A DNA stretch of 64,000 bases from Isoetes taiwanensis (Eukaryota; Streptophyta; Lycopodiopsida; Isoetales; Isoetaceae): positions 40,041,841 through 40,105,840 of the forward strand of contig JAJEKV010000002.1 of assembly GCA_021234155.1 (NCBI GenBank), read 5' to 3'. The notes beneath the pieces are model-generated. The model worked only from the letters and a program-made list of their open reading frames with translations. It made no database searches and had not been told where the DNA came from. The first letter of the stretch is position 1. The number at the start of each line of letters is the position of its first letter. Positions 1 through 64,000 of this stretch are shown here, piece by piece. The translations under genes and the position numbers were made by a program.

Positions 1-263
1 TTTTTTTCCCCATTCTTTATTCCAGTTTTTGCAATCTTTTAACTTCTGGCTGAAATTTTGCATAGATTGATGATCACCAAGAGGAGGTTTAGATTGGTAG
101 AATTGAGTGGTCTGCAATAAACTTTCCATTATTAAGTAAGCTGCAGTTTTGCTTGAAAGGGCGTTCGATTTGGGGCGAGACATAAGTCTGTATATTGTGT
201 CTAGGATTTGAGGGGAATGATCTGAAAGGAAATTCCTTTCATCCCCGGAAACTATACATTTAT

Positions 264-671
264 CTAGAAAGTTTTCATTGGGGTTTCATTGGTGTTGACA
301 ATATAGAATCTGTCCAGGGTACAGAAATTTGTATCTGTACCTTCTCTTTTGTTACTCCAAGTGAATCTAGAGTTGGAGAAGGGAATGCAGGCCAGATTGT
401 TGTTGTTGACAAGGTCATTCCTGGCAGTTTTCTCAGCTCTTGACGTGTTGATTTTATTCCCCAGCTTGAGTTCATAGTTTGGGGTATTATTCCAGTCACC
501 TGCTAGGATCCGGTCTTGGATATCATTATGGCCACATATCCAGGAGTTGATGTCTACCCAGATAGGACTCCTATCTATGGGGTCAGTTGTAGCATAGATG
601 TTAGTTAGACCAATTTTACATCCTAAGTGCTTTCCAGAAGTGACCAGGACTGTTGTAGATGTCATAGACAT
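264..671 (-). pseudogene. LINE apurinic-like endonuclease fragment
   Basis: A 135-residue frame resembles the C-terminal half of a LINE endonuclease (exonuclease-endonuclease-phosphatase fold). It has AGDWNNTPN, matching the conserved GDFN/GDWN asparagine-aspartate motif. It also has FTWSNKREG followed by LDRFYI, matching the conserved FTW..SRLDR block. In LINEs this enzyme nicks target DNA to prime reverse transcription. The N-terminal catalytic half is missing or frameshifted. It shares strand with the ORF1-like fragment at 1993-2592. Confidence 0.65.
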
Positions 672-1992
672 CTACTTCATTCCATATAGCAGTACCTCCT
701 TTAGTACCTTGAGCTGGAATAAAACTAGAAGAGGATTTGTCATTAATCTAGGTACCTAAGTTGGAAGATTCAAACAGAGAAGATGGTGCTCGTGGATCAG
801 GATAATATCTGCTTTATATTCTTTAATTTGAGAGATAAACTTTCTCATGGAATGGTGAGAAAAGTTTAGGATACAAGAGCACAAGGAAGGGCGAGGTTTA
901 GCAAGATTGACAAAGTCTGGTTATGGAGACTCTGGTATTGGCATAAGGGCCACTTCTAGGTAGGTCTTTGTAATTTTTACCTTTACCTCTTGCTTTTTGA
1001 TTGGGTAAAGCTTGTGTTCTCTTTATCTGAGCTGTCATCGACAGTTAAAGAAAATAGAAGGAATTTTCTTTAACTCTTACCTGGACGCATTGCTTGACTT
1101 GTTGAGAGTGATTGTCCTCTAATTGCTCCAGTGGCTGAGTTGTTTTTAAGATATCTTCTATGGCAGTGACCTTGAATTTGACTTCTTCTAGGTTATCTTC
1201 AACTACAGCTATTATAGAAATAGAGTCCAATAAAGGGCAATATGTTTTCTCATTAGCCTCTTTAGGTGGCTCAGTTATTTGGTGAAGGTTTGCATCCAAG
1301 GAGGATGGAACGTCCTCTGAGTATGGCGGTGACTGAGGCCTGGAAGGGCTTGAATTTAATGGCAGGAGGGGGATATCATGATGGTGATCGAGAGTTTTTC
1401 TATAGCCAATCTTGTCTTCTTTGTGGTAGACTCTTTAGGCGGGGTCAAGTATTGTTATTGATCAGTTTAATGTTCTTGAATTCCTTGGAATGAACCCCTT
1501 TTCTTCAAAATTACTTGAGTCAATCCCATAGCCAGATTCTTTGGAGTACCATTCTCAATGATACAATCTGCGAGAATAGCATAATAATTCAAGTTGGGGA
1601 TTTTGTGCGCCTCAACTGACTTCCCAGTATATTTCTACACTATCTTCACTTTAGTCCCTATACATCTTCGTGGGTGGGTTGTCCTTTATTAAATTTTGCT
1701 ACATATTCATTTTTGCTGATGGAGACTTTCTTTAGAGTCTCCTTGCTGTAGAGTCCTTTTGAAAGGACCTTGATGTTGCCATATTTCTGAATTTCCTTTT
1801 CTTTTCTTTTTTCCTAGAGAGATTGCTGCATTATGCATTTGAGGTCTAAATATTCTTGTTTGATTTTTTCTCTTTAAATCTTTCCTTTAGCTTCTTCCGT
1901 TGATACCATTCACGTTGTATTTTGAGGAGAACTGAAGTTTTGCATCATTATTGTGTTGTTAAGATAGAGTTGAATTGCTCCCATGATTTGTT

Positions 1993-2592
1993 TCAAGGAC
2001 CAATCATCATCTGTGCATTACTTGTGTCTCGAGGGATGTATTTAGTTCTTCCATGTGGTCTCTTGTTGCAGAGTGAGAAAATTGGAGGAATACTGCTCCA
2101 GTTCATAAAGAAGGCACACAATGGGAGAGGCTTCAAACGGTTGAACTTGTAATTCCATTTTTGGAATTTTATTTGAAAACCCAGACGATTACGCCCTTGT
2201 TGAAGAATAGCGGTGGCAACAGCAGGAGAGCAAAATTCAATCATGGAGAAAGGGAAGTTGAGCCATTAGGCTGTAGAGACTTGGATATTTCAGTCAATTT
2301 GCAAGATTTGGGAAACTACTGCTTCAAACTTTATTCCCTCTTTCTCAGTCCAACCAATAACAATAATTTTATTTAGCCGAGAGAACTTAGTTTTAATAGA
2401 TTTAAAATTTAAATGGATACCTTGTGTTAGTTGTTGATTGGGAGGATACTCGAGTTTCTTATTTATGATCCGCTCAAGCCATTCATTATTGGAATAGAAT
2501 TGCAGAGCAGGCCGGGGGAAGTTAAGGTTTTCTTTGGTAGTGTGGTTGTCCCAGTCCAGAATTGCATTGATTTCAAAGGAGATGCGATGCAA
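1993..2592 (-). pseudogene. LINE ORF1-like (DUF4283-type) fragment
   Basis: Two consecutive minus-strand frames (2592-2290 and 2244-1993) read as one broken protein. The first has WLERIINKKLEYPP and IIVIGWTEKEGIKFEAV. The second has a short cysteine-rich stretch. The position upstream of the endonuclease fragment in the sense of transcription, and the general layout, suggest the nucleic-acid-binding ORF1 of a plant L1-type LINE. This is an inference from order and composition, and no diagnostic motif is complete. Confidence 0.35.
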
Positions 2593-3220
2593 GATCGTCC
2601 ATCATTTTACAGTCCAGTTGGTCGAAGTTGATTTGGGCTAATGGGTCCCTTGCTCCAGAAGAGTTTGTGGTAAACTCGATTGCGGAGGACGGAGCAGCAA
2701 CAGTTGCTATAGAGGATGGAGTAGCAGTAGTTGCTACAATGCTTAGAGCCTGATTGAGAAAGAACGAAATGGGTGAAGCATCTCGGGAGGTAGATTTGAG
2801 GGAATCCGTATTACGAGGAGATGGTTATGCGATAATGGAAGCCAGCAGAAGGAATGACAGACAGAATGAAACAGAAATGGAATTTCGGCATGAACAATAG
2901 GTGAAAAGACAGGGTGGGGAAAGTAACAAAATCCAAGAGATCTACTACAGTGACTTACTGTACCTTATATGTCAATGGGTGATGGCGATGGCGATGGCGC
3001 TAGGGTTGCGCCATAGAGCGACCGGAGCTGTCAATAATGATATCAATCATTGATCTCACCGGCACCATACAAAGCTTATAAATTTTTCCTCTCTCCATCT
3101 GTTCAGAAGTCACTTCCTTCAAACGATGATGGAAATGCAGCTTACTGACATCCTTCAAGCAATAGCTGACCATTCATTTGAAACAATGCAGACGGATACC
3201 CTTAAAAGCTTTACACATAA

Positions 3221-3511
3221 TTACACCACTTGGTGATCTATGATCCGCCAGTTTTTCAAGCAAGATTTCACAAAGGTAGGTGTCACAAGTCTCATTCTAA
3301 AAGTGGCATGTATATACAAGTGATCTAGTTCACTATCACGTTCCTTGACCACAATACCAAAAATGCAATGGTCATCCAATAATTTGCAAGTATTCACGTA
3401 GATAGCTTCAAAAATATCTACACTGACAATCCTCACTATCACGCTCAAATAGTTGACAGTAGACTTCTCGGCCTCTGCAATTCTCTTACCAGCACGTCTC
3501 GGCTTTATCAT
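3221..3511 (-). pseudogene. Possible HUH/Rep-like domain (Replitron-like), degenerate
   Basis: This 96-residue frame contains KERDSELDHLYIHATFRM. It resembles the ERG-x-x-x-HLHhQ block around the HUH metal-binding motif in Rep-type endonucleases of single-stranded transposons. The second histidine of the expected HLH reads as tyrosine here (HLY), so the catalytic site would be damaged. The frame follows a coiled-coil-like ORF on the same strand (3962-3555) and may be its continuation. The family assignment rests on pattern memory only. It could also be an unrelated host gene exon. Confidence 0.25.
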
Positions 3512-3554
3512 TAGCCTTCTTCTTCATCTTCTCTGCTCTACCTGTGGCCTCTCT

Positions 3555-3962
3555 CTATGGCCTCTCTTTTTGCTTCTCAATTCTGGTTCTTTTTCTCTGT
3601 GCTTTTTCCTCAGCCTTCTCTCTATTCTCCTTCTCTTTCAGTTCTTCCGTCTCTTTCCTTTTCCATTTTTTTAAATAGGACTTCCTCTCCTTAAGCAAAG
3701 AGTCATTCCTTGGATGACCTTTCTTCCTAGCTGACTTCAATATATCCAGGCAAGCATCAATAAGAATCAACAATCCCGAACTGGTAAGAGGGACCTCATA
3801 GAATCTAGGGCTTTGAAAGAGGCCATCACCATAGAAACCAAGTTGCTCTATGACTGCTCTTGCAGAGACAACTATACTGCTCTTTGGAGGGCGATCTTCT
3901 TCATCGACAAGACCAAAGTACCCAGGATTTCTAGCTAATTTATGAAGAAAAATTAGGATCAA
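3555..3962 (-). CDS. Unrecognised protein fragment with charged C-terminal helix
   Basis: A 135-residue frame. The N-terminal half is globular in composition (ARNPGYFGLVDEEDRPP..., FQSPRFYEVPLTSSG). The C-terminal 50 residues are almost pure K/E/R and are predicted to form a long charged helix or coiled coil. It lies directly upstream of the Rep-like frame at 3511-3221 and downstream of other minus-strand exon-like frames up to 6182, so it is probably an internal exon of one multi-exon gene. I do not recognise the family. Confidence 0.35.
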   Translation of the reverse strand: MILIFLHKLARNPGYFGLVDEEDRPPKSSIVVSARAVIEQLGFYGDGLFQSPRFYEVPLTSSGLLILIDACLDILKSARKKGHPRNDSLLKERKSYLKKWKRKETEELKEKENREKAEEKAQRKRTRIEKQKERP

Positions 3963-4834
3963 TTACCTAAGGAAGCAACGACTGAGGAAGTCGGCTCCAT
4001 CATCTCTGCAACTCGAAACTCCAAATGAATGAGCAGATCACATATGCTATGTAAGATTTTCCAATCCTCCTTGCTCAAAATTGGAGCCGACCAGACACAT
4101 CTAGCCTTCCAGAAAAACAGGGGACGCTACTATAAAATAGTCACGGGACCAGTGAATGACAAATTCCGGGGAACCCTTGCAGCCTACCTATTACCTGTTG
4201 AAATCAAGAATTTCCGATATAGAAAAAAAATCTCAGGAAGTTTTCTGGTATAAAGCCATGGAATTCTTCACAATTTTTGGTTGGAAACTAGTTTTACTTA
4301 ATGCTCCCTACTAGCTCAAATTATGTAGGAAATTCACCTTTTTTTGTACAGAGTTTGTTGCTCACTCCAGGGACATTCATGAAAAGAGAAGAACAAAATT
4401 CAATGGCAGGGAAAAATTTCAATACGCATTGCCTACTTTAGAATTTTTGCAAAGGACAAAAAGTAAGCTCACCCTGATAAAGCATTGGAAAACCTTAAAG
4501 ATTAGACCTGAGCTTTCCATATCAGAAAACATGTTTGTATAACATTGAGTTCATACTTATTAAAGCTAAAATGCACAAGCTAGCCATGTCCTCCATAAAG
4601 AAATTTTAGTGCTTGCATATAAACATGTGAGTTAGATTAGCTGGAGCTGGTTCACAATAAAAAATAGAGACCTTCATAAACCAGTTGACCTTAGCGGATA
4701 AAAGTATTTAAACTTCTCCAGTTTCTGAGCAGTTTGCTCTGCCATCTTTCATTCCTCTTCGGGATTAAACTTCAATTCGACTGGCATGCGAGGTGCATTT
4801 GGCCAGGTTAGGGAATTGGAAGAGGATAATCTTG

Positions 4835-5349
4835 TCACAGAAGGGGGATGTGAGAAGACGAAGGCATTACACTATCTTCAGTGTTCAGTCTACGAAGGTT
4901 AATCTTAAATGTAGAATTTTTCTTTGGAACCACATTCTCAGAAGTAGCGGCAACTGGACCCTTTATAGCCGGGGGCTTTGTAGAATTAATAATAACTGAT
5001 GGATCGACCAAGGAAACAAGCTCTACATTCTGGTTCTTGGTTGTAGATGGTTCCCCCAAAGTAGCTATAGACTTCATAATTCTTTTCTTTGCCACAGCTC
5101 TAAGCCAGTTAATGTCCATTATCGAGGGCATTTTCTCACCCTGCTTAGCTTTCAAAGCAGTGCTCAGAGGCTTCTTTCAACTGACAAACCTTTCTTGCAT
5201 GCAGAGAATCCTAAACGGATGTCTCTATTTCCATTTGTACTAGAAAGAGCAAGAGATTCATATGACGGTAGAATCCAGCCATACCCTTTGGCACGTGTTG
5301 GGACGTTTTTCCCCGTTGCGAGCTTGTTCATCTTGCTTGTGGACGTCAT
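4835..5349 (-). CDS. Unrecognised exon-like frames
   Basis: Two minus-strand frames (5349-5164 and 5155-4835) read consecutively. The first starts MTSTSKMNKLATGKN and has YGWILPSYESLALSS. The second has SIMDINWLRAVAKKRIMKS and a Ser/Thr/Asn-rich tail. They lie between the upstream exon-like frames at 5.4-6.2 kb and the 3.2-4.0 kb frames on the same strand. No domain is recognised. They are probably parts of the same decayed gene or element. Confidence 0.3.
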
Positions 5350-5400
5350 CGAAGGGTCATAGTTCCTCTATTTGAACACATATTCTAAGAATTGGAGTTG

Positions 5401-6182
5401 CTACATATCCTCGACACTGCAAATGATAGCATCATGGATGTTGTTCTTTGTGCCCTCCCACATGGCAACCACTATCCCGATCTGTTCAATGTCGTCTGCA
5501 ATTTTACCTGTCCGCTGAAACAAATTAAGATCCTTTCTGCAATCCCTATGAATGTGAGGAATTACATGTGCAATTTCAATGCACCACTTCATTTCATTTG
5601 AAGGAGTGAGTAACCTCATTGGTTCGACATCTGGACCCCAGAACAAATCTAGCGTAAAAAACAAAAGCAATGGGTGAGTAAATGGCGTTTTTCGAAGTAT
5701 TGGTCCCAAAGAACGCCACTGCAATCCTTAGGACCTAAGCACCAAAGGAAAACTCTGAAGCTCAAATGCTCCGAGATATCGCGGTCGCGATTCTTGGGAG
5801 AAGATAAACTGTGAAGGCACATATAGCAAACGAGCATGACCTTCATCCTACTACTTGACAGGTCGCGGACGCGATCCTGGTTAGGACAAACCATAGCACA
5901 AACAAATAAACATGACATTCACCCCACTACTCGGTAGGATCGCGGCCACGATCCTGCGGAAGACTAAGCAAACATAAATTAACAAAGCATTTGCCAACTG
6001 TTAGTCAAAGTTACACCTTTTATGGCCTGAGCAGCATTGGGAGCTTTTGATGTCATTGCAGAGACAACTGGTCTTGGTTCATCTCCAGACACCACATGCC
6101 AAAGCCCTTTTGCAGGCGGCTTCGCATGAACTTTGATGAACTGATAGAATTTATTTGAATGAGACAACTCAATCCTTCCCAT
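5401..6182 (-). CDS. Unrecognised gene 5' end: two exons separated by a palindrome-bearing intron
   Basis: Exon 1 would run from the ATG at 6182 to about 6015 (MGRIELSHSNKFYQF...), with a donor-like AAAAG|GTGTAAC. Exon 2 would start after CGCTAG near 5650 and run to the TAG just below 5401. It encodes DLFWGPDVEP, CIEIAHVIPHIHRD and DDIEQIGIVVAMWEG, a composition typical of real coding sequence. The presumed intron (about 5650-6010) carries three GC palindromes. Function unknown. The splice sites are inferred by eye. Confidence 0.35.
5778..5954. repeat. Three GC-rich palindromes at ~80-nt spacing
   Basis: Near-palindromes ATCGCGGTCGCGAT (5778-5791), GGTCGCGGACGCGATCC (5861-5877) and GGATCGCGGCCACGATCC (5937-5954) are separated by similar spacer sequence (CATGACCTTCATCC / CATGACATTCACCC). 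They form a short array in a presumed intron. The design resembles the palindrome arrays of elements A and B in this window, with a different core sequence. Confidence 0.7.
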
Positions 6183-6433
6183 ATTCTTAGAGCTTTGTCA
6201 ATACCGAAGAACACATGGATCGTGGTACTTTGATACCATATTAACACTAAGAAAATTGACAGTGAAAAGCATTGTTTTCCATTCAAAGTAAGAGTACCAC
6301 TTACATCGAGTGTCGGTAGCGAGAATAGAAACTCTCAACCGGATTGCGTATTTGAAAAGGAGAGCTCCATCTTACCCTAACTGAAAGTAATGAAACCTTT
6401 ACGTAGGGACTCACAAGTATTTTTAACATTAGT

Positions 6434-6613
6434 CGTAAAGTTCAGGGGGAAGATATTTCGCCATATTTCAGGCCTAGATTACAACAGATAATCGCTTCCT
6501 CTCCTCCGATGTTGGCTTCATCTCCTCCGATGCTGGCTGATAACGGAGTAATCAACTTTTTGTGGCTACGATGACGCCACGTGGCAAGAAATATCTTCCC
6601 CCTGAACTTTACG
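6434..6613. mobile_element. MITE-like element with 26-bp terminal inverted repeats
   Basis: The 26 bases at 6434-6459 (starting CGTAAAGTTCAGGGGGAAGA) are the exact reverse complement of 6588-6613. They enclose about 128 bp of non-coding DNA that includes a G-box-like CCACGTGGC. Perfect inverted termini and a 180-bp total length fit a miniature inverted-repeat element. I see no clear target-site duplication, so the boundaries may extend into the adjacent hairpin. Confidence 0.65.
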
Positions 6614-6701
6614 TGAGGAAATGTTCGCCCGCAGGCCCTTACGCGGGGTGCGGCGCCTGGTCCGCACCCCGCGTAAGGGCCTGCGGGCGAACATTTCCTC
6701 T
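6614..6701. repeat. Perfect 39-bp inverted repeat (long hairpin)
   Basis: 6615-6653 is exactly complementary to 6662-6700 with an 8-nt loop (CGCCTGGT). Each arm contains GTTCGCCCGCAGGCCCTTAC and GCGGGGTGCG. It abuts the MITE-like element immediately to the left. Perfect arms of this length imply a recent origin or active maintenance. It lies about 140 bp downstream of the receptor-kinase stop codon, so it could be in that gene's 3' untranslated region. Confidence 0.85.
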
Positions 6702-6839
6702 ACCATAAAGACCAATATCATCACTTAACATTTTGCTAGTGCCAGCAAATACAAATTTGACAATATGCAAGGTGAATAGCCCGGGCATACACTTGCTATT
6801 GGAAGTTTTATAAACAACGTAAATACAGCATTACTTAGG

Positions 6840-9344
6840 TTATCTTGGAACAAGCATGTCTAGCGAGTATTGGTCTTCTAAAGGAACCGAGGAGCCGGAG
6901 TTATGGCCGATTATTGTCGTCGGGAAAGGAAGGCATACGAGAGGAGGATCTTGGAGCTCCATCTTTCCTTGCAGCATCTGGACGAGCATCGCCATCGACG
7001 GCCTTCCATCCGGATTCTCTTGAATGCACCAACATCCCAATTTGATGAGTCTTTCTGCCTCCATTTTTTCAAAATTTCCTCCCAATTTAGGGTCAACAAT
7101 ATCCATCAAATTGCCGGACCTGGCCTTGCTTAACGCCCATGAAGGAAGATGCCATATGCCACCGGAATCATCAACAACCAGAGGATCTAGCACTTTTTGC
7201 CCGCTCACAATTTCAAGCAGCACAATGCCATAGCTGTATACGTCGCATTTCTTTGTAACTATGGAGTGAAGGGGCCATTCCGGCGCAAGATAACCAGGTG
7301 TTCCTCTAACTTGAGTTATTGCTGTGCTAATATCTTCATTTATAAGCTTTGCCATTCCGAAATCAGACACCTTCGCCTTAAAATTTTCGCTTAGAAGGAT
7401 ATTTTGTGGTTTTATGTCGAGATGAAGGATAGGATCAGAGCATCCTTCGTGCAAATAAGCAAGACCTTCTGCAGTGCCCATGGCTATGGCCATTCTTGTG
7501 CTCCATGGCAAAACCCTATTCGGATCATCATTTACAAAGAGCCATTTATCAAGTGATCCATTGGCCATTGATTCGTAGACAAGTAGTCTATTTGCCCCTT
7601 CCACACAGAATCCATAGAGTCTTACCAAATTCACATGGCTTATGCCTCCAAGTGTTTTTACTTCTGCCTCAAATTCTTTCAGCCCTTGCCTTGCCCCTTC
7701 CAACCTCTTCACTGCAACATTTCTTCCATCTTTTAACTTTCCGCTAAAAACAGCCCCAAAACCCCCTGCACCCAGTTTATGCCTGAACCCATCAGTTGCC
7801 GTTTCTAGTTCTTTAAAAGTGAATCTATGGATCAAACTAGGCATAGTGTTGAGAAAATCATCCTCTGCATTTCTCAAATAAAATCGAGCTATAAATCCAG
7901 CAAGAACAGACAATATAAGAAAACTAACTGCAGCTGCAATGGAAATGATTATGATCACTGTGTGAGAAATAGTATTTTGCTTGCTCTCTGTAGATAGTTG
8001 GACTTTGAGGTATGCAGAATAATTCTTTTGGGAATCTGAGGAGACCATCTTTAGGCTGGAAATATGGGTGGAAATATGATAGCATGCCCTCGCAGATAGA
8101 TTGAAAGAATCTTCATAGAATGCGGCCAGACAAGAACAATTTGTGAGACAGGAAGATACACAGTCTTCCTTGTTTGGCCAATTGAGAGAAGCTGTATACT
8201 TGTTAGAGAAGTAAGTAACGTCAGATACATTAAAAAACCTTTGATTTCTGATGCTAATTGCGTCACAGGCCACTGTTGTTGTAGGTTGGCATCCTTTTGT
8301 TGTAGAATTAGACAAAAAGTCATTTGCAATAGAAGGATCAGGAGAAGACTGCACTGGGCAGCTGCATTGGCCTGCTTTGGAGCATACTCCATACGATCCA
8401 CAAAAGTTAGGCAAACTGCAAGCGTCGTTCTGTGAAAAAATTTCATAATCTTTGTTCAAAGCTTTGCCATTCCAAAGATAATGCCTCAGGTTTCCATCTG
8501 AATCTAGCCTGAGCAATCTGACCTTGGGGATAGATCCAAACAAAGGAATATAGAACTTAATCCCATGAGGTCTGCAAGCTCCATTTCTTTCCAAAAAAAC
8601 AAAATCAGTCCCATTTGTAAGATTATAAGTCATGGTGGTAAGAGTACTATTATCACATTGCTGCACTGCTTTACTATAATCTGAAGTCCCTTGAATGGTG
8701 AAAACCCAATAAGGCAGAGGAGGATCCACATCAGTTGAATAAAGCACCACTCCTGAAGGCTCCACAACCAGAGAATAAGGAGCTAAAGTGCTTGAATTTG
8801 ATGCTGTCATCTTCCTCCCCTGTTTTAACCTCTGCCCAGGTAACAAGGTATTAGTTGGGTGATCAAAACTCTGCCATAGAACTGCTTTGCTTGAATTATA
8901 GACCAATAAATTGCCAGATTCCGTCAATTCAAGAGCAGAGACAGTTCCTTTCACCGACCATACTACATTTGAGTCTGCATCTACTAGCTGGAGCTCAGAT
9001 CCATCAGCAGGCACTCTGAGAATGGATTGGGAGTTTTGGGAAATGGATAGGCCAACGTTCCAAACGTCTATGACAACTGAGGCGTTGAAAGGAAGGAGGC
9101 AGACTATCATTGTGTAAGTAGTGGAAAAATCGACTGAAAAAAGACCAAGTGCAAAGGTAGATTGAGAAGAAGTGATAGCTGTGGCATTGTCGGAGGTTAT
9201 GAATGGCCAAAATAGACCATTTGAAAATCGATACCATTGCACAATTGAAGCTCTCCATGAAGGTGAAAGAGGAATGAGGTTTGCCTCTATGCCTCCTCCT
9301 GCACTTAACAACAAGATCATTGCCATCGCCATACCAATAGCCAT
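6840..9344 (-). CDS. G-type lectin S-receptor-like serine/threonine kinase (SD2-5-like)
   Basis: An intact 834-residue single-exon protein and a plasma-membrane receptor kinase. A signal peptide (residues 1-20, MAIGMAMAMILLLSAGGG) is followed by a bulb-type lectin region (about 50-205). Next come an EGF-like cysteine cluster (about 305-330), a PAN/apple region with CVSSCLTNCSC (395-405) and a transmembrane helix (about 462-489). The kinase domain spans about 518-795. Its key residues are the glycine loop GAGGFG (525-530), VAVK lysine 546, HLDIKPQN with catalytic Asp 643, DFG at 661-663 and APE at 687-689. The arginine of the usual HRD is leucine, as is common in this subfamily. Length and order match plant SD2-type receptors, which bind extracellular ligands and signal in defence or development. 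The ligand cannot be inferred. All catalytic residues are present, so it is probably functional. Confidence 0.93.
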   Translation of the reverse strand: MAIGMAMAMILLLSAGGGIEANLIPLSPSWRASIVQWYRFSNGLFWPFITSDNATAITSSQSTFALGLFSVDFSTTYTMIVCLLPFNASVVIDVWNVGLSISQNSQSILRVPADGSELQLVDADSNVVWSVKGTVSALELTESGNLLVYNSSKAVLWQSFDHPTNTLLPGQRLKQGRKMTASNSSTLAPYSLVVEPSGVVLYSTDVDPPLPYWVFTIQGTSDYSKAVQQCDNSTLTTMTYNLTNGTDFVFLERNGACRPHGIKFYIPLFGSIPKVRLLRLDSDGNLRHYLWNGKALNKDYEIFSQNDACSLPNFCGSYGVCSKAGQCSCPVQSSPDPSIANDFLSNSTTKGCQPTTTVACDAISIRNQRFFNVSDVTYFSNKYTASLNWPNKEDCVSSCLTNCSCLAAFYEDSFNLSARACYHISTHISSLKMVSSDSQKNYSAYLKVQLSTESKQNTISHTVIIIISIAAAVSFLILSVLAGFIARFYLRNAEDDFLNTMPSLIHRFTFKELETATDGFRHKLGAGGFGAVFSGKLKDGRNVAVKRLEGARQGLKEFEAEVKTLGGISHVNLVRLYGFCVEGANRLLVYESMANGSLDKWLFVNDDPNRVLPWSTRMAIAMGTAEGLAYLHEGCSDPILHLDIKPQNILLSENFKAKVSDFGMAKLINEDISTAITQVRGTPGYLAPEWPLHSIVTKKCDVYSYGIVLLEIVSGQKVLDPLVVDDSGGIWHLPSWALSKARSGNLMDIVDPKLGGNFEKMEAERLIKLGCWCIQENPDGRPSMAMLVQMLQGKMELQDPPLVCLPFPTTIIGHNSGSSVPLEDQYSLDMLVPR

Positions 9345-9378
9345 CTCGCTTTCCGATTAGCCCTCAGTTCTGCTTTCA

Positions 9379-9386
9379 TTTTTATA
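9379..9386 (-). promoter_or_regulatory. Candidate TATA box of the receptor kinase gene
   Basis: On the minus strand TATAAAAA lies about 35 nt upstream of the ATG at 9344. This would give a very short 5' leader, so an alternative upstream promoter is possible. Confidence 0.35.
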
Positions 9387-9717
9387 CAACTCATTTTTCA
9401 AACGTTGGACTTGACTTGAGCTTTTTTCGTCGTGTTGTCGCATTTTTTCTCGCTGTTGCAGTTAGGAAGGTTCACTTGGTCTTGCATTATGTACTATGGC
9501 GGCAGTCACAGTCGTCATCGAGTGGTTTTTGGACCAGGCTTCGAAATCCCCAAATAGCTCTAACAAGATAATTTGGCGGTAAATGTCCTGCTGCACCGGA
9601 TTTAAGATATAAACAAATGATTATCTGCCAGATTTCGAAGGAAACCCCCCACAATTAAACTCGAATCGAGAAATATCGTGATTGACCGTAAATTAGGCTA
9701 ACTAATAAAACTAACCC

Positions 9718-9756
9718 TCTGGGCCTGTCAAAGGGCCCTCCGCCGACAGGCCCAGA
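9718..9756. repeat. 12-bp perfect hairpin
   Basis: TCTGGGCCTGTC (9718-9729) pairs exactly with GACAGGCCCAGA (9745-9756) across a 15-nt GC-rich loop. It lies in non-coding DNA, and a further GGCCCTCCGGGCC palindrome follows at about 9761-9773. Confidence 0.75.
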
Positions 9757-10047
9757 AAATGGCCCTCCGGGCCATTCACCTAACCTGAAGGTTGGTTGGG
9801 CTGCATTCATCCGTCGATTTGTGCCACGTGGATGGCAGGGATTGCTTTGTTGCAGAATACAACGTAAAGCCGAGAAAAAAACAGAATGTCGTCCAAGATT
9901 TCAGAATGTGGACCAACAAACGCTGCAGGCAACATCCACAAATATAATGTTTGCCACGTGGCAGCATTACACTGGCGGATAAGGCTGAATGCACGTCCTT
10001 TACTTTCGATGCCTGGGCCCTCCCATGGATAACTGCGTAAATATTAA

Positions 10048-10304
10048 GGGTGGCCACATGTCAGTTTTCATCTTGAAACTGAAGGAGTTTCAGCCGAAAA
10101 ATGGAGGCGGAGGCCTCCGATTGATGTCGGAGGCCAGTTTTTAATGTTCCAATCCGGCAGAGGAACACCCAAAATTTTTAGTCATGATCGTCTGTTTTCC
10201 TCTCTTTTGCAGCTGTTCCTGCCGCTCTTCCCCTCTCTCGTATCCCCTCTCGTATCAGATTCATATACGGAGGGGAGGGCCGTGAAGATTGCATGTGGCC
10301 ACCC
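10048..10304. mobile_element. Candidate small element with GGGTGGCCACATG inverted ends
   Basis: GGGTGGCCACATG (10048-10060) is inverted at 10292-10304, enclosing 257 bp with no coding frame. Inside is a GGAGGCCTCCGA / TCGGAGGCC palindromic block. Size and ends suggest a MITE-like element. No target duplication was verified. Confidence 0.4.
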
Positions 10305-11202
10305 CTATTGACCACCGTCATGGTTCAAAAAAACGTTGTCCCCAAAAAATGCTTTGTATTTTTTTGTGGTCTAAACGTGACACCTAATAAATCGTAGATA
10401 TGCCAATGAATATGCTGCAAATATTCAACAGTTCAATCATGGATGTGGCCAAGATATACGATGCTATCGATCACCAAGCATGATGTATAGTTTAGGTGTA
10501 ATTACGTCTTAGAGCTAACATTTTTATATAATATCATTTCATGTTGTAATTTACACGTAATTATGAAATAATTGCACAACCATACATTACATACATTATA
10601 TATTACAAAGATAGCCACAGGCATATCCGTGGTATATTCGTGTCTTTGACATGTTATAGCTACGCCAAAAAAAAAATTACACGGCTTTTTTGTGGACAAC
10701 GGATTTTTTGCCATTTAAGGGTGGCTATAACATGCCCAGATCCGACATTTACTGCGATCGATTACAAGGGTGCAAAAATTATAGCTACTACAACTTAATA
10801 GATGTCCATGTACTATTGCTTGACAAGAATAAAAAAAGCATCTTTATTATCTAGAACCTTCCGAAGTACTGCCATTGACCACCGACATATCATAATCAAG
10901 TCCTACCATATTTAGACCATTGGATTAAAAAATAGTCCCTATCATATCATTCTCCTCCTTTTATTTAGACCCCTTTTATCCAAGTCGGATATGAAATTCA
11001 TGGTATATAAAAGGCCAAAGTTTATTGGAATAGCTTAATCTTTGAAATGGTGTGCTTGAAAATGTTATGGGATTAGTCAAGAAATTGCTTACACCAAACT
11101 ATGTAGGAGTCTTATTAAATTGTGAAGTAGAGATATAATGACTACGTTTTGTTGAATGCCGGTAAAGCACATAGTGTCTGCTTCCTACGTGACACTTCAA
11201 TA

Positions 11203-11345
11203 TCTATCTTGTTAATCCGACATTTTTTCGTTTGATAGAAAACATTTTTGGATTTTTTTTTTAAGTTCATTTTCTAAGGTTTTAATGCGTTTGGCCACTA
11301 GAAAAATTCTTGACTTTCTAAAAGTCAGGAAACATTTTTTGGTAT
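11203..11345 (+). mobile_element. Helitron 5'-end-like sequence
   Basis: Starts A|TCTATCTTGTTAATCC and then matches the 5' terminus of the intact Helitron at 20255. Both share GAAAAC, a TTTTTGG-ATTTTTTTTTTAAG stretch, TTTTCTAAGGTTTT and TCAGGAAACATTTTTT. No matching 3' end (hairpin plus CTAG) is seen before the next element, so the rest is truncated or too diverged. Confidence 0.5.
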
Positions 11346-13190
11346 TTCTGAATCCCCACAGTTAAGGGGAAATTTGTAGGGAGAGGATGAGTTTGGGCAT
11401 CTTGGGGTGCAGATTCTAGATAGCTAAGCATCTAATTGTTATAGCTTTTGATTCTTTTTTCGTTGGTGGAAAATGTTTTAGTAAATTTTTCAAGTAATCA
11501 TGGACTAAGAATTTTGGCCTATCCAGTGCCAAAACGTTTCTATCGGAAAACTCATTCTATCGTCCTCATCAAACAAGTTGTTGTCGCACAATGGTTTGCC
11601 CTTGTGAATTTGTTATTTACATAGAAGGACGTGGTAATGGTGTTGAAGCACATTGAATGGAAACATTAGAGGTTTTTTGGGATCACTTATTGTCCCAAAC
11701 TCGATGCCATGGTGGAAATCGCACGGCCAATCAAAATGCGAGCGCGTACTGGGTTTTCTTCATCCATGCCTGCCTTCCCATGCCAGGTGTCATCAACGTA
11801 CAAGTTCGGCATTTTCCTTACCTACCTGCCCTGGAGGTTCGGTGGGCGGGAAGCAATAATTACAAATTATTCCCGCCCTGAATTACTGCCCAAATTATGG
11901 GGTATCCCACCTCCCGAAGCCGCCCGGATTTTCGCGCCTCTCACTTCCAGTTTGCTCGTATGCTTCAATCCATTCTAGTTCTTTGATTTCATGAAATTGG
12001 GGTTGTTTTGGTTCTAATTAGCTTGCCGGTTCCTTTCAGATGGCGATTAACTCTGTTACAATTGAGAATGATTTCGGCTGCTTTAATATAGGCTGCCACT
12101 CAGAAGTCCTCACCGGGTGATCAAAGGCAGAAGAAATGTGATTTCATCTCATGGGAAGGCAATTATTGTCGGATTTGAGGTTAGAGGGGAAGTATATATC
12201 CAGGTGAGGCACCTATACACATCCACAGACATGGGAAAAGAAAAAATAAGAGGTCGACGCAATTTTCCTGAGCTACATGCTAATTGTGAGTTTCAATCTG
12301 TCTTTCACTATTTTTTTTATGAAATCAACTAATTGGGTTTTTGGTATCTCAGGGCTATGTATTTCGGACGTTTGGACCTGCAGTCATCGAGCTCCATAAC
12401 AAACATCTTCCATGCTTTCCATTATGATATTGGATCATTACTGTTTGAAGGTCAAACGGAAGTGCAGCTGCGGAAAAGAGGGATTTGATTCCTAAGATAT
12501 GAATATTACCCTCGGAAAAGCAAGATTGTGGACTTATCATTGCCTCCAATATCATAGCTTAGCTCCTGCCCAATGGATTCCAGTTTTGTATTTCTTGCCA
12601 AGATGAAATTGTCACAGGAAAGTTTCACTGCTTTGAAGGAAAAAGGTGGAGTATGTAGACATGTGAAGGTAAATGTAGCCATCGATATGTTTATTGCGTC
12701 GTTCAAAGATGTCGAGAATGTCAAGAAGACATAAAAAATGTTTGCCGTAAATGATTGTCAATAGTTCTGGATAACATTTTATGTGAAGATTGGTCGTCCC
12801 GGCTGCATGAAGGAGTTGAGAAGGTAGATTGCAGGATATCGAAGGAAAGCGTTCGAATCAGGTATTGTATTCGAAAGCAAACAATGTACATTACCTTCAA
12901 GTATAGAAGATGGAGGGAAGTAAAAGAAGGAAGTAGACGGACATGGGTTCTAGTGTAACAAGATGATGCTGATGGTACCCACTCTGCGGTCATTGACATT
13001 TCCATCTTAAAAGGTGGTCAATTGTTTAAAATCTTAAAAGTCGAAGAAGCATAGTCCTTATTTGATGTAAGAATTATTTTAGAATCAGAACGTGACTTAA
13101 ACTTCTTCCATTTTTTGGTGGATGGTGTCAAAGTAGGAAAGCGTAGGGAAGAGTTCTATACCACAAAGCTTTGTATGCCTTCTGTTATAC
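11346..13190. other. Non-coding or unassigned sequence with short exon-like frames
   Basis: Contains short plus-strand frames at 11.65-11.98 and 12.12-12.33 kb (GKAIIVGFEVRGEVYIQV) and a frame after an acceptor-like CAG near 12.35 kb (GYVFRTFGPAVIELHNKH). These look like exon fragments of a protein I do not recognise. There are no domain motifs and no consistent gene model. Confidence 0.3.
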
Positions 13191-13226
13191 TTTCTCTAAG
13201 TGAAAATAGTTAACAAATAAAATAAC

Positions 13227-13262
13227 AGTGGTGTTACTGGGTTCAAATCCCAGTGTTGTCTG
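13227..13262 (+). repeat. tRNA T-arm-like (B-box) sequence
   Basis: ACTGGGTTCAAATCCCAGT forms a perfect T-arm (CTGG/CCAG stem with GTTCAAATC loop) and matches a Pol III B box. No A box or cloverleaf is found upstream. It is a tRNA-derived remnant, not a gene. Confidence 0.4.
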
Positions 13263-13291
13263 CCAAGAACTTGGATCCTTATACAAATTCA

Positions 13292-13368
13292 GCATCGTGG
13301 CCACAGTGCGAAAGATGCCGAAGTTTGTGTAGTCTTGTATTGTAGTTTCATACCATGGCCACGGTGCG
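13292..13368. repeat. Element A palindromes (two variants)
   Basis: GCATCGTGGCCACAGTGCG (13292-13310) and TACCATGGCCACGGTGCG (13351-13368) are diverged copies of the element A palindrome core GTGGCCAC. Confidence 0.7.
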
Positions 13369-13840
13369 ATAAACCACCATATGAAAAACAAACAAGGCAA
13401 TCCATTTAACATTCTAAAACAAATAGATAGAATTATTCTACCCAAATACAACTATATAAAATCAGACTATTACAGTCAACTATTCAGATTCATCATCATC
13501 GTAAGGTGCTCCAGAGATCCTTTCTATTATGAACAACCCACTCTCTCGATTCTATATAAGGTGGATCACAATATCGAAGGGATCAGGATAATTGCGTGAA
13601 GGATTCATAGCAACAACGGTCAGCCAGTCTCAAGGACAACACGAAGCAGATGGCACGTATAGAGATCCCTATGATTCATACTGCACGTAATCTCATGAGC
13701 AAGCTCCATCCAGCTACAAAGAAAAGGCACAGGCCGAGACTATGCCCTCACCACTTGATGCATGTCTATTTATACCCATCATAATTATGATAGTATATAT
13801 GAACAATTATTGCCAGCATTATTGAGTATTTTCTATATAC

Positions 13841-13868
13841 TATCATATCATATCATATCATATCATAA
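13841..13868 (+). repeat. (ATATC)n microsatellite
   Basis: About five tandem copies of a 5-bp TATCA unit (ATCATATCATATCATATC...), flanked by AT-rich DNA. Confidence 0.85.
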
Positions 13869-13885
13869 CATATATATGTTCTTAT

Positions 13886-14690
13886 GTTTGTAACGCTCAA
13901 TCCGGCCGTTGATCCAAGATCCTACGGCTCACGTGGCTTTGGGGCATATCGTACGGCCCAGATGGCTTGGGAGTTTGTTTGTACCTTATATGTAAGTTTG
14001 TTTGTAGCTTATATGTAAGCGATCCTACGGTCCAGGTTGATTTGATCCTGATCGTCGGTCCGAGATCCTACGGCTCACGTTGCTTTGGGACACATCCTAC
14101 GGTGCACATGGCTTTGGGAATTATATGTAATCGATCCTACGGTGAAGATTGATTATGTTTGTAACGCTCAATCCGGGCCGTTGATCCGAGATCCTACGAC
14201 TCACGTGGCTTTGGGGCATATCGTACGGCCCAGATGGCTTGGGAGTTTGTTTGTAGCTTATATGTAAGCGATCCTACGGTCCAAGTTGATTTGATCCTAA
14301 TCGTCGGTCCGAGATCCTACGGCTCACGTTGCTTTGGGACACATCCTACGGTGCACATGGCTTTGGGAATTATATGTAATCGATCCTACGGTCCAGGTTG
14401 ATTTGATCCTGGTCGTCGATCCAGGATCTTACGGCTCACATGGCTTGGCACATATCCTACGGTGCACATGGCTTTGGGATCTTATGGCTTATGTTGCATG
14501 AGATCTCGACCCTTGATTGGGTCCAAGATCCTACGGCCCAAGTTGAATGCTCATGCCTTAGGAAAATGCACATGACTTTGGGAATTATATGTAATAGTTC
14601 TTATGGCTTATGTTGCATGAGATCTCGACCCTTGATCGGGTCCAAGATCCTACGGCCCAAGTTGAATGCTCATGCCTTAGGAAAAAGCTT
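13886..14690 (+). repeat. Tandem repeat array built on a GATCCTACGG motif
   Basis: A 271-bp unit starting GTTTGTAACGCTCAATCC repeats at 13886 and 14157. It is itself made of shorter degenerate units containing GATCCTACGG and CACRTGGCTTTGGG. A second repeat (TTATGGCTTATGTTGCATGA) recurs with a 120-bp period at about 14483 and 14603. No coding potential is seen beyond repeat-derived frames. Confidence 0.85.
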
Positions 14691-14707
14691 TTAAAATTTT
14701 TATGTTG

Positions 14708-14770
14708 TATGGAGGATTCGAACCCTAGCCATTAACCCTCCAACCCCCCATTCTAACCACTAGACCAAGC
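14708..14770 (-). repeat. tRNA-derived SINE-like sequence
   Basis: On the minus strand an A-box-like TGGTCTAGTGGTTAGAAT is followed about 30 nt later by a perfect B box, GGTTCGAATCC. This fits the Pol III promoter of a tRNA-derived SINE. A complete tRNA cloverleaf is not formed. Confidence 0.5.
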
Positions 14771-14849
14771 ATTTAATTCCATGAATACTTTATGTTTCAA
14801 ATATACTTAAGGGTAATGTTTCCATTAAGATAAAATAGACTATAACATT

Positions 14850-15540
14850 CTAGCTAGTTCAAGAAGGTTCTAATATGTTCTGGAAGGCTCTAGAAAGTTC
14901 TAGAATCTTCTAGAAAGTTCTAGAACATAAGAGAATCTAGGGGGATCTAAGAAAATTCTTCCAGAAAGTTCCAAGTTGTTCTAATAAGTTTTAGAATGTT
15001 CTAGAATGTAGGGGAATCTACAGGAATGTAAGGAAATCTAGGGAAATACTTCCAGAAAGTTCTAGAATATATTGAAAGTCTTAGAATGTTTCAGAAAGTC
15101 TTAGAATGTTCTAAAAAGTTCTAGAATGTAAAGGAATTCAGAAGAATCTAATAGAATGTAAGAAAATCTTATAAAATGTAAGAGAATCTAGGAAATATTT
15201 ACAAGCCTAAGGAAATCTCTTAAAATTTGGGGGATCTAAAGGAATCTTCATAAAATCTAAGGGAATCTAAGAAAATGTTGATGAAATCTTAGAGTATCTA
15301 AGGGAATCTTTGTAGAATCTCTTTGAATCTCATGTAATGTAAGGGAACCTAGGGCAATATCATAAAATCTAAATGAATCTAAAAGAATCTAAGGGGATCT
15401 TCATAGAATCTTGGAGAATCTAGGGAAATCTAATGGAATCTAGAGGGAATCTTATAAAATTTAGAGAAATGCTCACGAACCCTCTAAGAGAACCTTGGTA
15501 GAATCTTAGAGAATCTATGAATTTAGAGTATTCTCAAGAG
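14850..15540 (+). repeat. Degenerate AGAATCTAGG minisatellite
   Basis: About 690 bp made of diverged copies of TTCTAGAAAGTTCTAGAAT and then AGAATCTAGGGGAATCTA. Unit length drifts around 10-30 bp. AT-rich and non-coding. Confidence 0.75.
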
Positions 15541-15613
15541 ATTCTTTTACAAGAACTTGCACGTAGAAACATGCTAAAACTCGAACATGCACCGTAGGAC
15601 GCATTAAATTTCT

Positions 15614-16225
15614 TGTATGTATATATTGGCGCAGCTATTTTACTTAGCTTAGTATAATATATGTATTGGTTAACTTAATTGGTCAATTAGTTTCCACTGG
15701 TTGCTGTTGCCAATAGGTTTGCTTCCATTGTTGTTTGCGTTTGTCTATCGTTTATCCTCGAAAAATATCGCACCGTGGCCACGGTGCGAAACCCTCTTTG
15801 TTTCTGTAGGCGTATTAGATTTTTTCGCACTGTGGGGACGGCGCGATATATGCCATTGTATGTACACATTGGTGCAACTATTATACTTAGCTTAGTATAA
15901 TATGTGTATTGGTTAAGAACTTAATTGGTCAATTAGTTTCCACTGGTTGCAGTTGCCAATAGTTTTGGCTCCATTGTTGTTTCCTTTGTCTATCTTTTAT
16001 CCTCGAAAAATATCGCACCGTGGCCACGGTGCTAAACCCTCTTTGTTTCTGTAGGCGTATTAGATTTTTTCGCACCGTGGGACGGCGCGATATATGCCAC
16101 TGTATGTATACATTGGTGCAGCTATTATACTTAACTTAGTATAATATGTATATTGGTTAAGAACTTAATTGGTCAATTAGTTTCCACTGGTTGCAGTTGC
16201 CAATAGTTTTGCTTCCATTGTTGTT
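15614..16225 (+). repeat. 243-bp tandem repeat carrying element A palindromes
   Basis: Units start TGTATGTAYAYATTGG at 15614, 15857 and 16101 (periods 243 and 244). Each full unit contains a CGCACCGTGGCCACGGTGCG palindrome (15769-15788; 16014-16032) and a second diverged palindrome GCACYGTGGGGACGGCGCGA. The third unit is interrupted at about 16226 and its palindrome half resumes at 16661. Confidence 0.85.
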
Positions 16226-16660
16226 TGCTACATATTCTAAACGAGGTGCACCCTGGACTACCACAGTCGTCGGATCTGTCAATCCGACGGCCCAGACTGT
16301 ATGTTGGAGCCCCTGGACACCTCTCGTTTCGATTATGCTCAATTATGATTGGGGACGCCTATGATTTTAAGATGTCGAATACGAGTTTGCCTAAGGTTTT
16401 GATGGTATATCGAGCCTCTATACGGTTTCGCTTAAGCTTTTAGAATATGAAATACGGGGATTCGAACCTCTACCAAAATAACTCAATGTCCTAATCAGTC
16501 TACTTTAACCAATCTAACCAGTGAGCTAATGTGACTATTTTTTATCTTAAATCTATGTTTTTTTTTATAATAACCCATTGAATTGTTTTAGGGATATGGT
16601 CTATGATTTCAAGAATTATATCTATATCAAATCCCCCTGGAACCCCTTGTTATTTTGCTA
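16226..16660 (-). mobile_element. Insertion in the tandem array with a tRNA-like (SINE-type) segment
   Basis: About 435 bp interrupt the third 243-bp unit and are flanked by similar GCTACATATT sequences (near 16224 and 16657). On the minus strand, 16535-16453 has an A-box-like TAGCTCACTGGTTAGA and a B box, GGTTCGAATCC. A tRNA-derived SINE is the simplest reading. The flanking repeat may be the target duplication but is not in the uninterrupted units. Confidence 0.45.
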
Positions 16661-16699
16661 CATATTTGCCTTTGTCTATCGTTTATCCTCGAAAAATAT

Positions 16700-16777
16700 T
16701 GCACCGTGGCCACAGTGCGAAACTTTCTTTGTTTCTGTAGGTGTATTACATGTTTTCGCACCGTGGCCAAGGCGCGA
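16700..16777. repeat. Element A palindromes upstream of the accessory gene
   Basis: GCACCGTGGCCACAGTGCGA (16701-16720) and GCACCGTGGCCAAGGCGCGA (about 16759-16778) lie 110-190 nt upstream of the ATG at 16891. Confidence 0.75.
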
Positions 16778-16890
16778 TATCTGCCACTTTTGGACACTTG
16801 AAATTGGTATTTCGCCCTATGACCTCGTAGTCACTTCGACAAAGGCGATCACAGTTTTTATTGCTTTAAACGAGGCGATACAATTCCGCA

Positions 16891-18389
16891 ATGGCAAGCG
16901 CCAGGTCAAAGAAGGTGTGGGGACGGTTTCAGGCATGGTATGATGAGATCGTTAGGAAGGAAACTGAGCATAGCCTATCACACCCAAAAGAGTTTGCTCA
17001 GCAACTTGGAAACCCTCTGGACACTACTGTAGTATATAATAACTTTTGCCTGATGGTGGATATAATATCTGAGGCGAATAAACACAGTGACGTTTATGGG
17101 CAGTACATTCAAAGCTTCATGACGGTGGTAGATGCTGAGAGTGTGAAGTCCTTTCTGAAGCTGTTTTCCAAAGGTGATCATGATAAGCTTCGAAGGTCGT
17201 TCAAGAGGCTACCTTCCAATTTATGTGAGATGGGAAGGATAATTTATATCCAATCGATATCATGTTTGCTACTTACATGATCTATTCGGTGCCACAAACA
17301 GATAGTGAGCAACCACAAGTGAGGGCTATTGCAGAATATTATTCACCTGTCGAGGAGCTTTTGATGCAGATAAAGAGAAGGAACTGGTGGAAAAACTAGA
17401 TGAGGACGATGATGAAGAGCAGGAAGATGAAGCCGCGCACGAAGATAAACTTGACAGATGGGAAATCACGGGAACACTGCCAATTAACGTGGGAGGGAAG
17501 GACTACCTGCTTCTCCACGATATATCTTCGGTCACTCGTTTGAGGGAAGACGAGGTCCTTGGACAGATCTATGTTTTTGTTGTAGGTTTAGACGACTTCA
17601 TCGACTTCGAGCCGGAGGTGCCAAGGGAGCTGAACGAAGCTTTAACTTATGTTGGAACTTCAGTAGCTCTGAAAATTGCATTTGATAGAGTCTTGGAGAT
17701 GTCAGAAATGGGCTTGAACGAAGTCTCAGAACTAAAGGTCGAGGGGAGTTGTTCAGGAGTTAAGGATACCGAAAAACTTGAATCAAAAGGGGAATCAAGC
17801 TCCTTCAGGTCTTCTATCAAGATTGCTACAAAAAAGGTTATTGAATCTGACGAAGTGGAGGTATGCTAGCTATAAAGTATCTATTAAGTTTGGTAGTCGG
17901 TTAAGTTGCAAATGAACTTTGCTTGCGTAGGAAGTTTTTGTTGACGATTATTGCGCCAGACATGATAGAGTCACCCTTGGCCAAGATGGAAGTATTGCAC
18001 ACTATATGGGCTACCTTCATAAGGGGGAAATTGTTGTGTTCCATTCCAAGTACAGCCCATTCGGACATGAGGAGGTTTTGAAACTGAAGGCCCTCTCGTT
18101 AATTGGTAGTCACCACCTGTTAGCTGCCAATTTTGATCGAGTGGTGGCTGTTAGGAGAGATATCGCCACCCATGTTTTTGGTGGGTTTAGTATGTATTCC
18201 GTCATTGCCAATAGAGCTGCATTGGCCTTGTCGGGGGTGGATAAAGCTACAATTCGACTGACTTGGGAAGAGAGGGAGCCACAGATTCCTCGTCTTATGT
18301 ACCTGTTGGATGCTGGTTTGCAGGAGTCCGACCTGGAAGAAGTTGATATTTTTGGTGATCTTCATATCTCTAAGAAAATGAAGTTGTAA
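16891..18389 (+). CDS. Unrecognised accessory protein, element A copy (same family as 58644-60162)
   Basis: Homologous along its length to the element B protein at 60162-58644. Shared blocks in order are RLP.....N.Y, [IV].V.G.[ED]YLLL.DI, then DDFID, VD.Y..RH, a GxIxVxHxKxSPxGxEE-type block (here GEIVVFHSKYSPFGHEE), and L..N.D....V.R..A...F. I recognise no known domain. An acidic linker (DEDDDEEQEDEAAHEDK) precedes the YLLLHDI block. The reading frame changes between about 17240 and 17380, from a frameshift or an unrecognised intron. A 70-nt intron at 17861-17930 (GAG|GTATGC...GCGTAG|GAA) is supported because joining it restores EVEEVFVDDY, matching EITEIDVDEY in the other copy. It is flanked on both sides by element A palindromes. 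Function unknown. Confidence 0.6.
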
Positions 18390-18498
18390 CCAAGTTCAAT
18401 TAATGCAAAGACACTTCTTATATATCGTTATCATATTATTTGCAACATTCTCTTTAGTTTCAGTTTATTTTATTTTCACAGTTATGTTTTACTTCATC

Positions 18499-18569
18499 AT
18501 CGCCACGGTGCGAAATATTAGTCATCAATGCTTGTATATGACAAATATTCGCACCGTGGCTATGGTGCG
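18499..18569. repeat. Element A palindromes downstream of the accessory gene
   Basis: A half-palindrome ATCGCCACGGTGCGAA (18499-18514) and a near-complete CGCACCGTGGCTATGGTGCG (18550-18569). Confidence 0.75.
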
Positions 18570-18678
18570 AACTGCTTCCATTTCCTTGTCTCTTGATTGC
18601 TTGTTTCGCATGATAGCAACGGTTTGTAATAAATTTCTTTGTTCGGTGTATTTTCTTAAAACCTTGTTTTTAAGACAT

Positions 18679-18685
18679 TATATAG
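18679..18685 (+). promoter_or_regulatory. Candidate TATA box
   Basis: CATTATATAGACAC lies about 50 nt upstream of the ATG at 18732. This fits a TATA box with a transcription start near 18710. It supports 18732 as the start of a second element A gene. Confidence 0.4.
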
Positions 18686-18731
18686 ACACTTATCAGCCTT
18701 CTCCACTCATTTCTCGCATTACAGTTCAGAG

Positions 18732-19190
18732 ATGGAGGCGAAGAGTAGTGCTACCACAAGATCTAACGTTGTCAGCAACCAAACTCATCAAAACAAGGCG
18801 CTGCCTGGGCGCCAACAAAATGATAACAATTCTGAGGCCAGTGCCAGTAACTATGCCAGTGCATCAGGTAACCAGCACAGAGCAGAATCTTTCGAGCAGG
18901 GTGTTGTTCAATAGGGAGGTCTGGAAGAAGTAGTTCAGAATGTTGCCAAATATACAGAGACACGTCGTTCGAGCCAAGGTGTGTATATCTTTTTTCCTCA
19001 GGCAATTTAGTCGGTGAAGGTCTTTTCGTGCAGGCAGCGGTTTGTCATTTTGTGCCTGTGCTCAATGATTGCATCGTCGTTTCTGTTGACGTTGTAATTG
19101 AACCAGAGACCCAGTTGCCTTTTCCTTCGATAGGAGCTGACAACTTGAACGGGGCACTCGAGTCCTTCGTAATCCCCCCCTTTTTTTTAG
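18732..19190 (+). CDS. Start of a second element A gene, cut by a LINE; possible N-terminus of the H3-like gene
   Basis: The first frame (MEAKSSATTRSNVVSNQTHQ..., Ser/Asn/Gln-rich, 60 residues) ends at 18914. Sequence beyond it (EEVVQNVAKYTETRRSSQG) reads on in another frame to a donor-like GTGTGTAT. A later frame from 19028 (VVIEPETQLPFPSIGADN) runs to about 19.19 kb, where a T-run marks the 3' tail of the minus-strand LINE. Removing the nested insertions would place the H3-like frame at 27.06 kb next. I infer, but cannot prove, that these are one gene. Confidence 0.35.
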
Positions 19191-20254
19191 AGGATGAGGT
19201 TTTTTCCATTAATTAATGAAAAAAGATACAATAGTGTTCATTGCCAATGCTAAGACATGACAATAGAACTGAAAATTGCAGTGAGTAATACATATATAAA
19301 ACTTGAATTAAAATCAAGTATAGCTGCTAACTGTGTGAGAATCTTGCTGCCATATGAAACTATAGTAATAGATTAACAAGACCTCCAGAGTATGATCTTT
19401 GCAAAGTAACCTGCTGAAGTCCACAAAAGTTAGGATAGATAGGCAAAAAGTAGGAACGGGAAATGTGCAAGGAAGAGAAGCTAGAGATTAAGGAGTTAGG
19501 AAATTAAAACTGATAGGAGTCAATGAAAGGGAAAAGAGCTGGATAATGAGGCTGAAGTATCAGAATGTGATTATTTTCCCAATTAAGTTCCTGAATTAGT
19601 GTGTCAGAGTTTGTAGTTGCCATGAGTAGGATAAGTGAGCCATAAGCATCAGCCATTCCTCTGTGGTAATAATAGCAACCCCTATAGAACTCGAACTGCA
19701 GATCAGTCATGTTGCTGCTAAATCTTTCCAGAAACCACCATAACTGATGCATCAGATAAGTGCCCCTACAAAATTCCATAGTCCAATCTATTTCTCTTTC
19801 AGGAATGTCCAATATATCAACATCTGTTTTGCCCCTGACTAACCCTGTCCAAAGACCCTCTGAATATTCAATGTCCTGATCAATCAACTGTTCTACATAA
19901 ATCTGAACCTCGGCTAGAAGATCAGCTCTGAGATTGTTCATATAATCTGATAGATAAAATATTTTTTATTCATCATGACAATGTAATCTAAATAAATTAT
20001 AAGGACCATTATGCACCCCTAAATTATTCCATCTTTCATCACAGTGATTCACTTTAGTATTTTTGTTATAAGTAGCAGACAGTTCTAGGTCATAAATGAT
20101 ATGCAATTTAATCCAGGTACAAGAAACTGAATGCTGGCCATACAAACATCTATTTCTATGTTTCCAGATATTCCACAATGCAATAAAGGATAAGGAATTT
20201 ATAAATGCATCATCATTTAAAAGGAAATTCAACAAAGAGGTAGGCTTAGAGATA
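19182..20254 (-). mobile_element. LINE, 3' part (left of the Helitron)
   Basis: The 3' end of the LINE whose RT lies at 24949-27060. Deleting the Helitron at 20255-24948 restores one reading frame across the junction (FEHYFN then ISKPTSLLNFLLN). The T-run at about 19182-19190 is the reverse complement of a poly(A) tail and marks the LINE 3' end. Confidence 0.75.
19504..20254 (-). pseudogene. LINE ORF2 C-terminus with extra 145-residue frame
   Basis: 20254-19966 encodes ISKPTSLLNFLLNDD and ALWNIWKHRNRCLYG, the conserved post-zinc-knuckle block of plant L1-type ORF2. A following frame (19941-19504, 145 residues) is rich in W/Y/D (LWTGLVRGKTDVDILDIPER, MDLQF-like FYRGCYYYHRG) and has no homologue I recognise. 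It may be a C-terminal extension separated by a frameshift at about 19.95 kb, or an independent ORF. Confidence 0.5.
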
Positions 20255-20854
20255 TCTCTTGTTTAAATTTGGTTTTTCCGGTGTGGAGAAAACCTTTTTG
20301 GATTTTTTTTTTAAGTCATTTTTCTAAGGTTTTGGGGCTTCTTAGATGCCGGAAAATTTTCCGATCATCCAAAAATCAGGAAACATTTTTTTTTTTCTAA
20401 AAACGAATTTTATTTTCGTCATATGATTCTGAGAGGGGATTTTTGCCCTTTCAATCGATTTTCCCCTTTCAAATTCCGGCATGCATGCCACGATATGCAT
20501 GCAAAGATTGCATCAGCAACCCGATCCAGGTGTGAAGGCGGCAAGCGAATTGAGTGCTTATGGTGGAATAGGAATCTGCTGTGATCGCATCGATCTAAAT
20601 GATGTAGCTTGGCTGCATGTTTGTTGCTCCGTCTAAGTGTTGATCTCTGGCTGATTGATTACTTGATTTAAGATTAAACTGTTTTTACTTTCTATTTTGC
20701 AGGTCGTTACAAGCTGCTCCCATTCTTGAAAGCATTTTCATAGACTTAACCTATTGATCTATTTCTGATGAATTTATGGAAGCACAACGAATCTAGAAAT
20801 GTTTGGTTATTTCATCTGCTCCTCGGTTCTAAGTGGCCCAGGAATAATTACAGA

Positions 20855-22200
20855 GGTTGGGCCATGATTATTTGACTATATGAAAACAATGCCGACCCCA
20901 TCCTTCCGTGTTGTTGGCACACAGAGAAGGTCAAGTAAAGAGACTTTCCCATTATGTAGAAGTTGGCTGTGCAGTTTTGTCAGAGGGAATGCAGGGAAAA
21001 AGTGTCAGAATGCAAGTAAATTGTCACTGATGCAGGTCGTGGTTCCTTACTTCCAATTTTCAAGTGCATTAAATTTGTATACTATATGAATTTGGTTTCT
21101 AGCAGAGATGAAATATGGATGATTATAGATGTAGTTGAAGTTGACCCAGGTAATTTCCAGCCAACAACATTAGTTTATGCTATTAAAGAAGCTGAATAAA
21201 TAACAGACAAATTGTTGTCTCTGTTCAGAATGCCTTTTCAAAATTTGTACATGCAGGGCTCAAACAAAATCATGGCAGCTATGGAATTAGGAGATAGAGA
21301 GATTGTTGGACAGGTAAGTCTTTGCCCCTGCCGCTCTGTTTTGAGATGTCTGGAAGTGAATGCATGTACAGTAGTAAGTTCAGTCCATTTATTTTCTACC
21401 TGGCTTTGGTCTTTGGTCTTTGTTGCATCTCTTTGCATGATTTAGTAAGTTTAGTAGATTCCATTTATCTCCTACTTAGCTTTCCTCTCTGTCACACTTC
21501 TTTACAGGTCTTGCTCTCACTTTTGGATCGCCATCAAACTTGCAGATGAAATCTTGAGATGTCAACGTACGGTGATTGATTTTGCATGCTCTTTTATTTT
21601 TTGTTCATTCATTATGGTTTATGACCAAGTGCATGATATTAGTTCTCTTTGTTATTCCGATGGCTGTAGAAATTATTTTGTTTGTCCTTTCGATCTTTAG
21701 GGTTCTTTATTTTACCTTTGTGCATGCACAATCCACACTCTAGGTGCCTTTTCAAGATCTGTGCATGTATGGCTCTTACAAAATCATGGAGTTGGGAGAT
21801 AGAGAGGTTGTTGGACATGATAGTATTTACATATCATATACTGCTATATGTCAAAATGTTATGTCTCCTTGGATCATGCCTGTTCCCATCACATCAATAA
21901 TATTTTGCTCTGCCTCTGAACCCTTTTGCTCTACATAATTGTATGGTTGTTTTGCTTTAGAGAATGTTAACTAGCTGATTAAACTAGCAATGAGAAGCAT
22001 CAAACTTGCAGCAGGTTGGGCCATGATTATTTGGCAGGAGTCGTGGTTCCTTACTTCCAATTTTCAAGTGCACTACATTCGTATAAGAGATGAAATATTG
22101 ATAATTATACATGTGGTTGAAGTTGAGCCAGGTAATTTCCAACCGGATGCTTGGGGTGTAGAAGATAAACATTAGTTTATGCTATTAAAGAAGTATAGGC
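20855..22200 (+). repeat. Diverged ~1.16-kb direct duplication inside the Helitron
   Basis: GTTGGGCCATGATTATTTG recurs at about 20.86 and 22.01 kb, and GTCGTGGTTCCTTACTTCCA at about 21.04 and 22.04 kb. TTAGTTTATGCTATTAAAGA recurs at about 21.17 and 22.17 kb, and a GGAGATAGAGAG...GTTGTTGGACA block at about 21.29 and 21.80 kb. The units have exon-like patches (GNFQPD) but no intact gene. A third, shorter match follows 22.55 kb. Confidence 0.7.
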
Positions 22201-22596
22201 TACATAAATAACATACAATTTGTTATTTTTGTTCTTTGCTCTAAACAAGAATAGCAAGCATAAGGAATTGCTTTTTAAATGATGTGAGGCTGAGCAGTAG
22301 GATTTGCGATCTTAATATTGAATATGCTGAATTTATTAAAGTTCTACTTTTGTGCAGATAATCCTTTGTGACTGCATCAGATGTCACCGTTATGGCATAA
22401 CAAGAATAAAAAATTCATGCATAAAAAGGGTATGACATATTATATATTTTTTGTTATTTTGTTGTCAGCAGGTGCAAAAGAAATATGCATGCAAAATGTT
22501 TATGTTCACTCAGGAAAGTCTATGCCTTTCTCTTTGGATCATGCCTATTCCCATCACATCAATAATATTTTGCTCTCCCTCTGAACCCCTTTGCTC

Positions 22597-22801
22597 ATAG
22601 TCATCCTGGCAACGGTTTTTTCCCAGGTGGTTTTTAATCCGGGTCAGGATGGTTGTGTTCTAGCTCACGTTGTGCTTTGGTTTAAGGGCTTCGGCCCATG
22701 TTCTTGTTTGGACTTCGGTCCAGGACTTCGGTCCCTTATGTACTTGGTCCCATAACCCGATTGGGTTCCGTGGACGTTAAAAATTTTTCCTTCCTTCCTT
22801 C
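22597..22801 (+). mobile_element. 5'-truncated LINE fragment with (TTCC)n tail and visible empty site
   Basis: The sequence TTGCTC|...|TACATAATTG is uninterrupted in the paralogous unit at about 21.93 kb (TTGCTCTACATAATTG), so 22597-22801 is an insertion. It contains the 3'-end module GGTTTTTAATCCGGGT and ends TTTTTCCTTCCTTCCTTC, as in the LINEs at 31.9-33.6 and 34.2-35.4 kb. Target duplication is absent or at most 2 bp. Confidence 0.8.
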
Positions 22802-24948
22802 TACATAATTGTATGGTTGTTTTGCTTTAGAGAATGTTAACTAGCTGATTAAACTAGCATTGAAAAGCATCAAACTTGCAGGGGCTATACAATGATAAAA
22901 ATATACAAGCCGAATGCTGAATCTGGCTTCCACTGAAAGCAGCATGTTTTACTTTGAGATCGTATACATTTCTCCACAAGATAATCTTTGTGCATGTGCA
23001 GCATGCACATTAGACCAAAAGTACATATGATTGTAGTCTGAATATCTTTAAATTTATAAAAGACCTGCAGATTTACAAGGTATCATGACCATGGGTTGTG
23101 CTTAGACAGCGTAATTATTATGTAGAATAACATTGTCAATTCCCAGTCTGATTACAAAAGTTAATAAGGTCCACCACGCTGTTAATCTTTGCAGCGACAC
23201 GCATTCAAGTGGACACTATTTTACATAGAAATATCGAGTAACAATCTGTTATCTAATCCCCCAAATTGTGGAGGGTTCTGTTCAGTAGTAAAAAATAACT
23301 GTTCAGGTACAAATCTTTTCTTTCACTTGGTTTATTCGAGAAACAAATTTTCTTCAATATCAGCTCTTTTTTCTATGTAACCATGTGCATGATGAAAAGG
23401 ATACTCCAATGTCTTTGCAGATTTTAGGGGCTGGCTTCCTTTTCAAAGCTAAAGAAATGCACCAATGCATCCCAGTAGGAGCAATTATGTAGAGCAATGA
23501 TATCTAGGGGTAGCATGGTCTTACTAGGTTGATGTTCGTATATGGGAAGTGAATTTTGAATGTCGTCCATTGTTTCTTTGCTTGACACGATGGTGAGATC
23601 AATATTGTATGACCTTGGACCAATATGTGCCACCCATGGAATTATCTTGAGAGGTGTTGGCTGAAGCACGCAATCCTCTCTTGCAAAGAAAAAGAGGTAG
23701 TTTATTCATAACTGTAGCCCCAAGCTTCTGTATGAAGCAAATCCATTAGTTTAAATAGCACATGGTTTTGGAATCCCCACAGCTTTATAGCAACATTGTG
23801 TATGTTAATGGTAGGTGAATAAAAGTCATCATAGACATGTTACACATGCACTATTTGTGAACCTAAGGAAATGCTCTAGCGTTGAAACATAGAATCAATT
23901 TGATGTGTAAACATGAAACACATATATTAGTTTTATCAAAGGTATGTCATATGCTTTTGCAACGAAAATGCATTTTCTCACGTCATATGCTTTTGCCAAG
24001 AGTATCTTAGTATTTTAACTTTTATTAATAATATGTTTTTTCCAAGTATTATGGGTTAGGTTTGTGAGGTTAAATCCCAGCCGTGGATCTGGAGCATATC
24101 CTGGATACAATGCCAGATCAGTGGCCAGCATCTTTTTGGAGAAGAAATGGCTTGCCATTTCCTAAGGTCTCCATAAAAAATGGCTTGCCATTTAGACCAT
24201 GCATATCCCATCACGCTGAGACCATGCGAACCGCGCCGAGCAATCGGATGGGATCCATCAGCGGGAGCCCGGTCTTCTTCTTGACCCTATTAAACAACCT
24301 AAACCGGTAATAGAAGCTTTGCCTCACCGCAAGAAGCTTTGCAATCCTCACCGCATGAAGCTTTGCCTACTCTCACGGTCGCCCCTGCCTCCTACTCTCC
24401 CGCCTTTTGCCCATATACGCATTCTTTCTCTCTCATTTGCTTTCGCTTTCTTCATTTGCTCGAAAACTAAGAAATCACAAATTTGGGATAAGAAACCCTA
24501 AAATTGGGACAAGAAACCCAAATCTTAGATCAAGGCGTCAGGCGGGTTTCCACGTTTACCGCTCGGGCCACGAAGGCGAGATCGGCTGCATTACAGCTAA
24601 GTAGGTATTCTACCGAGATCCAACGCGGCATTAAAGGCTATGATCCATTGGCGTTGAGCCGCGACCCACCACGGTGAGATCCCCTATAACAAGGTCCCAT
24701 GTGGCCCTAGAAACCATGGCTGCCACCTTTCCATGTATATGCCGAAGGTAATGCACTTCCTCTCATTTGTAAGATTAGAATATCTCATTTTATTATCCTA
24801 TTATCTACCCCTATATTTATACAACTCAAAGTAAGATAATCATCCAAACGCAACAAGAGGCAACATCATTTACAAGTGTAAAGAATTAAGTTTAATTTCT
24901 ACAATAGAACCGTATTTATGCCCGGCAACGCCGGGCATCCGTTACTAG

Positions 24949-26937
24949 TTGAAATAATGTTCAAACCAGTTCCAAAAGGAGTAGAGCTTAATAAAAATAT
25001 GGTTCATATCCTCAATGTTGTTACAAAACAGGGGGCATTGAGAATCAATAGGAGCAACATTTCTGGCTTGATGTTTAGCAATTGAAACTAGATTAGGGAC
25101 ACTACCATTAGCAAGGAGCCAGATGAAATATTCAAACTTAGGAGTTAAATAAGAATTCCAAACATTATTGAATAGCTTAAACTCAATATCATCCGAAATA
25201 TTCCAGAAAGTCTTGGCCTTAGAAGCATTGCATGGTCTACTCAAGAATTTATATATTATGGAAACTTTGTATGCCCCTTTGTTATTAAGAGTCCAATCGT
25301 GCACAGAGTTTGGATTGGCCTCTAAATTATTGATCTTTTGCATTATGTGCCTGAATAATTTTCTATCAGAAAAGGTACCTCTTATTCTTTGCTTAAAGGC
25401 AGTCCAAGTGATCCATCTATTATTAACTCTGAGGTCACCTAAATTCAGAAAATTAAATTCACTCCGTTTTTTATAAATCCTTGGATGAATAGTAGCCAAA
25501 GAAGTTGAGCTGTTACTGGATAAAAGAGGGTTCCAAAATATACTTGTTCTGTGGTGACAGTTTTGAAGATCAATATGCTTGAAGGCTCTATGAGAGAAAT
25601 TCCAAGCAGAGATAATATTTCTCATAAGAGGAGGAGTGTTGGCACCAACCTGCAGATTAAAGAAAGCAGATGAAGGGAGATGATGCATTACAGAGGGATG
25701 CCCTTTAATATAACTGCAAGAAAGCCAATGCTTGATAAAGATGGAAGCAGGATTACTGGCTTGATATAGAGACCTCCAAACATATTTACCAGCCAGAGCA
25801 TACCCCTGTAGAAGAAGATTCTTACATCCAAGGCCACCCTGATTTTTGCTTCTGGATATTGATTTCCAATTAACTATATGGTGCTTCCCCCAAATGAAAT
25901 TCCTGATGATCCTTTCTAATTGTTGGTAGATGGACTTTGGAGCAAGAAGGGCAGATGAGAAATAAATATGAGAGCTTGCAATCGCAGTATTGGAAATAAT
26001 AGATCTACCAGCCAGAGATAAGCAACTGCCATAATTAGACAATTTCTTTTTAATTCGAGAGATGATAGGAGACCAAAGGCCTTTTATACCTGGATGGATA
26101 GAGGCATGCCTAGCAATTTGGTATATAATCAGTAGAAATATCACCAATAATAACACATTTGTCCCTGTTTAAATGAACTCCAGAAGCAGCATCGAAAGAA
26201 TCAATGATCTTGAAAAAGAACTCTATATTTTGAGAATCATTTTTGAGAAAAGTGAAAGTATCATCTGCATACTGAGAAACTGAGAGAGAGGAATTGTCAG
26301 GGAGAGTGAGACCATGCAGAGCATTAGAATTTTGATGAAAATGAATAGCACATATTAGCATTTCAGTAACTACAAGAAATAAGTATGGAGCTAGAGGACA
26401 CCCTTGTCTCACACCTCTGGCTAAAGAGAAGAATTTGGTAGGAGAACCATTAATGAGAACAGCAGATTCAGATCTTTGATTAAGCTCAATGATTAGCTTA
26501 ATAAGTTTATCAGAGAAACCAAGTTTAGTGAGAGCAAATTCCAGAAAATCCCACCTAACAGTATCAAAGGCTTTGGAGAAATCTAATTTAAGCAAAATAC
26601 AATTTTGCTTTGTCAAATTATTCCAGTGGAGGCCCTTTATGGCAGCAATATAGTTGTCAAAAATGTATCTGTTTGGTGGAAAAGCAGATTGGCTTGAGCT
26701 AATAACTTTCTGAAGATGACTTTTAATTCTGTTGGCAATTAGCTTAGCACAGATTTTGTAGGAGGTGTTGGTTAAGGAAATTGGCCTCCAATCATTAAAG
26801 ATAGCTGGATTATGCACTTTAGGAATCATAGTAATAAACCCAGAGCAAATAGAAGGATGTAAGTGATTAAGATTCCAATAACCATAGATCATCTGCATTA
26901 AATCCACTTTAAGAACTTCCCAGAATTTAATATAAAA
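24949..26937 (-). pseudogene. LINE reverse transcriptase ORF2 (L1-type), frameshifted
   Basis: Two overlapping frames (26907-26110 and 26156-24945) make one protein broken by a frameshift at about 26.13 kb. RT blocks visible in order are TMIPKVHNP, NDWRPISLTN, LKLDFSKAFDTV, GVRQGCPLAPYLF and the catalytic QYADDTF. Thumb-region sequence follows, then GGLGCKNL and a zf-RVT-type zinc-binding end (CPLFCNNIEDMNHIF). This is the target-primed reverse transcriptase of plant L1-clade LINEs. An in-frame break and truncation make it inactive. Confidence 0.88.
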
Positions 26938-27060
26938 TTATGTAGGAAGGCCATCAGGCCCAGGGCTTTTATTTCTCCCAAGGTTGATGGCATCGTTAAC
27001 TCCAACAATAAGCACTTTGGATGCCTTAGTTAACGAGATAGATTTCATAACCAGGCCCAA
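24949..27060 (-). mobile_element. LINE, 5' part (right of the Helitron)
   Basis: Minus-strand L1-type ORF2 fragment: the conserved NKSPGPDG block near 26.95 kb, reverse transcriptase (26907-26110) and zinc-knuckle region (to 24949). The 5' end is truncated at about 27.06 kb inside element A. No clear target-site duplication is found between about 19.18 and 27.06 kb. Confidence 0.8.
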
Positions 27061-27712
27061 TCAAAATGTGCAGGTGCTTGGTGCATTAGAAGGAGCAGGA
27101 ACTCAGTCAAAAATTGGGGATCATCAGGATATTCCGATTCAAGATATTCTTGTTTAGGCTATTCCGATTCAGGAAATTCCTGTTCAGGCTATTCCTATTC
27201 GGGATATTTCTATTCAGGATATTCCTATTCCAGATGCTGTTCTTAACATGTCCTGGATCCTCCGAATCAGACTAACGTTGAGGTGGGTAAAAGAAAATCA
27301 CGCGCGCCTAAGCAGGTGCAGAAGAAACAGGTGTTGTGTAAAGGCCCTTCGAAGCTCAACAAGAAGGGCGAACCGTTTAAGCCAAAGTACAGATGGATTC
27401 GTGAGATCCGGCACTTCCAGAATCACGTGAAGTGGGTACTTCCAAAGCTCACTATGGCGAGAATCTGTAGGGAGGAGATTCAGAACAGGTACGCGAAAAT
27501 GAAGGAGGATAGGAGGAGGTACCATGGTTCTGGCAGAGCTTTTCCAATGCCAGAAGAGGTTAATCGATTTACTGCAAATGCCCTTGATGCTCTGCCGCGG
27601 CTGAGAATCACATGGTCGAGTTTTTTGATGTGTGAAGTGTGCCGTGCATGAAAAGAGGGTGATGATCATGCAGAGGGATGTTGCTTTAACGAAATATTTT
27701 CGAGGCATGTAA
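27061..27712 (+). pseudogene. Histone H3-like protein, element A copy (frameshifted)
   Basis: A divergent H3 fold. The N-terminal helix block YRWIREIRHFQ matches H3 REIRxYQ, and LPKLTMARICREEIQNRY matches the LPF-RLVREIAQDF region. An extended acidic/basic loop follows. The last helices (NALDAL..., ENHMVEFFDV, KCAVHEKRVMIMQRDVALT, FRGM) match [40 protein letters not shown] residue for residue in length, once two small frameshifts (about 27.60 and 27.63 kb, the latter a GTGT dinucleotide gain) are allowed for. Upstream (27.10-27.24 kb) is an out-of-frame hexapeptide repeat of the IPIQDI / IPVQAI type. The stop is at 27710-27712. Element A palindromes follow. The N-terminal tail was displaced or lost at the LINE junction. 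Confidence 0.75.
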
Positions 27713-27838
27713 AGTGTTGGTTTTTTTCTTAATAAAAAACTTTTAGTTGCATTATGTTTGTATATTATTTGATTTGGTTATATGTATTCTGTATCTGTAT
27801 CGACCTAGAAATTGTAGGTATAAACTTATGTTTAGAAA

Positions 27839-28171
27839 TTACGGTGCGAATATTAGCTATCCTATAATTAAACGACAACTTGTTTCGCATAAATGACAAC
27901 TTGTTTCGCACCGTGGCCACGGTGCGTAACAGGTTGTCGTTTAGTTATAGGATAACTAATAATCCTATAACTAAACAACAACCTGTTACGCACCGTTGCC
28001 ACGGTGTGAAATAAATCCTATAACTAAACGACAACCTGTTACGCACCATGGCCACGGTGCGAAATAAGTTGTTAATTAATTATAGAATAAATAATATTCG
28101 CGCCGTGGCCACGGTGCGAATTATTGACTAGTCATTACTGAATGCCAATATAATTCGCATCGTGCCCACGC
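27839..28171. repeat. Element A palindrome array (right part)
   Basis: A perfect 20-bp palindrome CGCACCGTGGCCACGGTGCG at 27907-27926, with variants at 27989-28008, 28042-28061, 28099-28118 and 28155-28171 and a half-site at 27840-27849. Spacers are inverted or direct copies of CCTATAACTAAACGACAACC, so neighbouring units can form longer cruciforms. Confidence 0.9.
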
Positions 28172-31100
28172 TACCAAGATAGCATCCTACACACATTAGA
28201 GTTGTATATTATGCTCAACATTGTTATATTATTAATATGGATTTGCTCATACATTCGAAACCCCAGAAGTATATCTTCTACCTTGTCTGATCCTTGTGGA
28301 TCTCCACTCCCTTTAATTTTGTGCTGCACTAGATCTACACCATATCTGCTTTCTTTTTTCCTGCTGAGCTTTTCTCCTCAATATTATAGCCAAAGTCATG
28401 TCTTGTTTTGCCTTATCTTTTTTCTTTAGCTTGCAGATAATCCTTCTGTAGAACCATTGACACATCTGTTGCAATGAATTACCACACGAACCTCGATTTT
28501 GGGTGAACCTAAAAAAAACATTCTTGGCTTGTTTATGTGACTTCTCTATTCCCTGCGTATTCCATAATTCCAAGCTCCCGTACTGTTTGGCAAACCACAA
28601 GTCATGGGCGTGAAGTATATGAATGTAATGTGTAACATTGCATTCTCCCCATGCTTGTATGATCTTTTCTATTTCTATATTCAAGAGTCGAAGCTGCTCT
28701 TGCCGTTTCAATACTTTTGCAGCTTAGATTAGGTGGAAGGTAGAGTTTCCTTGCAGTGTTAGAGTCCATATAGCAACAGGTTGGATCTTCAAGGATTTGA
28801 AGCCCTTTCTAAACAGGTAAAATGATTTCTACAGATGCCTCTTAGTGGGGTTCCATATCGTCTGGTGATTTTACATATTTTGCCCATTCATTAAAGATAA
28901 ACATCTATTTTTAAATTTTTCCCATTGGCAAGGGACTGCCAATCTTGCATGATATGAAGTTGTCATCTCTTTTTTGTGTTTATAGGTGCAGCAAAGGGGC
29001 TTCTTGCCAGAGAGTTATAAAGTGGAGATGATTGAGACAAATGGCGAAGCAGTCGTAGTGGTTTTTGGTTGAGACAAATCTGAGCACTTGGTTGCAACGA
29101 AATTGGAAAATATCAAAAGAAAAAAGGTCCAGGTATAAGCCTTTCCCGTATGTCTACAAAGTAAAGTTTTCTAATCACTGATTTTTTAAGCAAGTATTGC
29201 GCTCCATTAGGATTGTTTAGAATGGAAGATTCGAGAATCTGCCACTCTACCACATGGAAAGCCAACATTGCATTGCATTTGTGCAATACTTTTGGTAGAA
29301 ATTGCATACTTTGATTGTCTTTATTTTAGGGCCATTTTCATATCAAATTAAATGTAAGTTCTTCTTCTGTAAAGCCTGTCATTAAGCAAAGAAATATAAG
29401 AGGGTCTATTCTATAAGAGGGTCTATGTTGCTTCGCAGATGACAACAGAGTTTCATCTTCTTAAAATTTCTTAGATTAGATATTCATTCCATGCTGTTGT
29501 TTAGGATTCTGAGATTCGGGAGTCTGCCATTGAGGATTTTTCTGCTTTCAGTTTCCTCGCTATTGCTTTTGAGTTTGATCAAATTGGAGATCTTTTTTTG
29601 TTTCTCCTTTACTTTCTTCCATCGCTGTTCTACAGGCAGTGAGAACAAAAGCGTGACGTCTAATAATACTAAAGGTGGATCTATGCGTGAAGTCAAGCCA
29701 TCTAAATACCCAATTTGTGTGTGAGTTTGTTCACCATTTTATAGCTATATCTGTTACATTAAGTTTGTTCATCTTCTGGGTATAGTGAAGATTTGCAAAA
29801 TTGAGCCCTTTCATGCTTTTTATTGTGTTTTTTCCTATTTCGGTTTGAAGCACTATGTTGTATTGTGAGTCTATTTGCCAGTCAAATCTGTAAATCCTTT
29901 TGCCAGTTTTAGGACTAGCTTGAGCCCCAATCAGACTGCAAGTGCATTTTGTGACTTATTATGATATCCATCTTGAATAGATGATGGGCTCTGTTGTGGA
30001 TCTTATGCCTGCAGTTTTGCATCCTCAAGATCTTGCAATCATTTTCCAGAAGAAAAAATAAGAAACAACTTTTAAATTGTTTGCCGCTTTTCAAAAATTG
30101 CATCTGTTCATTAAAGGTAAAGAAACTCGTATTTCTTTGATGCTAAGCTTCTATTCTTTGATACATTTGTTGAATGCATTCTTTCCTTGATGCGTGCTCT
30201 ATCCATTCGATATACAAAGTTATTTGCATATAATAGATGTCATAGATGTCATTTTTCCAAGTTATACTAGTAGATGATTGTTGATAGCCTTATAGCGCTT
30301 GCTTTTCTCAATTCATGCAAGAGATAAATATGTGAAAGATATGGCTGGCATGTCAAACATTGTATATCATCCCAAAGTTTGTAGAGTGTTGCTATTGAGG
30401 TCCTCATTAGGGCTGCAAGTTAAGTATGTTTAATGTTGAAGCCTCCTTGCTTTTCCCTTGGTAAGACATATTTCATATGTAAAGTGTAAAGTGAGGACAT
30501 CTCTCTACATGGTTTTTCTTAATTGTAGCTAGTGCATTAAGCTAAAATGCAGAAGGCAGGAGTTATGAGAATGAGTCACAGACCTGCAAACAACATTGGC
30601 CTTGTTCTTTTCAAGAAAGACGTACTTTTCTGGATTAGCTATCCCACTTCTTTTTTGCCACCAAAACAAGGTGCACGTAGGAAACACATTTGTATGTTTT
30701 GCAAGACATTTGAAAATACATTGTAGGTTGCATTAATGTTGGACAAGCCAAGGTGAGAAAAGAAAGAAAAATGAAAGCTTGGCTTACTCAATATGCATAG
30801 TCATCTAAACTCTATAGGGGATCTCCGAGGACTACATGGAATTGTAGGGCATGGTGGCAAGCAAACAGAAGGACACAAGGGCATTAATGCATCAAGAGAG
30901 GAGGTAAAAATGTTGGAGCCATGTTCATTCCTGTCACATAAGCACAATGCAAATTTTTTTAATAGAGCATACAAGTATTTTTTTTTCCTGTTTGCTTCCG
31001 TTGTTAACTATATAGATTGCATCACAACAGGTCTAAGATATATCTTTGCACGGAACGCGCTCATGCCTGACTTTTGTTTATGTGCCCAAAGATCCCCTTC

Positions 31101-31849
31101 AGCAAGAGAAACTGTTAAATAATACTGCAGCATAACATGCATAGTTATATAATATATCCACTATAGATGTTTCTTCATTTATTATTGAATGTTCCTTTAT
31201 GCTTGAATATCAACGTTTCAGTATGCTGTCATGCATGGCAGAATGGAATTATGTTCTAGCTAGGGGGTGATAAAATATATGTAAGCACTAGAATATTTGA
31301 TTTAGGTTGTGAATTTCAGTAAAGCAGTTGAATGATGTTTATAAGTTCTGTGTATGAGATGATGAATGGTAAAGGAGTTGTTATATGTGGTATGATAAAT
31401 GTCCGTCCTTTAAGAAATAAATTAAGTACCATAAAAAGACAAACATTTGCTAAAATGAGGCAACTTTTGACCTCCGTTACTAGATCCTCTCCTCTTAGAT
31501 GTTATTAGAAGAGGGTATGAAGGCATATAATAGATGCTCTTCTCTTTGCCTTAACATTTTCCTAGGATGTTCATCTTACATATCATGACAATTTAGGTTA
31601 TCTTTATATCGTGACAATTTAAGTTATTTTTTTGGACCTAGAGCTACGTTTTCCTACTCATTTTTCGCAAGATTATTATATTTTTTATAAAAAACAATAT
31701 GTAATTAGTCAACTCCTACGTAATAAGCCAAACATAACACATCTACTTACTAAAGGACTTCAACATAGATAATATGTACACAGATAATATCAAAGAAGCA
31801 TCACATTGCCATGACATTGCTATAACACGATGCACAATTCTATCAAGCG
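28172..31849. other. Unassigned, mostly non-coding sequence
   Basis: Apart from the minus-strand frame at 28313-28711 I see only short exon-like patches, such as GFLPESYKVEMIETNGEAVVVV after an acceptor-like TTATAG near 28.98 kb and a frame at 29.49-29.72 kb. Helitron 3' ends occur farther right, so this may be Helitron cargo, including captured gene fragments. No gene can be modelled. Confidence 0.35.
28313..28711 (-). pseudogene. Unrecognised protein fragment, possibly transposase-related
   Basis: 132 residues with THYIHILHAHDLWFAKQYGS, GIEKSHKQAKNVFFRFTQ and QQMCQWFYRRIICKL, then a lysine-rich tail. The HxL-x-HD...YGS...QGxEKxxK arrangement resembles C-terminal regions of uncharacterised transposon proteins in many eukaryotes. 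I cannot name the family. No flanking terminal repeats were found. Confidence 0.3.
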
Positions 31850-31880
31850 TGGCAACGCCGGCACAGATTTTTTAGCATAA
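31850..31880 (+). mobile_element. Degenerate Helitron 3'-end hairpin
   Basis: GCGTGGCAACGCCGGCACAG is similar to the hairpin of the intact Helitron (GCCCGGCAACGCCGGGCA), but the terminal CTAG has become TTAG. It lies just left of the LINE insertion at about 31.91 kb. Confidence 0.35.
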
Positions 31881-31911
31881 GTTTTGTTTTATGTTTTAAG
31901 CATTGTTTTCT

Positions 31912-33636
31912 CCGACCCCGATATTCGACCATTGATCACATCTTCACACTCAGGGCCCTGGTCGAGGACAGCAGGAACCGTCGCGAGGACCTGTACTGCT
32001 GTTTTGTGGACTTTGCAAAAGCTTTCGACAAAGTACCCCGGGAAAAGTTGTGGGCGAGATTGTCCCTATGGATCTGCAGAACGCAGTGTACAGACTGTAC
32101 GAGAGCTGCACAGGCCGCATGCAACCGGAAGGACAGTCATTTGCCAACAGCATTGGAGTTAGGCAAGGTTGTCCTCTCTCACCCACACTCTTTGGACTTT
32201 ACATTGACCAGTTGGAAGCCTGGCTTGCTGCCAATGGGGGGGACGGTATACAGCTCTTGCACCAGGTCATCCGGCAGCTCATCTATGTGGATGATGTGGA
32301 CCTTTTGGCCCATACACCAGAGGGCATGCAGGCACACCTAGATGCCCTGGACACATTCTGCCAGGCGACAGATATGCGTGTCAACCTGGCCAAGACTAAG
32401 GTGGTCCTCATATCCTCCTCACGTCATCCAGCACCTCCGGCGCTCACTTATCAGGGGCAGATGGTAGAGCTCACACCTAGCTACAAGTACCTGGGGGTGG
32501 AATTTCCGTCCTCAATGTATTGGGATGCATCCATTCGCCTTCGGGTGACCGCAGGTTGGAAGGCGCTGTACGCAATGCAAAACAATAGTCACAAGGCAGA
32601 GCTGTATGACTGGGGCCACCAGTCACATTTGTTCCGGGCACTGGTGGAGCCAGTTCTTTTGTATGGGGTTGAGGTGTGGGGCCCAGTGGTATCTTTGGTG
32701 ACTTGGAACGACTTAGAGCAGGTCCAGAAGGCATTTTTGACGCAGGCACGTGGCGTCAAGCCCTCAGGTCCATATCAGATCTTGTTGCAGGAGAGGATTC
32801 ATGCCCCTGCAGCATGCGGCCCTCGATAGACACATTGTTTATTTCCAGAAGGTGGCCAGCATGGGCGACACTCGGCTCCTGCACTTGGCGTGTTGTGGCG
32901 ATGAGTCCGCAATGACTCAGGGCTTGTTGGAAGGACAAGAGAGCCCAGTGGCTGGCGTGCTGGAACGTAGACGCACATAGGTGCGTCCAGGTGCACACAG
33001 ACATCGGCCGGGATAGGCTGAGGGGGTACTTGGACTCTTGTTTCCTGGGGAAGCTCTGGGACCATCATGCTCTGGAACAGGTAAGATGGCACACTACAAA
33101 TAGCACATAAACCCCACCCTGGTTCGAGGCCCACAGCTCTACCTGCGTTCTAAGTTGCCCATGAAGAAGCGCAGGATCATCGCGTCCATTCGAACAGGGG
33201 CCCACCCTTCGGCTTGAGACGGGTCGGTGGGTTGGAGAGCCGCGCCAGGACAGGCTTTGTCAGTATTGCCCGCTGGGGGTTGTTGAGGATGAAAGCCATG
33301 CCTTCCAGAGCTGTTCAGCCTATAGTCAGATTCGGGCTCGCTACGTTCTCTTGGTGCGACCTGGTCTGCCCCTGCACGAGCTACTCAGTACGCCGTCAGT
33401 TCGATCCCTTGGCTCCTACCTCCAGGAGGTTCTGGATCTGCGGACTCACCTCTGCCCCGGGCGCCTACCTGAGGTGCCAGGAATTCATGTGTATATGTAT
33501 ATTTGTACAGCTACCAGCAGGCTTGTTGCTGCGACGGTTTTTCCCTCGTAAAGGGGGGTTTTTTAATCCGGGTCGCAATGGGCTTGCTGCACCCGTGTAA
33601 TTTGGGTCCCATTCCTTCCTTCCTTCCTTCCTTCTA
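31912..33636 (+). mobile_element. LINE copy 1 with (TTCC)n tail
   Basis: Begins 5'-truncated inside RT and ends in TTCCTTCCTTCCTTCCTTC at about 33.63 kb. It has the 3' module with a short hairpin between T-runs (TTTTTCCCTCGTAAAGGGGGG then TTTTTTAATCCGGGT). The same family appears at 34.2-35.4 kb (opposite strand) and at 22.6 kb. Confidence 0.85.
31930..33500 (+). pseudogene. LINE reverse transcriptase fragment (non-L1 type), frameshifted
   Basis: Blocks in order: DHIFTLRALVEDSRNRREDL, FVDFAKAFDKVPREKLW, GVRQGCPLSPTLFGLYIDQLE and catalytic YVDD (LIYVDDVDLLAHTPEGMQ). These are followed by MRVNLAKTKVV, YKYLGVEF and a thumb region (LFRALVEPVLLYGVEVWG). The C-terminal zinc-binding motif is spread over other frames near 33.25 kb. 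There are several frameshifts, at about 32.04, 32.83 and later. It may belong to an RTE- or Dualen-like clade, which I cannot settle by eye. Confidence 0.85.
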
Positions 33637-33796
33637 CTGAAATACATAAACTAATGCATTGATGATACTGTTATTAGACAATTTTAATAACAAAAGTAAT
33701 TAGAAATTGCAAATAATGTCCATTCTTAACATGTGATGTTGTTGAAAGTTGCACATATGGATGTTAAAGGCCGAGTAAAAACACATGCCAGAATGT

Positions 33797-33856
33797 TAGC
33801 CCGGCAATGCTAGCTACACGTTTACTAGTATTAATGCCAGCTACACGTTTACTAGT
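33797..33856 (+). mobile_element. Helitron 3' end, degenerate and tandemly duplicated
   Basis: GTTAGCCCGGCAATGCTAGC, then TTTACTAG|T ending at 33828. The last 27 bp repeat once (AATGCCAGCTACACGTTTAC...CTAG at 33852-33855). The stem is reduced to TAGC/GCTA. Confidence 0.5.
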
Positions 33857-34195
33857 ATTAACTAGGATTCACTCCAAGGTTGCGATGGGAATGTTCAATC
33901 TGCAAAGAATAATTCATGTTTGTACCTCCAAAGAAATATTTTTGCAAAGATGCTCTAATGCCTTCTGTTAATTAGATCAATCAATTGCAGTTTTAAATGC
34001 AACAGTTAGGCGATAGGATAGAGCAACTGCCCTATTCCGTTGCCACAATTTATAACGTCTATTGTACCTTCCAAACTATCCTTTGGTATTTACATTGCCT
34101 ACAAGAACAAGAAATCCAAGTAGTTCATATTTGTACGAACTACTATCATTTCTATACGCAAACTACTATCATTTCTATAAGCGAGACATCATACA

Positions 34196-35425
34196 TTAGA
34201 AGGAAGGAAGGAAGGAAGTATATTTTAACGTCCACGGAGGCACACTGGCCTATGAGACGGCACAATACAATATATCAGATAGTATCCAAACACAAAAGAA
34301 AACCACAAAAGCCCTATATAATGTGTCTCTATCACTGGGACGAAAAAACCCCCATGTGGGAGGAAAAACCCTTGTAGTAGGCGTTCAAATTCCCTATCTG
34401 GGCGCTCAAATTCCCTGTGCTGTGAGGGACTCTCTGACGGTGGAGACTTGCAGAATGTAGGACGCAAGACGTGCAACCATTGGCGAAGCCAGCAACTGAT
34501 GAATTGCTATCTCAGAGCATCTGAGATCGGCATGAGCTGCTCGGATGTGTGCATATGCCGGACACTCCTGTAGAGCATGGTCATCTTCTACTATCTACAT
34601 GTGGCAACACTGGCATAGTCTCTCATGCCGGGGGATTCTCTGCCCTCCATCCATACCCCAGCGGCCTGTCTCAATTCTGAGATCCTGTCCTCATTGCAGC
34701 TATGGCTCTCCGTTTCTTAGTAGAGATGTGTGCCTTCAAATATCGGTGTGGGCCATGTTCCAGCGACGGATTAACCTGGGCTTCGCAAGAGTGAGCACAT
34801 CCCAGAGAGAGGCAGCAAAGCGCTCATTCAAATGCAGCTCCTGTTCCCCGATATCCGGCATAGCCATAATTTGTTGATAGTCTATGGACCATCTTGCGAA
34901 CCATCCCTTACAATGCTCCTGCCACACTCTCTTCAGTCGTTGTGGCCCTTGTGCCAATAACAGAGCCCGGGGAGGGAGATGTTGTGCATCCATTCTGTCA
35001 ACCTTATGGAAATACGCAAGGTGCCTGCGCATAGCAGAATGCTGCAGGGGCCAAAAACCCGTCTCATACAGTAAAATCGGATAAGGCATCGTGTCCCTGA
35101 CGCCTAGGCTATATGTCAAGAAGGCCTTCTGTACCCTCTCTAGCTTATCCCAGGTGTCCTTGCTAATCGCTAGACTCCAGACCTCTACCCCATATAGCAA
35201 TACTAGTTCAACGAATGCTCTGAACAGGTGTGTTTTGTGTGCCCAATCGTAAAGATCTATTCTGTAACAGCTATTCTGCATTGCATACAGGGCTTTCCAT
35301 CCCGCGCTGACCCTTCTTTCTACACAGTCATCCCATAGCATGTTAGCAGAAAAATTGATTCCCAGATACTTAAAGGTCCTTACAACATCCATCTTTTGTC
35401 TTCTGTAATAGAAGTCTGGGTGCAT
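34196..35425 (-). mobile_element. LINE copy 2 with (TTCC)n tail, opposite orientation
   Basis: On the minus strand this copy ends in (TTCC)n (plus-strand GGAAGGAAGGAAGGAAG at 34199-34217). It faces LINE copy 1 tail to tail. It is 5'-truncated at about 35425. Confidence 0.85.
34480..35425 (-). pseudogene. LINE ORF2 C-terminal half
   Basis: An open frame at 35425-34736 encodes FKYLGINFSANMLWDD, GWKALYAMQNSCYRIDLYDW, VLLYGVEVWSLAIS and LERVQKAFLTYSLGVRD. It aligns collinearly with copy 1 (for example GWKALYAMQNNSHKAELYDW). Beyond a stop at 34736 another frame carries the C-x2-C...H-x4-C zinc-binding end (LCQCCHM, EDDHALQECPAYAH). It is 5'-truncated with no catalytic YxDD block. Confidence 0.85.
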
Positions 35426-35831
35426 AAAACGTTACATTTGCTTCATGTGTTTACTTTTCAAATGTTGTGAATGATTTGTTAAATTGGACCACCTAAATGA
35501 CATTAATGGAATATTTCAGGTACAATTAAACTCCGTACCTACCAACTATGATTTCGATGTTACATAGTTTTACGTTGTCTAATCTGTATTCATATTATTT
35601 ATATCGAGGCCGCTTAATTGTAGATCGCCATTTATCTCCAATGAAGATTATGCATGCTACAATAATCTAAAAAGCCAAATTCACACAAAACCTTTATAGC
35701 CTAGCAACGTTGAGCTTGGTTTTCTACTGGATAAGAATGTTCATAAAACATCGATCAATACATAAACAACATATATGTTCGTGTATGATGCTATAGTGGT
35801 TGGTTCATCATTTACAGTTTTTTCCAATTTA

Positions 35832-35861
35832 TGCCCAGCGACGCTGGGCACCTTAACTAGT
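35832..35861 (+). mobile_element. Helitron 3' end, intact
   Basis: A perfect 8-bp stem TGCCCAGC-GAC-GCTGGGCA (35832-35850), then CCTTAA and CTAG (35857-35860), then T. It is the same family as the Helitron at 20255-24948. The matching 5' TC end was not identified. The two LINE copies probably lie within or beside this element. Confidence 0.75.
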
Positions 35862-36745
35862 AGATTCTTAAAATCAATTCATATAGAGAATGCCTCTGCA
35901 AGTGACAATAATCTTACCTCCCATCCTTCGCGTACAATATTCTGAGCCAAAAAAGCCTGCAGTCAGATTTGACCCCACGTTTCTATACTATCTACACCAT
36001 ATTGAATCTAATTTATTTTATGTATCTATGCGATATTGCCCTTGTGATACCTTGAAATGTGTAGTGCTGCCTACAGTTCTTAGTCATCTAAGGACGACCA
36101 TGATGCATCTATGTGGAACACGCCTTGCACAATGGACTGTTGCATTATCCCTACATGGTATCACATTAAAAAGGGATTTAAGGTGAGATTCCTATTTGCC
36201 TCCTCATATTTCCGCTATATCAAAGCTTCCACAACCCCTTGGATGACTAAAATTGCCTCCAAGAAACTCGAAGAAAACAGCATGCTTCACTAGGGAGTAG
36301 GAGACCAAACAAAACAGCCCTAACAAACCACAACCATGGAATTTGGGATTAGCTCCCATCTAGCATCATGTTCACTATGGAATATCTTAGAATATGCCAA
36401 ACCTCAAGGTGAATTTTCTCAAATATTTCTCATCTAAAGATTATCAAGGGGCGTCTGTAGCCAATCAGATATGGCAATAGCGTACAGGCAATCTTATCTG
36501 GGCATGTTGACACGTCTACCGTTTAAGGCCATCTGAAACAAATGAGAAAAAACCACGTTAGCATTAAGGTACCTTCGGAAACCTGATGTGGCGTCTTCAG
36601 CAAAGAGAATGATCTTTGCCGGAGGTAGGAGAAGTTCTCAATTTTAGCTCCTGCTGTTTTAGCTCCTGATTTATGTTGGGAATGGGCGGTTTCTGAACCT
36701 GGAACAGAATTTTAGAATTGATCTAGGGCAACTTTAAATCTTCTC
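35862..36745. other. Intergenic region upstream of pTAC16
   Basis: Only short frames without domain features. The last few hundred bases should hold the pTAC16 promoter and 5' leader. I see no convincing TATA box. Confidence 0.4.
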
Positions 36746-38871
36746 ATGGCACCCATTGCAAGAGTGCTGCAGCATTGTCCAATAACTCTAACTGGAATTT
36801 CCACTATCAAGGAGGATAATTGCTCTTGTTCTACTGGTTTTGAATATGGCCACAGGGCATTGTTGGCTAAAGGGATAAATTACGATTCCAACTTTACGCA
36901 TTCTCATAGGAGTTTATTGCTGTACAGGGCATCGAGTGGATTGCCAGCAAAAGTTGGGACACAGGTGTTCAAAGGAAGAAAGAATGACTTCGGAGAGCTT
37001 TTCAAATTTGGAAGCAGAAAGACAAAAGGAGATGAGTCTGAAGGACAAGGCTCTGGAACACAACTTACCAAGTTCACAGATAGAAGCCCTCTTGTGTTGA
37101 AGAAGGAGCCAACAGGTCTTGAGGCGTTATCACTGGGGCGACTTAGGCGCACTGACCCAAAGACTGTGTTTGTAGCAGGTGCAACAGGACAGATAGGAGC
37201 CAGAATTATTCAGCAACTCCTGAGAAATGGATTCAGTGTCCGAGGAGGGGTGCGTGATCTCGTCTTCGCCCAACAGCTTGCAGAATTTGCAACACAATAT
37301 GGGGTCAGTACTTTCCCCTGTCTGCTTGAAGATTCAGTGCAGTATTGTTTAATAATGATAATTAGGCTTGAAGAGCATGAGCAATAAGACTGTAGAGACA
37401 GAAGAAAACTAGTCTACAGGGGGAAGAGATGTCTTCCTCCAAGTTAATTTGTTAAGAGCATTGATTACAACACAATCTGTGCTGGCAATGCAGGTAATAA
37501 GCAGAGATGAGGCACGCCGGCTAAATGCAGTTGAATTTGATCCTAAGAGTGTGGAATCAATTGCCAAAGCGATAGCAAATGCTGGTAAAGTAGTAATCAC
37601 CATTGGTCCCACAGAGGATGGACCAAGAGGCAAGGTTACTGTTGGCGATGCCCTGCGCATGATGAAGGCAGCAAGCTTGGCCAATGTTGGCCACTTTGTT
37701 GTGGTAGCTGAGGCAGGAACTGGTGCGGAAAACAATGGTCCCTTAGCAGGGATCTCATCTTTCTTCAGCAATTTATTCAGCCGAGCAACCGATGGTTCAA
37801 TTGAGACACTTTTGGAAAACATTGTTGAAACAGATCTTAGATATACTTTTATTAAGACAAATCCAACAGCTGGTGTGGATGACTATTCTCCTGAAAGCGA
37901 CAACATTGTTCTACTATCAGAGGGTACATCAAGTGAAGGTACTAGCAAGGTAAATCATGTTCAAATGGATACCTAACTTAGAAATTTTATTTGTTTTAAC
38001 CCTGAATACTTATGTCACAGGCAACAAAGGCTCAAATAGCGAAGGTTGTTGCTGGGGTATTTATAAATACATCCGTTTCAGAAAATAAGGTATCTATGTT
38101 CTTGCAATATAAGTCCACATGTCTCTGAGGAGATAATTTTATTTGCCTGGGTTTGCAGGTAATTGAAGTTGCAACTATGGATTCTGCTCCAGTTTGCTCC
38201 ATTGAGGAACTTCTAATGTAAGTGCCAATGTCATGAAGTTGAATAAAAATGTACATTTAATCAAGAATATGCAATCTAAGTCTTGGACCTGCTGTAGTGC
38301 AATACCAATTGATGGAAGAAGAACTGCATTAGCAGAGGTACGAGCAAAAGCTGAAGCCGAGGAGAGGGAGAGACAGATACGTGCACAGGCAGAGGTTGAA
38401 GCCAGGTTGGCTTTGGAAGAGGCTAAAAAGGCTGCTGTTCTTGCCAATGAGCTTGAGCAAGAGGCCAAAAGGCTGGCAGCAGAAGAGATGAAGGCAGCAG
38501 CAAAAGCACAAAAGGCAAAGGCCAAAGCCGAACAGGCAGCAGCATCTTTGGGAACTGTAAGCTCAAGAACAATTTCAAGCCTACAGGAGGATGAAGATTC
38601 ATCACAAAATGGTCTACTAGGACTCATCAACAAAACAATTTCAGGAAGGAAACCTTTGGGCACTACTGATGAGCCAGATAAGAAACCAAAAGTTATTAAG
38701 ATAGGAAATATTTTCCAGCCTCTATCTGGTCGAGTTCCAGCTGACCTGAGGAAGCAAAACCAGTCAACTGCAAAGACAAAAGTAGAGGAAGAACCTGTGG
38801 GGCAAAAAAAATCTAGCAATTTGTTTGGTGGCTTGTTTCAACAAGAAACAATATATGTGGATGAGGACTAG
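36746..38871 (+). CDS. PTAC16: Plastid transcriptionally active chromosome protein 16 (pTAC16)
   Basis: Five exons by splice consensus and frame: 36746-37303, 37494-37949, 38021-38089, 38159-38217 and 38298-38871. These give 571 residues. Every junction preserves frame, and the last gives EELL-IAIPIDGRRTALAE. The N-terminus is Ser/Arg-rich and lacks acidic residues early, as in chloroplast transit peptides. A Rossmann NAD(P)-binding fold starts at VFVAGATGQIGARI (Gly-x-x-Gly-x-x-Gly type). A long Ala/Glu/Lys coiled coil follows, and the protein ends LFGGLFQQETIYVDED, close to the VFGGLFKQETIYIDDD end of Arabidopsis pTAC16 (about 510 residues). pTAC16 is associated with plastid nucleoids and thylakoid membranes, and its enzymatic activity is not established. 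The gene looks intact. Confidence 0.93.
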
Positions 38872-41104
38872 GAGCTTTCAGCTTTTCCTCACTGCATCTG
38901 GGTATAGAATCTGCTATGCTCAATTCTCCTGTCTAATATTGTATTATATTATTGTATCAATAACCACCCCTTCTCTTTCACATTACGTGAATATCTTGGG
39001 GTCATGGCTATAGAATTGACAACAAAAGAACAAACAGATAAGTGGCTTTGCCAATTGTGACAATTATATGAGCATAGCACTCGCTAATGCATTAATATAG
39101 ATTGCGATATCCTGCTTTTAATCCAATACGACATGAGAAAGTTTGCTCATGCTACAAAGACATGGTATGGCTTCTCCTGAAACTTGCCCAAACAGAAAAA
39201 TAATCAGGAGGAAGAACAGGAGAGACTCATTTGGGTAACAGGAAAAAGCAGTGAGGTTACCTTGGGACATAAGCTCTATTATGGCCGCATTGATGCTTCA
39301 ATAGTGTAGAAATCATGGGGCAATATTAAAGGGTTACCCACCTTTGGGGTAACCTCTTATTGTCAAAAAAAAGCTGAGTTACCTGGATAAGGGTTACCCA
39401 CCTTTTGGGTAACCTCTTACTGTCAAGAAAAAGCTGAGTTATCTGGGCAAAATGAAAAATTAATTTGTAACATTACATGCAGCCTTCCAAAATAGTTCTT
39501 TGTTGGTTTTAATTTGCCTTTGTTAATACTACTCCTAGGGCCAATCTGTAGTCACACTATTAGTTAATACGAGAAAGTTGTTTTTTAGGTGAAATGCTAA
39601 CAAAACGAAGTTCACGATGGGGAATGCAATTTCAAAGAACATAACCTGGAAAACATTCGTTGTGTTCTTGCAGATAGAGTGCAACATCCATCAGTGATAC
39701 CTCATTCCATTCTCCAGAAAATTGCATTGTGTAACGGGTATCGGCACTCCACTTAAAAAGTTCTTCCTCCTCAAGCATCATCTGTAAAAGCCCATGTCCT
39801 TTGAGGAGGCAATGGAATTCGTAGCATTACCTGCCATCGAGCATGACTTCGACATGGATGTGTCTGTGTAGATCTGAAATGATGATATGGGATGCGTAAG
39901 TTACTTTGCTTATTTTTTAGGTCGTGTCAATCTGAAGGAATATGATCTCTTTTAAGCAGCTAGCTATCCATCATATCTACCACGAAACTCACCACTTTTA
40001 ACCGAAAGACCAGAGTGTCCATTAGTTGCTAATTAAGCACTGAAAAGATCATTAAGTTTGAGCCACTACTAATCAGAAGCGCATCCAAAACTCACTACTG
40101 GTAATCAGAAGAGTGTCCATTAGTTTCTACATAAGGACTGAAAGATCATCAAGTTCGAGCTAACTAGGAACCAACACGGTTCTCAAGAGATGCCATGGAA
40201 GTAGGAGTAATGATAATAAAACAAATGAGATGACTCCAATCCTCTGACTGTAACTGATACTTTAGGCTCCCATGTTGCAAAATCTTATGTGCAAAATAGC
40301 ACACAAGGCTATAACTTCCTACGGTTGATCTTCCATAAAAAGCACGAGATGGATATTTCTCCATGATTTTAGGCTCCATTAAGGGATGTTTTTCTATGTG
40401 CATGAGAAGATGCTAAAGAAAAGCATGGCCCATCTTTATCGGAGAATGCATGGTGAGATCCATTTTCCAAACAGAAGGAAACTAGAGGCCATAGAACAGC
40501 AATAAGAATATTTATAGGTTCCTTAGCGTGTCAAAGCAAATTAATGAGTCTTTCAAAGAGAAACAAAGATTCAAACCAAAACAGAAGCTGATCTGATAAG
40601 ATCTTTAGCTTAGCTACTTATTCTCTGACATTTCCTTCCCTCGTTATACTGCACTTGCTGAATTTAATGCTAAATCCTTGCACCTTGAACTTTCGAATGC
40701 ACAATTCAGAGAAGACACCCCAAATTGCGCCAATGAATACCTCACCTTATTTGGGAGGTAATTACTTACATAACCCAGTGTTTCAAGAAATGCCATGCAA
40801 CTTAGTCCCTAAACAGTTAATTTTTAGGCAGCGAAGAAATATCAGATCTCGATGGCTTAAAAACCTATCAGAAAGAATCTAGTTTTACCCATCCCCTCCG
40901 CCGCGAGTCCGCCACCTAGCCTGGCGGCGCTGCATTGGTCATTGTATACAAGTTAGTTAAAGAGTGTGTGCGCAGTCCTGTAGCTCATGCTGCATTAATA
41001 CCATTCGTTTCTTATGTCAACAGCTTCCTTGGACAAAATTCATTTCCCTCACTCTATCTAAACAATTGTGCCATGGAAATCACCAAAATATGAAGCCCTA
41101 GTCA
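38872..41104. other. Intergenic region between pTAC16 and the PPR gene
   Basis: Tail-to-tail gene spacing. It contains a hairpin-bearing direct duplication at 39330-39446 and otherwise AT-rich sequence with no convincing frame. Confidence 0.5.
39330..39446 (+). repeat. 58-bp tandem duplication with GGTTACCC/GGGTAACC hairpins
   Basis: GGGTTACCCACCTTTGGGGT and GGGTTACCCACCTTTTGGGT start two adjacent copies (about 39330 and 39388). Each continues AACCTCTTAYTGTCAARAAA and AAGCTGAGTTAYCTGG. In each copy GGTTACCC pairs with GGGTAACC. Confidence 0.8.
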
Positions 41105-43360
41105 TCAATGGTAGTCGTCACAAGAACACAATCCGCCTACAAAATGATGCCTACGATAAGGATCTTTAATTATGATCTCACGCATTTCTAACCTTGAGAT
41201 GATCTTACTGGCATTGTGGCAGTCCGTACATACACGAAGATTCTTTGTTACACGTATGGTTGTGCCTGGAGGAGTGCTAACGAGCCCAAAAACTATTGCC
41301 AATTTTTCACAGTGTCCACACAAAGCATCTTCCTTATCTTTGTCTCGTCTTTCTTGCAGTACCAAGTTGAGTTTTGGCAGGAACCCTTCCTCCTTCATTC
41401 TCGTGGTTAACGACTTCAAGACAGCATAAATGGTTTCACTTTGCTGGTGATTTCTGTCTCCAACTACAAACTCATGCACATTCTTCTTAACTTCAATCCA
41501 GGCCTTTGCAGGTTTTTTCCATGCACCTCTCTGGTGTCTTAGATCTTCTAATTTTGCAGCATCCTTCCACATGCATGCATCAGTATAGATGCCTGACATG
41601 AGGACATAACCACTTGCATACTGAGGATCTGACTGGACAATTCTATCAAAGCATTCTTTTGCCAATTCCACATTGCCATATGTTCTGCAAGCAACAAGCA
41701 AAGATGCACAACCAATATCACTTGGTTGAATAGTTTGAAGTAAGCTCTCTGCCTCGTTCAAATACCCTGCACGGCCTAGCAGATCGACCATGCAGACATA
41801 ATGGCGAACATCTGGTATGACGCCATATTCTTCCCTCATAAGCTTGAAATATCCATACCCCTCATGCAGTGAACCTGCATGACTGCATGCAGCAAGAACT
41901 GCAATAAATGTGACTTCATTTGGCTTGATTCCTTCCTGGTGCATGCCCTGGAGACACTGTCCTACCAGTCTAAGATCACCACATTGTGCATAACCTCCAA
42001 TAATTGCACTCCAGATCACAACATCACGATTTGGCAGTTTCTCAAAGTTTTTGCATACATCTTCCAAGTTTCCGCATTTAATATACATATCAACAAGAGA
42101 ACTAGCTACAACAGCATCACTTTGGAGGCCACATTCAATAATTTCATTATGAATACAAATTCCCTTCTCAATTGCTCCAATGCTACCACATGCCTTTAAA
42201 ACACTTGAGAATGCAAATTTATCTGCCTTTAGACCCTCCTCCTGCATTCTTTCATAACATTTTAGTGCAAGAAGCCCTTCACCCTCCTGAGCAAATCCTT
42301 CAATAATTGTACCCCAGGTTACAACATTAGGAGATATGCCATCCCTCTTCAAATTCTCAAGACAATCTAAGGCAAGACAACCCTCGCCATGTTGGGCATA
42401 ACCTGCAATCATTGCATTCCAGGATACAACATCCCGATTTAGCAACCTGCTAAAGGCACTCTGTGCCTCATCTAAGCTCCCACCTTTGGCATACATGTCA
42501 ACAAGAGCAGTGCCCACAACCATGTCAGATTGGAGCCCACTCTCAAGAATTTGCTCATGGATGCATCTACCCTGTTCTATCATGCCCAAGCTACAACAGG
42601 CTCTCAAGATGCTCAAAAATATGACTTTGGTAGGTTTTCTACCCTCATGCTGCATATTCTTGAAACATTCTAGGGCAAGCAATCCTTTGTCACACTGGAC
42701 ATATCCGGCAATTATCGTGCCCCATGTGGTCGCATCTTTCTCCACACCCTCAAGCTCCATATTGTCGAAATATTCTTGGGCAAAGCTGGTTTGATCATGC
42801 ATTGCATATCCTGCTATCATTATGTTCCATGATATTACATCTCGACTGGGCAATCTGTCAAAAACTCTAAATGCTTCTTGCATATTTCCACATTTAACAT
42901 ACATGTCAATGAGTGCATTTCCGATGACAACATTCTGTTGGAGGCCACTTCCAATGAACTGTTCATGTATGAGCCGGCCTTGCTCAACATATCCTATGCA
43001 TGCTTTTGAAATACTGGAAAATGTAAATGCATCTGGCTTAATCCCATCATGATGCATTTGATTATACAGCTGAAGAGCCATCTCCCCCGTACCAAGCTTG
43101 GTATACCCCGAAATAATAGTATTCCATGTATAGTTGCTTGGTACTGTAACTCTGCAAAATGCTTGATTTGCATTGATCAAGCTTCCATCGGATGCAAACA
43201 GACGAATAAGGTGGTCAGACAAGACAGGAACCAAATCAAGCCCACTACGGTTCAGCAAAGATTCAATACGCATATCAAGTTCTAGGTCTTGTGACTTTGC
43301 ACATCCAAGTAGAAGCTGGTAAGCAAGGTCTCTTGATATGGGTACCCCTTGCTGCTCCAT
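41105..43360 (-). CDS. PLS-class PPR protein with DYW:KP-type deaminase domain (RNA editing factor)
   Basis: 751 residues from the first ATG of the open frame, with no intron inside. About 15 PPR motifs in P-P-L-S order (e.g. YTWNTIISGYTKLG, VVGTALVDMYAKGGSLDEA) are followed by E1 and E2 motifs and a DYW deaminase domain. The PG box reads KKPAKAWIEV instead of K-x-PG-x-SW. The deaminase core is present: H-x-E as GHCEKLA, and CTDCH for zinc. The C-terminus is HHF..GLCSCDDYH, so the final triplet is DYH. Such proteins bind organellar transcripts one base per repeat and edit a nearby base. KP-type variants are proposed U-to-C editors. Cognate-type positions 5/last include N-D (U) three times, T-D and S-D (G), and S-N (A). 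The frame stays open upstream to 43442, so an upstream exon with the targeting peptide is likely. Confidence 0.92.
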   Translation of the reverse strand: MEQQGVPISRDLAYQLLLGCAKSQDLELDMRIESLLNRSGLDLVPVLSDHLIRLFASDGSLINANQAFCRVTVPSNYTWNTIISGYTKLGTGEMALQLYNQMHHDGIKPDAFTFSSISKACIGYVEQGRLIHEQFIGSGLQQNVVIGNALIDMYVKCGNMQEAFRVFDRLPSRDVISWNIMIAGYAMHDQTSFAQEYFDNMELEGVEKDATTWGTIIAGYVQCDKGLLALECFKNMQHEGRKPTKVIFLSILRACCSLGMIEQGRCIHEQILESGLQSDMVVGTALVDMYAKGGSLDEAQSAFSRLLNRDVVSWNAMIAGYAQHGEGCLALDCLENLKRDGISPNVVTWGTIIEGFAQEGEGLLALKCYERMQEEGLKADKFAFSSVLKACGSIGAIEKGICIHNEIIECGLQSDAVVASSLVDMYIKCGNLEDVCKNFEKLPNRDVVIWSAIIGGYAQCGDLRLVGQCLQGMHQEGIKPNEVTFIAVLAACSHAGSLHEGYGYFKLMREEYGVIPDVRHYVCMVDLLGRAGYLNEAESLLQTIQPSDIGCASLLVACRTYGNVELAKECFDRIVQSDPQYASGYVLMSGIYTDACMWKDAAKLEDLRHQRGAWKKPAKAWIEVKKNVHEFVVGDRNHQQSETIYAVLKSLTTRMKEEGFLPKLNLVLQERRDKDKEDALCGHCEKLAIVFGLVSTPPGTTIRVTKNLRVCTDCHNASKIISRLEMREIIIKDPYRRHHFVGGLCSCDDYH

Positions 43361-43471
43361 GACCTCCACGGATTTGAATGTCTCATACAGCCTGATCAGG
43401 AATCTAGTTACTATGTGTTTTCCAATTCGAAATGTAAATAGTTATTTAAACCTAGCCAATGAAGGCCTATA

Positions 43472-43660
43472 TTAAACCAATTTTGTTATTACCTGGATGA
43501 GGATGAGGCTTCCTGAAGCAGGGATGTCTGAAGCCTGGTAGCAGCAACAGCCCGCAGCAGCATTTTGTTTTGATTTTGATTTCAATGATCGGAGCAATCG
43601 AATCAGACATGATTCATCAAAATCTAACCCAAAGAACAGACTTTGTAGAATATAACACAA
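43472..43660 (-). CDS. Possible 5' exon (targeting peptide) of the PPR gene
   Basis: A 62-residue frame starting MCYILQSLFFG, rich in Ser/Leu/Lys/Arg and low in acidic residues after residue 15. It has a good donor CATCCAG|GTAATAAC near 43.49 kb. It lies about 100 nt upstream of the PPR frame and would supply an organelle-targeting sequence. The splice phases of this donor and the visible acceptors (ACTAG, ATCAG) do not agree, so the link is uncertain. Confidence 0.25.
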   Translation of the reverse strand: MCYILQSLFFGLDFDESCLIRLLRSLKSKSKQNAAAGCCCYQASDIPASGSLILIQVITKLV

Positions 43661-43854
43661 GAGGGACGTGTATTATGTTTGAAACTAGAAACTGGTTCCC
43701 GGCAGCATAAGAATAGGAATGGACTGTTAAATCACCTCAATAACGAAGTTGTATGAAAACAAAAATACTTTTTGCTACATTTGCCACATTTTCTCATTCA
43801 ATACATAATGTGTCCGGTGCATTTATGGGCTCCCGATTTGGGTTTGGATTCCAG

Positions 43855-44200
43855 ACAGGGTATTAGACTCGTGAATAAGGGTATTAACTTGTGGTTTCGA
43901 CGTGCACGGTTATTTCACAAGTTGAATACCCTTAATTTCGAGTTGATATTAGGCAAGTCGAATACCTCCAAGATGGGAAAACTCCTTTGCCGGAACTGCT
44001 ATCCCCAAAAAAAAAGGGGTATTAGACTCGTCTAAACTCACCTGCATTATACAAGTCGAATACCCAAGTGCATTATACAAGTCGAATACCCAAGGGGGTA
44101 TTAGGCTCGTTTAAACTAAGGTATGTATTGTGCACGTTGAATACCTCCTTTGGTTATCCCACAAGTCGAATACCCCCCTTTGGTTATCTCACAACTCAAA
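43855..44200 (+). repeat. Dispersed short repeat CAAGTCGAATACCC
   Basis: At least six direct or inverted copies of CAAGTCGAATACC / GGTATTAGACTCGT occur in about 350 bp (e.g. 43858, 44017, 44051, 44078, 44097, 44162). GTGCATTATACAAGTCGAAT is repeated in tandem. Confidence 0.7.
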
Positions 44201-45844
44201 TACTCCCCTTACAGCCTACCAGGCACTAGATATCTCACATCTGCATTCCATAAGTCATATTTTAGAGTTAAAAGACATCATTTGTATACAAATTCGTCAG
44301 AAAATTGATGCAAGTTTTTACATTGAGAATTAAAAAAAAAAAGTGAAGAAAAACAAGCAAATTATAATGATTGTTTGTAGGTAATGATGATTAATCTCTG
44401 TAATATTGTGATGTTTAAAAGAAACACATATCAAATAGTTAAGGGTCCAGAGATTTGAACCCTGGATATTCCATTTGCCTAGACATGCAACAGTTATACT
44501 TGTGCCCAAGGCATCTATACTTGACAAAATTAAACTAGTGAAAGATTGAATTCAGCATGTGTGTCAGTATTTGTTGAAGCGCAGCATACTCAATGTAAAA
44601 GCTGGAATTTATCAATGTTTCATATATAAAGACAGATCTAGTTTCCCATATGCTTGCAACATATTGCCTAAATATGAACAGATCAGAACTAAATATACTC
44701 AAATACAACCTCCTTAGACATCATAATAGCAGATAGAGTAACTTGGTCTGGCCCAACCTGGAACAACAACTCAACCCAGTCTTACAGTTAGAATGACAGT
44801 TAGTTCAGAGGCTAGTTAGAAAATGCTACTCATTTATTCACCTGAATAAGATGGCTTAAAAGTTCGCCATACCTACAAGGATAACAATGTCAAGGTTGAA
44901 GGGTTGTACCAGGTTGATTTTCTTTTCCAAAGACATTGCTGGCAACATAAGTATAAAGAGCTCTTCATTTATATGCCCACATTTCATTTAGATCTAGCAC
45001 ATACATGCTTTACAGAAAGGATCATATCCAACCCCACCTGGTGATATAAGGCGACGTTCCCATGTGGTCGCCTGACTTCGGAAAAAAAAAAAGTTGAAGT
45101 TCAGGTCACTCAGTACCCATGCGACCTGACTTTGCCACGTGGCAAAGTTTTTCCCGAAGGTAACTTTGAATTTTCAGAAAGGGCAGGGGATTTCTTGAGA
45201 GCTCCGGTCGACGCCTTGATTTGTCTCGTGCCGGTCAACACTTCCAGTTTACCGGAAATCTCCACAAGCAATACCGGAACATTTTCAAGCACTCCATCCC
45301 ATCATCATGTACTAGCATCGCCACCATGTCCGATTTTCATTTTCCTTTTAATTTTACTTTTGGTTTCTTGAATTGGGTTTATCGTCCTTATTTCAATCCT
45401 TTTCTTGGAGTTGAATTTGTTGGGGAAAGCGGATTTGCGCCCTACCTGTTGTCTGATCACTGAACAAATTGCAGGTTAGTGAATCAAAACCATCATACAA
45501 GCATCATTTTCGTCCTTCTCTATTTAGTTTGAATTGGTATGCAGGGACATCAGACATCATTTTCGCGTGCATCAGACATCAAACATGATAAAATGATAAA
45601 ATGAATTGGTGTGCATCAGACATCAGACATGATAAAATGATGACCTTAAAATCTGCTTCTGCTAATGAAATCTTTGAAACATAATCTGCTTCTGCTTTTG
45701 TTTGACATTGAAATAGTTTGAATAATTAATTGGTGTTTGTTAGGACATAAATAGAGTACTGCATTTGATATGGTAGTATCAAATTCCCATTTGATTTGCT
45801 CATGTCTTTTGCTTTTCAAATTAATGTCTTGATTGTGCAGCATC
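44201..45844. other. Intergenic sequence
   Basis: AT-rich. A weak tRNA-like B box (minus strand, GGGTTCAAATC near 44.45 kb) and a CCACGTGGCA motif near 45.14 kb are the only marks. Short frames at 45.13-45.46 kb show no domain. The part after about 45.3 kb may be the 5' leader and intron of the trihelix gene. Confidence 0.4.
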
Positions 45845-46750
45845 ATGGCATTACAAAGGATGTTAGTTTCATCTGAATTTGAGATGGGGATGTTAGTTTC
45901 ATCTGAATTTGAGATGGAGGAAGAGGTACAAGAGTCTGTGGGCACATCACAAAACAACATGTCTCATTTTCAAGTGCCACATAATGTTGTGTCTCGAAGT
46001 GTTAGTGCATCACAAAAAGGTGCACAAACTGTTGATGATAACAACAACAGGGATGACAGCAGTAGCAACAGAACTAAACGAGTGCATTCATCTGGTCATT
46101 GGTCGTTGGCTGAGATTTTAGTTCTTCAAGCTGCAAAGCGAGAGGACTATGAGCAACAAGCCATGGCGGGATTCAGGGAAAAGCATAAGAGGCAGCCTGA
46201 GCGTTGGAGTGATGTGGAAAACTATTGTTGGGCACATGGTGTGAAGCGATCTTCAAAAGCCTGCCAATCCAAATGGGATACGCTCATTGCTGATTTCAAA
46301 AAGGTGAAGGACTATGAGAAGGATATTCCAAGTGGTCACAATTCCTATTGGCAGATGTCAAACGCAGTTTTTTTGCATATGTCTCTTCTCTCGTGCATTT
46401 CAATCTCACTAACAATAACTTTGTGTAGATAATGATGTTGAATATACAATGGATGGTGAAGACGACCAGACGCCATCAAGTGCAGAAGTGTTCAGCAATG
46501 GTAAGAAACAATTACGTAAGCCAAAAATTAACGAAGGCTTGTTAAAAGCCTTGAACAAGGCTGAGGAGGCAAAAAGGAATGGGCTATGGAGGCTCGCAAA
46601 CTCACTTACGAGATGCACATGGACACACTAGAGCAGCGTGACCGAGCAATAGCTGTTCAAACAGTAGCAGCAAATGCTCTTCAAACGCTTGCAACACGGT
46701 TTATGTACTTGGCTCAAAAAATGACACCAGCAAGTAACTCAGGTTTGTAA
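45845..46750 (+). pseudogene. Trihelix / Myb-SANT-like DNA-binding protein, frameshifted
   Basis: An acceptor-like TTGTGCAG precedes the ATG at 45845. Residues about 85-175 form a trihelix-type domain with the three expected aromatic positions: GHWSLAEILVLQAAKREDY, ERWSDVENYCWAHGVKRS and ACQSKWDTLIADFKKVKDY. A probable intron follows (GTTTTTTTGC...TTGTGTAG near 46.37-46.43 kb). A downstream frame (MDGEDDQTPSSAEV...) then shifts near 46.58 kb into EARKLTYEMHMDTLEQRD and ends at 46750. The exon phases and the internal shift do not make one frame, so the copy is probably a pseudogene. The C-terminal helix is typical of trihelix factors and of transposon-linked Myb-like proteins. Confidence 0.65.
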
Positions 46751-48662
46751 TTGTTTACTTGGTGCAAATTCTGATACTATTGAATGTATAATGCTTGAGA
46801 ACTTTAACAGATGATAGAAGCAATGAAGGCATGAAGCAGATTTTAACTTCGAAGCATATCTTCAACTTTTGGACGTGTACTTCAAGTCAAGTCTCTTATC
46901 AGCTTACAAACTCTATACGTTTCAACTTGCAAACTCTCTATTAAATGCTGATGGCATATGGAGGCTAGAATCCGCATCATTATAATCTCCAGCCTTTTCT
47001 TCTAGAGTCCAGACAAGACAATTTTGAAATCTCTATTTGAATTCAAGATATTATTTGAATTCAAAAATTCTAATTCATCTACATTCTCAATGTTCAGTGT
47101 TTATTTGATGTTGCTGGAACTAGGAATTAGCATCCCATGTTCAGAAATATTTTGGATCAGTTTGTGTTGTATTATAGCAATTCTGTCATATGCAAAGCAG
47201 TATTACTGTTTGTCTTGGCAAATAGGCAAAGCTTGGAGATGATTCTGGACAAGTTAAGCACTGCTTTGGGTTCGTAGTGCAGGGTTTTTGTATAAACTCC
47301 AGCGGCTTTGCACAGAAGTATATTAGCCCATCAAAAGTTGCAAGATCCAGCAACTCTTCTTTCGGCAGGGTATGCAACAGTGCAATGTCTCTCCTTAGAG
47401 CAAAGCGCAATTTGATATTCAATGTCGGAATGAGCAGAAAAATCCAGGTTGAATTCGATGGTAAGAATAGAGAGAAAAATTGCAGTGGAAGCCAAGCAGA
47501 GATGGAATGGCAAATCTGGTGGTAAGGAGATTGGCTGTAGTGGCACCGTGACTATAAGTAGTCGCCCTACTTGTCTATCTGCGTTTTATTGCATGCACGC
47601 CATAGCTTTTCCATAAAAAGCTACGAAGAATGAAGAAGAGTATAAAATAAGGCATTTTCACAAATACTAAAATACAAAGGCATTCTCACAAATAAGTATA
47701 AATATAGGGGCATTTTTAAAAGTTTCCCTTAAAAAAATGATTGGAGACCGCTCCTTGCTTGGTTCTGGAAGTTCAACAATGTGGTCATAAGAATGACCTT
47801 AATGATGTTTTATAAGGGAATACAATTAGAGAAGGTCCAATGAGGCAGCATTGTTCTTGACATCCACCACTAGAATTCTAGCTCGGACTTACTAGAGAAG
47901 CTTGTATTGAAAAAGCCAAAGGAGAGGCACGATATTGTTGACATTCTTGTTTGAGCAAACTCTTATAAGAAGAAGAGGGCGATAAAGAAGGTATCACTCA
48001 ATTCCTTCGTGTGATTACAAGGGTCATGTAAAGGCTTTTAACAGAGGTGATGAAAACCTCTAAACTATATATCTCAATGTCATCATATTATTCAGCAAAA
48101 AAAAAAACTATAGGATAGACCACCTTATGCATGCATTGGTATGAAGGAGCCGCTAAATGTACTGTCTCAAGTTGCTAAATACTTGATAAACTCTTCTTGT
48201 ATGAGAAACTGCCTTTTTCTCTTTTCTTTTCTTTCCTCACTTCTCCTTCAGACTTAAGTCCTTGAGCTTTTTACTAACAACATATACATATAGTAACCTT
48301 AGTTTGGTTCTATTTTCCTAGGTTTGAGACAGAAATCAATGGCAATAACCTTCTAGAATCTGGAGTTGTAGAGGATATGCATGTAATTAGTTGGAGCATG
48401 TTGTTGAAGATGATAGGAATGGCAAAAAAGAATGGCACATGCTGGAAGATAAGGCGGCATGCAAGGGCGCTCGTGACGATGGCGCTTAGGGCTGCCGGCG
48501 TTTTTCCTTGTAACTTGAGCATCTGAACTCCGTTTTCGATGATCTTTAGTTCGTTGGAAAGCTTGTTCCGAGAGCTCTCCATCAACATCAATTTTCTTAG
48601 GGTTTGCTATCAGAGTAGGGGCCGGATTTGGGTCTTTTTTATTTCGGCCACTTATAGTAGGG
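46751..48662. other. Intergenic sequence
   Basis: No convincing gene. Short frames only. The last part may be the 5' region of the LINE-like copy that begins near 48.6 kb. Confidence 0.4.
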
Positions 48663-50258
48663 ATGGGAAAGACAGATATGGTTCTAGCATCCAAGGCAGC
48701 GACAAAACGACGTGAGTCTATCACCAATTTGGTGATAGGTGATCCCCCAGTTGCTGCGCAAAAAGAGGTAAATAATTCAGTTGAAAGTTCTTTGCCTTCG
48801 ATGCTGGCTACTTCAGTGGTTCTTGAAGAAAGGGATTTTCCTCCCTTCCAAGGCGCTGCGAGTAAGGAAGCGGAAGTTAATGGGAACTTGCATCCACCAG
48901 GTACAGATTCCAGTCCTAATGTAGTTCTTCAGCCTCAGGCAAATAATAGTGCTTGGAAATCATCTGATTCGGTTACAAAAGTTTCATATCAAAGATTTAG
49001 CGATTGGCTTTGTAAGGATATATATAGTGCATCTAGAAAGGCAAGGGTAGCAGCTGCTTTACAGGTATTGTCTGAAGGAAGTAAGGATGAGTTGTCCGCA
49101 ATCTTGGACACATTAAAAGCCCGACAGATTCAACTACAACAACAATTGCCTCCAGATGACATATTTTACCAGTCTGATTGTCAGAATGTGGTTCAAGCTT
49201 CTGGTATTCCTGTGGTTGAGGTGGACCATCAAGCTCATATTAAGTGTGCTGAGAACTTATCTTCTTGTGCAGTTCTTGGGTATTTTACTGGTGGCTATTT
49301 AGATTTTTCACGGTTCCGTATTTGGTTGTCTCGGCTTTTGAGATGCCTTCAACTTCCTCCTTTCCAGTCCATCAAGTTGTTGGCAAAAAACTTTGTTCTC
49401 ATTATGTTTGAAAGTAGTGATGCAGTGGACTCTTTGGTATCAAGAGGGATTGATCCACTTGGTGGGGAATATATAATATACCAGTATTACTCTCCTGGCT
49501 TTACACCAGATACAGTTCGTACATTAAAGATGCCTTGCTGGTTCTCGTTACCTAATCTTCCTCCTGATCTAATGGCTCATCAATTTCTAGTTGTAATTGC
49601 AATGGGACTTGAGGTTCATATCTCACACTCCATCATGAATGGTCTAAGGATTTGTGTTTCTATGCCTGTGGACTCGCCTTTGCCAGATTGTGTAGTTGTG
49701 AAGAGCGGGCCTTGGTATAAGAAGTTGGATCTTAAGCTTCTGAATGGTCCAGAATTAGCCCGTTTGTTTCCTGATAAGGAGGCTTTTGCTAGCTTTCGTC
49801 GAGATACTCGTGCATCTCAGGCATCTGTTCAACATTCTTCTCAGGTTCAAGCTCCTACTGTTATTTCTTCATCTATTCATGATCAACCTTTGCCAGTTGT
49901 CTTGCATTCCTCGGCTATGGAAGATGCTCTACACACAGTTCCAATAGTGTCGTCCTTAACACCGTCAACTGCAGCTATAGTTCCTACCACTCTCCCCGTT
50001 GTTGCTTCTGCTTCTCATGTTTCTGAGGTTGTTATGGCTGATGGTCCTAATGTTCAATGCGCTAAAGAGTCATGGCAACAGGTCAATTGGAAGAAGGCAA
50101 TGAGGAAGAAGTCGGTTATGTCATCTCACGAGGCTATCCTGCCTCGTTCTATTCAATGGCATAATAATTTGATGTCTGTTGATGATCATCCCGATGTTAC
50201 AGAACATGTTGATTGTGATGAGGCCATTAAACGCCTCAAGGTGGCACAAGGAATATGA
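48663..50258 (+). CDS. LINE ORF1-type protein (DUF4283-like)
   Basis: An intact 531-residue frame. Residues about 1-95 are low-complexity Ser/Ala/Glu, and about 100-160 are helical (YQRFSDWLCKDIYSASRKAR). About 205-345 resemble the DUF4283 nucleic-acid-binding fold of plant LINE ORF1 proteins: FVLIMFESSDAVDSLVSRG, then the MPCWFSLPNLPPDLMAHQFL block that matches the usual VWVRLPxLPxxxW consensus. The C-terminal 150 residues are Ser/Val/Pro-rich and end with a basic SWQQVNWKKAMRKK. There is no CCHC knuckle. In LINEs this protein coats the RNA. The open frame suggests recent insertion or selection. Confidence 0.6.
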   Translation: MGKTDMVLASKAATKRRESITNLVIGDPPVAAQKEVNNSVESSLPSMLATSVVLEERDFPPFQGAASKEAEVNGNLHPPGTDSSPNVVLQPQANNSAWKSSDSVTKVSYQRFSDWLCKDIYSASRKARVAAALQVLSEGSKDELSAILDTLKARQIQLQQQLPPDDIFYQSDCQNVVQASGIPVVEVDHQAHIKCAENLSSCAVLGYFTGGYLDFSRFRIWLSRLLRCLQLPPFQSIKLLAKNFVLIMFESSDAVDSLVSRGIDPLGGEYIIYQYYSPGFTPDTVRTLKMPCWFSLPNLPPDLMAHQFLVVIAMGLEVHISHSIMNGLRICVSMPVDSPLPDCVVVKSGPWYKKLDLKLLNGPELARLFPDKEAFASFRRDTRASQASVQHSSQVQAPTVISSSIHDQPLPVVLHSSAMEDALHTVPIVSSLTPSTAAIVPTTLPVVASASHVSEVVMADGPNVQCAKESWQQVNWKKAMRKKSVMSSHEAILPRSIQWHNNLMSVDDHPDVTEHVDCDEAIKRLKVAQGI

Positions 50259-50396
50259 TTATGTACTGTGTTTGGGTGGTTTTGCTTAGTGGACCATCTC
50301 GTCCTCTAGGTTTTGAGTCCCATGTCACAGGTCCCTTGTATGTATCTTGATATTCCTTGATAATAGATTGTCGTCCTTCAAAAAAAAAAAAAAAAG
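48663..50396 (+). mobile_element. ORF1-only LINE-like retrocopy with poly(A) tail
   Basis: An intact ORF1-type frame is followed by about 120 bp of 3' UTR ending ...GATTGTCGTCCTTC and then a run of 16 A (about 50380-50395). The frame and tail are joined without any ORF2, so this is either an internally deleted LINE or a short non-autonomous family. I found no exact target duplication of the sequence after the A-run (GAGGTTGAGAATGATAAC). Confidence 0.55.
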
Positions 50397-50497
50397 AGGT
50401 TGAGAATGATAACATCACACAACAAGAATATAGTACCACTATCCCATTTATTTGTAGGAAGCTGTTGATATCCAGTGTCAACGGAGTTCTTTCATGT

Positions 50498-51142
50498 GGT
50501 GCCGATCGAATCGGAGATAAAGTATATATTTCTTTGTCCAAGAGGATTCGACTTTATCCAGACATGCTTACAAGTTTTTGATGTCGTCGATTCGCGTAGC
50601 GAATCGGCATTCTTGCTCAAGACGAGCATGCATGCATTGCATGCGTCGCATGCATGCATCGCATGCGTTTTGGGCCGTTCGTCAGGTTGGGCGTTTGCTA
50701 CTTATTGCAGAGTTCTTCATCGATGTTTCATCGGCGCTTCCTCTTCTCTCAGCAGTACCTTATTCTCTTTGATTTGTTTCCAGGCAGGGGAGGGACTTCT
50801 TCCTGCCTGGTTTGGCCAATTTGGCGTTGCTTTCCTGCTGTCCTTTTCGGCCTTTAGCCTTCATCCTGTGACCTTCGTCCTCGATCCTAGTTTGTTAAGG
50901 AAGTCCTTTGGTATTCGGGCGCTTTGTTGGTTTCATGCGAGTCGCAGTGCAAGAATGTCGTCGATTAGGTGTAGCGAATCGACATTCTTGCTCAAACGGC
51001 AACATGCATGCATCGTCGATGCATGCATCGCGATGCGTTTTGGGGGCGTTCGTCGGGTTGGGCGTTTGCTACTTATTGCAGAATTCTTCATCGACATTTC
51101 ATCGGCTTCCTCTTCTCTCGTGATACCTTATTCTCTTTGAAC
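50498..51142 (+). repeat. Direct repeats with CATGCATG-rich core
   Basis: A ~190-bp unit occurs at about 50580-50775 and 50955-51142 (GTCGTCGATT, TAGCGAATCG, GGGCGTTTGCTACTTATTGC). Each carries a cluster of CATGCATG and GCATGCG palindromes (about 50625-50668 and 51003-51035). It is non-coding in any consistent frame. Confidence 0.75.
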
Positions 51143-51195
51143 CCACCCCCTTCTTTGTTTACTATATTTTGTACAAGTTACATTTTATCATGTTT

Positions 51196-51449
51196 TCCAC
51201 CCGGTGGGTGATGCTTTTTTCCACCCACCGGGTGATGCTATTTTTGGTATGTTTTCGTTTGTTGTTGGTGATGTGCGTGCAGTGCTGGGTTGGCGGCGCC
51301 ATCCGTTTTGACTTCTCCATGCGCGGGTTTTTGGGAGCGATTCTATGCCTTACGTTTGTCTAAGCCCCTTGCCGAAGGCTTATCACTAGGGTTTTTCCTC
51401 GAAAACCCGAAAGGGCGGGGTTTTTTAATCCCGATGATAAGCTTTCGGC
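51196..51449. repeat. Inverted repeats of a probable LINE 3' end
   Basis: CACCCGGTGGGTG (about 51199) is inverted as CACCCACCGGGTG (about 51223). GCCGAAGGCTTATCA (51371-51385) is inverted with one mismatch at 51435-51449. It encloses TTTTTCCTCGAAAACCCGAA and GGGTTTTTTAATCCC-type sequence, like the 3' hairpin module of the (TTCC)n LINEs. Confidence 0.6.
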
Positions 51450-51649
51450 AGGTACATCAGCCACTCATCTATTAGCATTGTATTTGTTTTTGGGGTCCAA
51501 ATGTTATAATTGGATTTTCCCTTTATTTTTCGTGGGTAGTTCGCATGTGTGCGGCTATCCACTGTCCACCATTGTAGAAATCTGCTGAGATGAATGAGAA
51601 GCCTATCTAGGCGCTTTGTTGGTTTCATGCAAGTCGCAGTGCAAGAATG

Positions 51650-51847
51650 TAGCCATTTGATCCGTCCAGAACTTAGAGAGTATCAGGTGTACTCTAGGTA
51701 CATTTATTGGTGCCGATCGAACTGGAGATATATATATTTCTTTGTCCAAGAGGATTTGACTTTATCCAGACATGCTTACAAGTTTTTGATGTAGCCATTT
51801 GGTCCGTCCAGAACTTAGAGAGTATCAGGTGGACTCTAGGTACATTT
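51650..51847 (+). repeat. Direct repeats shared with 50.5 kb
   Basis: GTAGCCATTTGRTCCGTCCA, continuing to GACTCTAGGTACATTT, occurs at 51650-51706 and 51791-51847. The segment between (GTGCCGATCGAACTGGAGAT ... ACATGCTTACAAGTTTTTG, 51711-51789) is repeated at 50498-50580. The repeat order suggests unequal exchange. Confidence 0.75.
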
Positions 51848-52592
51848 CTTCGAGATGCAATCATGAAATCCTTTACTTTCATTCAATCCCAGACTGAGTT
51901 TATTGGATCCTCAATTAAACTTCGTAAGTGCAACTCGGAGTATGCTTATAATTACTGCTACAACTTGAATGCTTTTATTTGTAGCGCTATACTTGATATC
52001 TACTTATATGACATGATTATCTGATAAGAGAATTATTAATAAATTTGCAGGTTGTAAGTGAATTAGAACACTTTGTGGAGATTTTGCAATTGTTCCCAGC
52101 CAATGTGGGAGAATACTATATAGAAGGTCCTTGAATACACATCAAGAATAGACTAGTTGTACTAAATTTTTATAATTATGATGATGTGTGACTCTTATTG
52201 TAATACTATGGAAGTGGAGCTATGGTCACACGCACCTCCTTGGTTTCCTTGCTGACCTCTTTGGCACAGATCTGGGCCAGTCTGCCAACTCTAAACAGAG
52301 GCACAGATGCAAAGAACCCTAAAATATATTACTCGAGCCTTGCATGTTCAATTTGGAATAATATTCAACATTCATAGGTGACCATTGGAAAGTGCCACAA
52401 AAATCAAGGTCCAGAAAGGGCGCACTCTAGAAATACTATTTAGTACACCTCATCAAATACAACACCGAAATCATAGAAAAACCTTAGTAAAAATCGTACA
52501 AAAACATTAAACCTCCTGTTATTATGCTACATATGCTATATATTCTTCCTTTAGAGATGCTTTAGCATTTTCTACAAAATTGTCTGGGGCTC
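51848..52592. other. Intergenic sequence
   Basis: No gene or repeat recognised. It ends at the presumed LTR boundary. Confidence 0.4.
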
Positions 52593-54107
52593 TGTGACAT
52601 CCCCTACTCATATACGGTGCACTCACCGTATACAAACAGGAGTTCATATCCCATACCAGCTCCATGCTAATATAGGGCCCTCCAAGTATCACTGCAACCT
52701 TGAGATGGTCCAGTGGGAAGAATGAAGGGGCCATTTACCCTGTCTTCCTCAGGGCCTACCTAGCTGCGGAAGTGCAACATACATGTCAGTAGTACATACA
52801 TCAATAAAACATGACCACCATGAGGGGTGGCTCACCTCATATCTGCATAGACAAAGATCAGTACATCACATAAGGGAGTTCTACCCTGGCTCAGACACAG
52901 GGTTGGACTGACAAGCTTGGGTCTCCAGAGGTCAAGCAGACCGAGTGCAATAACAGTGGAGTTGGCTGGCAAAGGAACATGGCAGTTGGGTAGTCCGCTC
53001 CATCCGCCCCTCCTGTGCACACTTTGCAGAGTAGGTTGAAAAGTGTTGGGACTGGACTGTAGTCCGCCGGATGCATAGCCAAAGGGGTTATTCCTGGGTT
53101 GCATCTCCCCAGTTCTGATGGGGCAGGTAGGGATTTCTCCCACCAGAAGCTAGCATGCTGACTCAAGGCGACTAGAGGGCCACTGCCCTTACTCGACTGA
53201 ACTCCATGGAAGGTGTACACCACCCCAAGAGTGTCGAACCCATGCAACAGCCCGCACGCAGTGGCAGTGCATTAGATCTAGTGCGCTGAAGTCCTCGATA
53301 GGCCTTACTACCAGAGGGACAGTTCATGAATCAGGACATGAGCTTCCTTGTAAGCCAGTCTGGTCCCTCCACCCACAACCAGGTTTGGTTCTTGTACACA
53401 GGCCGAATATTAGTAGCACACTAAAGGGACTAGCTAGGAGCATTAACTACTAGGCTTGTAGGCCTCTACCCCCCTTCCCAATACAATGAGTCCACAGAGA
53501 TCATCCATACATCCATATCATCAAAGAACTAAAGAATAATATCTAATCTACATCATAGAAGTTAGGTTCTTTAGTTAGGGCTCGCTATCTAGGGTTCTAT
53601 GTGGCTGCTATGGGTAATTCAATAGGCTAAACATGCTAATTCTATGCCCAGAAGGCGGATTAGGCTATTGAATTGACGAAATACCTGATCCGTGGCTTGC
53701 TCCTCCTGCTCAAAATGCGTCCATGTCGCTGTCTTGCCTGGAGATGCAGTCGGAAAGGAAATAATACGAGCTAGGGCGCTCAGGCAGATCTTGGAAGTCG
53801 GGATTGACTCTTGAAGCGCGCAAAAAGGAGCTCGGAAGGACTGTGGACGAAAAGGGAAAGTTAGGGTTTGGTTGCCTTACACAGGTTATCAGTTAGGGTT
53901 AGGGTTTCCATGACCCTTGGTATGCCTCTTAATGGTTAATGGTCTAAAGTGCACACATTAATAAGTGTGCACATTCTTGCAAGTTGCCCCTTAGGGCGCC
54001 ACTTGCTTGGCTACACGTCGGCGTACACGTCAATTGCGAAGGCGTGTACGCGTGACAGTGCAGTACGGTATACGTCTTGAGACTGTATATCGTACTGGAA
54101 CGTCACA
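52593..54107 (-). repeat. 3' LTR of the gypsy element (1515 bp)
   Basis: The left end TGTGACATCCCC (52593) and the right end ...GGAACGTCACA (54107) give the TG...CA inverted ends TGTGAC/GTCACA. It is preceded on the minus strand by a polypurine tract. The LTR contains palindromes TATACGGTG-CACT-CACCGTATA (52612-52633) and CAGTACGGTATACG...CGTACTG (about 54061-54097). Its partner LTR is not in the window, so the ends are inferred. Confidence 0.65.
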
Positions 54108-54120
54108 TTCTCCCCACCTT
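54108..54120 (-). promoter_or_regulatory. Polypurine tract
   Basis: On the minus strand AAGGTGGGGAGAA directly precedes TGTGACG, the start of the LTR. This is the position of the plus-strand primer in LTR retroelements. A second copy of the same 13-mer lies about 40 nt upstream (54147-54159). Confidence 0.75.
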
Positions 54121-54935
54121 AAAATGATGCTGTCCGCAGCATCGTGGTTCTCCCCACCTTGGGATCTTCTTGTCCTGCAACAACTTGATGCATACAATTT
54201 ATTATTACTACACTTACACATTTATTAACATTATCTTAGGTAATACTTTAAAACATTATTATTTAATCAGTAAGTTTAAAACAATATTTGTATTTATTCA
54301 AGTTTATCAATTTCATTATGTTTTCTCGGTACTTTTCATTCCTTGCAACACATTCTAATTACAATTGTGTTGCAAGTCGTTGTAGCTCGACCCCTTTTGC
54401 CCTCCGGAGCGCTCTATTGGCCTGCAGGTCGATAATACTTTAGTACCATTTCAATAGTTAATAATATTATGGTTATAAGGAGACCACCCATCTAATTAAC
54501 TAAATAGATGCATGACTAATCTCCCGGCGTAGGAAGAGGATGCTTCTTCCATCGTGGCCGTGGAGACAGCGCCCTATAATGCCTACATGCCGCTCGTGCC
54601 TACACCTTTAGTTGCCTAAGCGTGGAGGATAGAGTCCTTCCCGTAGTTGGGGCGTGAAGGATGGGGTCCTCCCCGTAGGTATTGGCTAGAGGTGCTTCCC
54701 TATCCATGCATTCCTGAATGACCTCTTATCTCTCGAGGTCTTCTACTTCCGTGAGACGGAAGTAGACCTTTTAATCTACTTTAGAGCTAATCCAAGCAGA
54801 ACCACGGTCATGCCTACAATGACATTACACCACGTCCTAGAGATCACCATAGTGGTCTCATCATCGATAACAATGCATGCAACCCATACCTAGCATAGGT
54901 TGCATGCGTACATTAATTCTATTTAAGACTGAAAT

Positions 54936-56648
54936 TAATCTACACAACCATCGACATGCCTGCGTCGATTTCTTCGGAGATCCCATTGCTCCATGAATTC
55001 CGGGTACTGCCTTATAAGGTCCTGCTTAAGTACCCACGTTGCGTCTTCCACTGGCAAGTGTTTCCACTTGACCAAGTATTGGAGAATTCTGATCTCCTTG
55101 TTTCCTTGATTGCTTTATCAAGGATTAAGTCTGGGACTATCTCTAGCTGCTCTTCTGTCATTTCCAACAATGTTGGTGTGTCCAAGACTTCTTCTGGGTT
55201 TGGAGTATGCTTCTTCAACAGACTCACGTGGAAGACCTTATGAATTTTCAGGTGTGCTGGCAGGTCTAACTTGTAGGATTGATTACCTACTCTCTTGTCT
55301 ATTCTGAAAGGACCCGCCCACCTTGGAGCAAGCTTCTTGCAATTTCCGATGCAGAGCTTTGCTTGTTTCACTTTGATCTTGAGCCAAACATTGTCGCCAA
55401 CCTCAAACTCTCTGACTATTCGGTGCTTGTCGACGATGCTCTTTTGTCGACTCCTTGTTGCAAGAAGATATCCTCGAACCTCTTCCACCAGCTGCTGCAT
55501 GTCGGCCAACATTTGCTGCGAAACCTCTACTTTTGACACAGGATTGTGCCAAGTGTCTGGGGTTAGGCATTGGTAGCCGTAGTTGATCATGAACGACGAC
55601 ATTTGGGATGATTCCTGCTTGGTGCTATTATAAGCGAACTCCACCAAGTGAATAAACTCTTCCCCTGCTTGTTCCAGACATAGTTTCGTAGCATATCTTC
55701 CAAAATTCTGTTGGTCCGTTCCATTTGCCCATCCGTCTGAGGATGATAGGCCGTGCTCATTGACAATTTCGTCTGAATTGTCGCAAAAAGATCTTGCCAA
55801 AAGGCACTCATGAACTTCGGGTCTCTGTCGGAGATGATCTCTCTCGGCATGCCATGGAGCCTGAAGATTTCTTTGGTAAAGAGCTTTGCTGTATCCATAG
55901 CTGTGTCTGTGGTCCTGCAAGGCACAAAATATGCCATCTTCGACAACTTGTCGACCACGACCATCAAGGCATCCTTCCCTCTTACTGTCCTTGGAAGCCC
56001 TGTTATGAAGTCCATGCTGATGACCTCCCACTTAGCGTTTGGCACCGCTAATAGTTCCAATGCTCCGGGAATTCGAAGCTGCTCTGCCTTTGTTTGTTGA
56101 CACAACTGGCACTCCTTGATGTAGCGAGCTATCTGCTTCTTCATGCCTGGCCAGTAATAACTGTTTCGGATTTTGAAGTATGTCTTCATGGATCCCGCAT
56201 GGCCAGCTATTGGGCTGTTGTGGGTGTCGTGAAGAATCAACTTCCTCACTCCTGATGACTCCGGCACGCACAACTTATTCTTGTGGTATAAGAGGTTACC
56301 TTCCTTCTTGAAATTCTTGAAGGTCTCCCTCTCCTTGTCTATTCTTGCTTCTTTGCACAAGCTCGCCCATACTTCCTTGAAATCTGCATCTGTTGGCAAG
56401 GTTTCTTCAATCTTCCTTCCGAAATCGCTGGTGAGCATGGAGATTGCATTGCAATGGACTCTTGTTGTCAGGGGGTGCCTTGAAAGTGCATCTGCTACCA
56501 CATTGAGCTTCTCCGACTTATAGACTATGTCGAAGTCGTATTCTTCGAGGAACTCCATCCACCTTCTTTGCCTCAGGTTGAGGTGTGGTTGCGTGAATAT
56601 GTATTGGAGACTCTGATGGTCTGTGTCAAGTCGGAACTTTCTTCCCAA
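54936..56648 (-). pseudogene. Gypsy integrase with C-terminal chromodomain
   Basis: Frames 56648-55587 and 56031-54936 read as one protein with frameshifts at about 55.61 and 55.10 kb. Order: end of RNase H (LDTDHQSLQYIFTQP), HHCC zinc domain (HDTHNSPIAGHAG ... CQLCQQTK) and catalytic core with D (MDFITGLP), D (SDRDPKF) and E (HPQTDGQMERTNRILE). A GPY-like module follows (WAGPFRIDKRVGNQSYKLDL). The chromodomain (LVKWKHLPVEDATWVLKQ) is recovered in a shifted frame that ends at 54936. The chromodomain marks the chromovirus lineage, whose integration is guided by histone marks. It is inactive because of the frameshifts. Confidence 0.9.
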
Positions 56649-57600
56649 CAGGTAGTGCCTCTAAATCCGTAGTGCCCTGACAACTGCAAGCAGCTCTTGA
56701 TCATGGGTCGGGTAGCGTGTTTCGGCGTCGTTCATCTTTCGTGAATCATATGCTATCACTCACTCCTCCTGCATCAATACTGCGCCTGTAGCAATTTTAC
56801 TTGCATCCGTTGCTACCAGCTTGTCCTTCTCGGGGTCTGCAAGGTTAGGATGGGTGCGGTTGTCAAAGCTTCCTTCAACAAATCGAATCCCGCTTGGGCT
56901 TTCTTCCGCCAGTGCTCCGCCCAATCTTTCACCTTTTTCGCCTTTGTCAAATCTGTTAGCGGGGCTGCTATCTTTGCAAAGTTCTTCACGAACTTCCTAT
57001 AGTACCCTGCTAGGCCGATAAAGCTTCTGACCTCATGGATGTTCTTTGGCGCCGGCCATTGTATCACTGCTTCGATCTTGGCAGGGTCTGTTGAAATTCC
57101 CTCCGCTGAGATCACATGCCCCAGGTAGTCCACTCTCTCCGTTGCGAAGTGACACTTTGACAACTTCGCGTACAACTGGTGCCTTCTCAGCTTTTCCAGC
57201 ACTTTTCTTAGGTGTTGTACATGTTCTTCTAGGGATTTACTGTATACTAGGATATCGTCAAAGAATACTATGACGAATGCGTCTAGGAACTCCCTGAAGA
57301 TGTCGTTCATGAGTCTCATGAACGTTGCTGGGGCGTTTGACAATCCAAACGGCATCAGGGTGAACTCGTAATGCCCATATCGGGTTCTGATTGCAGTCTT
57401 GTGGACGTCCTCTTCCTTGATCCTCATCTGATGGTACCCTGACCTCAGGTCTATCTTGGAGAATACCTTTGCACCTTGAAGTTGATCCATCAGGTCGTCT
57501 GATCTTGGGAGAGCATACTTGTTCTTGATGGTGTGCTTGTTTAGCTGCCTGTAATCTATGCACATCCTCAAGCTACCATCCTCAAGCTCTAGGGCTGTAG
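56649..57600 (-). pseudogene. Gypsy reverse transcriptase and RNase H, truncated
   Basis: RT begins abruptly at [16 protein letters not shown] and contains [31 protein letters not shown], catalytic [10 protein letters not shown] and YLGHVIS. The RNase H start ([19 protein letters not shown]) is followed by two in-frame stop codons (after MQEE and ALRI). The first RT blocks and the whole aspartic protease are missing. The frame fuses to gag near 57.6 kb, which indicates an internal deletion. Confidence 0.9.
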
Positions 57601-58563
57601 CTGCCCGATGCTTGGCCCTTGTCTTTGTAGTATTGCTGCTTCGGCCCACTGTTTGGAGGCCCAGATCCTTGCAGGCTGACGGCCTTTGATTCTGCCTCTG
57701 AGACTGTTCGAGGGTTGATTGCCCTCACCAGCTTCCTTATTTCGTCATTCAGCCCTTCAATGTATCCTTCGACTGCATGCCGTTCACTTTGCTTTGGCAC
57801 ATACAGCCTCAGCCTCATGAATTCTTCCGTGTATTTCTGCACGGACTTATTCCCTTGCTCCAGCCTATAGAACTGTTGCATCATGTGGCATTTGTTCTCT
57901 CTTGGCACATAGTGTCGCTTAAATGCCTTTGAAAATTTCTGAAAGCTACAGCTGTCTCGGCTTAGCTTGTGCGACTTGGCATACCCTTTCCACCATATGC
58001 GAGCTGCCCCCTTGAGGTTTGCTGTGGCCACCTTGCCCTTGTCCTTGTCTTTCATTCCGTAGGCATTGCCATATTCATTCATTTCGTCTAGCCATGCCTC
58101 TGCCTCCATACCTGACCTATTGTCGCCCGAGAACTGCTCGAGCTTCCTTGCCTTCCACCTGAATGCGAAATCTACCTTCTTTTGATAATCCGAGGCCCCT
58201 GCTGCCCTGAGCCTGCCCTCTCTGTGGTCTTCCACTTCTTCTTCCTCGGAGTCGGAGTCCGATTTTGAGCTGGTGTCAGAGGTGTCTGTGCTAGGAGACC
58301 TCCTTCTCTTGCTCCTCTTCTTATCTTTCCCCGACTTTCGAGGTGGTGTTTGCGGCCCTTGAGCGTTGTTATCCTGCCCGACTGATGCTTGTGCTGCCAG
58401 TAGGGCTTTAATTTGTTGAAGTTTCGACTTCATCTGTGACACTTCTTCTTCTGGGGTTAGAGAGCCATATTCCTCGAACAGGATCCTTGCAATGGGTTGC
58501 CTGTCCGGGGTCTGTTCATCTCTATTGGCTCTCCTGTCTTGTTCGACTGTTTTTTGATCTCTA
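57582..58563 (-). CDS. Gypsy Gag (capsid-type), lacking its zinc knuckle
   Basis: The first ATG is at 58442 (286 residues), but the frame is open upstream to 58563 ([17 protein letters not shown]...). There an acceptor-like GATATGCAG suggests a 74-nt intron (58565-58638). The N-terminus is charged with a basic stretch ([11 protein letters not shown]). A retrotransposon capsid region follows ([56 protein letters not shown]). It stops shortly after SGSYSPRA, where an internal deletion has removed the CCHC knuckle and protease and joined RT in another frame. Confidence 0.85.
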
Positions 58564-58643
58564 GCTGCATATCAACAAAACATTTAAAAATACCAACAAA
58601 ATATATTCATATATGTAATAGCTTAATTACAACACTACCGGGA

Positions 58644-60162
58644 TTAAGAATCTAATTTATTCTTGAAATCGTCGGTAGGGTGGGTTATCCTGAAGAATTT
58701 CTTAACTTGGGCTGTTCCTACCGAACGTCCCAAGTTCCTGAGGATATTTGTTGATGACCCGCGCTGCAAGGCTATCACCAACTCCTCTACCCTGCGATCG
58801 GAAATATAGGCCGCGGTCACTGCCAGTCTTCCCTGCCGTTGGTAGGGAACGGCGAAGTCAAAGATGTCAAGCGCCATCGTTCTCTTGACTAAGATGGCAT
58901 AGTCGGTGTTTGAAACCAGCCGAGCATGCCTGCCAAAGCCTGTGAGTGCGATGAGCATGAACACTCCTTCTTCGCCCCTTGGGCTGAATTTGCGGTGAAT
59001 TACCGCTATTCTCCCGTTCAGCAGCAGGGGAAGATAGTATCTCAGCAACTTGTCGTTGTGCGGCGTTGTTGATGCGTCCTCCCCTCGGGCTCCGGCTCTA
59101 TGTCTCCCTGCATACTCATCGACGTCGATTTCTGTGATTTCTTCATAGTCCCTGACCGTCGATGTGACTCGCCGCAGGTCGATCTCGCCTCTTCTTTGAA
59201 CACCTGTGGGGGGTGGTGTCGAAGAGCTTGGCATCAGAATGTTCGTGGTCTTGCCACGGATCCCCATCCGTTTTTGGATGGCATAAAACTCTTCTTCTGA
59301 TGGCAGGTCCCGAGCTTCCATCATTTGGCGGATGCTGCTATACGCCTGAATGTCCGAAGTCGACTCCCCTGTGTAGGTGTCGGCTTCTCTGACCTGGATT
59401 GGGAAGTTGGAAGCCTCCCTATCGATGAAGTCATCCAGATCTTGCTGCTGCCGCAGAAGATACAGCAACTCGTCAAGTCGGTACTCCCTTTCTCTGCATT
59501 CCGGGAGGTTCTGGATGTCGCTCAGGAGTAAGTACTCCTGTCCTTCGACGATGATGGGGGCTAGGCTTGTGATACCTAGCCCGAGCGGGGGAGCGATTCT
59601 CAGGGTCTGCCAATCCTGCTCGAAAATTGGCAGTTCCTATTCTGCTAGCTTGCGCTCTTCTTCCGGGTCGAGCTCGAAGTAGTCTTCTTTGTCAGAGTCG
59701 ACTTCTTCATCCTCTGCTCTTCCTTCCTGTTCCACTTGGTACTGCAGTCGTAGTTGACCCTCTGCTGAAGAGGCTAAGGGGTCTACTTCCATGGGGGAAA
59801 TCGAGGTTTCACCCATGAGATTCTGGGCCCGGTGGGAAAGAAAAATGGCTAAGGCAGCGGTGTATGAAAAATACTTGTTTCTATTGGCTGTCAGGACCAT
59901 GTAATCTGGCAACCTCTGGGCTTTATTGGTCAGATATTTGGCAATGTTCGGGACATCACCTAAAGCTGCATGGGGGAAGCTGTATTAGGGACGGTCCTAC
60001 CCTAGCTTGGAATTCAGTCATAACTTCCCTGTAAGCTGGGGTTGCTTGCAATGTGGCTTGGATATCTATCTCTTTTCGGAAAATCTGAAAAATTGCATTG
60101 ATGTCCGCCTCTGCTACATGTGCACTGGCGCTGTACCATCGCCTAAATTCAGTAGTTGCCAT
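58644..60162 (-). pseudogene. Unrecognised accessory protein, element B copy (same family as 16891-18389)
   Basis: Starts MATTEFRRWYSASAHVAEAD at 60162. A frameshift or short unrecognised intron near 59.97 kb leads to LGDVPNIAKYLTNKAQRLPD. The frame then runs without a shift from 59980 to 58644, except for one TAG at 59637-59639. Blocks shared with the element A protein: RLP, NKYFSYTAAL, an acidic linker (DSDKEDYFELDPEEE), IIVEGQEYLLLSDI, LDDFIDRE, IDVDEYAGRH, GRIAVIHRKFSPRGEEG and LVSNTDYAILVKRTMALDIF. No known fold is recognised. It is placed between the H3-like gene and gag, with its own TATA box 106 nt upstream. Probably a relic. Confidence 0.65.
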
Positions 60163-60267
60163 GGAGCTTGAGTGAGTTGGGATGTCAAACAGTTGCTGAA
60201 GCGCCTAAGGAAGTTGGAAAATCGCCTAAGTGTCAGGAGCAGATCTGTAGGATGCTAAGTTGAGGGC

Positions 60268-60276
60268 CTATTTATA
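60268..60276 (-). promoter_or_regulatory. TATA box of the element B accessory gene
   Basis: On the minus strand TATAAATAG lies 106 nt upstream of the ATG at 60162, within TCTATAAATAGGCCC. The same extended motif precedes the H3-like gene. Confidence 0.65.
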
Positions 60277-60471
60277 GACAAGGGAAAAAAAAACCTAATT
60301 TTTGGATAGGTTGAAACAATCTTGGTGATGGGTGATTCTTTCCTATCTTGAGGTCAAAATTGAGATTTGGAAGCTACTTTGAGGTTTTGTGTATGACTAG
60401 GATGGTCTAATGAACCTATTGCAACAAACTAGAGGTCAATTGGGTGTTGGATAAAAGAGAAATTGCTAGAA

Positions 60472-60540
60472 GGTCTCACACGTTGCGCCTGGGGCTCGAC
60501 CTAAAATTTAGGTTTGGCTTCTGGCGCGACGTGTGAGACA
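60472..60540. repeat. Element B palindrome 1 (69 bp)
   Basis: GGTCTCACACGTTGCGCC pairs with GGCGCGACGTGTGAGAC. Inside is a nested CCTAAAATTTAGG palindrome. It lies between the H3-like gene and the accessory gene. Confidence 0.9.
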
Positions 60541-60673
60541 TTGGGCCTATCTTGGTCAAAACTTGTCCAATCTGGGAGAACTAAGGGTCTACTCATGCTA
60601 GTCTCATCGAGTGGGTAGGATGGACCCCTTACTTGGTTGATTTGAAGCTGTTTTGGTCTAGTTTAGCTATGAA

Positions 60674-60742
60674 GGTCTCACACGTTGCGCCTGGGCCTCG
60701 ACCTAAAATTTAGGTTTGGCCTCTGGCGCGACGTGTGAGACA
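60674..60742. repeat. Element B palindrome 2 (69 bp)
   Basis: Nearly identical to the copy at 60472-60540 and in the same orientation (GGTCTCACACGTTGCGCC ... GGCGCGACGTGTGAGACA). It begins about 140 nt downstream of the H3-like stop codon. Confidence 0.9.
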
Positions 60743-60884
60743 TTCCTCACTACTTGCTCTAATTATGTCCAATTTTACTAAAACAAAGAGCAGTTCTTCC
60801 TAATTCGACCTAACTAACATGAATTATGCACTTATAACTCAAACAAAACACTTTGTATTAAACAAAATTTTATCATTTACAAAA

Positions 60885-61360
60885 TTAGTAAGGCTCTCCT
60901 TTGATATGACTGGCCAAGTGCATATCTTTCCTCATTAAGGTTACTCTTTTTGCGTGTACCGTGCATGCTGTTGCGACTTCAAAATGCTGCACGAGTTTCT
61001 GCTCCGCTGCTTCTTGTAGGGCTAGCAGCATCTCACCTGTTACCCTCATCTCGGTGCTATATTCTTGGACAACTTCTTTTACTAGTCTGGCGAAGGGAGC
61101 ACGGGGGATAAGGAAGCCGAAACTCCTCTGGAAGTGCCGGATCTCCCTTATTGCTCGATTCAGCTTCGACTGGGCTTTCCTCTTCGGCGGCTTCTTTGGA
61201 GGTTTGGGCTTCTCTGACGGTGGCTTTAGGGTCTGCTTCTTCGATGGCCGTCCACCTTCGACAATTCTGACCCTATTCTCCTGGCAATAGGAGTTATAGG
61301 CCTCCCATTTCTTCATGAACTCAGTGTGCTCCTTCAGCTTCCTCTGGTGGACCCTGATAG
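60885..61360 (-). CDS. Histone H3-like fold, element B copy (C-terminal part)
   Basis: The H3 fold is clear. NRAIREIRHFQRSFGFLIPR matches the REIRxYQKSTELLIRK helix, and PFARLVKEVVQEY matches PFQRLVREIAQDF. Loop 1 has the canonical length, so it is not CENH3-like. LALQEAAEQKLVQHFE matches the long helix, and TVHAKRVTLMRKDMHLA matches CAIHAKRVTIMPKDIQLA, ending IKGEPY. A basic linker (KKPPKRKAQSK) precedes the fold. The frame stays open upstream of the first Met at 61316 to about 61360, where it overlaps the tail-encoding frame. One frameshift near 61.35 kb separates the two halves of a single protein of about 410 residues. Confidence 0.8.
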
Positions 61361-62134
61361 GTCTATCACGTATGATTCCTGGGCAGGTCGCAATGCTTTC
61401 TTTCTATCCCAAGTCGGGTAAGGCGGGGGCGCCTGCACCTGCTGTGGCTGCTCTTGGTCTTGTGCTCCCTGCTCGTCACCTGGGGGCTTGGAAGAACTTC
61501 CTTCTTGATGATGAGGGTTGTAATCCTCATCATCCGATTCATCCGAGGAGGATGGGGGCTGGTCTGCTGGTCGTTCTTGAATGACAACCTTTGTTAAAGG
61601 AGTCTTCTTTAGTCTTCTCTTGGGCTGCTCCACGCCTTTGCCCTTGAGCTTCTTCTTCAATTCGGCCTCCTTTACTTCCTTTTCCTCCCTCTTCCTCTTT
61701 TTCTCCGTCTTTTTCTTCTCTCGGTGCCTTAACTTGACTTCATGCATCCTGATCCAGGCCTCGAGCTGTTCTTCTTCTGTTGGCTTTGGATTTGGCTCCC
61801 TCTGTTCTTCTGCCTCCTTGGCTTCTCGCTCCCGTTCTGCTCTCTTCTCGTCTTGTATTTCTCGCTCTATCTGTTCATACACCTCTTGAGTTTCTTCATC
61901 CATTGAGGCCGGAGATGTAATGTCTTCTTCCTCGTCCAGCTGCTGGTTGACGATGCCAATCAGCTCGGATGTATCTTGCTGCTGCTCCTCTGGGATGCTC
62001 TCCTCGCTTGAAGATGGTCGTCCTCCTCTCGCAATGAGTCTCTCCCGAAGCATCTGCTGTATAAGGCTAGCGTCCTGGGCACTGGGGGTTTTGCCTAGTC
62101 GGGGTTTCCTGGCAATCTGTTTGGTTCTGGCCAT
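61334..62134 (-). CDS. H3-tail-like N-terminus plus long charged insert (N-terminal part of the H3-like gene)
   Basis: A 266-residue frame beginning MARTKQIARKPRLGKTPS. It is nearly the canonical H3 tail (MARTKQTARKSTGGKAPR) and keeps R2, K4, Q5, R8 and K9, with T6 to I and S10 to P. About 250 residues rich in E/K/R/Q/P follow, including a long predicted charged helix (EQIEREIQDEKRAERERE) and acidic Ser clusters (SSSDESDDEDY). The frame ends at 61334, within 20 nt of the point where the histone fold opens in another frame. Together they form an H3 with a giant spacer between tail and fold. The TATA box is 115 nt upstream. Confidence 0.75.
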   Translation of the reverse strand: MARTKQIARKPRLGKTPSAQDASLIQQMLRERLIARGGRPSSSEESIPEEQQQDTSELIGIVNQQLDEEEDITSPASMDEETQEVYEQIEREIQDEKRAEREREAKEAEEQREPNPKPTEEEQLEAWIRMHEVKLRHREKKKTEKKRKREEKEVKEAELKKKLKGKGVEQPKRRLKKTPLTKVVIQERPADQPPSSSDESDDEDYNPHHQEGSSSKPPGDEQGAQDQEQPQQVQAPPPYPTWDRKKALRPAQESYVIDLSGSTRGS

Positions 62135-62183
62135 ATTTTACTTCACGTCAAACGAAGTTATGGCGCCCAAAAATTGCCTCGAA

Positions 62184-62205
62184 GGGGGAGGGGGGAGGGG
62201 GGGAG
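62184..62205 (+). repeat. G-run tract (G-quadruplex-prone) in the H3-like gene leader
   Basis: GGGGGAGGGGGGAGGGGGGG, 50 nt upstream of the H3-like ATG. It would be C-rich in that transcript and G-rich on the template strand. The runs are long enough for a G-quadruplex. Confidence 0.7.
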
Positions 62206-62248
62206 CTATCTCCTAGACGTGAAGTCTGCAAATGAGAGGGGTTTGGGT

Positions 62249-62257
62249 CTATTTATA
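62249..62257 (-). promoter_or_regulatory. TATA box of the element B H3-like gene
   Basis: Minus-strand TATAAATAG in TCTATAAATAGACCC, 115 nt upstream of the ATG at 62134. It nearly matches the motif 106 nt upstream of the accessory gene. Confidence 0.65.
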
Positions 62258-62357
62258 GATGGTCAATTTTTAGGTCAATTACCAAGTTGCTCATTTTCAT
62301 GAGTCAAGGCACATATTGACTTAAAACATGTACTTATTTCAGAGTTTTCTAAGTCCT

Positions 62358-62422
62358 GGTCTCACACGTTGCACTGGAGCCCCGAGCTAATAATTAGATC
62401 GAGCCTCCGGTGCATTGTGTAC
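62358..62422. repeat. Element B palindrome 3 (diverged)
   Basis: GGTCTCACACGTTGCACTGG with the complementary half CCTCCGGTGCATTGTGTACA. Inner arms are GAGCCCCGAGCT/GATCGAGCCTC around TAATAATTA. It lies about 100 nt upstream of the H3-like TATA box. Confidence 0.75.
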
Positions 62423-62569
62423 ATTGTTCATTTTTTACTAAACTTTATGATTTCTAGACATATTCTTCGGGGTATAACATACAAATCTAGCTAGTTCTTA
62501 GCTTAAAACTCGATCTGGCATGTTAACTTGTTAAGATTCATCAAGTATTAAGGTGATTTTGAGCTGATG

Positions 62570-62582
62570 TCTCACACGATGT
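62570..62582. repeat. Element B palindrome 4, cut by the copia LTR
   Basis: ATGTCTCACACGATG is the left arm of another palindrome and is interrupted at 62583 by the copia LTR start. Confidence 0.55.
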
Positions 62583-63024
62583 GTTAGAAAATGTGGTATC
62601 ATCACATGTGTGGAATTCAAGCTGTACATTTAGAGTACATTGATATACATTAGATACATTGATGTACATTAGAGTACATTGGAAGTACATATGTACATCT
62701 CTGGCCTTTGGCCTTCTGTTTCCGGCTGTTGGCCCTTCAGTGCCATACAGAACATTAATGTATAAATAGTGGAACTCTGTGCAATGGAGAACACGAGGGA
62801 CAGAGATCAAGGTCGAGATCGACTGGTAATGAAGAATTCATCTTGATAGTTTCCTTTCTGTATTGATATTGTTGAGCTCGAGTATGAGTTAACGGTTTAA
62901 ACATGTCATTGAACTTATTCGCTCATACAATAACTAGTGGTTGTGTATCTAGTGGTTGATCATTTTATCTTGATCATTGATTGAATACTTGCAAGTGTTG
63001 ATATAGTGATACATAAAATTAACA
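62583..63024 (+). repeat. 5' LTR of a Ty1/copia element (442 bp)
   Basis: Begins TGTTAGAAAATG and ends AAAATTAACA (TGTTA...TAACA). It contains a TATA box (TATAAATAG at about 62761). It is followed 2 nt later by TGGTATCAGAGCC, the initiator-methionine-tRNA primer-binding site. Confidence 0.85.
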
Positions 63025-63026
63025 TT

Positions 63027-63040
63027 TGGTATCAGAGCCA
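63027..63040 (+). promoter_or_regulatory. Primer-binding site (tRNA-iMet)
   Basis: TGGTATCAGAGCCA directly follows the LTR, complementary to the 3' end of plant initiator tRNA-Met. It marks the start of minus-strand synthesis. Confidence 0.85.
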
Positions 63041-63061
63041 CCTTGCAGTTGACATTAAATC

Positions 63062-64000
63062 ATGTCAAGCCGTTTTGGAGCAAGTCTACTGAGTACAGTA
63101 GAGGTGTATAAAGGAGGACCTGGGTTTCAGGTGTGGAAGGATGCTATCAAGCATATTTTGGAGGTAGAAGAGTTATGGGATCTTGTTGATCCACTAGGAG
63201 CAGGAGTAGCACGACCGGTGCGAAAATGTTACACCGGCAAGGTCAAGTAATTTGGTTCCCCAAACACTCGAAGTTTTCTTTGCGGTACGGGATCTCGCAG
63301 TACAACCTCCTGGAGGAACTTACGGGTACAAAGAGCAGTGGTGGAGGTAGATCCGGTCATGCAAGACAAATGGAGGCACAAGGCATTATCACTGTAAGGT
63401 TAGTGCCACTATAAGATTGAAGCTTCGAGAAATAAAAATGCCAAAGAGATGTGGATTTTCTTGCTCAAACATTATGAAGAGAAAAGCTCACCATAAATTG
63501 ACCTATTAGAGAATGAGTTAAGGAAGCTAAAATTGAAGGAAGAAAATGATGTTTCAGACTTCTTTAACAATTTTGATAATATTGTAGCAGACCTAAGTGG
63601 TGCAGGGGTAAATCTAACTGAAAGATATCAAGTGTTAGCTATTGCTAGATCTGTTAGTGAAAATGAGCAACTTGCAATGTTCATAAGAAACATGGCTAAA
63701 AATAGGGAGGAAGCAGAAAATATCATAAGGACTGAGGCAGAACAAAAGAAAATGCTAAAGGGTGACGATGATGAGGCTGCAGAAATTCTCTTTGCTGGAA
63801 AAAGGAACAAAGAAACATGTTTTTACTGTCATGAACCTGGTCACTATAAGAATGCATGCCCAAAATTGAAAAAAGAATTCCATTGCTTCAATTGTGGAGG
63901 AAAGGGGCATTCAGCAGCCAAATGTCCAACTCCAAAAGATTATGGAAGAGGGAAAAGTGGCCCTAGCAGAAGGGGAGGCAGAAATCCAAGCACAAATCAA
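63062..64000 (+). pseudogene. Ty1/copia Gag with two zinc knuckles (runs off the window)
   Basis: Starts MSSRFGASLLSTVEVYKGGP and shows the copia Gag pattern (FQVWKDAIKHILEVEELWDL). After frame changes near 63.24 kb it continues to the window end in one frame with one in-frame TAA (after EEKSSP, about 63.49 kb). It has LENELRKLKLKEENDVSDFF and NNFDNIVADLSGAG. Two CCHC knuckles follow: CFYCHEPGHYKNAC and CFNCGGKGHSAAKC. Gag packages the element RNA. Protease, integrase and RT lie beyond the window. Confidence 0.85.

Follow-up and report, generated by a model that had tools for sequence, protein, structure and literature searches.

A chromovirus-type LTR retrotransposon of Isoetes taiwanensis carries a histone H3 gene held under purifying selection

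The window analyzed here is a 64-kb stretch (64,000 nucleotides) of the Isoetes taiwanensis genome, and it contains an LTR retrotransposon of chromovirus type, in a decayed copy, with a histone H3 gene as the first gene of its internal region. The features of this copy are listed from the upstream side of the H3 gene to the 3' LTR.

62249 to 62257, minus strand: TATA box TATAAATAG, 123 nt 5' of the H3 ATG
61337 to 62134, minus strand: N-terminal part of the H3 gene (from the ORF list; aligned in sister copies and compared at the tips)
60888 to 61400, minus strand: histone-fold part of H3, in another frame of the same gene (PF00125, PDB H3 chains, genomic matches)
60469 to 60773, no strand assigned: inverted-repeat motif, GTCTCACACGTTGCGCC...GGCGCGACGTGTGAGAC, present twice in tandem between H3 and ORF1 (repeat search)
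60268 to 60276, minus strand: TATA box TATAAATAG, 112 nt 5' of the ORF1 ATG
58647 to 60164, minus strand: ORF1, with an acidic stretch, broken into the pieces 60162-59959, 59984-59640 and 59636-58647
57585 to 58571, minus strand: gag (PF03732, E=7.6e-18)
56816 to 57724, minus strand: reverse transcriptase (PF00078, E=2.6e-38)
55590 to 56660, minus strand: end of RNase H, zinc-binding and core parts of the integrase (PF17917, PF17921, PF00665)
55015 to 56031, minus strand: C-terminal part of the integrase with an SH3 domain (SH3_Tf2-1, PF24626, E=3.5e-21)
54108 to 54120, minus strand: polypurine tract AAGGTGGGGAGAA, adjoining the 3' LTR and the same in sister copy C1094
52593 to 54107, minus strand: 3' LTR of about 1.5 kb, with a homologue 5' of H3 in sister copies

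The H3 gene as a whole runs from 62134 to 60888 on the minus strand and is frameshifted. Its tail frame (61337-62134) opens with MARTKQIARKPRLGKTPS, giving the tip MARTKQIARK, continues as a long charged stretch and is terminated by a stop after the frameshift; this tail part has no Pfam match. Against PF00125 the fold part scores 91.5 bits (cut-off 26.4; E=6.1e-26), and it matches solved H3 chains in the PDB at E of about 1e-23; because of these scores the H3 fold is not a chance resemblance. The original prediction had read an H3 fold here and proposed the PF00125 profile search, which thus places the fold above background. It had also proposed a search for intact copies, and three sister copies hold tail and fold in one open frame (C930, 412 aa; C1045, 427 aa; C1033, 423 aa), so the frameshift is private to the window copy. 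The H3 of C930 exceeds the 136-aa host H3 by 276 residues. What had been described as an insert of about 250 residues is indeed present as a long charged stretch, but it is better regarded as a tail, charged and of great length, that separates the ARTKQ tip from the fold. Modelling of the fold was carried out as well, and the prediction for the window H3 part (pLDDT 55) was too poor for use, as was that for ORF1 (pLDDT 41). When the tail ORF was compared with 5.8 billion proteins, no match was obtained at E <= 0.001. Region 255-427 of the 427-aa ORF, searched against proteins of like length, gave four matches, namely CSE4 of Candida theae and three unnamed proteins of CSE4 type, and no element-type H3 from another species.

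The remainder of the element agrees with the earlier placement of the H3 gene inside a chromovirus. Gag, reverse transcriptase, integrase core and the SH3_Tf2-1 domain are found in the window, and a chromodomain (PF00385, E=1.1e-10) is found in C1094 at a position that would follow the C-terminal part of the window integrase. The window gag is without zinc knuckle and protease, and its frame abuts that of the reverse transcriptase (57585-57724). A stretch related to the inverted-repeat motif also occurs at 62358-62420, 5' of H3; the motifs thus stand ahead of both H3 and ORF1, and homologous stretches are present in sister copies. No second copy of the LTR lies within the window. Upstream of H3 there is a copia-type gag (63497-64000), and the start of a copia-like LTR was read by eye near 62579. 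Rfam gave nothing at the gathering score over the whole window.

ORF1 in the window has no Pfam match. Its sole relative at E <= 0.001 in the protein database is a homologue of 501 aa (P0001; E=2.9e-91, 50%), encoded on a 2007-base contig from source lgn; comparison of P0001 with viral contigs confirmed nothing. At the 3' end of ORF1 (58571-58660), a splice-acceptor-like TTGATATGCAG lies directly ahead of gag, and one in-frame TAG is common to many ORF1 copies, standing near the end in C1094 and C930. Gag may come from a spliced or a read-through message.

The window also holds a second, more diverged set, consisting of an ORF1-like gene (16891-18389, plus strand; 36% over 91 aa, E=8.5e-12) and an H3-like fold (27247-27711, plus strand; 36% over 55 aa, E=2e-5). 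This set is interrupted by LINE-like sequence, is surrounded by the palindrome TTCGCACCGTGGCCACGGTGCGAA or variants of it, and has the order ORF1 then H3, unlike the main element. At E<1e-3, the gag-pol pieces of the main element match nowhere else in the window.

The genome of Isoetes taiwanensis (1,658,258,908 bases in 1110 contigs) was searched for further copies. The H3 fold returned at least 150 scored matches, all listed ones with E below 1e-70, and by our own count 28 of the 150 listed lie in open frames of 400 aa or more. With canonical H3 as the query, 15 of the 150 matches listed are loci at 97-99% identity, which we took as host H3 genes after reading four of them, while the other 135 stand at 76-87% and many of these sit in frames above 400 aa. 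A single-copy host gene is rejected by these numbers.

Stretches of 20 kb were fetched around 10 H3 copies chosen among the top 20, long open frames being favoured. In all 10 the window LTR has a homologue on the 5' side of H3, oriented to match; three of these homologues lie beyond a gap resembling a nested insertion. By our own reading, ORF1 follows 3' of H3 on the same strand in eight of the 10 neighbourhoods and gag in five; ORF1 was not found below H3 in the other two. LTR pairs were read in C1032, C1056 and C1094, with divergences over the aligned parts of K=0.023, 0.029-0.043 and 0.036, respectively. C1032, the only copy for which both outer flanks were read, has the 5-bp target duplication GCTCT on both sides. 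Among the eight primer-binding sites (PBS) read, which do not include C1045 and C1033, TGGTATCAGAGC is exact in C930, C1056, C1019, C1078 and C1063, and variants occur in C1032, C1094 and C1026. The polypurine tract (PPT) before the 3' LTR was read in the window copy and C1094. A CCHC zinc knuckle lies between gag and reverse transcriptase in C1063, C1094 and C930, all of lineage A (see below), and two sister copies have a protease motif. Pieced together over the copies, the order is LTR-PBS-H3-ORF1-gag-pol-PPT-LTR. The paired LTRs and target-site duplication, and over the copies the PBS and PPT, are those of an LTR retrotransposon; reverse transcriptase followed by integrase in the window, with the C-terminal chromodomain of C1094, is the arrangement of a chromovirus.

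The association was also approached from the other genes. An H3 match lies upstream within 20 kb on the same strand for at least 33 of the 121 ORF1 matches listed, 30 of these at 1.4-3 kb, and for at least 17 of the 130 reverse transcriptase matches listed; both counts include the window copy, and the H3 partner is one of the 150 matches listed. Among the matches listed, no ORF1-H3 pair is in reverse order, no pair of either kind has its members on opposite strands, and two same-strand reverse transcriptase-H3 pairs are in reverse order, at 7.6 and 13.7 kb. Twelve top reverse transcriptase matches lacking a listed H3 partner were read individually: eight have H3 in the 3-kb stretch upstream, seven of these eight also carrying ORF1 pieces, and four have no H3 in that stretch. 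The linkage to gag-pol that the original prediction suggested checking thus recurs in other copies, together with LTR and ORF1.

Besides the lineage that includes C930, C1063 and C1094 (lineage A), a second lineage of element H3 (lineage B) was recognized at five loci that were read (L045-L049). Lineage B differs in its N-terminal region, which opens with MA[IN]TKS at loci whose start can be seen, and has a core close to canonical H3 (PF00125, E=2.5e-41; PDB H3.3, E=2.5e-52); HMMER aligns one of its lysines with K27. At one lineage-B locus (C985, L051), a PBS lies upstream of H3. Downstream there follow, with order and strand as in lineage A, a relative of ORF1 (24%, E=5.5e-7), then gag (44%, E=6e-34), then reverse transcriptase (46%, E=1e-57). 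The search that found the CCHC zinc knuckle in lineage A found none in the lineage-B stretch. In an unrooted H3 tree, from which L021, L031, L033, L036 and L038 (too broken) and pieces under 85 fold positions were omitted, lineage A forms one group (100/100) and lineage B another (98/95), with B near host H3. H3 may have been captured once or twice. Isoetes taiwanensis thus has no fewer than two diverged lineages of element with which an H3 gene is carried along. Separately, L021 (C1078:335146-338294, minus strand) holds a diverged H3 (37%), ORF1 (48%) and gag (42%) in the same order, a set which is possibly a third lineage.

The lineage-A fold is colinear with canonical H3. Among the residues that we take to be contact residues of the H3 fold, R83, R116, T118, M120 and I130 occur in all 21 lineage-A copies, H113 in 20 of 21, C110 in 19 of 21 and D123 in 20 of 20. 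Elsewhere in the fold, P replaces R63 in 20 of 21 copies and H replaces R129 in 18 of 21; K56 remains in two of 21 and K79 in none of 21.

Across 19 lineage-A tips A1, R2, K4, Q5, A7 and R8 are invariant, T3 is present in 18 and T6 in 16, although 18 of the 19 were found with a pattern that fixes A1 to Q5. Free of that bias, A-R-x-K-Q-x-A-R is present in 10 of the 10 fetched neighbourhoods, one with a changed start codon. Residue 9 is K in 10 tips, V in seven, P in one and L in one. The canonical set of K4, K9 and K27 is not found in the tail, where K9 is variable and no ARKS stretch is conserved; C1045 has ARKS at mid-tail, C930 has ARES, and C1033 and the window copy have AQES, as read by eye. 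The claim that the element had kept the tail residues of H3 therefore stands for the tip, A1 to R8 with K4, but not for K9.

A pattern for MARTKQTAR, which lets AGC/AGT (Ser) pass as Arg and reads the last codon at two bases only, gave 1888 matches genome-wide and none for the reversed control. With the fourth codon freed there were 1902 matches, so that K4 is present in 1888 of 1902. The figure of 1888 is not a copy number, since it takes in H3 genes of the host as well as repeats of the L054 kind. One pattern match (L053) carries the element fold (41%, E=5e-35). Of 100 pattern matches listed, 17 have the L054 spelling and the other 83 show 50 spellings. L054 itself (C4:85200-86530) starts with MARTKQTARKSTG, followed by an intron-like stretch and a fragment of the canonical H3 fold (59% over 32 aa); this class may have arisen when another mobile element multiplied the start of a host H3 gene.

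Selection was estimated between copies, as had been proposed with the original prediction. The 24 H3-fold pieces make 276 possible pairs, of which 141 were used; a pair was excluded if it shared fewer than 60 codons, if its dS did not exceed 0.02, or if it was saturated. The median dN/dS of the fold is 0.170 over the 141 pairs and 0.188 over the 51 pairs with dS below 0.6, which indicates purifying selection. Among the other parts, gag has a median of 0.173 (14 pairs), reverse transcriptase 0.197 and integrase 0.318 (four pairs each), the tail 0.243 and ORF1C 0.280. The histone H3 is therefore held about as strictly as gag. A cruder pN/pS gave 0.33 for the fold in the true frame versus 1.10 and 1.32 in the two wrong frames, and 0.32-0.38 versus 1.05-1.43 for tail, ORF1C and gag. 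Taken with the recurrent linkage and with homologues that are multicopy and LTR-linked, the selection on H3 upholds the view that the element captured an H3 gene, and that there exists such an element with a selected H3 we regard as almost certain. Since selection has preserved this H3, the elements may shape their own chromatin.

The upstream regions bear on how the added genes might be expressed. In the alignment, which comprises eight of 11 lineage-A copies, a TATA box lies at -88 to -123 of the H3 ATG in eight of eight and at -112 to -121 of the ORF1 ATG in seven of eight, the eighth being gapped there. The simplest reading of this arrangement is that H3 and ORF1 would have separate internal promoters in lineage A only. 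At the five lineage-B loci L045-L049 no TATA[AT]A was found ahead of the H3 ATG in the 26-418 nt read upstream, and for that reason internal promoters cannot be taken as general to the two lineages.

Plants keep retrotransposons silent by means of marks on histone H3. The original prediction had suggested that the element may use its H3 to bias its own chromatin or integration. In the reading that we prefer, H3 and ORF1 of lineage A would each have a transcript started at its own TATA promoter and distinct from that of the LTR. The element H3 would pair with host H4 through its H3 fold and enter nucleosomes; its tail, a long charged arm, would present a tip of the H3K4 type and could do without K9. 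ORF1, with its acidic stretches, may be a partner or chaperone of the element H3. Where such nucleosomes sat on element DNA, an active state of the K4 type would be favoured over silencing through K9, and we propose that the element would therefore stay transcribed. We give the whole statement, namely a selected element H3 with its own promoters that enters nucleosomes and counters silencing, a probability of roughly 0.5. Counting against it are the lineage-B loci without a TATA box, the changed fold residues (R63, R129, K56, K79), the four reverse transcriptase loci without H3, the two neighbourhoods where ORF1 was not found and the two reverse transcriptase-H3 pairs in reverse order. The anti-silencing mechanism taken by itself is put forward tentatively, the odds leaning against it. 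Against a simple rule of anti-silencing stand the different tip and possible K27-like lysine of lineage B, the mid-tail ARKS of C1045, and the K9 still kept in 10 of 19 lineage-A tips. The strictest form, in which the element H3 is a selfish variant that builds private nucleosomes, keeps the K4 dock and dispenses with K9 so that host silencing is evaded, is conceivable but rather unlikely; if it were true, retrotransposon-coded nucleosomes would be a standing component of the chromatin of a land plant.

The same tail could instead serve integration. If the integrase chromodomain read the element H3 tail, new copies would be steered to sites of element H3, and it fits this idea that one type of element encodes both a chromodomain and an H3 tail with a kept tip. 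However, K9 is the residue that we presume chromodomains of this type read, and it is V, P or L in nine of 19 tips; targeting is thus unlikely as the role of the element H3.

An effect on the host is another possibility, whereby the element H3 would enter host nucleosomes or compete with host H3 and so shift host expression. A bracovirus H4 provides a precedent (PMC9145170), but a vertically inherited transposon would presumably gain little from harming its plant, and we consider this explanation quite unlikely. There is also a slim chance that the basic histone coats cDNA or RNA in the particle or during nuclear import. Within the element its gene does precede ORF1 and gag; yet a CCHC zinc knuckle is already present in C1063, C1094 and C930 (none in the lineage-B stretch), and the fold contact residues and ARTKQ tip have been kept although packaging would not need them.

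That H3 was trapped by the retrotransposon and is merely carried along is a thought suggested by H3-like genes borne on fungal transposable elements, which one report describes as possibly drifting (PMC3538342). For the element H3 a neutral passenger is highly improbable, given a fold dN/dS of 0.170 that is similar to that of gag, wrong-frame pN/pS values above 1, and an H3-ORF1-gag pairing kept in two diverged lineages. Least probable of all is an amplified CENH3 that would serve to seed centromeres. Outside the element, the H3 proteins found with a long tail do resemble CENH3 (Candida theae CSE4 and the three unnamed proteins), but these fungal-type proteins, the only CENH3 compared, have a longer loop 1 than lineage A, which has no loop-1 extension and canonical ARTKQ tips, and the unrooted tree, with two fungal rows and no plant CENH3, keeps lineage A apart from them.

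Returning to our preferred reading, the silencing conflict would be reversed by an LTR element with a selected H3 of its own making, and such an element makes parasite-written chromatin directly testable. The natural series of H3 tails with a fixed tip and a free K9 further allows one to ask which tail residues matter.

In comparison with plant chromoviruses, the window and sister copies together have the same LTR, PBS, gag with zinc knuckle, protease, reverse transcriptase, RNase H, integrase, chromodomain and PPT. They differ by two added genes, H3 and ORF1, between the 5' LTR and gag and, in lineage A, by a TATA box for each. Among plant elements with an additional host-type gene, an orchid Ty3/gypsy lineage has fixed an AlkB RNA demethylase (PMC9289625), so that the parallel lies in the type of element and the difference in the cargo, which is a histone here. 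The screen in that paper covered 121 angiosperm genomes, with lycophytes outside its range, and found 15 extra domains; no histone is among those named in its section 12.

Histones encoded by selfish replicons are also found in giant DNA viruses such as Medusavirus and Melbournevirus, which differ in being large DNA viruses that are reported to encode several core histones. For the bracovirus histone CvBV-H4, a 38-aa N-terminal extension, entry into host nucleosomes and altered host expression are reported (PMC9145170). Like the element H3, CvBV-H4 is a core histone of mobile or viral origin whose N-terminal tail is extended and whose modification sites are kept; it is, however, an H4 on a proviral segment that is injected into another animal.

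The original prediction knew of no described LTR retrotransposon family with an H3 gene. This holds as far as the open-access literature was searched, in which no LTR retrotransposon with a core histone was found, though an H3-like gene on a fungal DNA transposon has been published (PMC3538342). The latter is the nearest precedent found. As reported there, a hAT DNA transposon of Pyrenophora tritici-repentis bears an H3-like gene (H3L) in 26 copies, with insertions in the tail and possible drift. Both systems thus have an H3-like gene with a changed tail that is carried and multiplied by a transposable element. They differ in that the fungal gene rides on a DNA transposon in 26 copies and has possibly drifted, whereas the gene described here belongs to a plant LTR retrotransposon, is present in at least 150 copies, is under purifying selection and has a canonical tip in lineage A.
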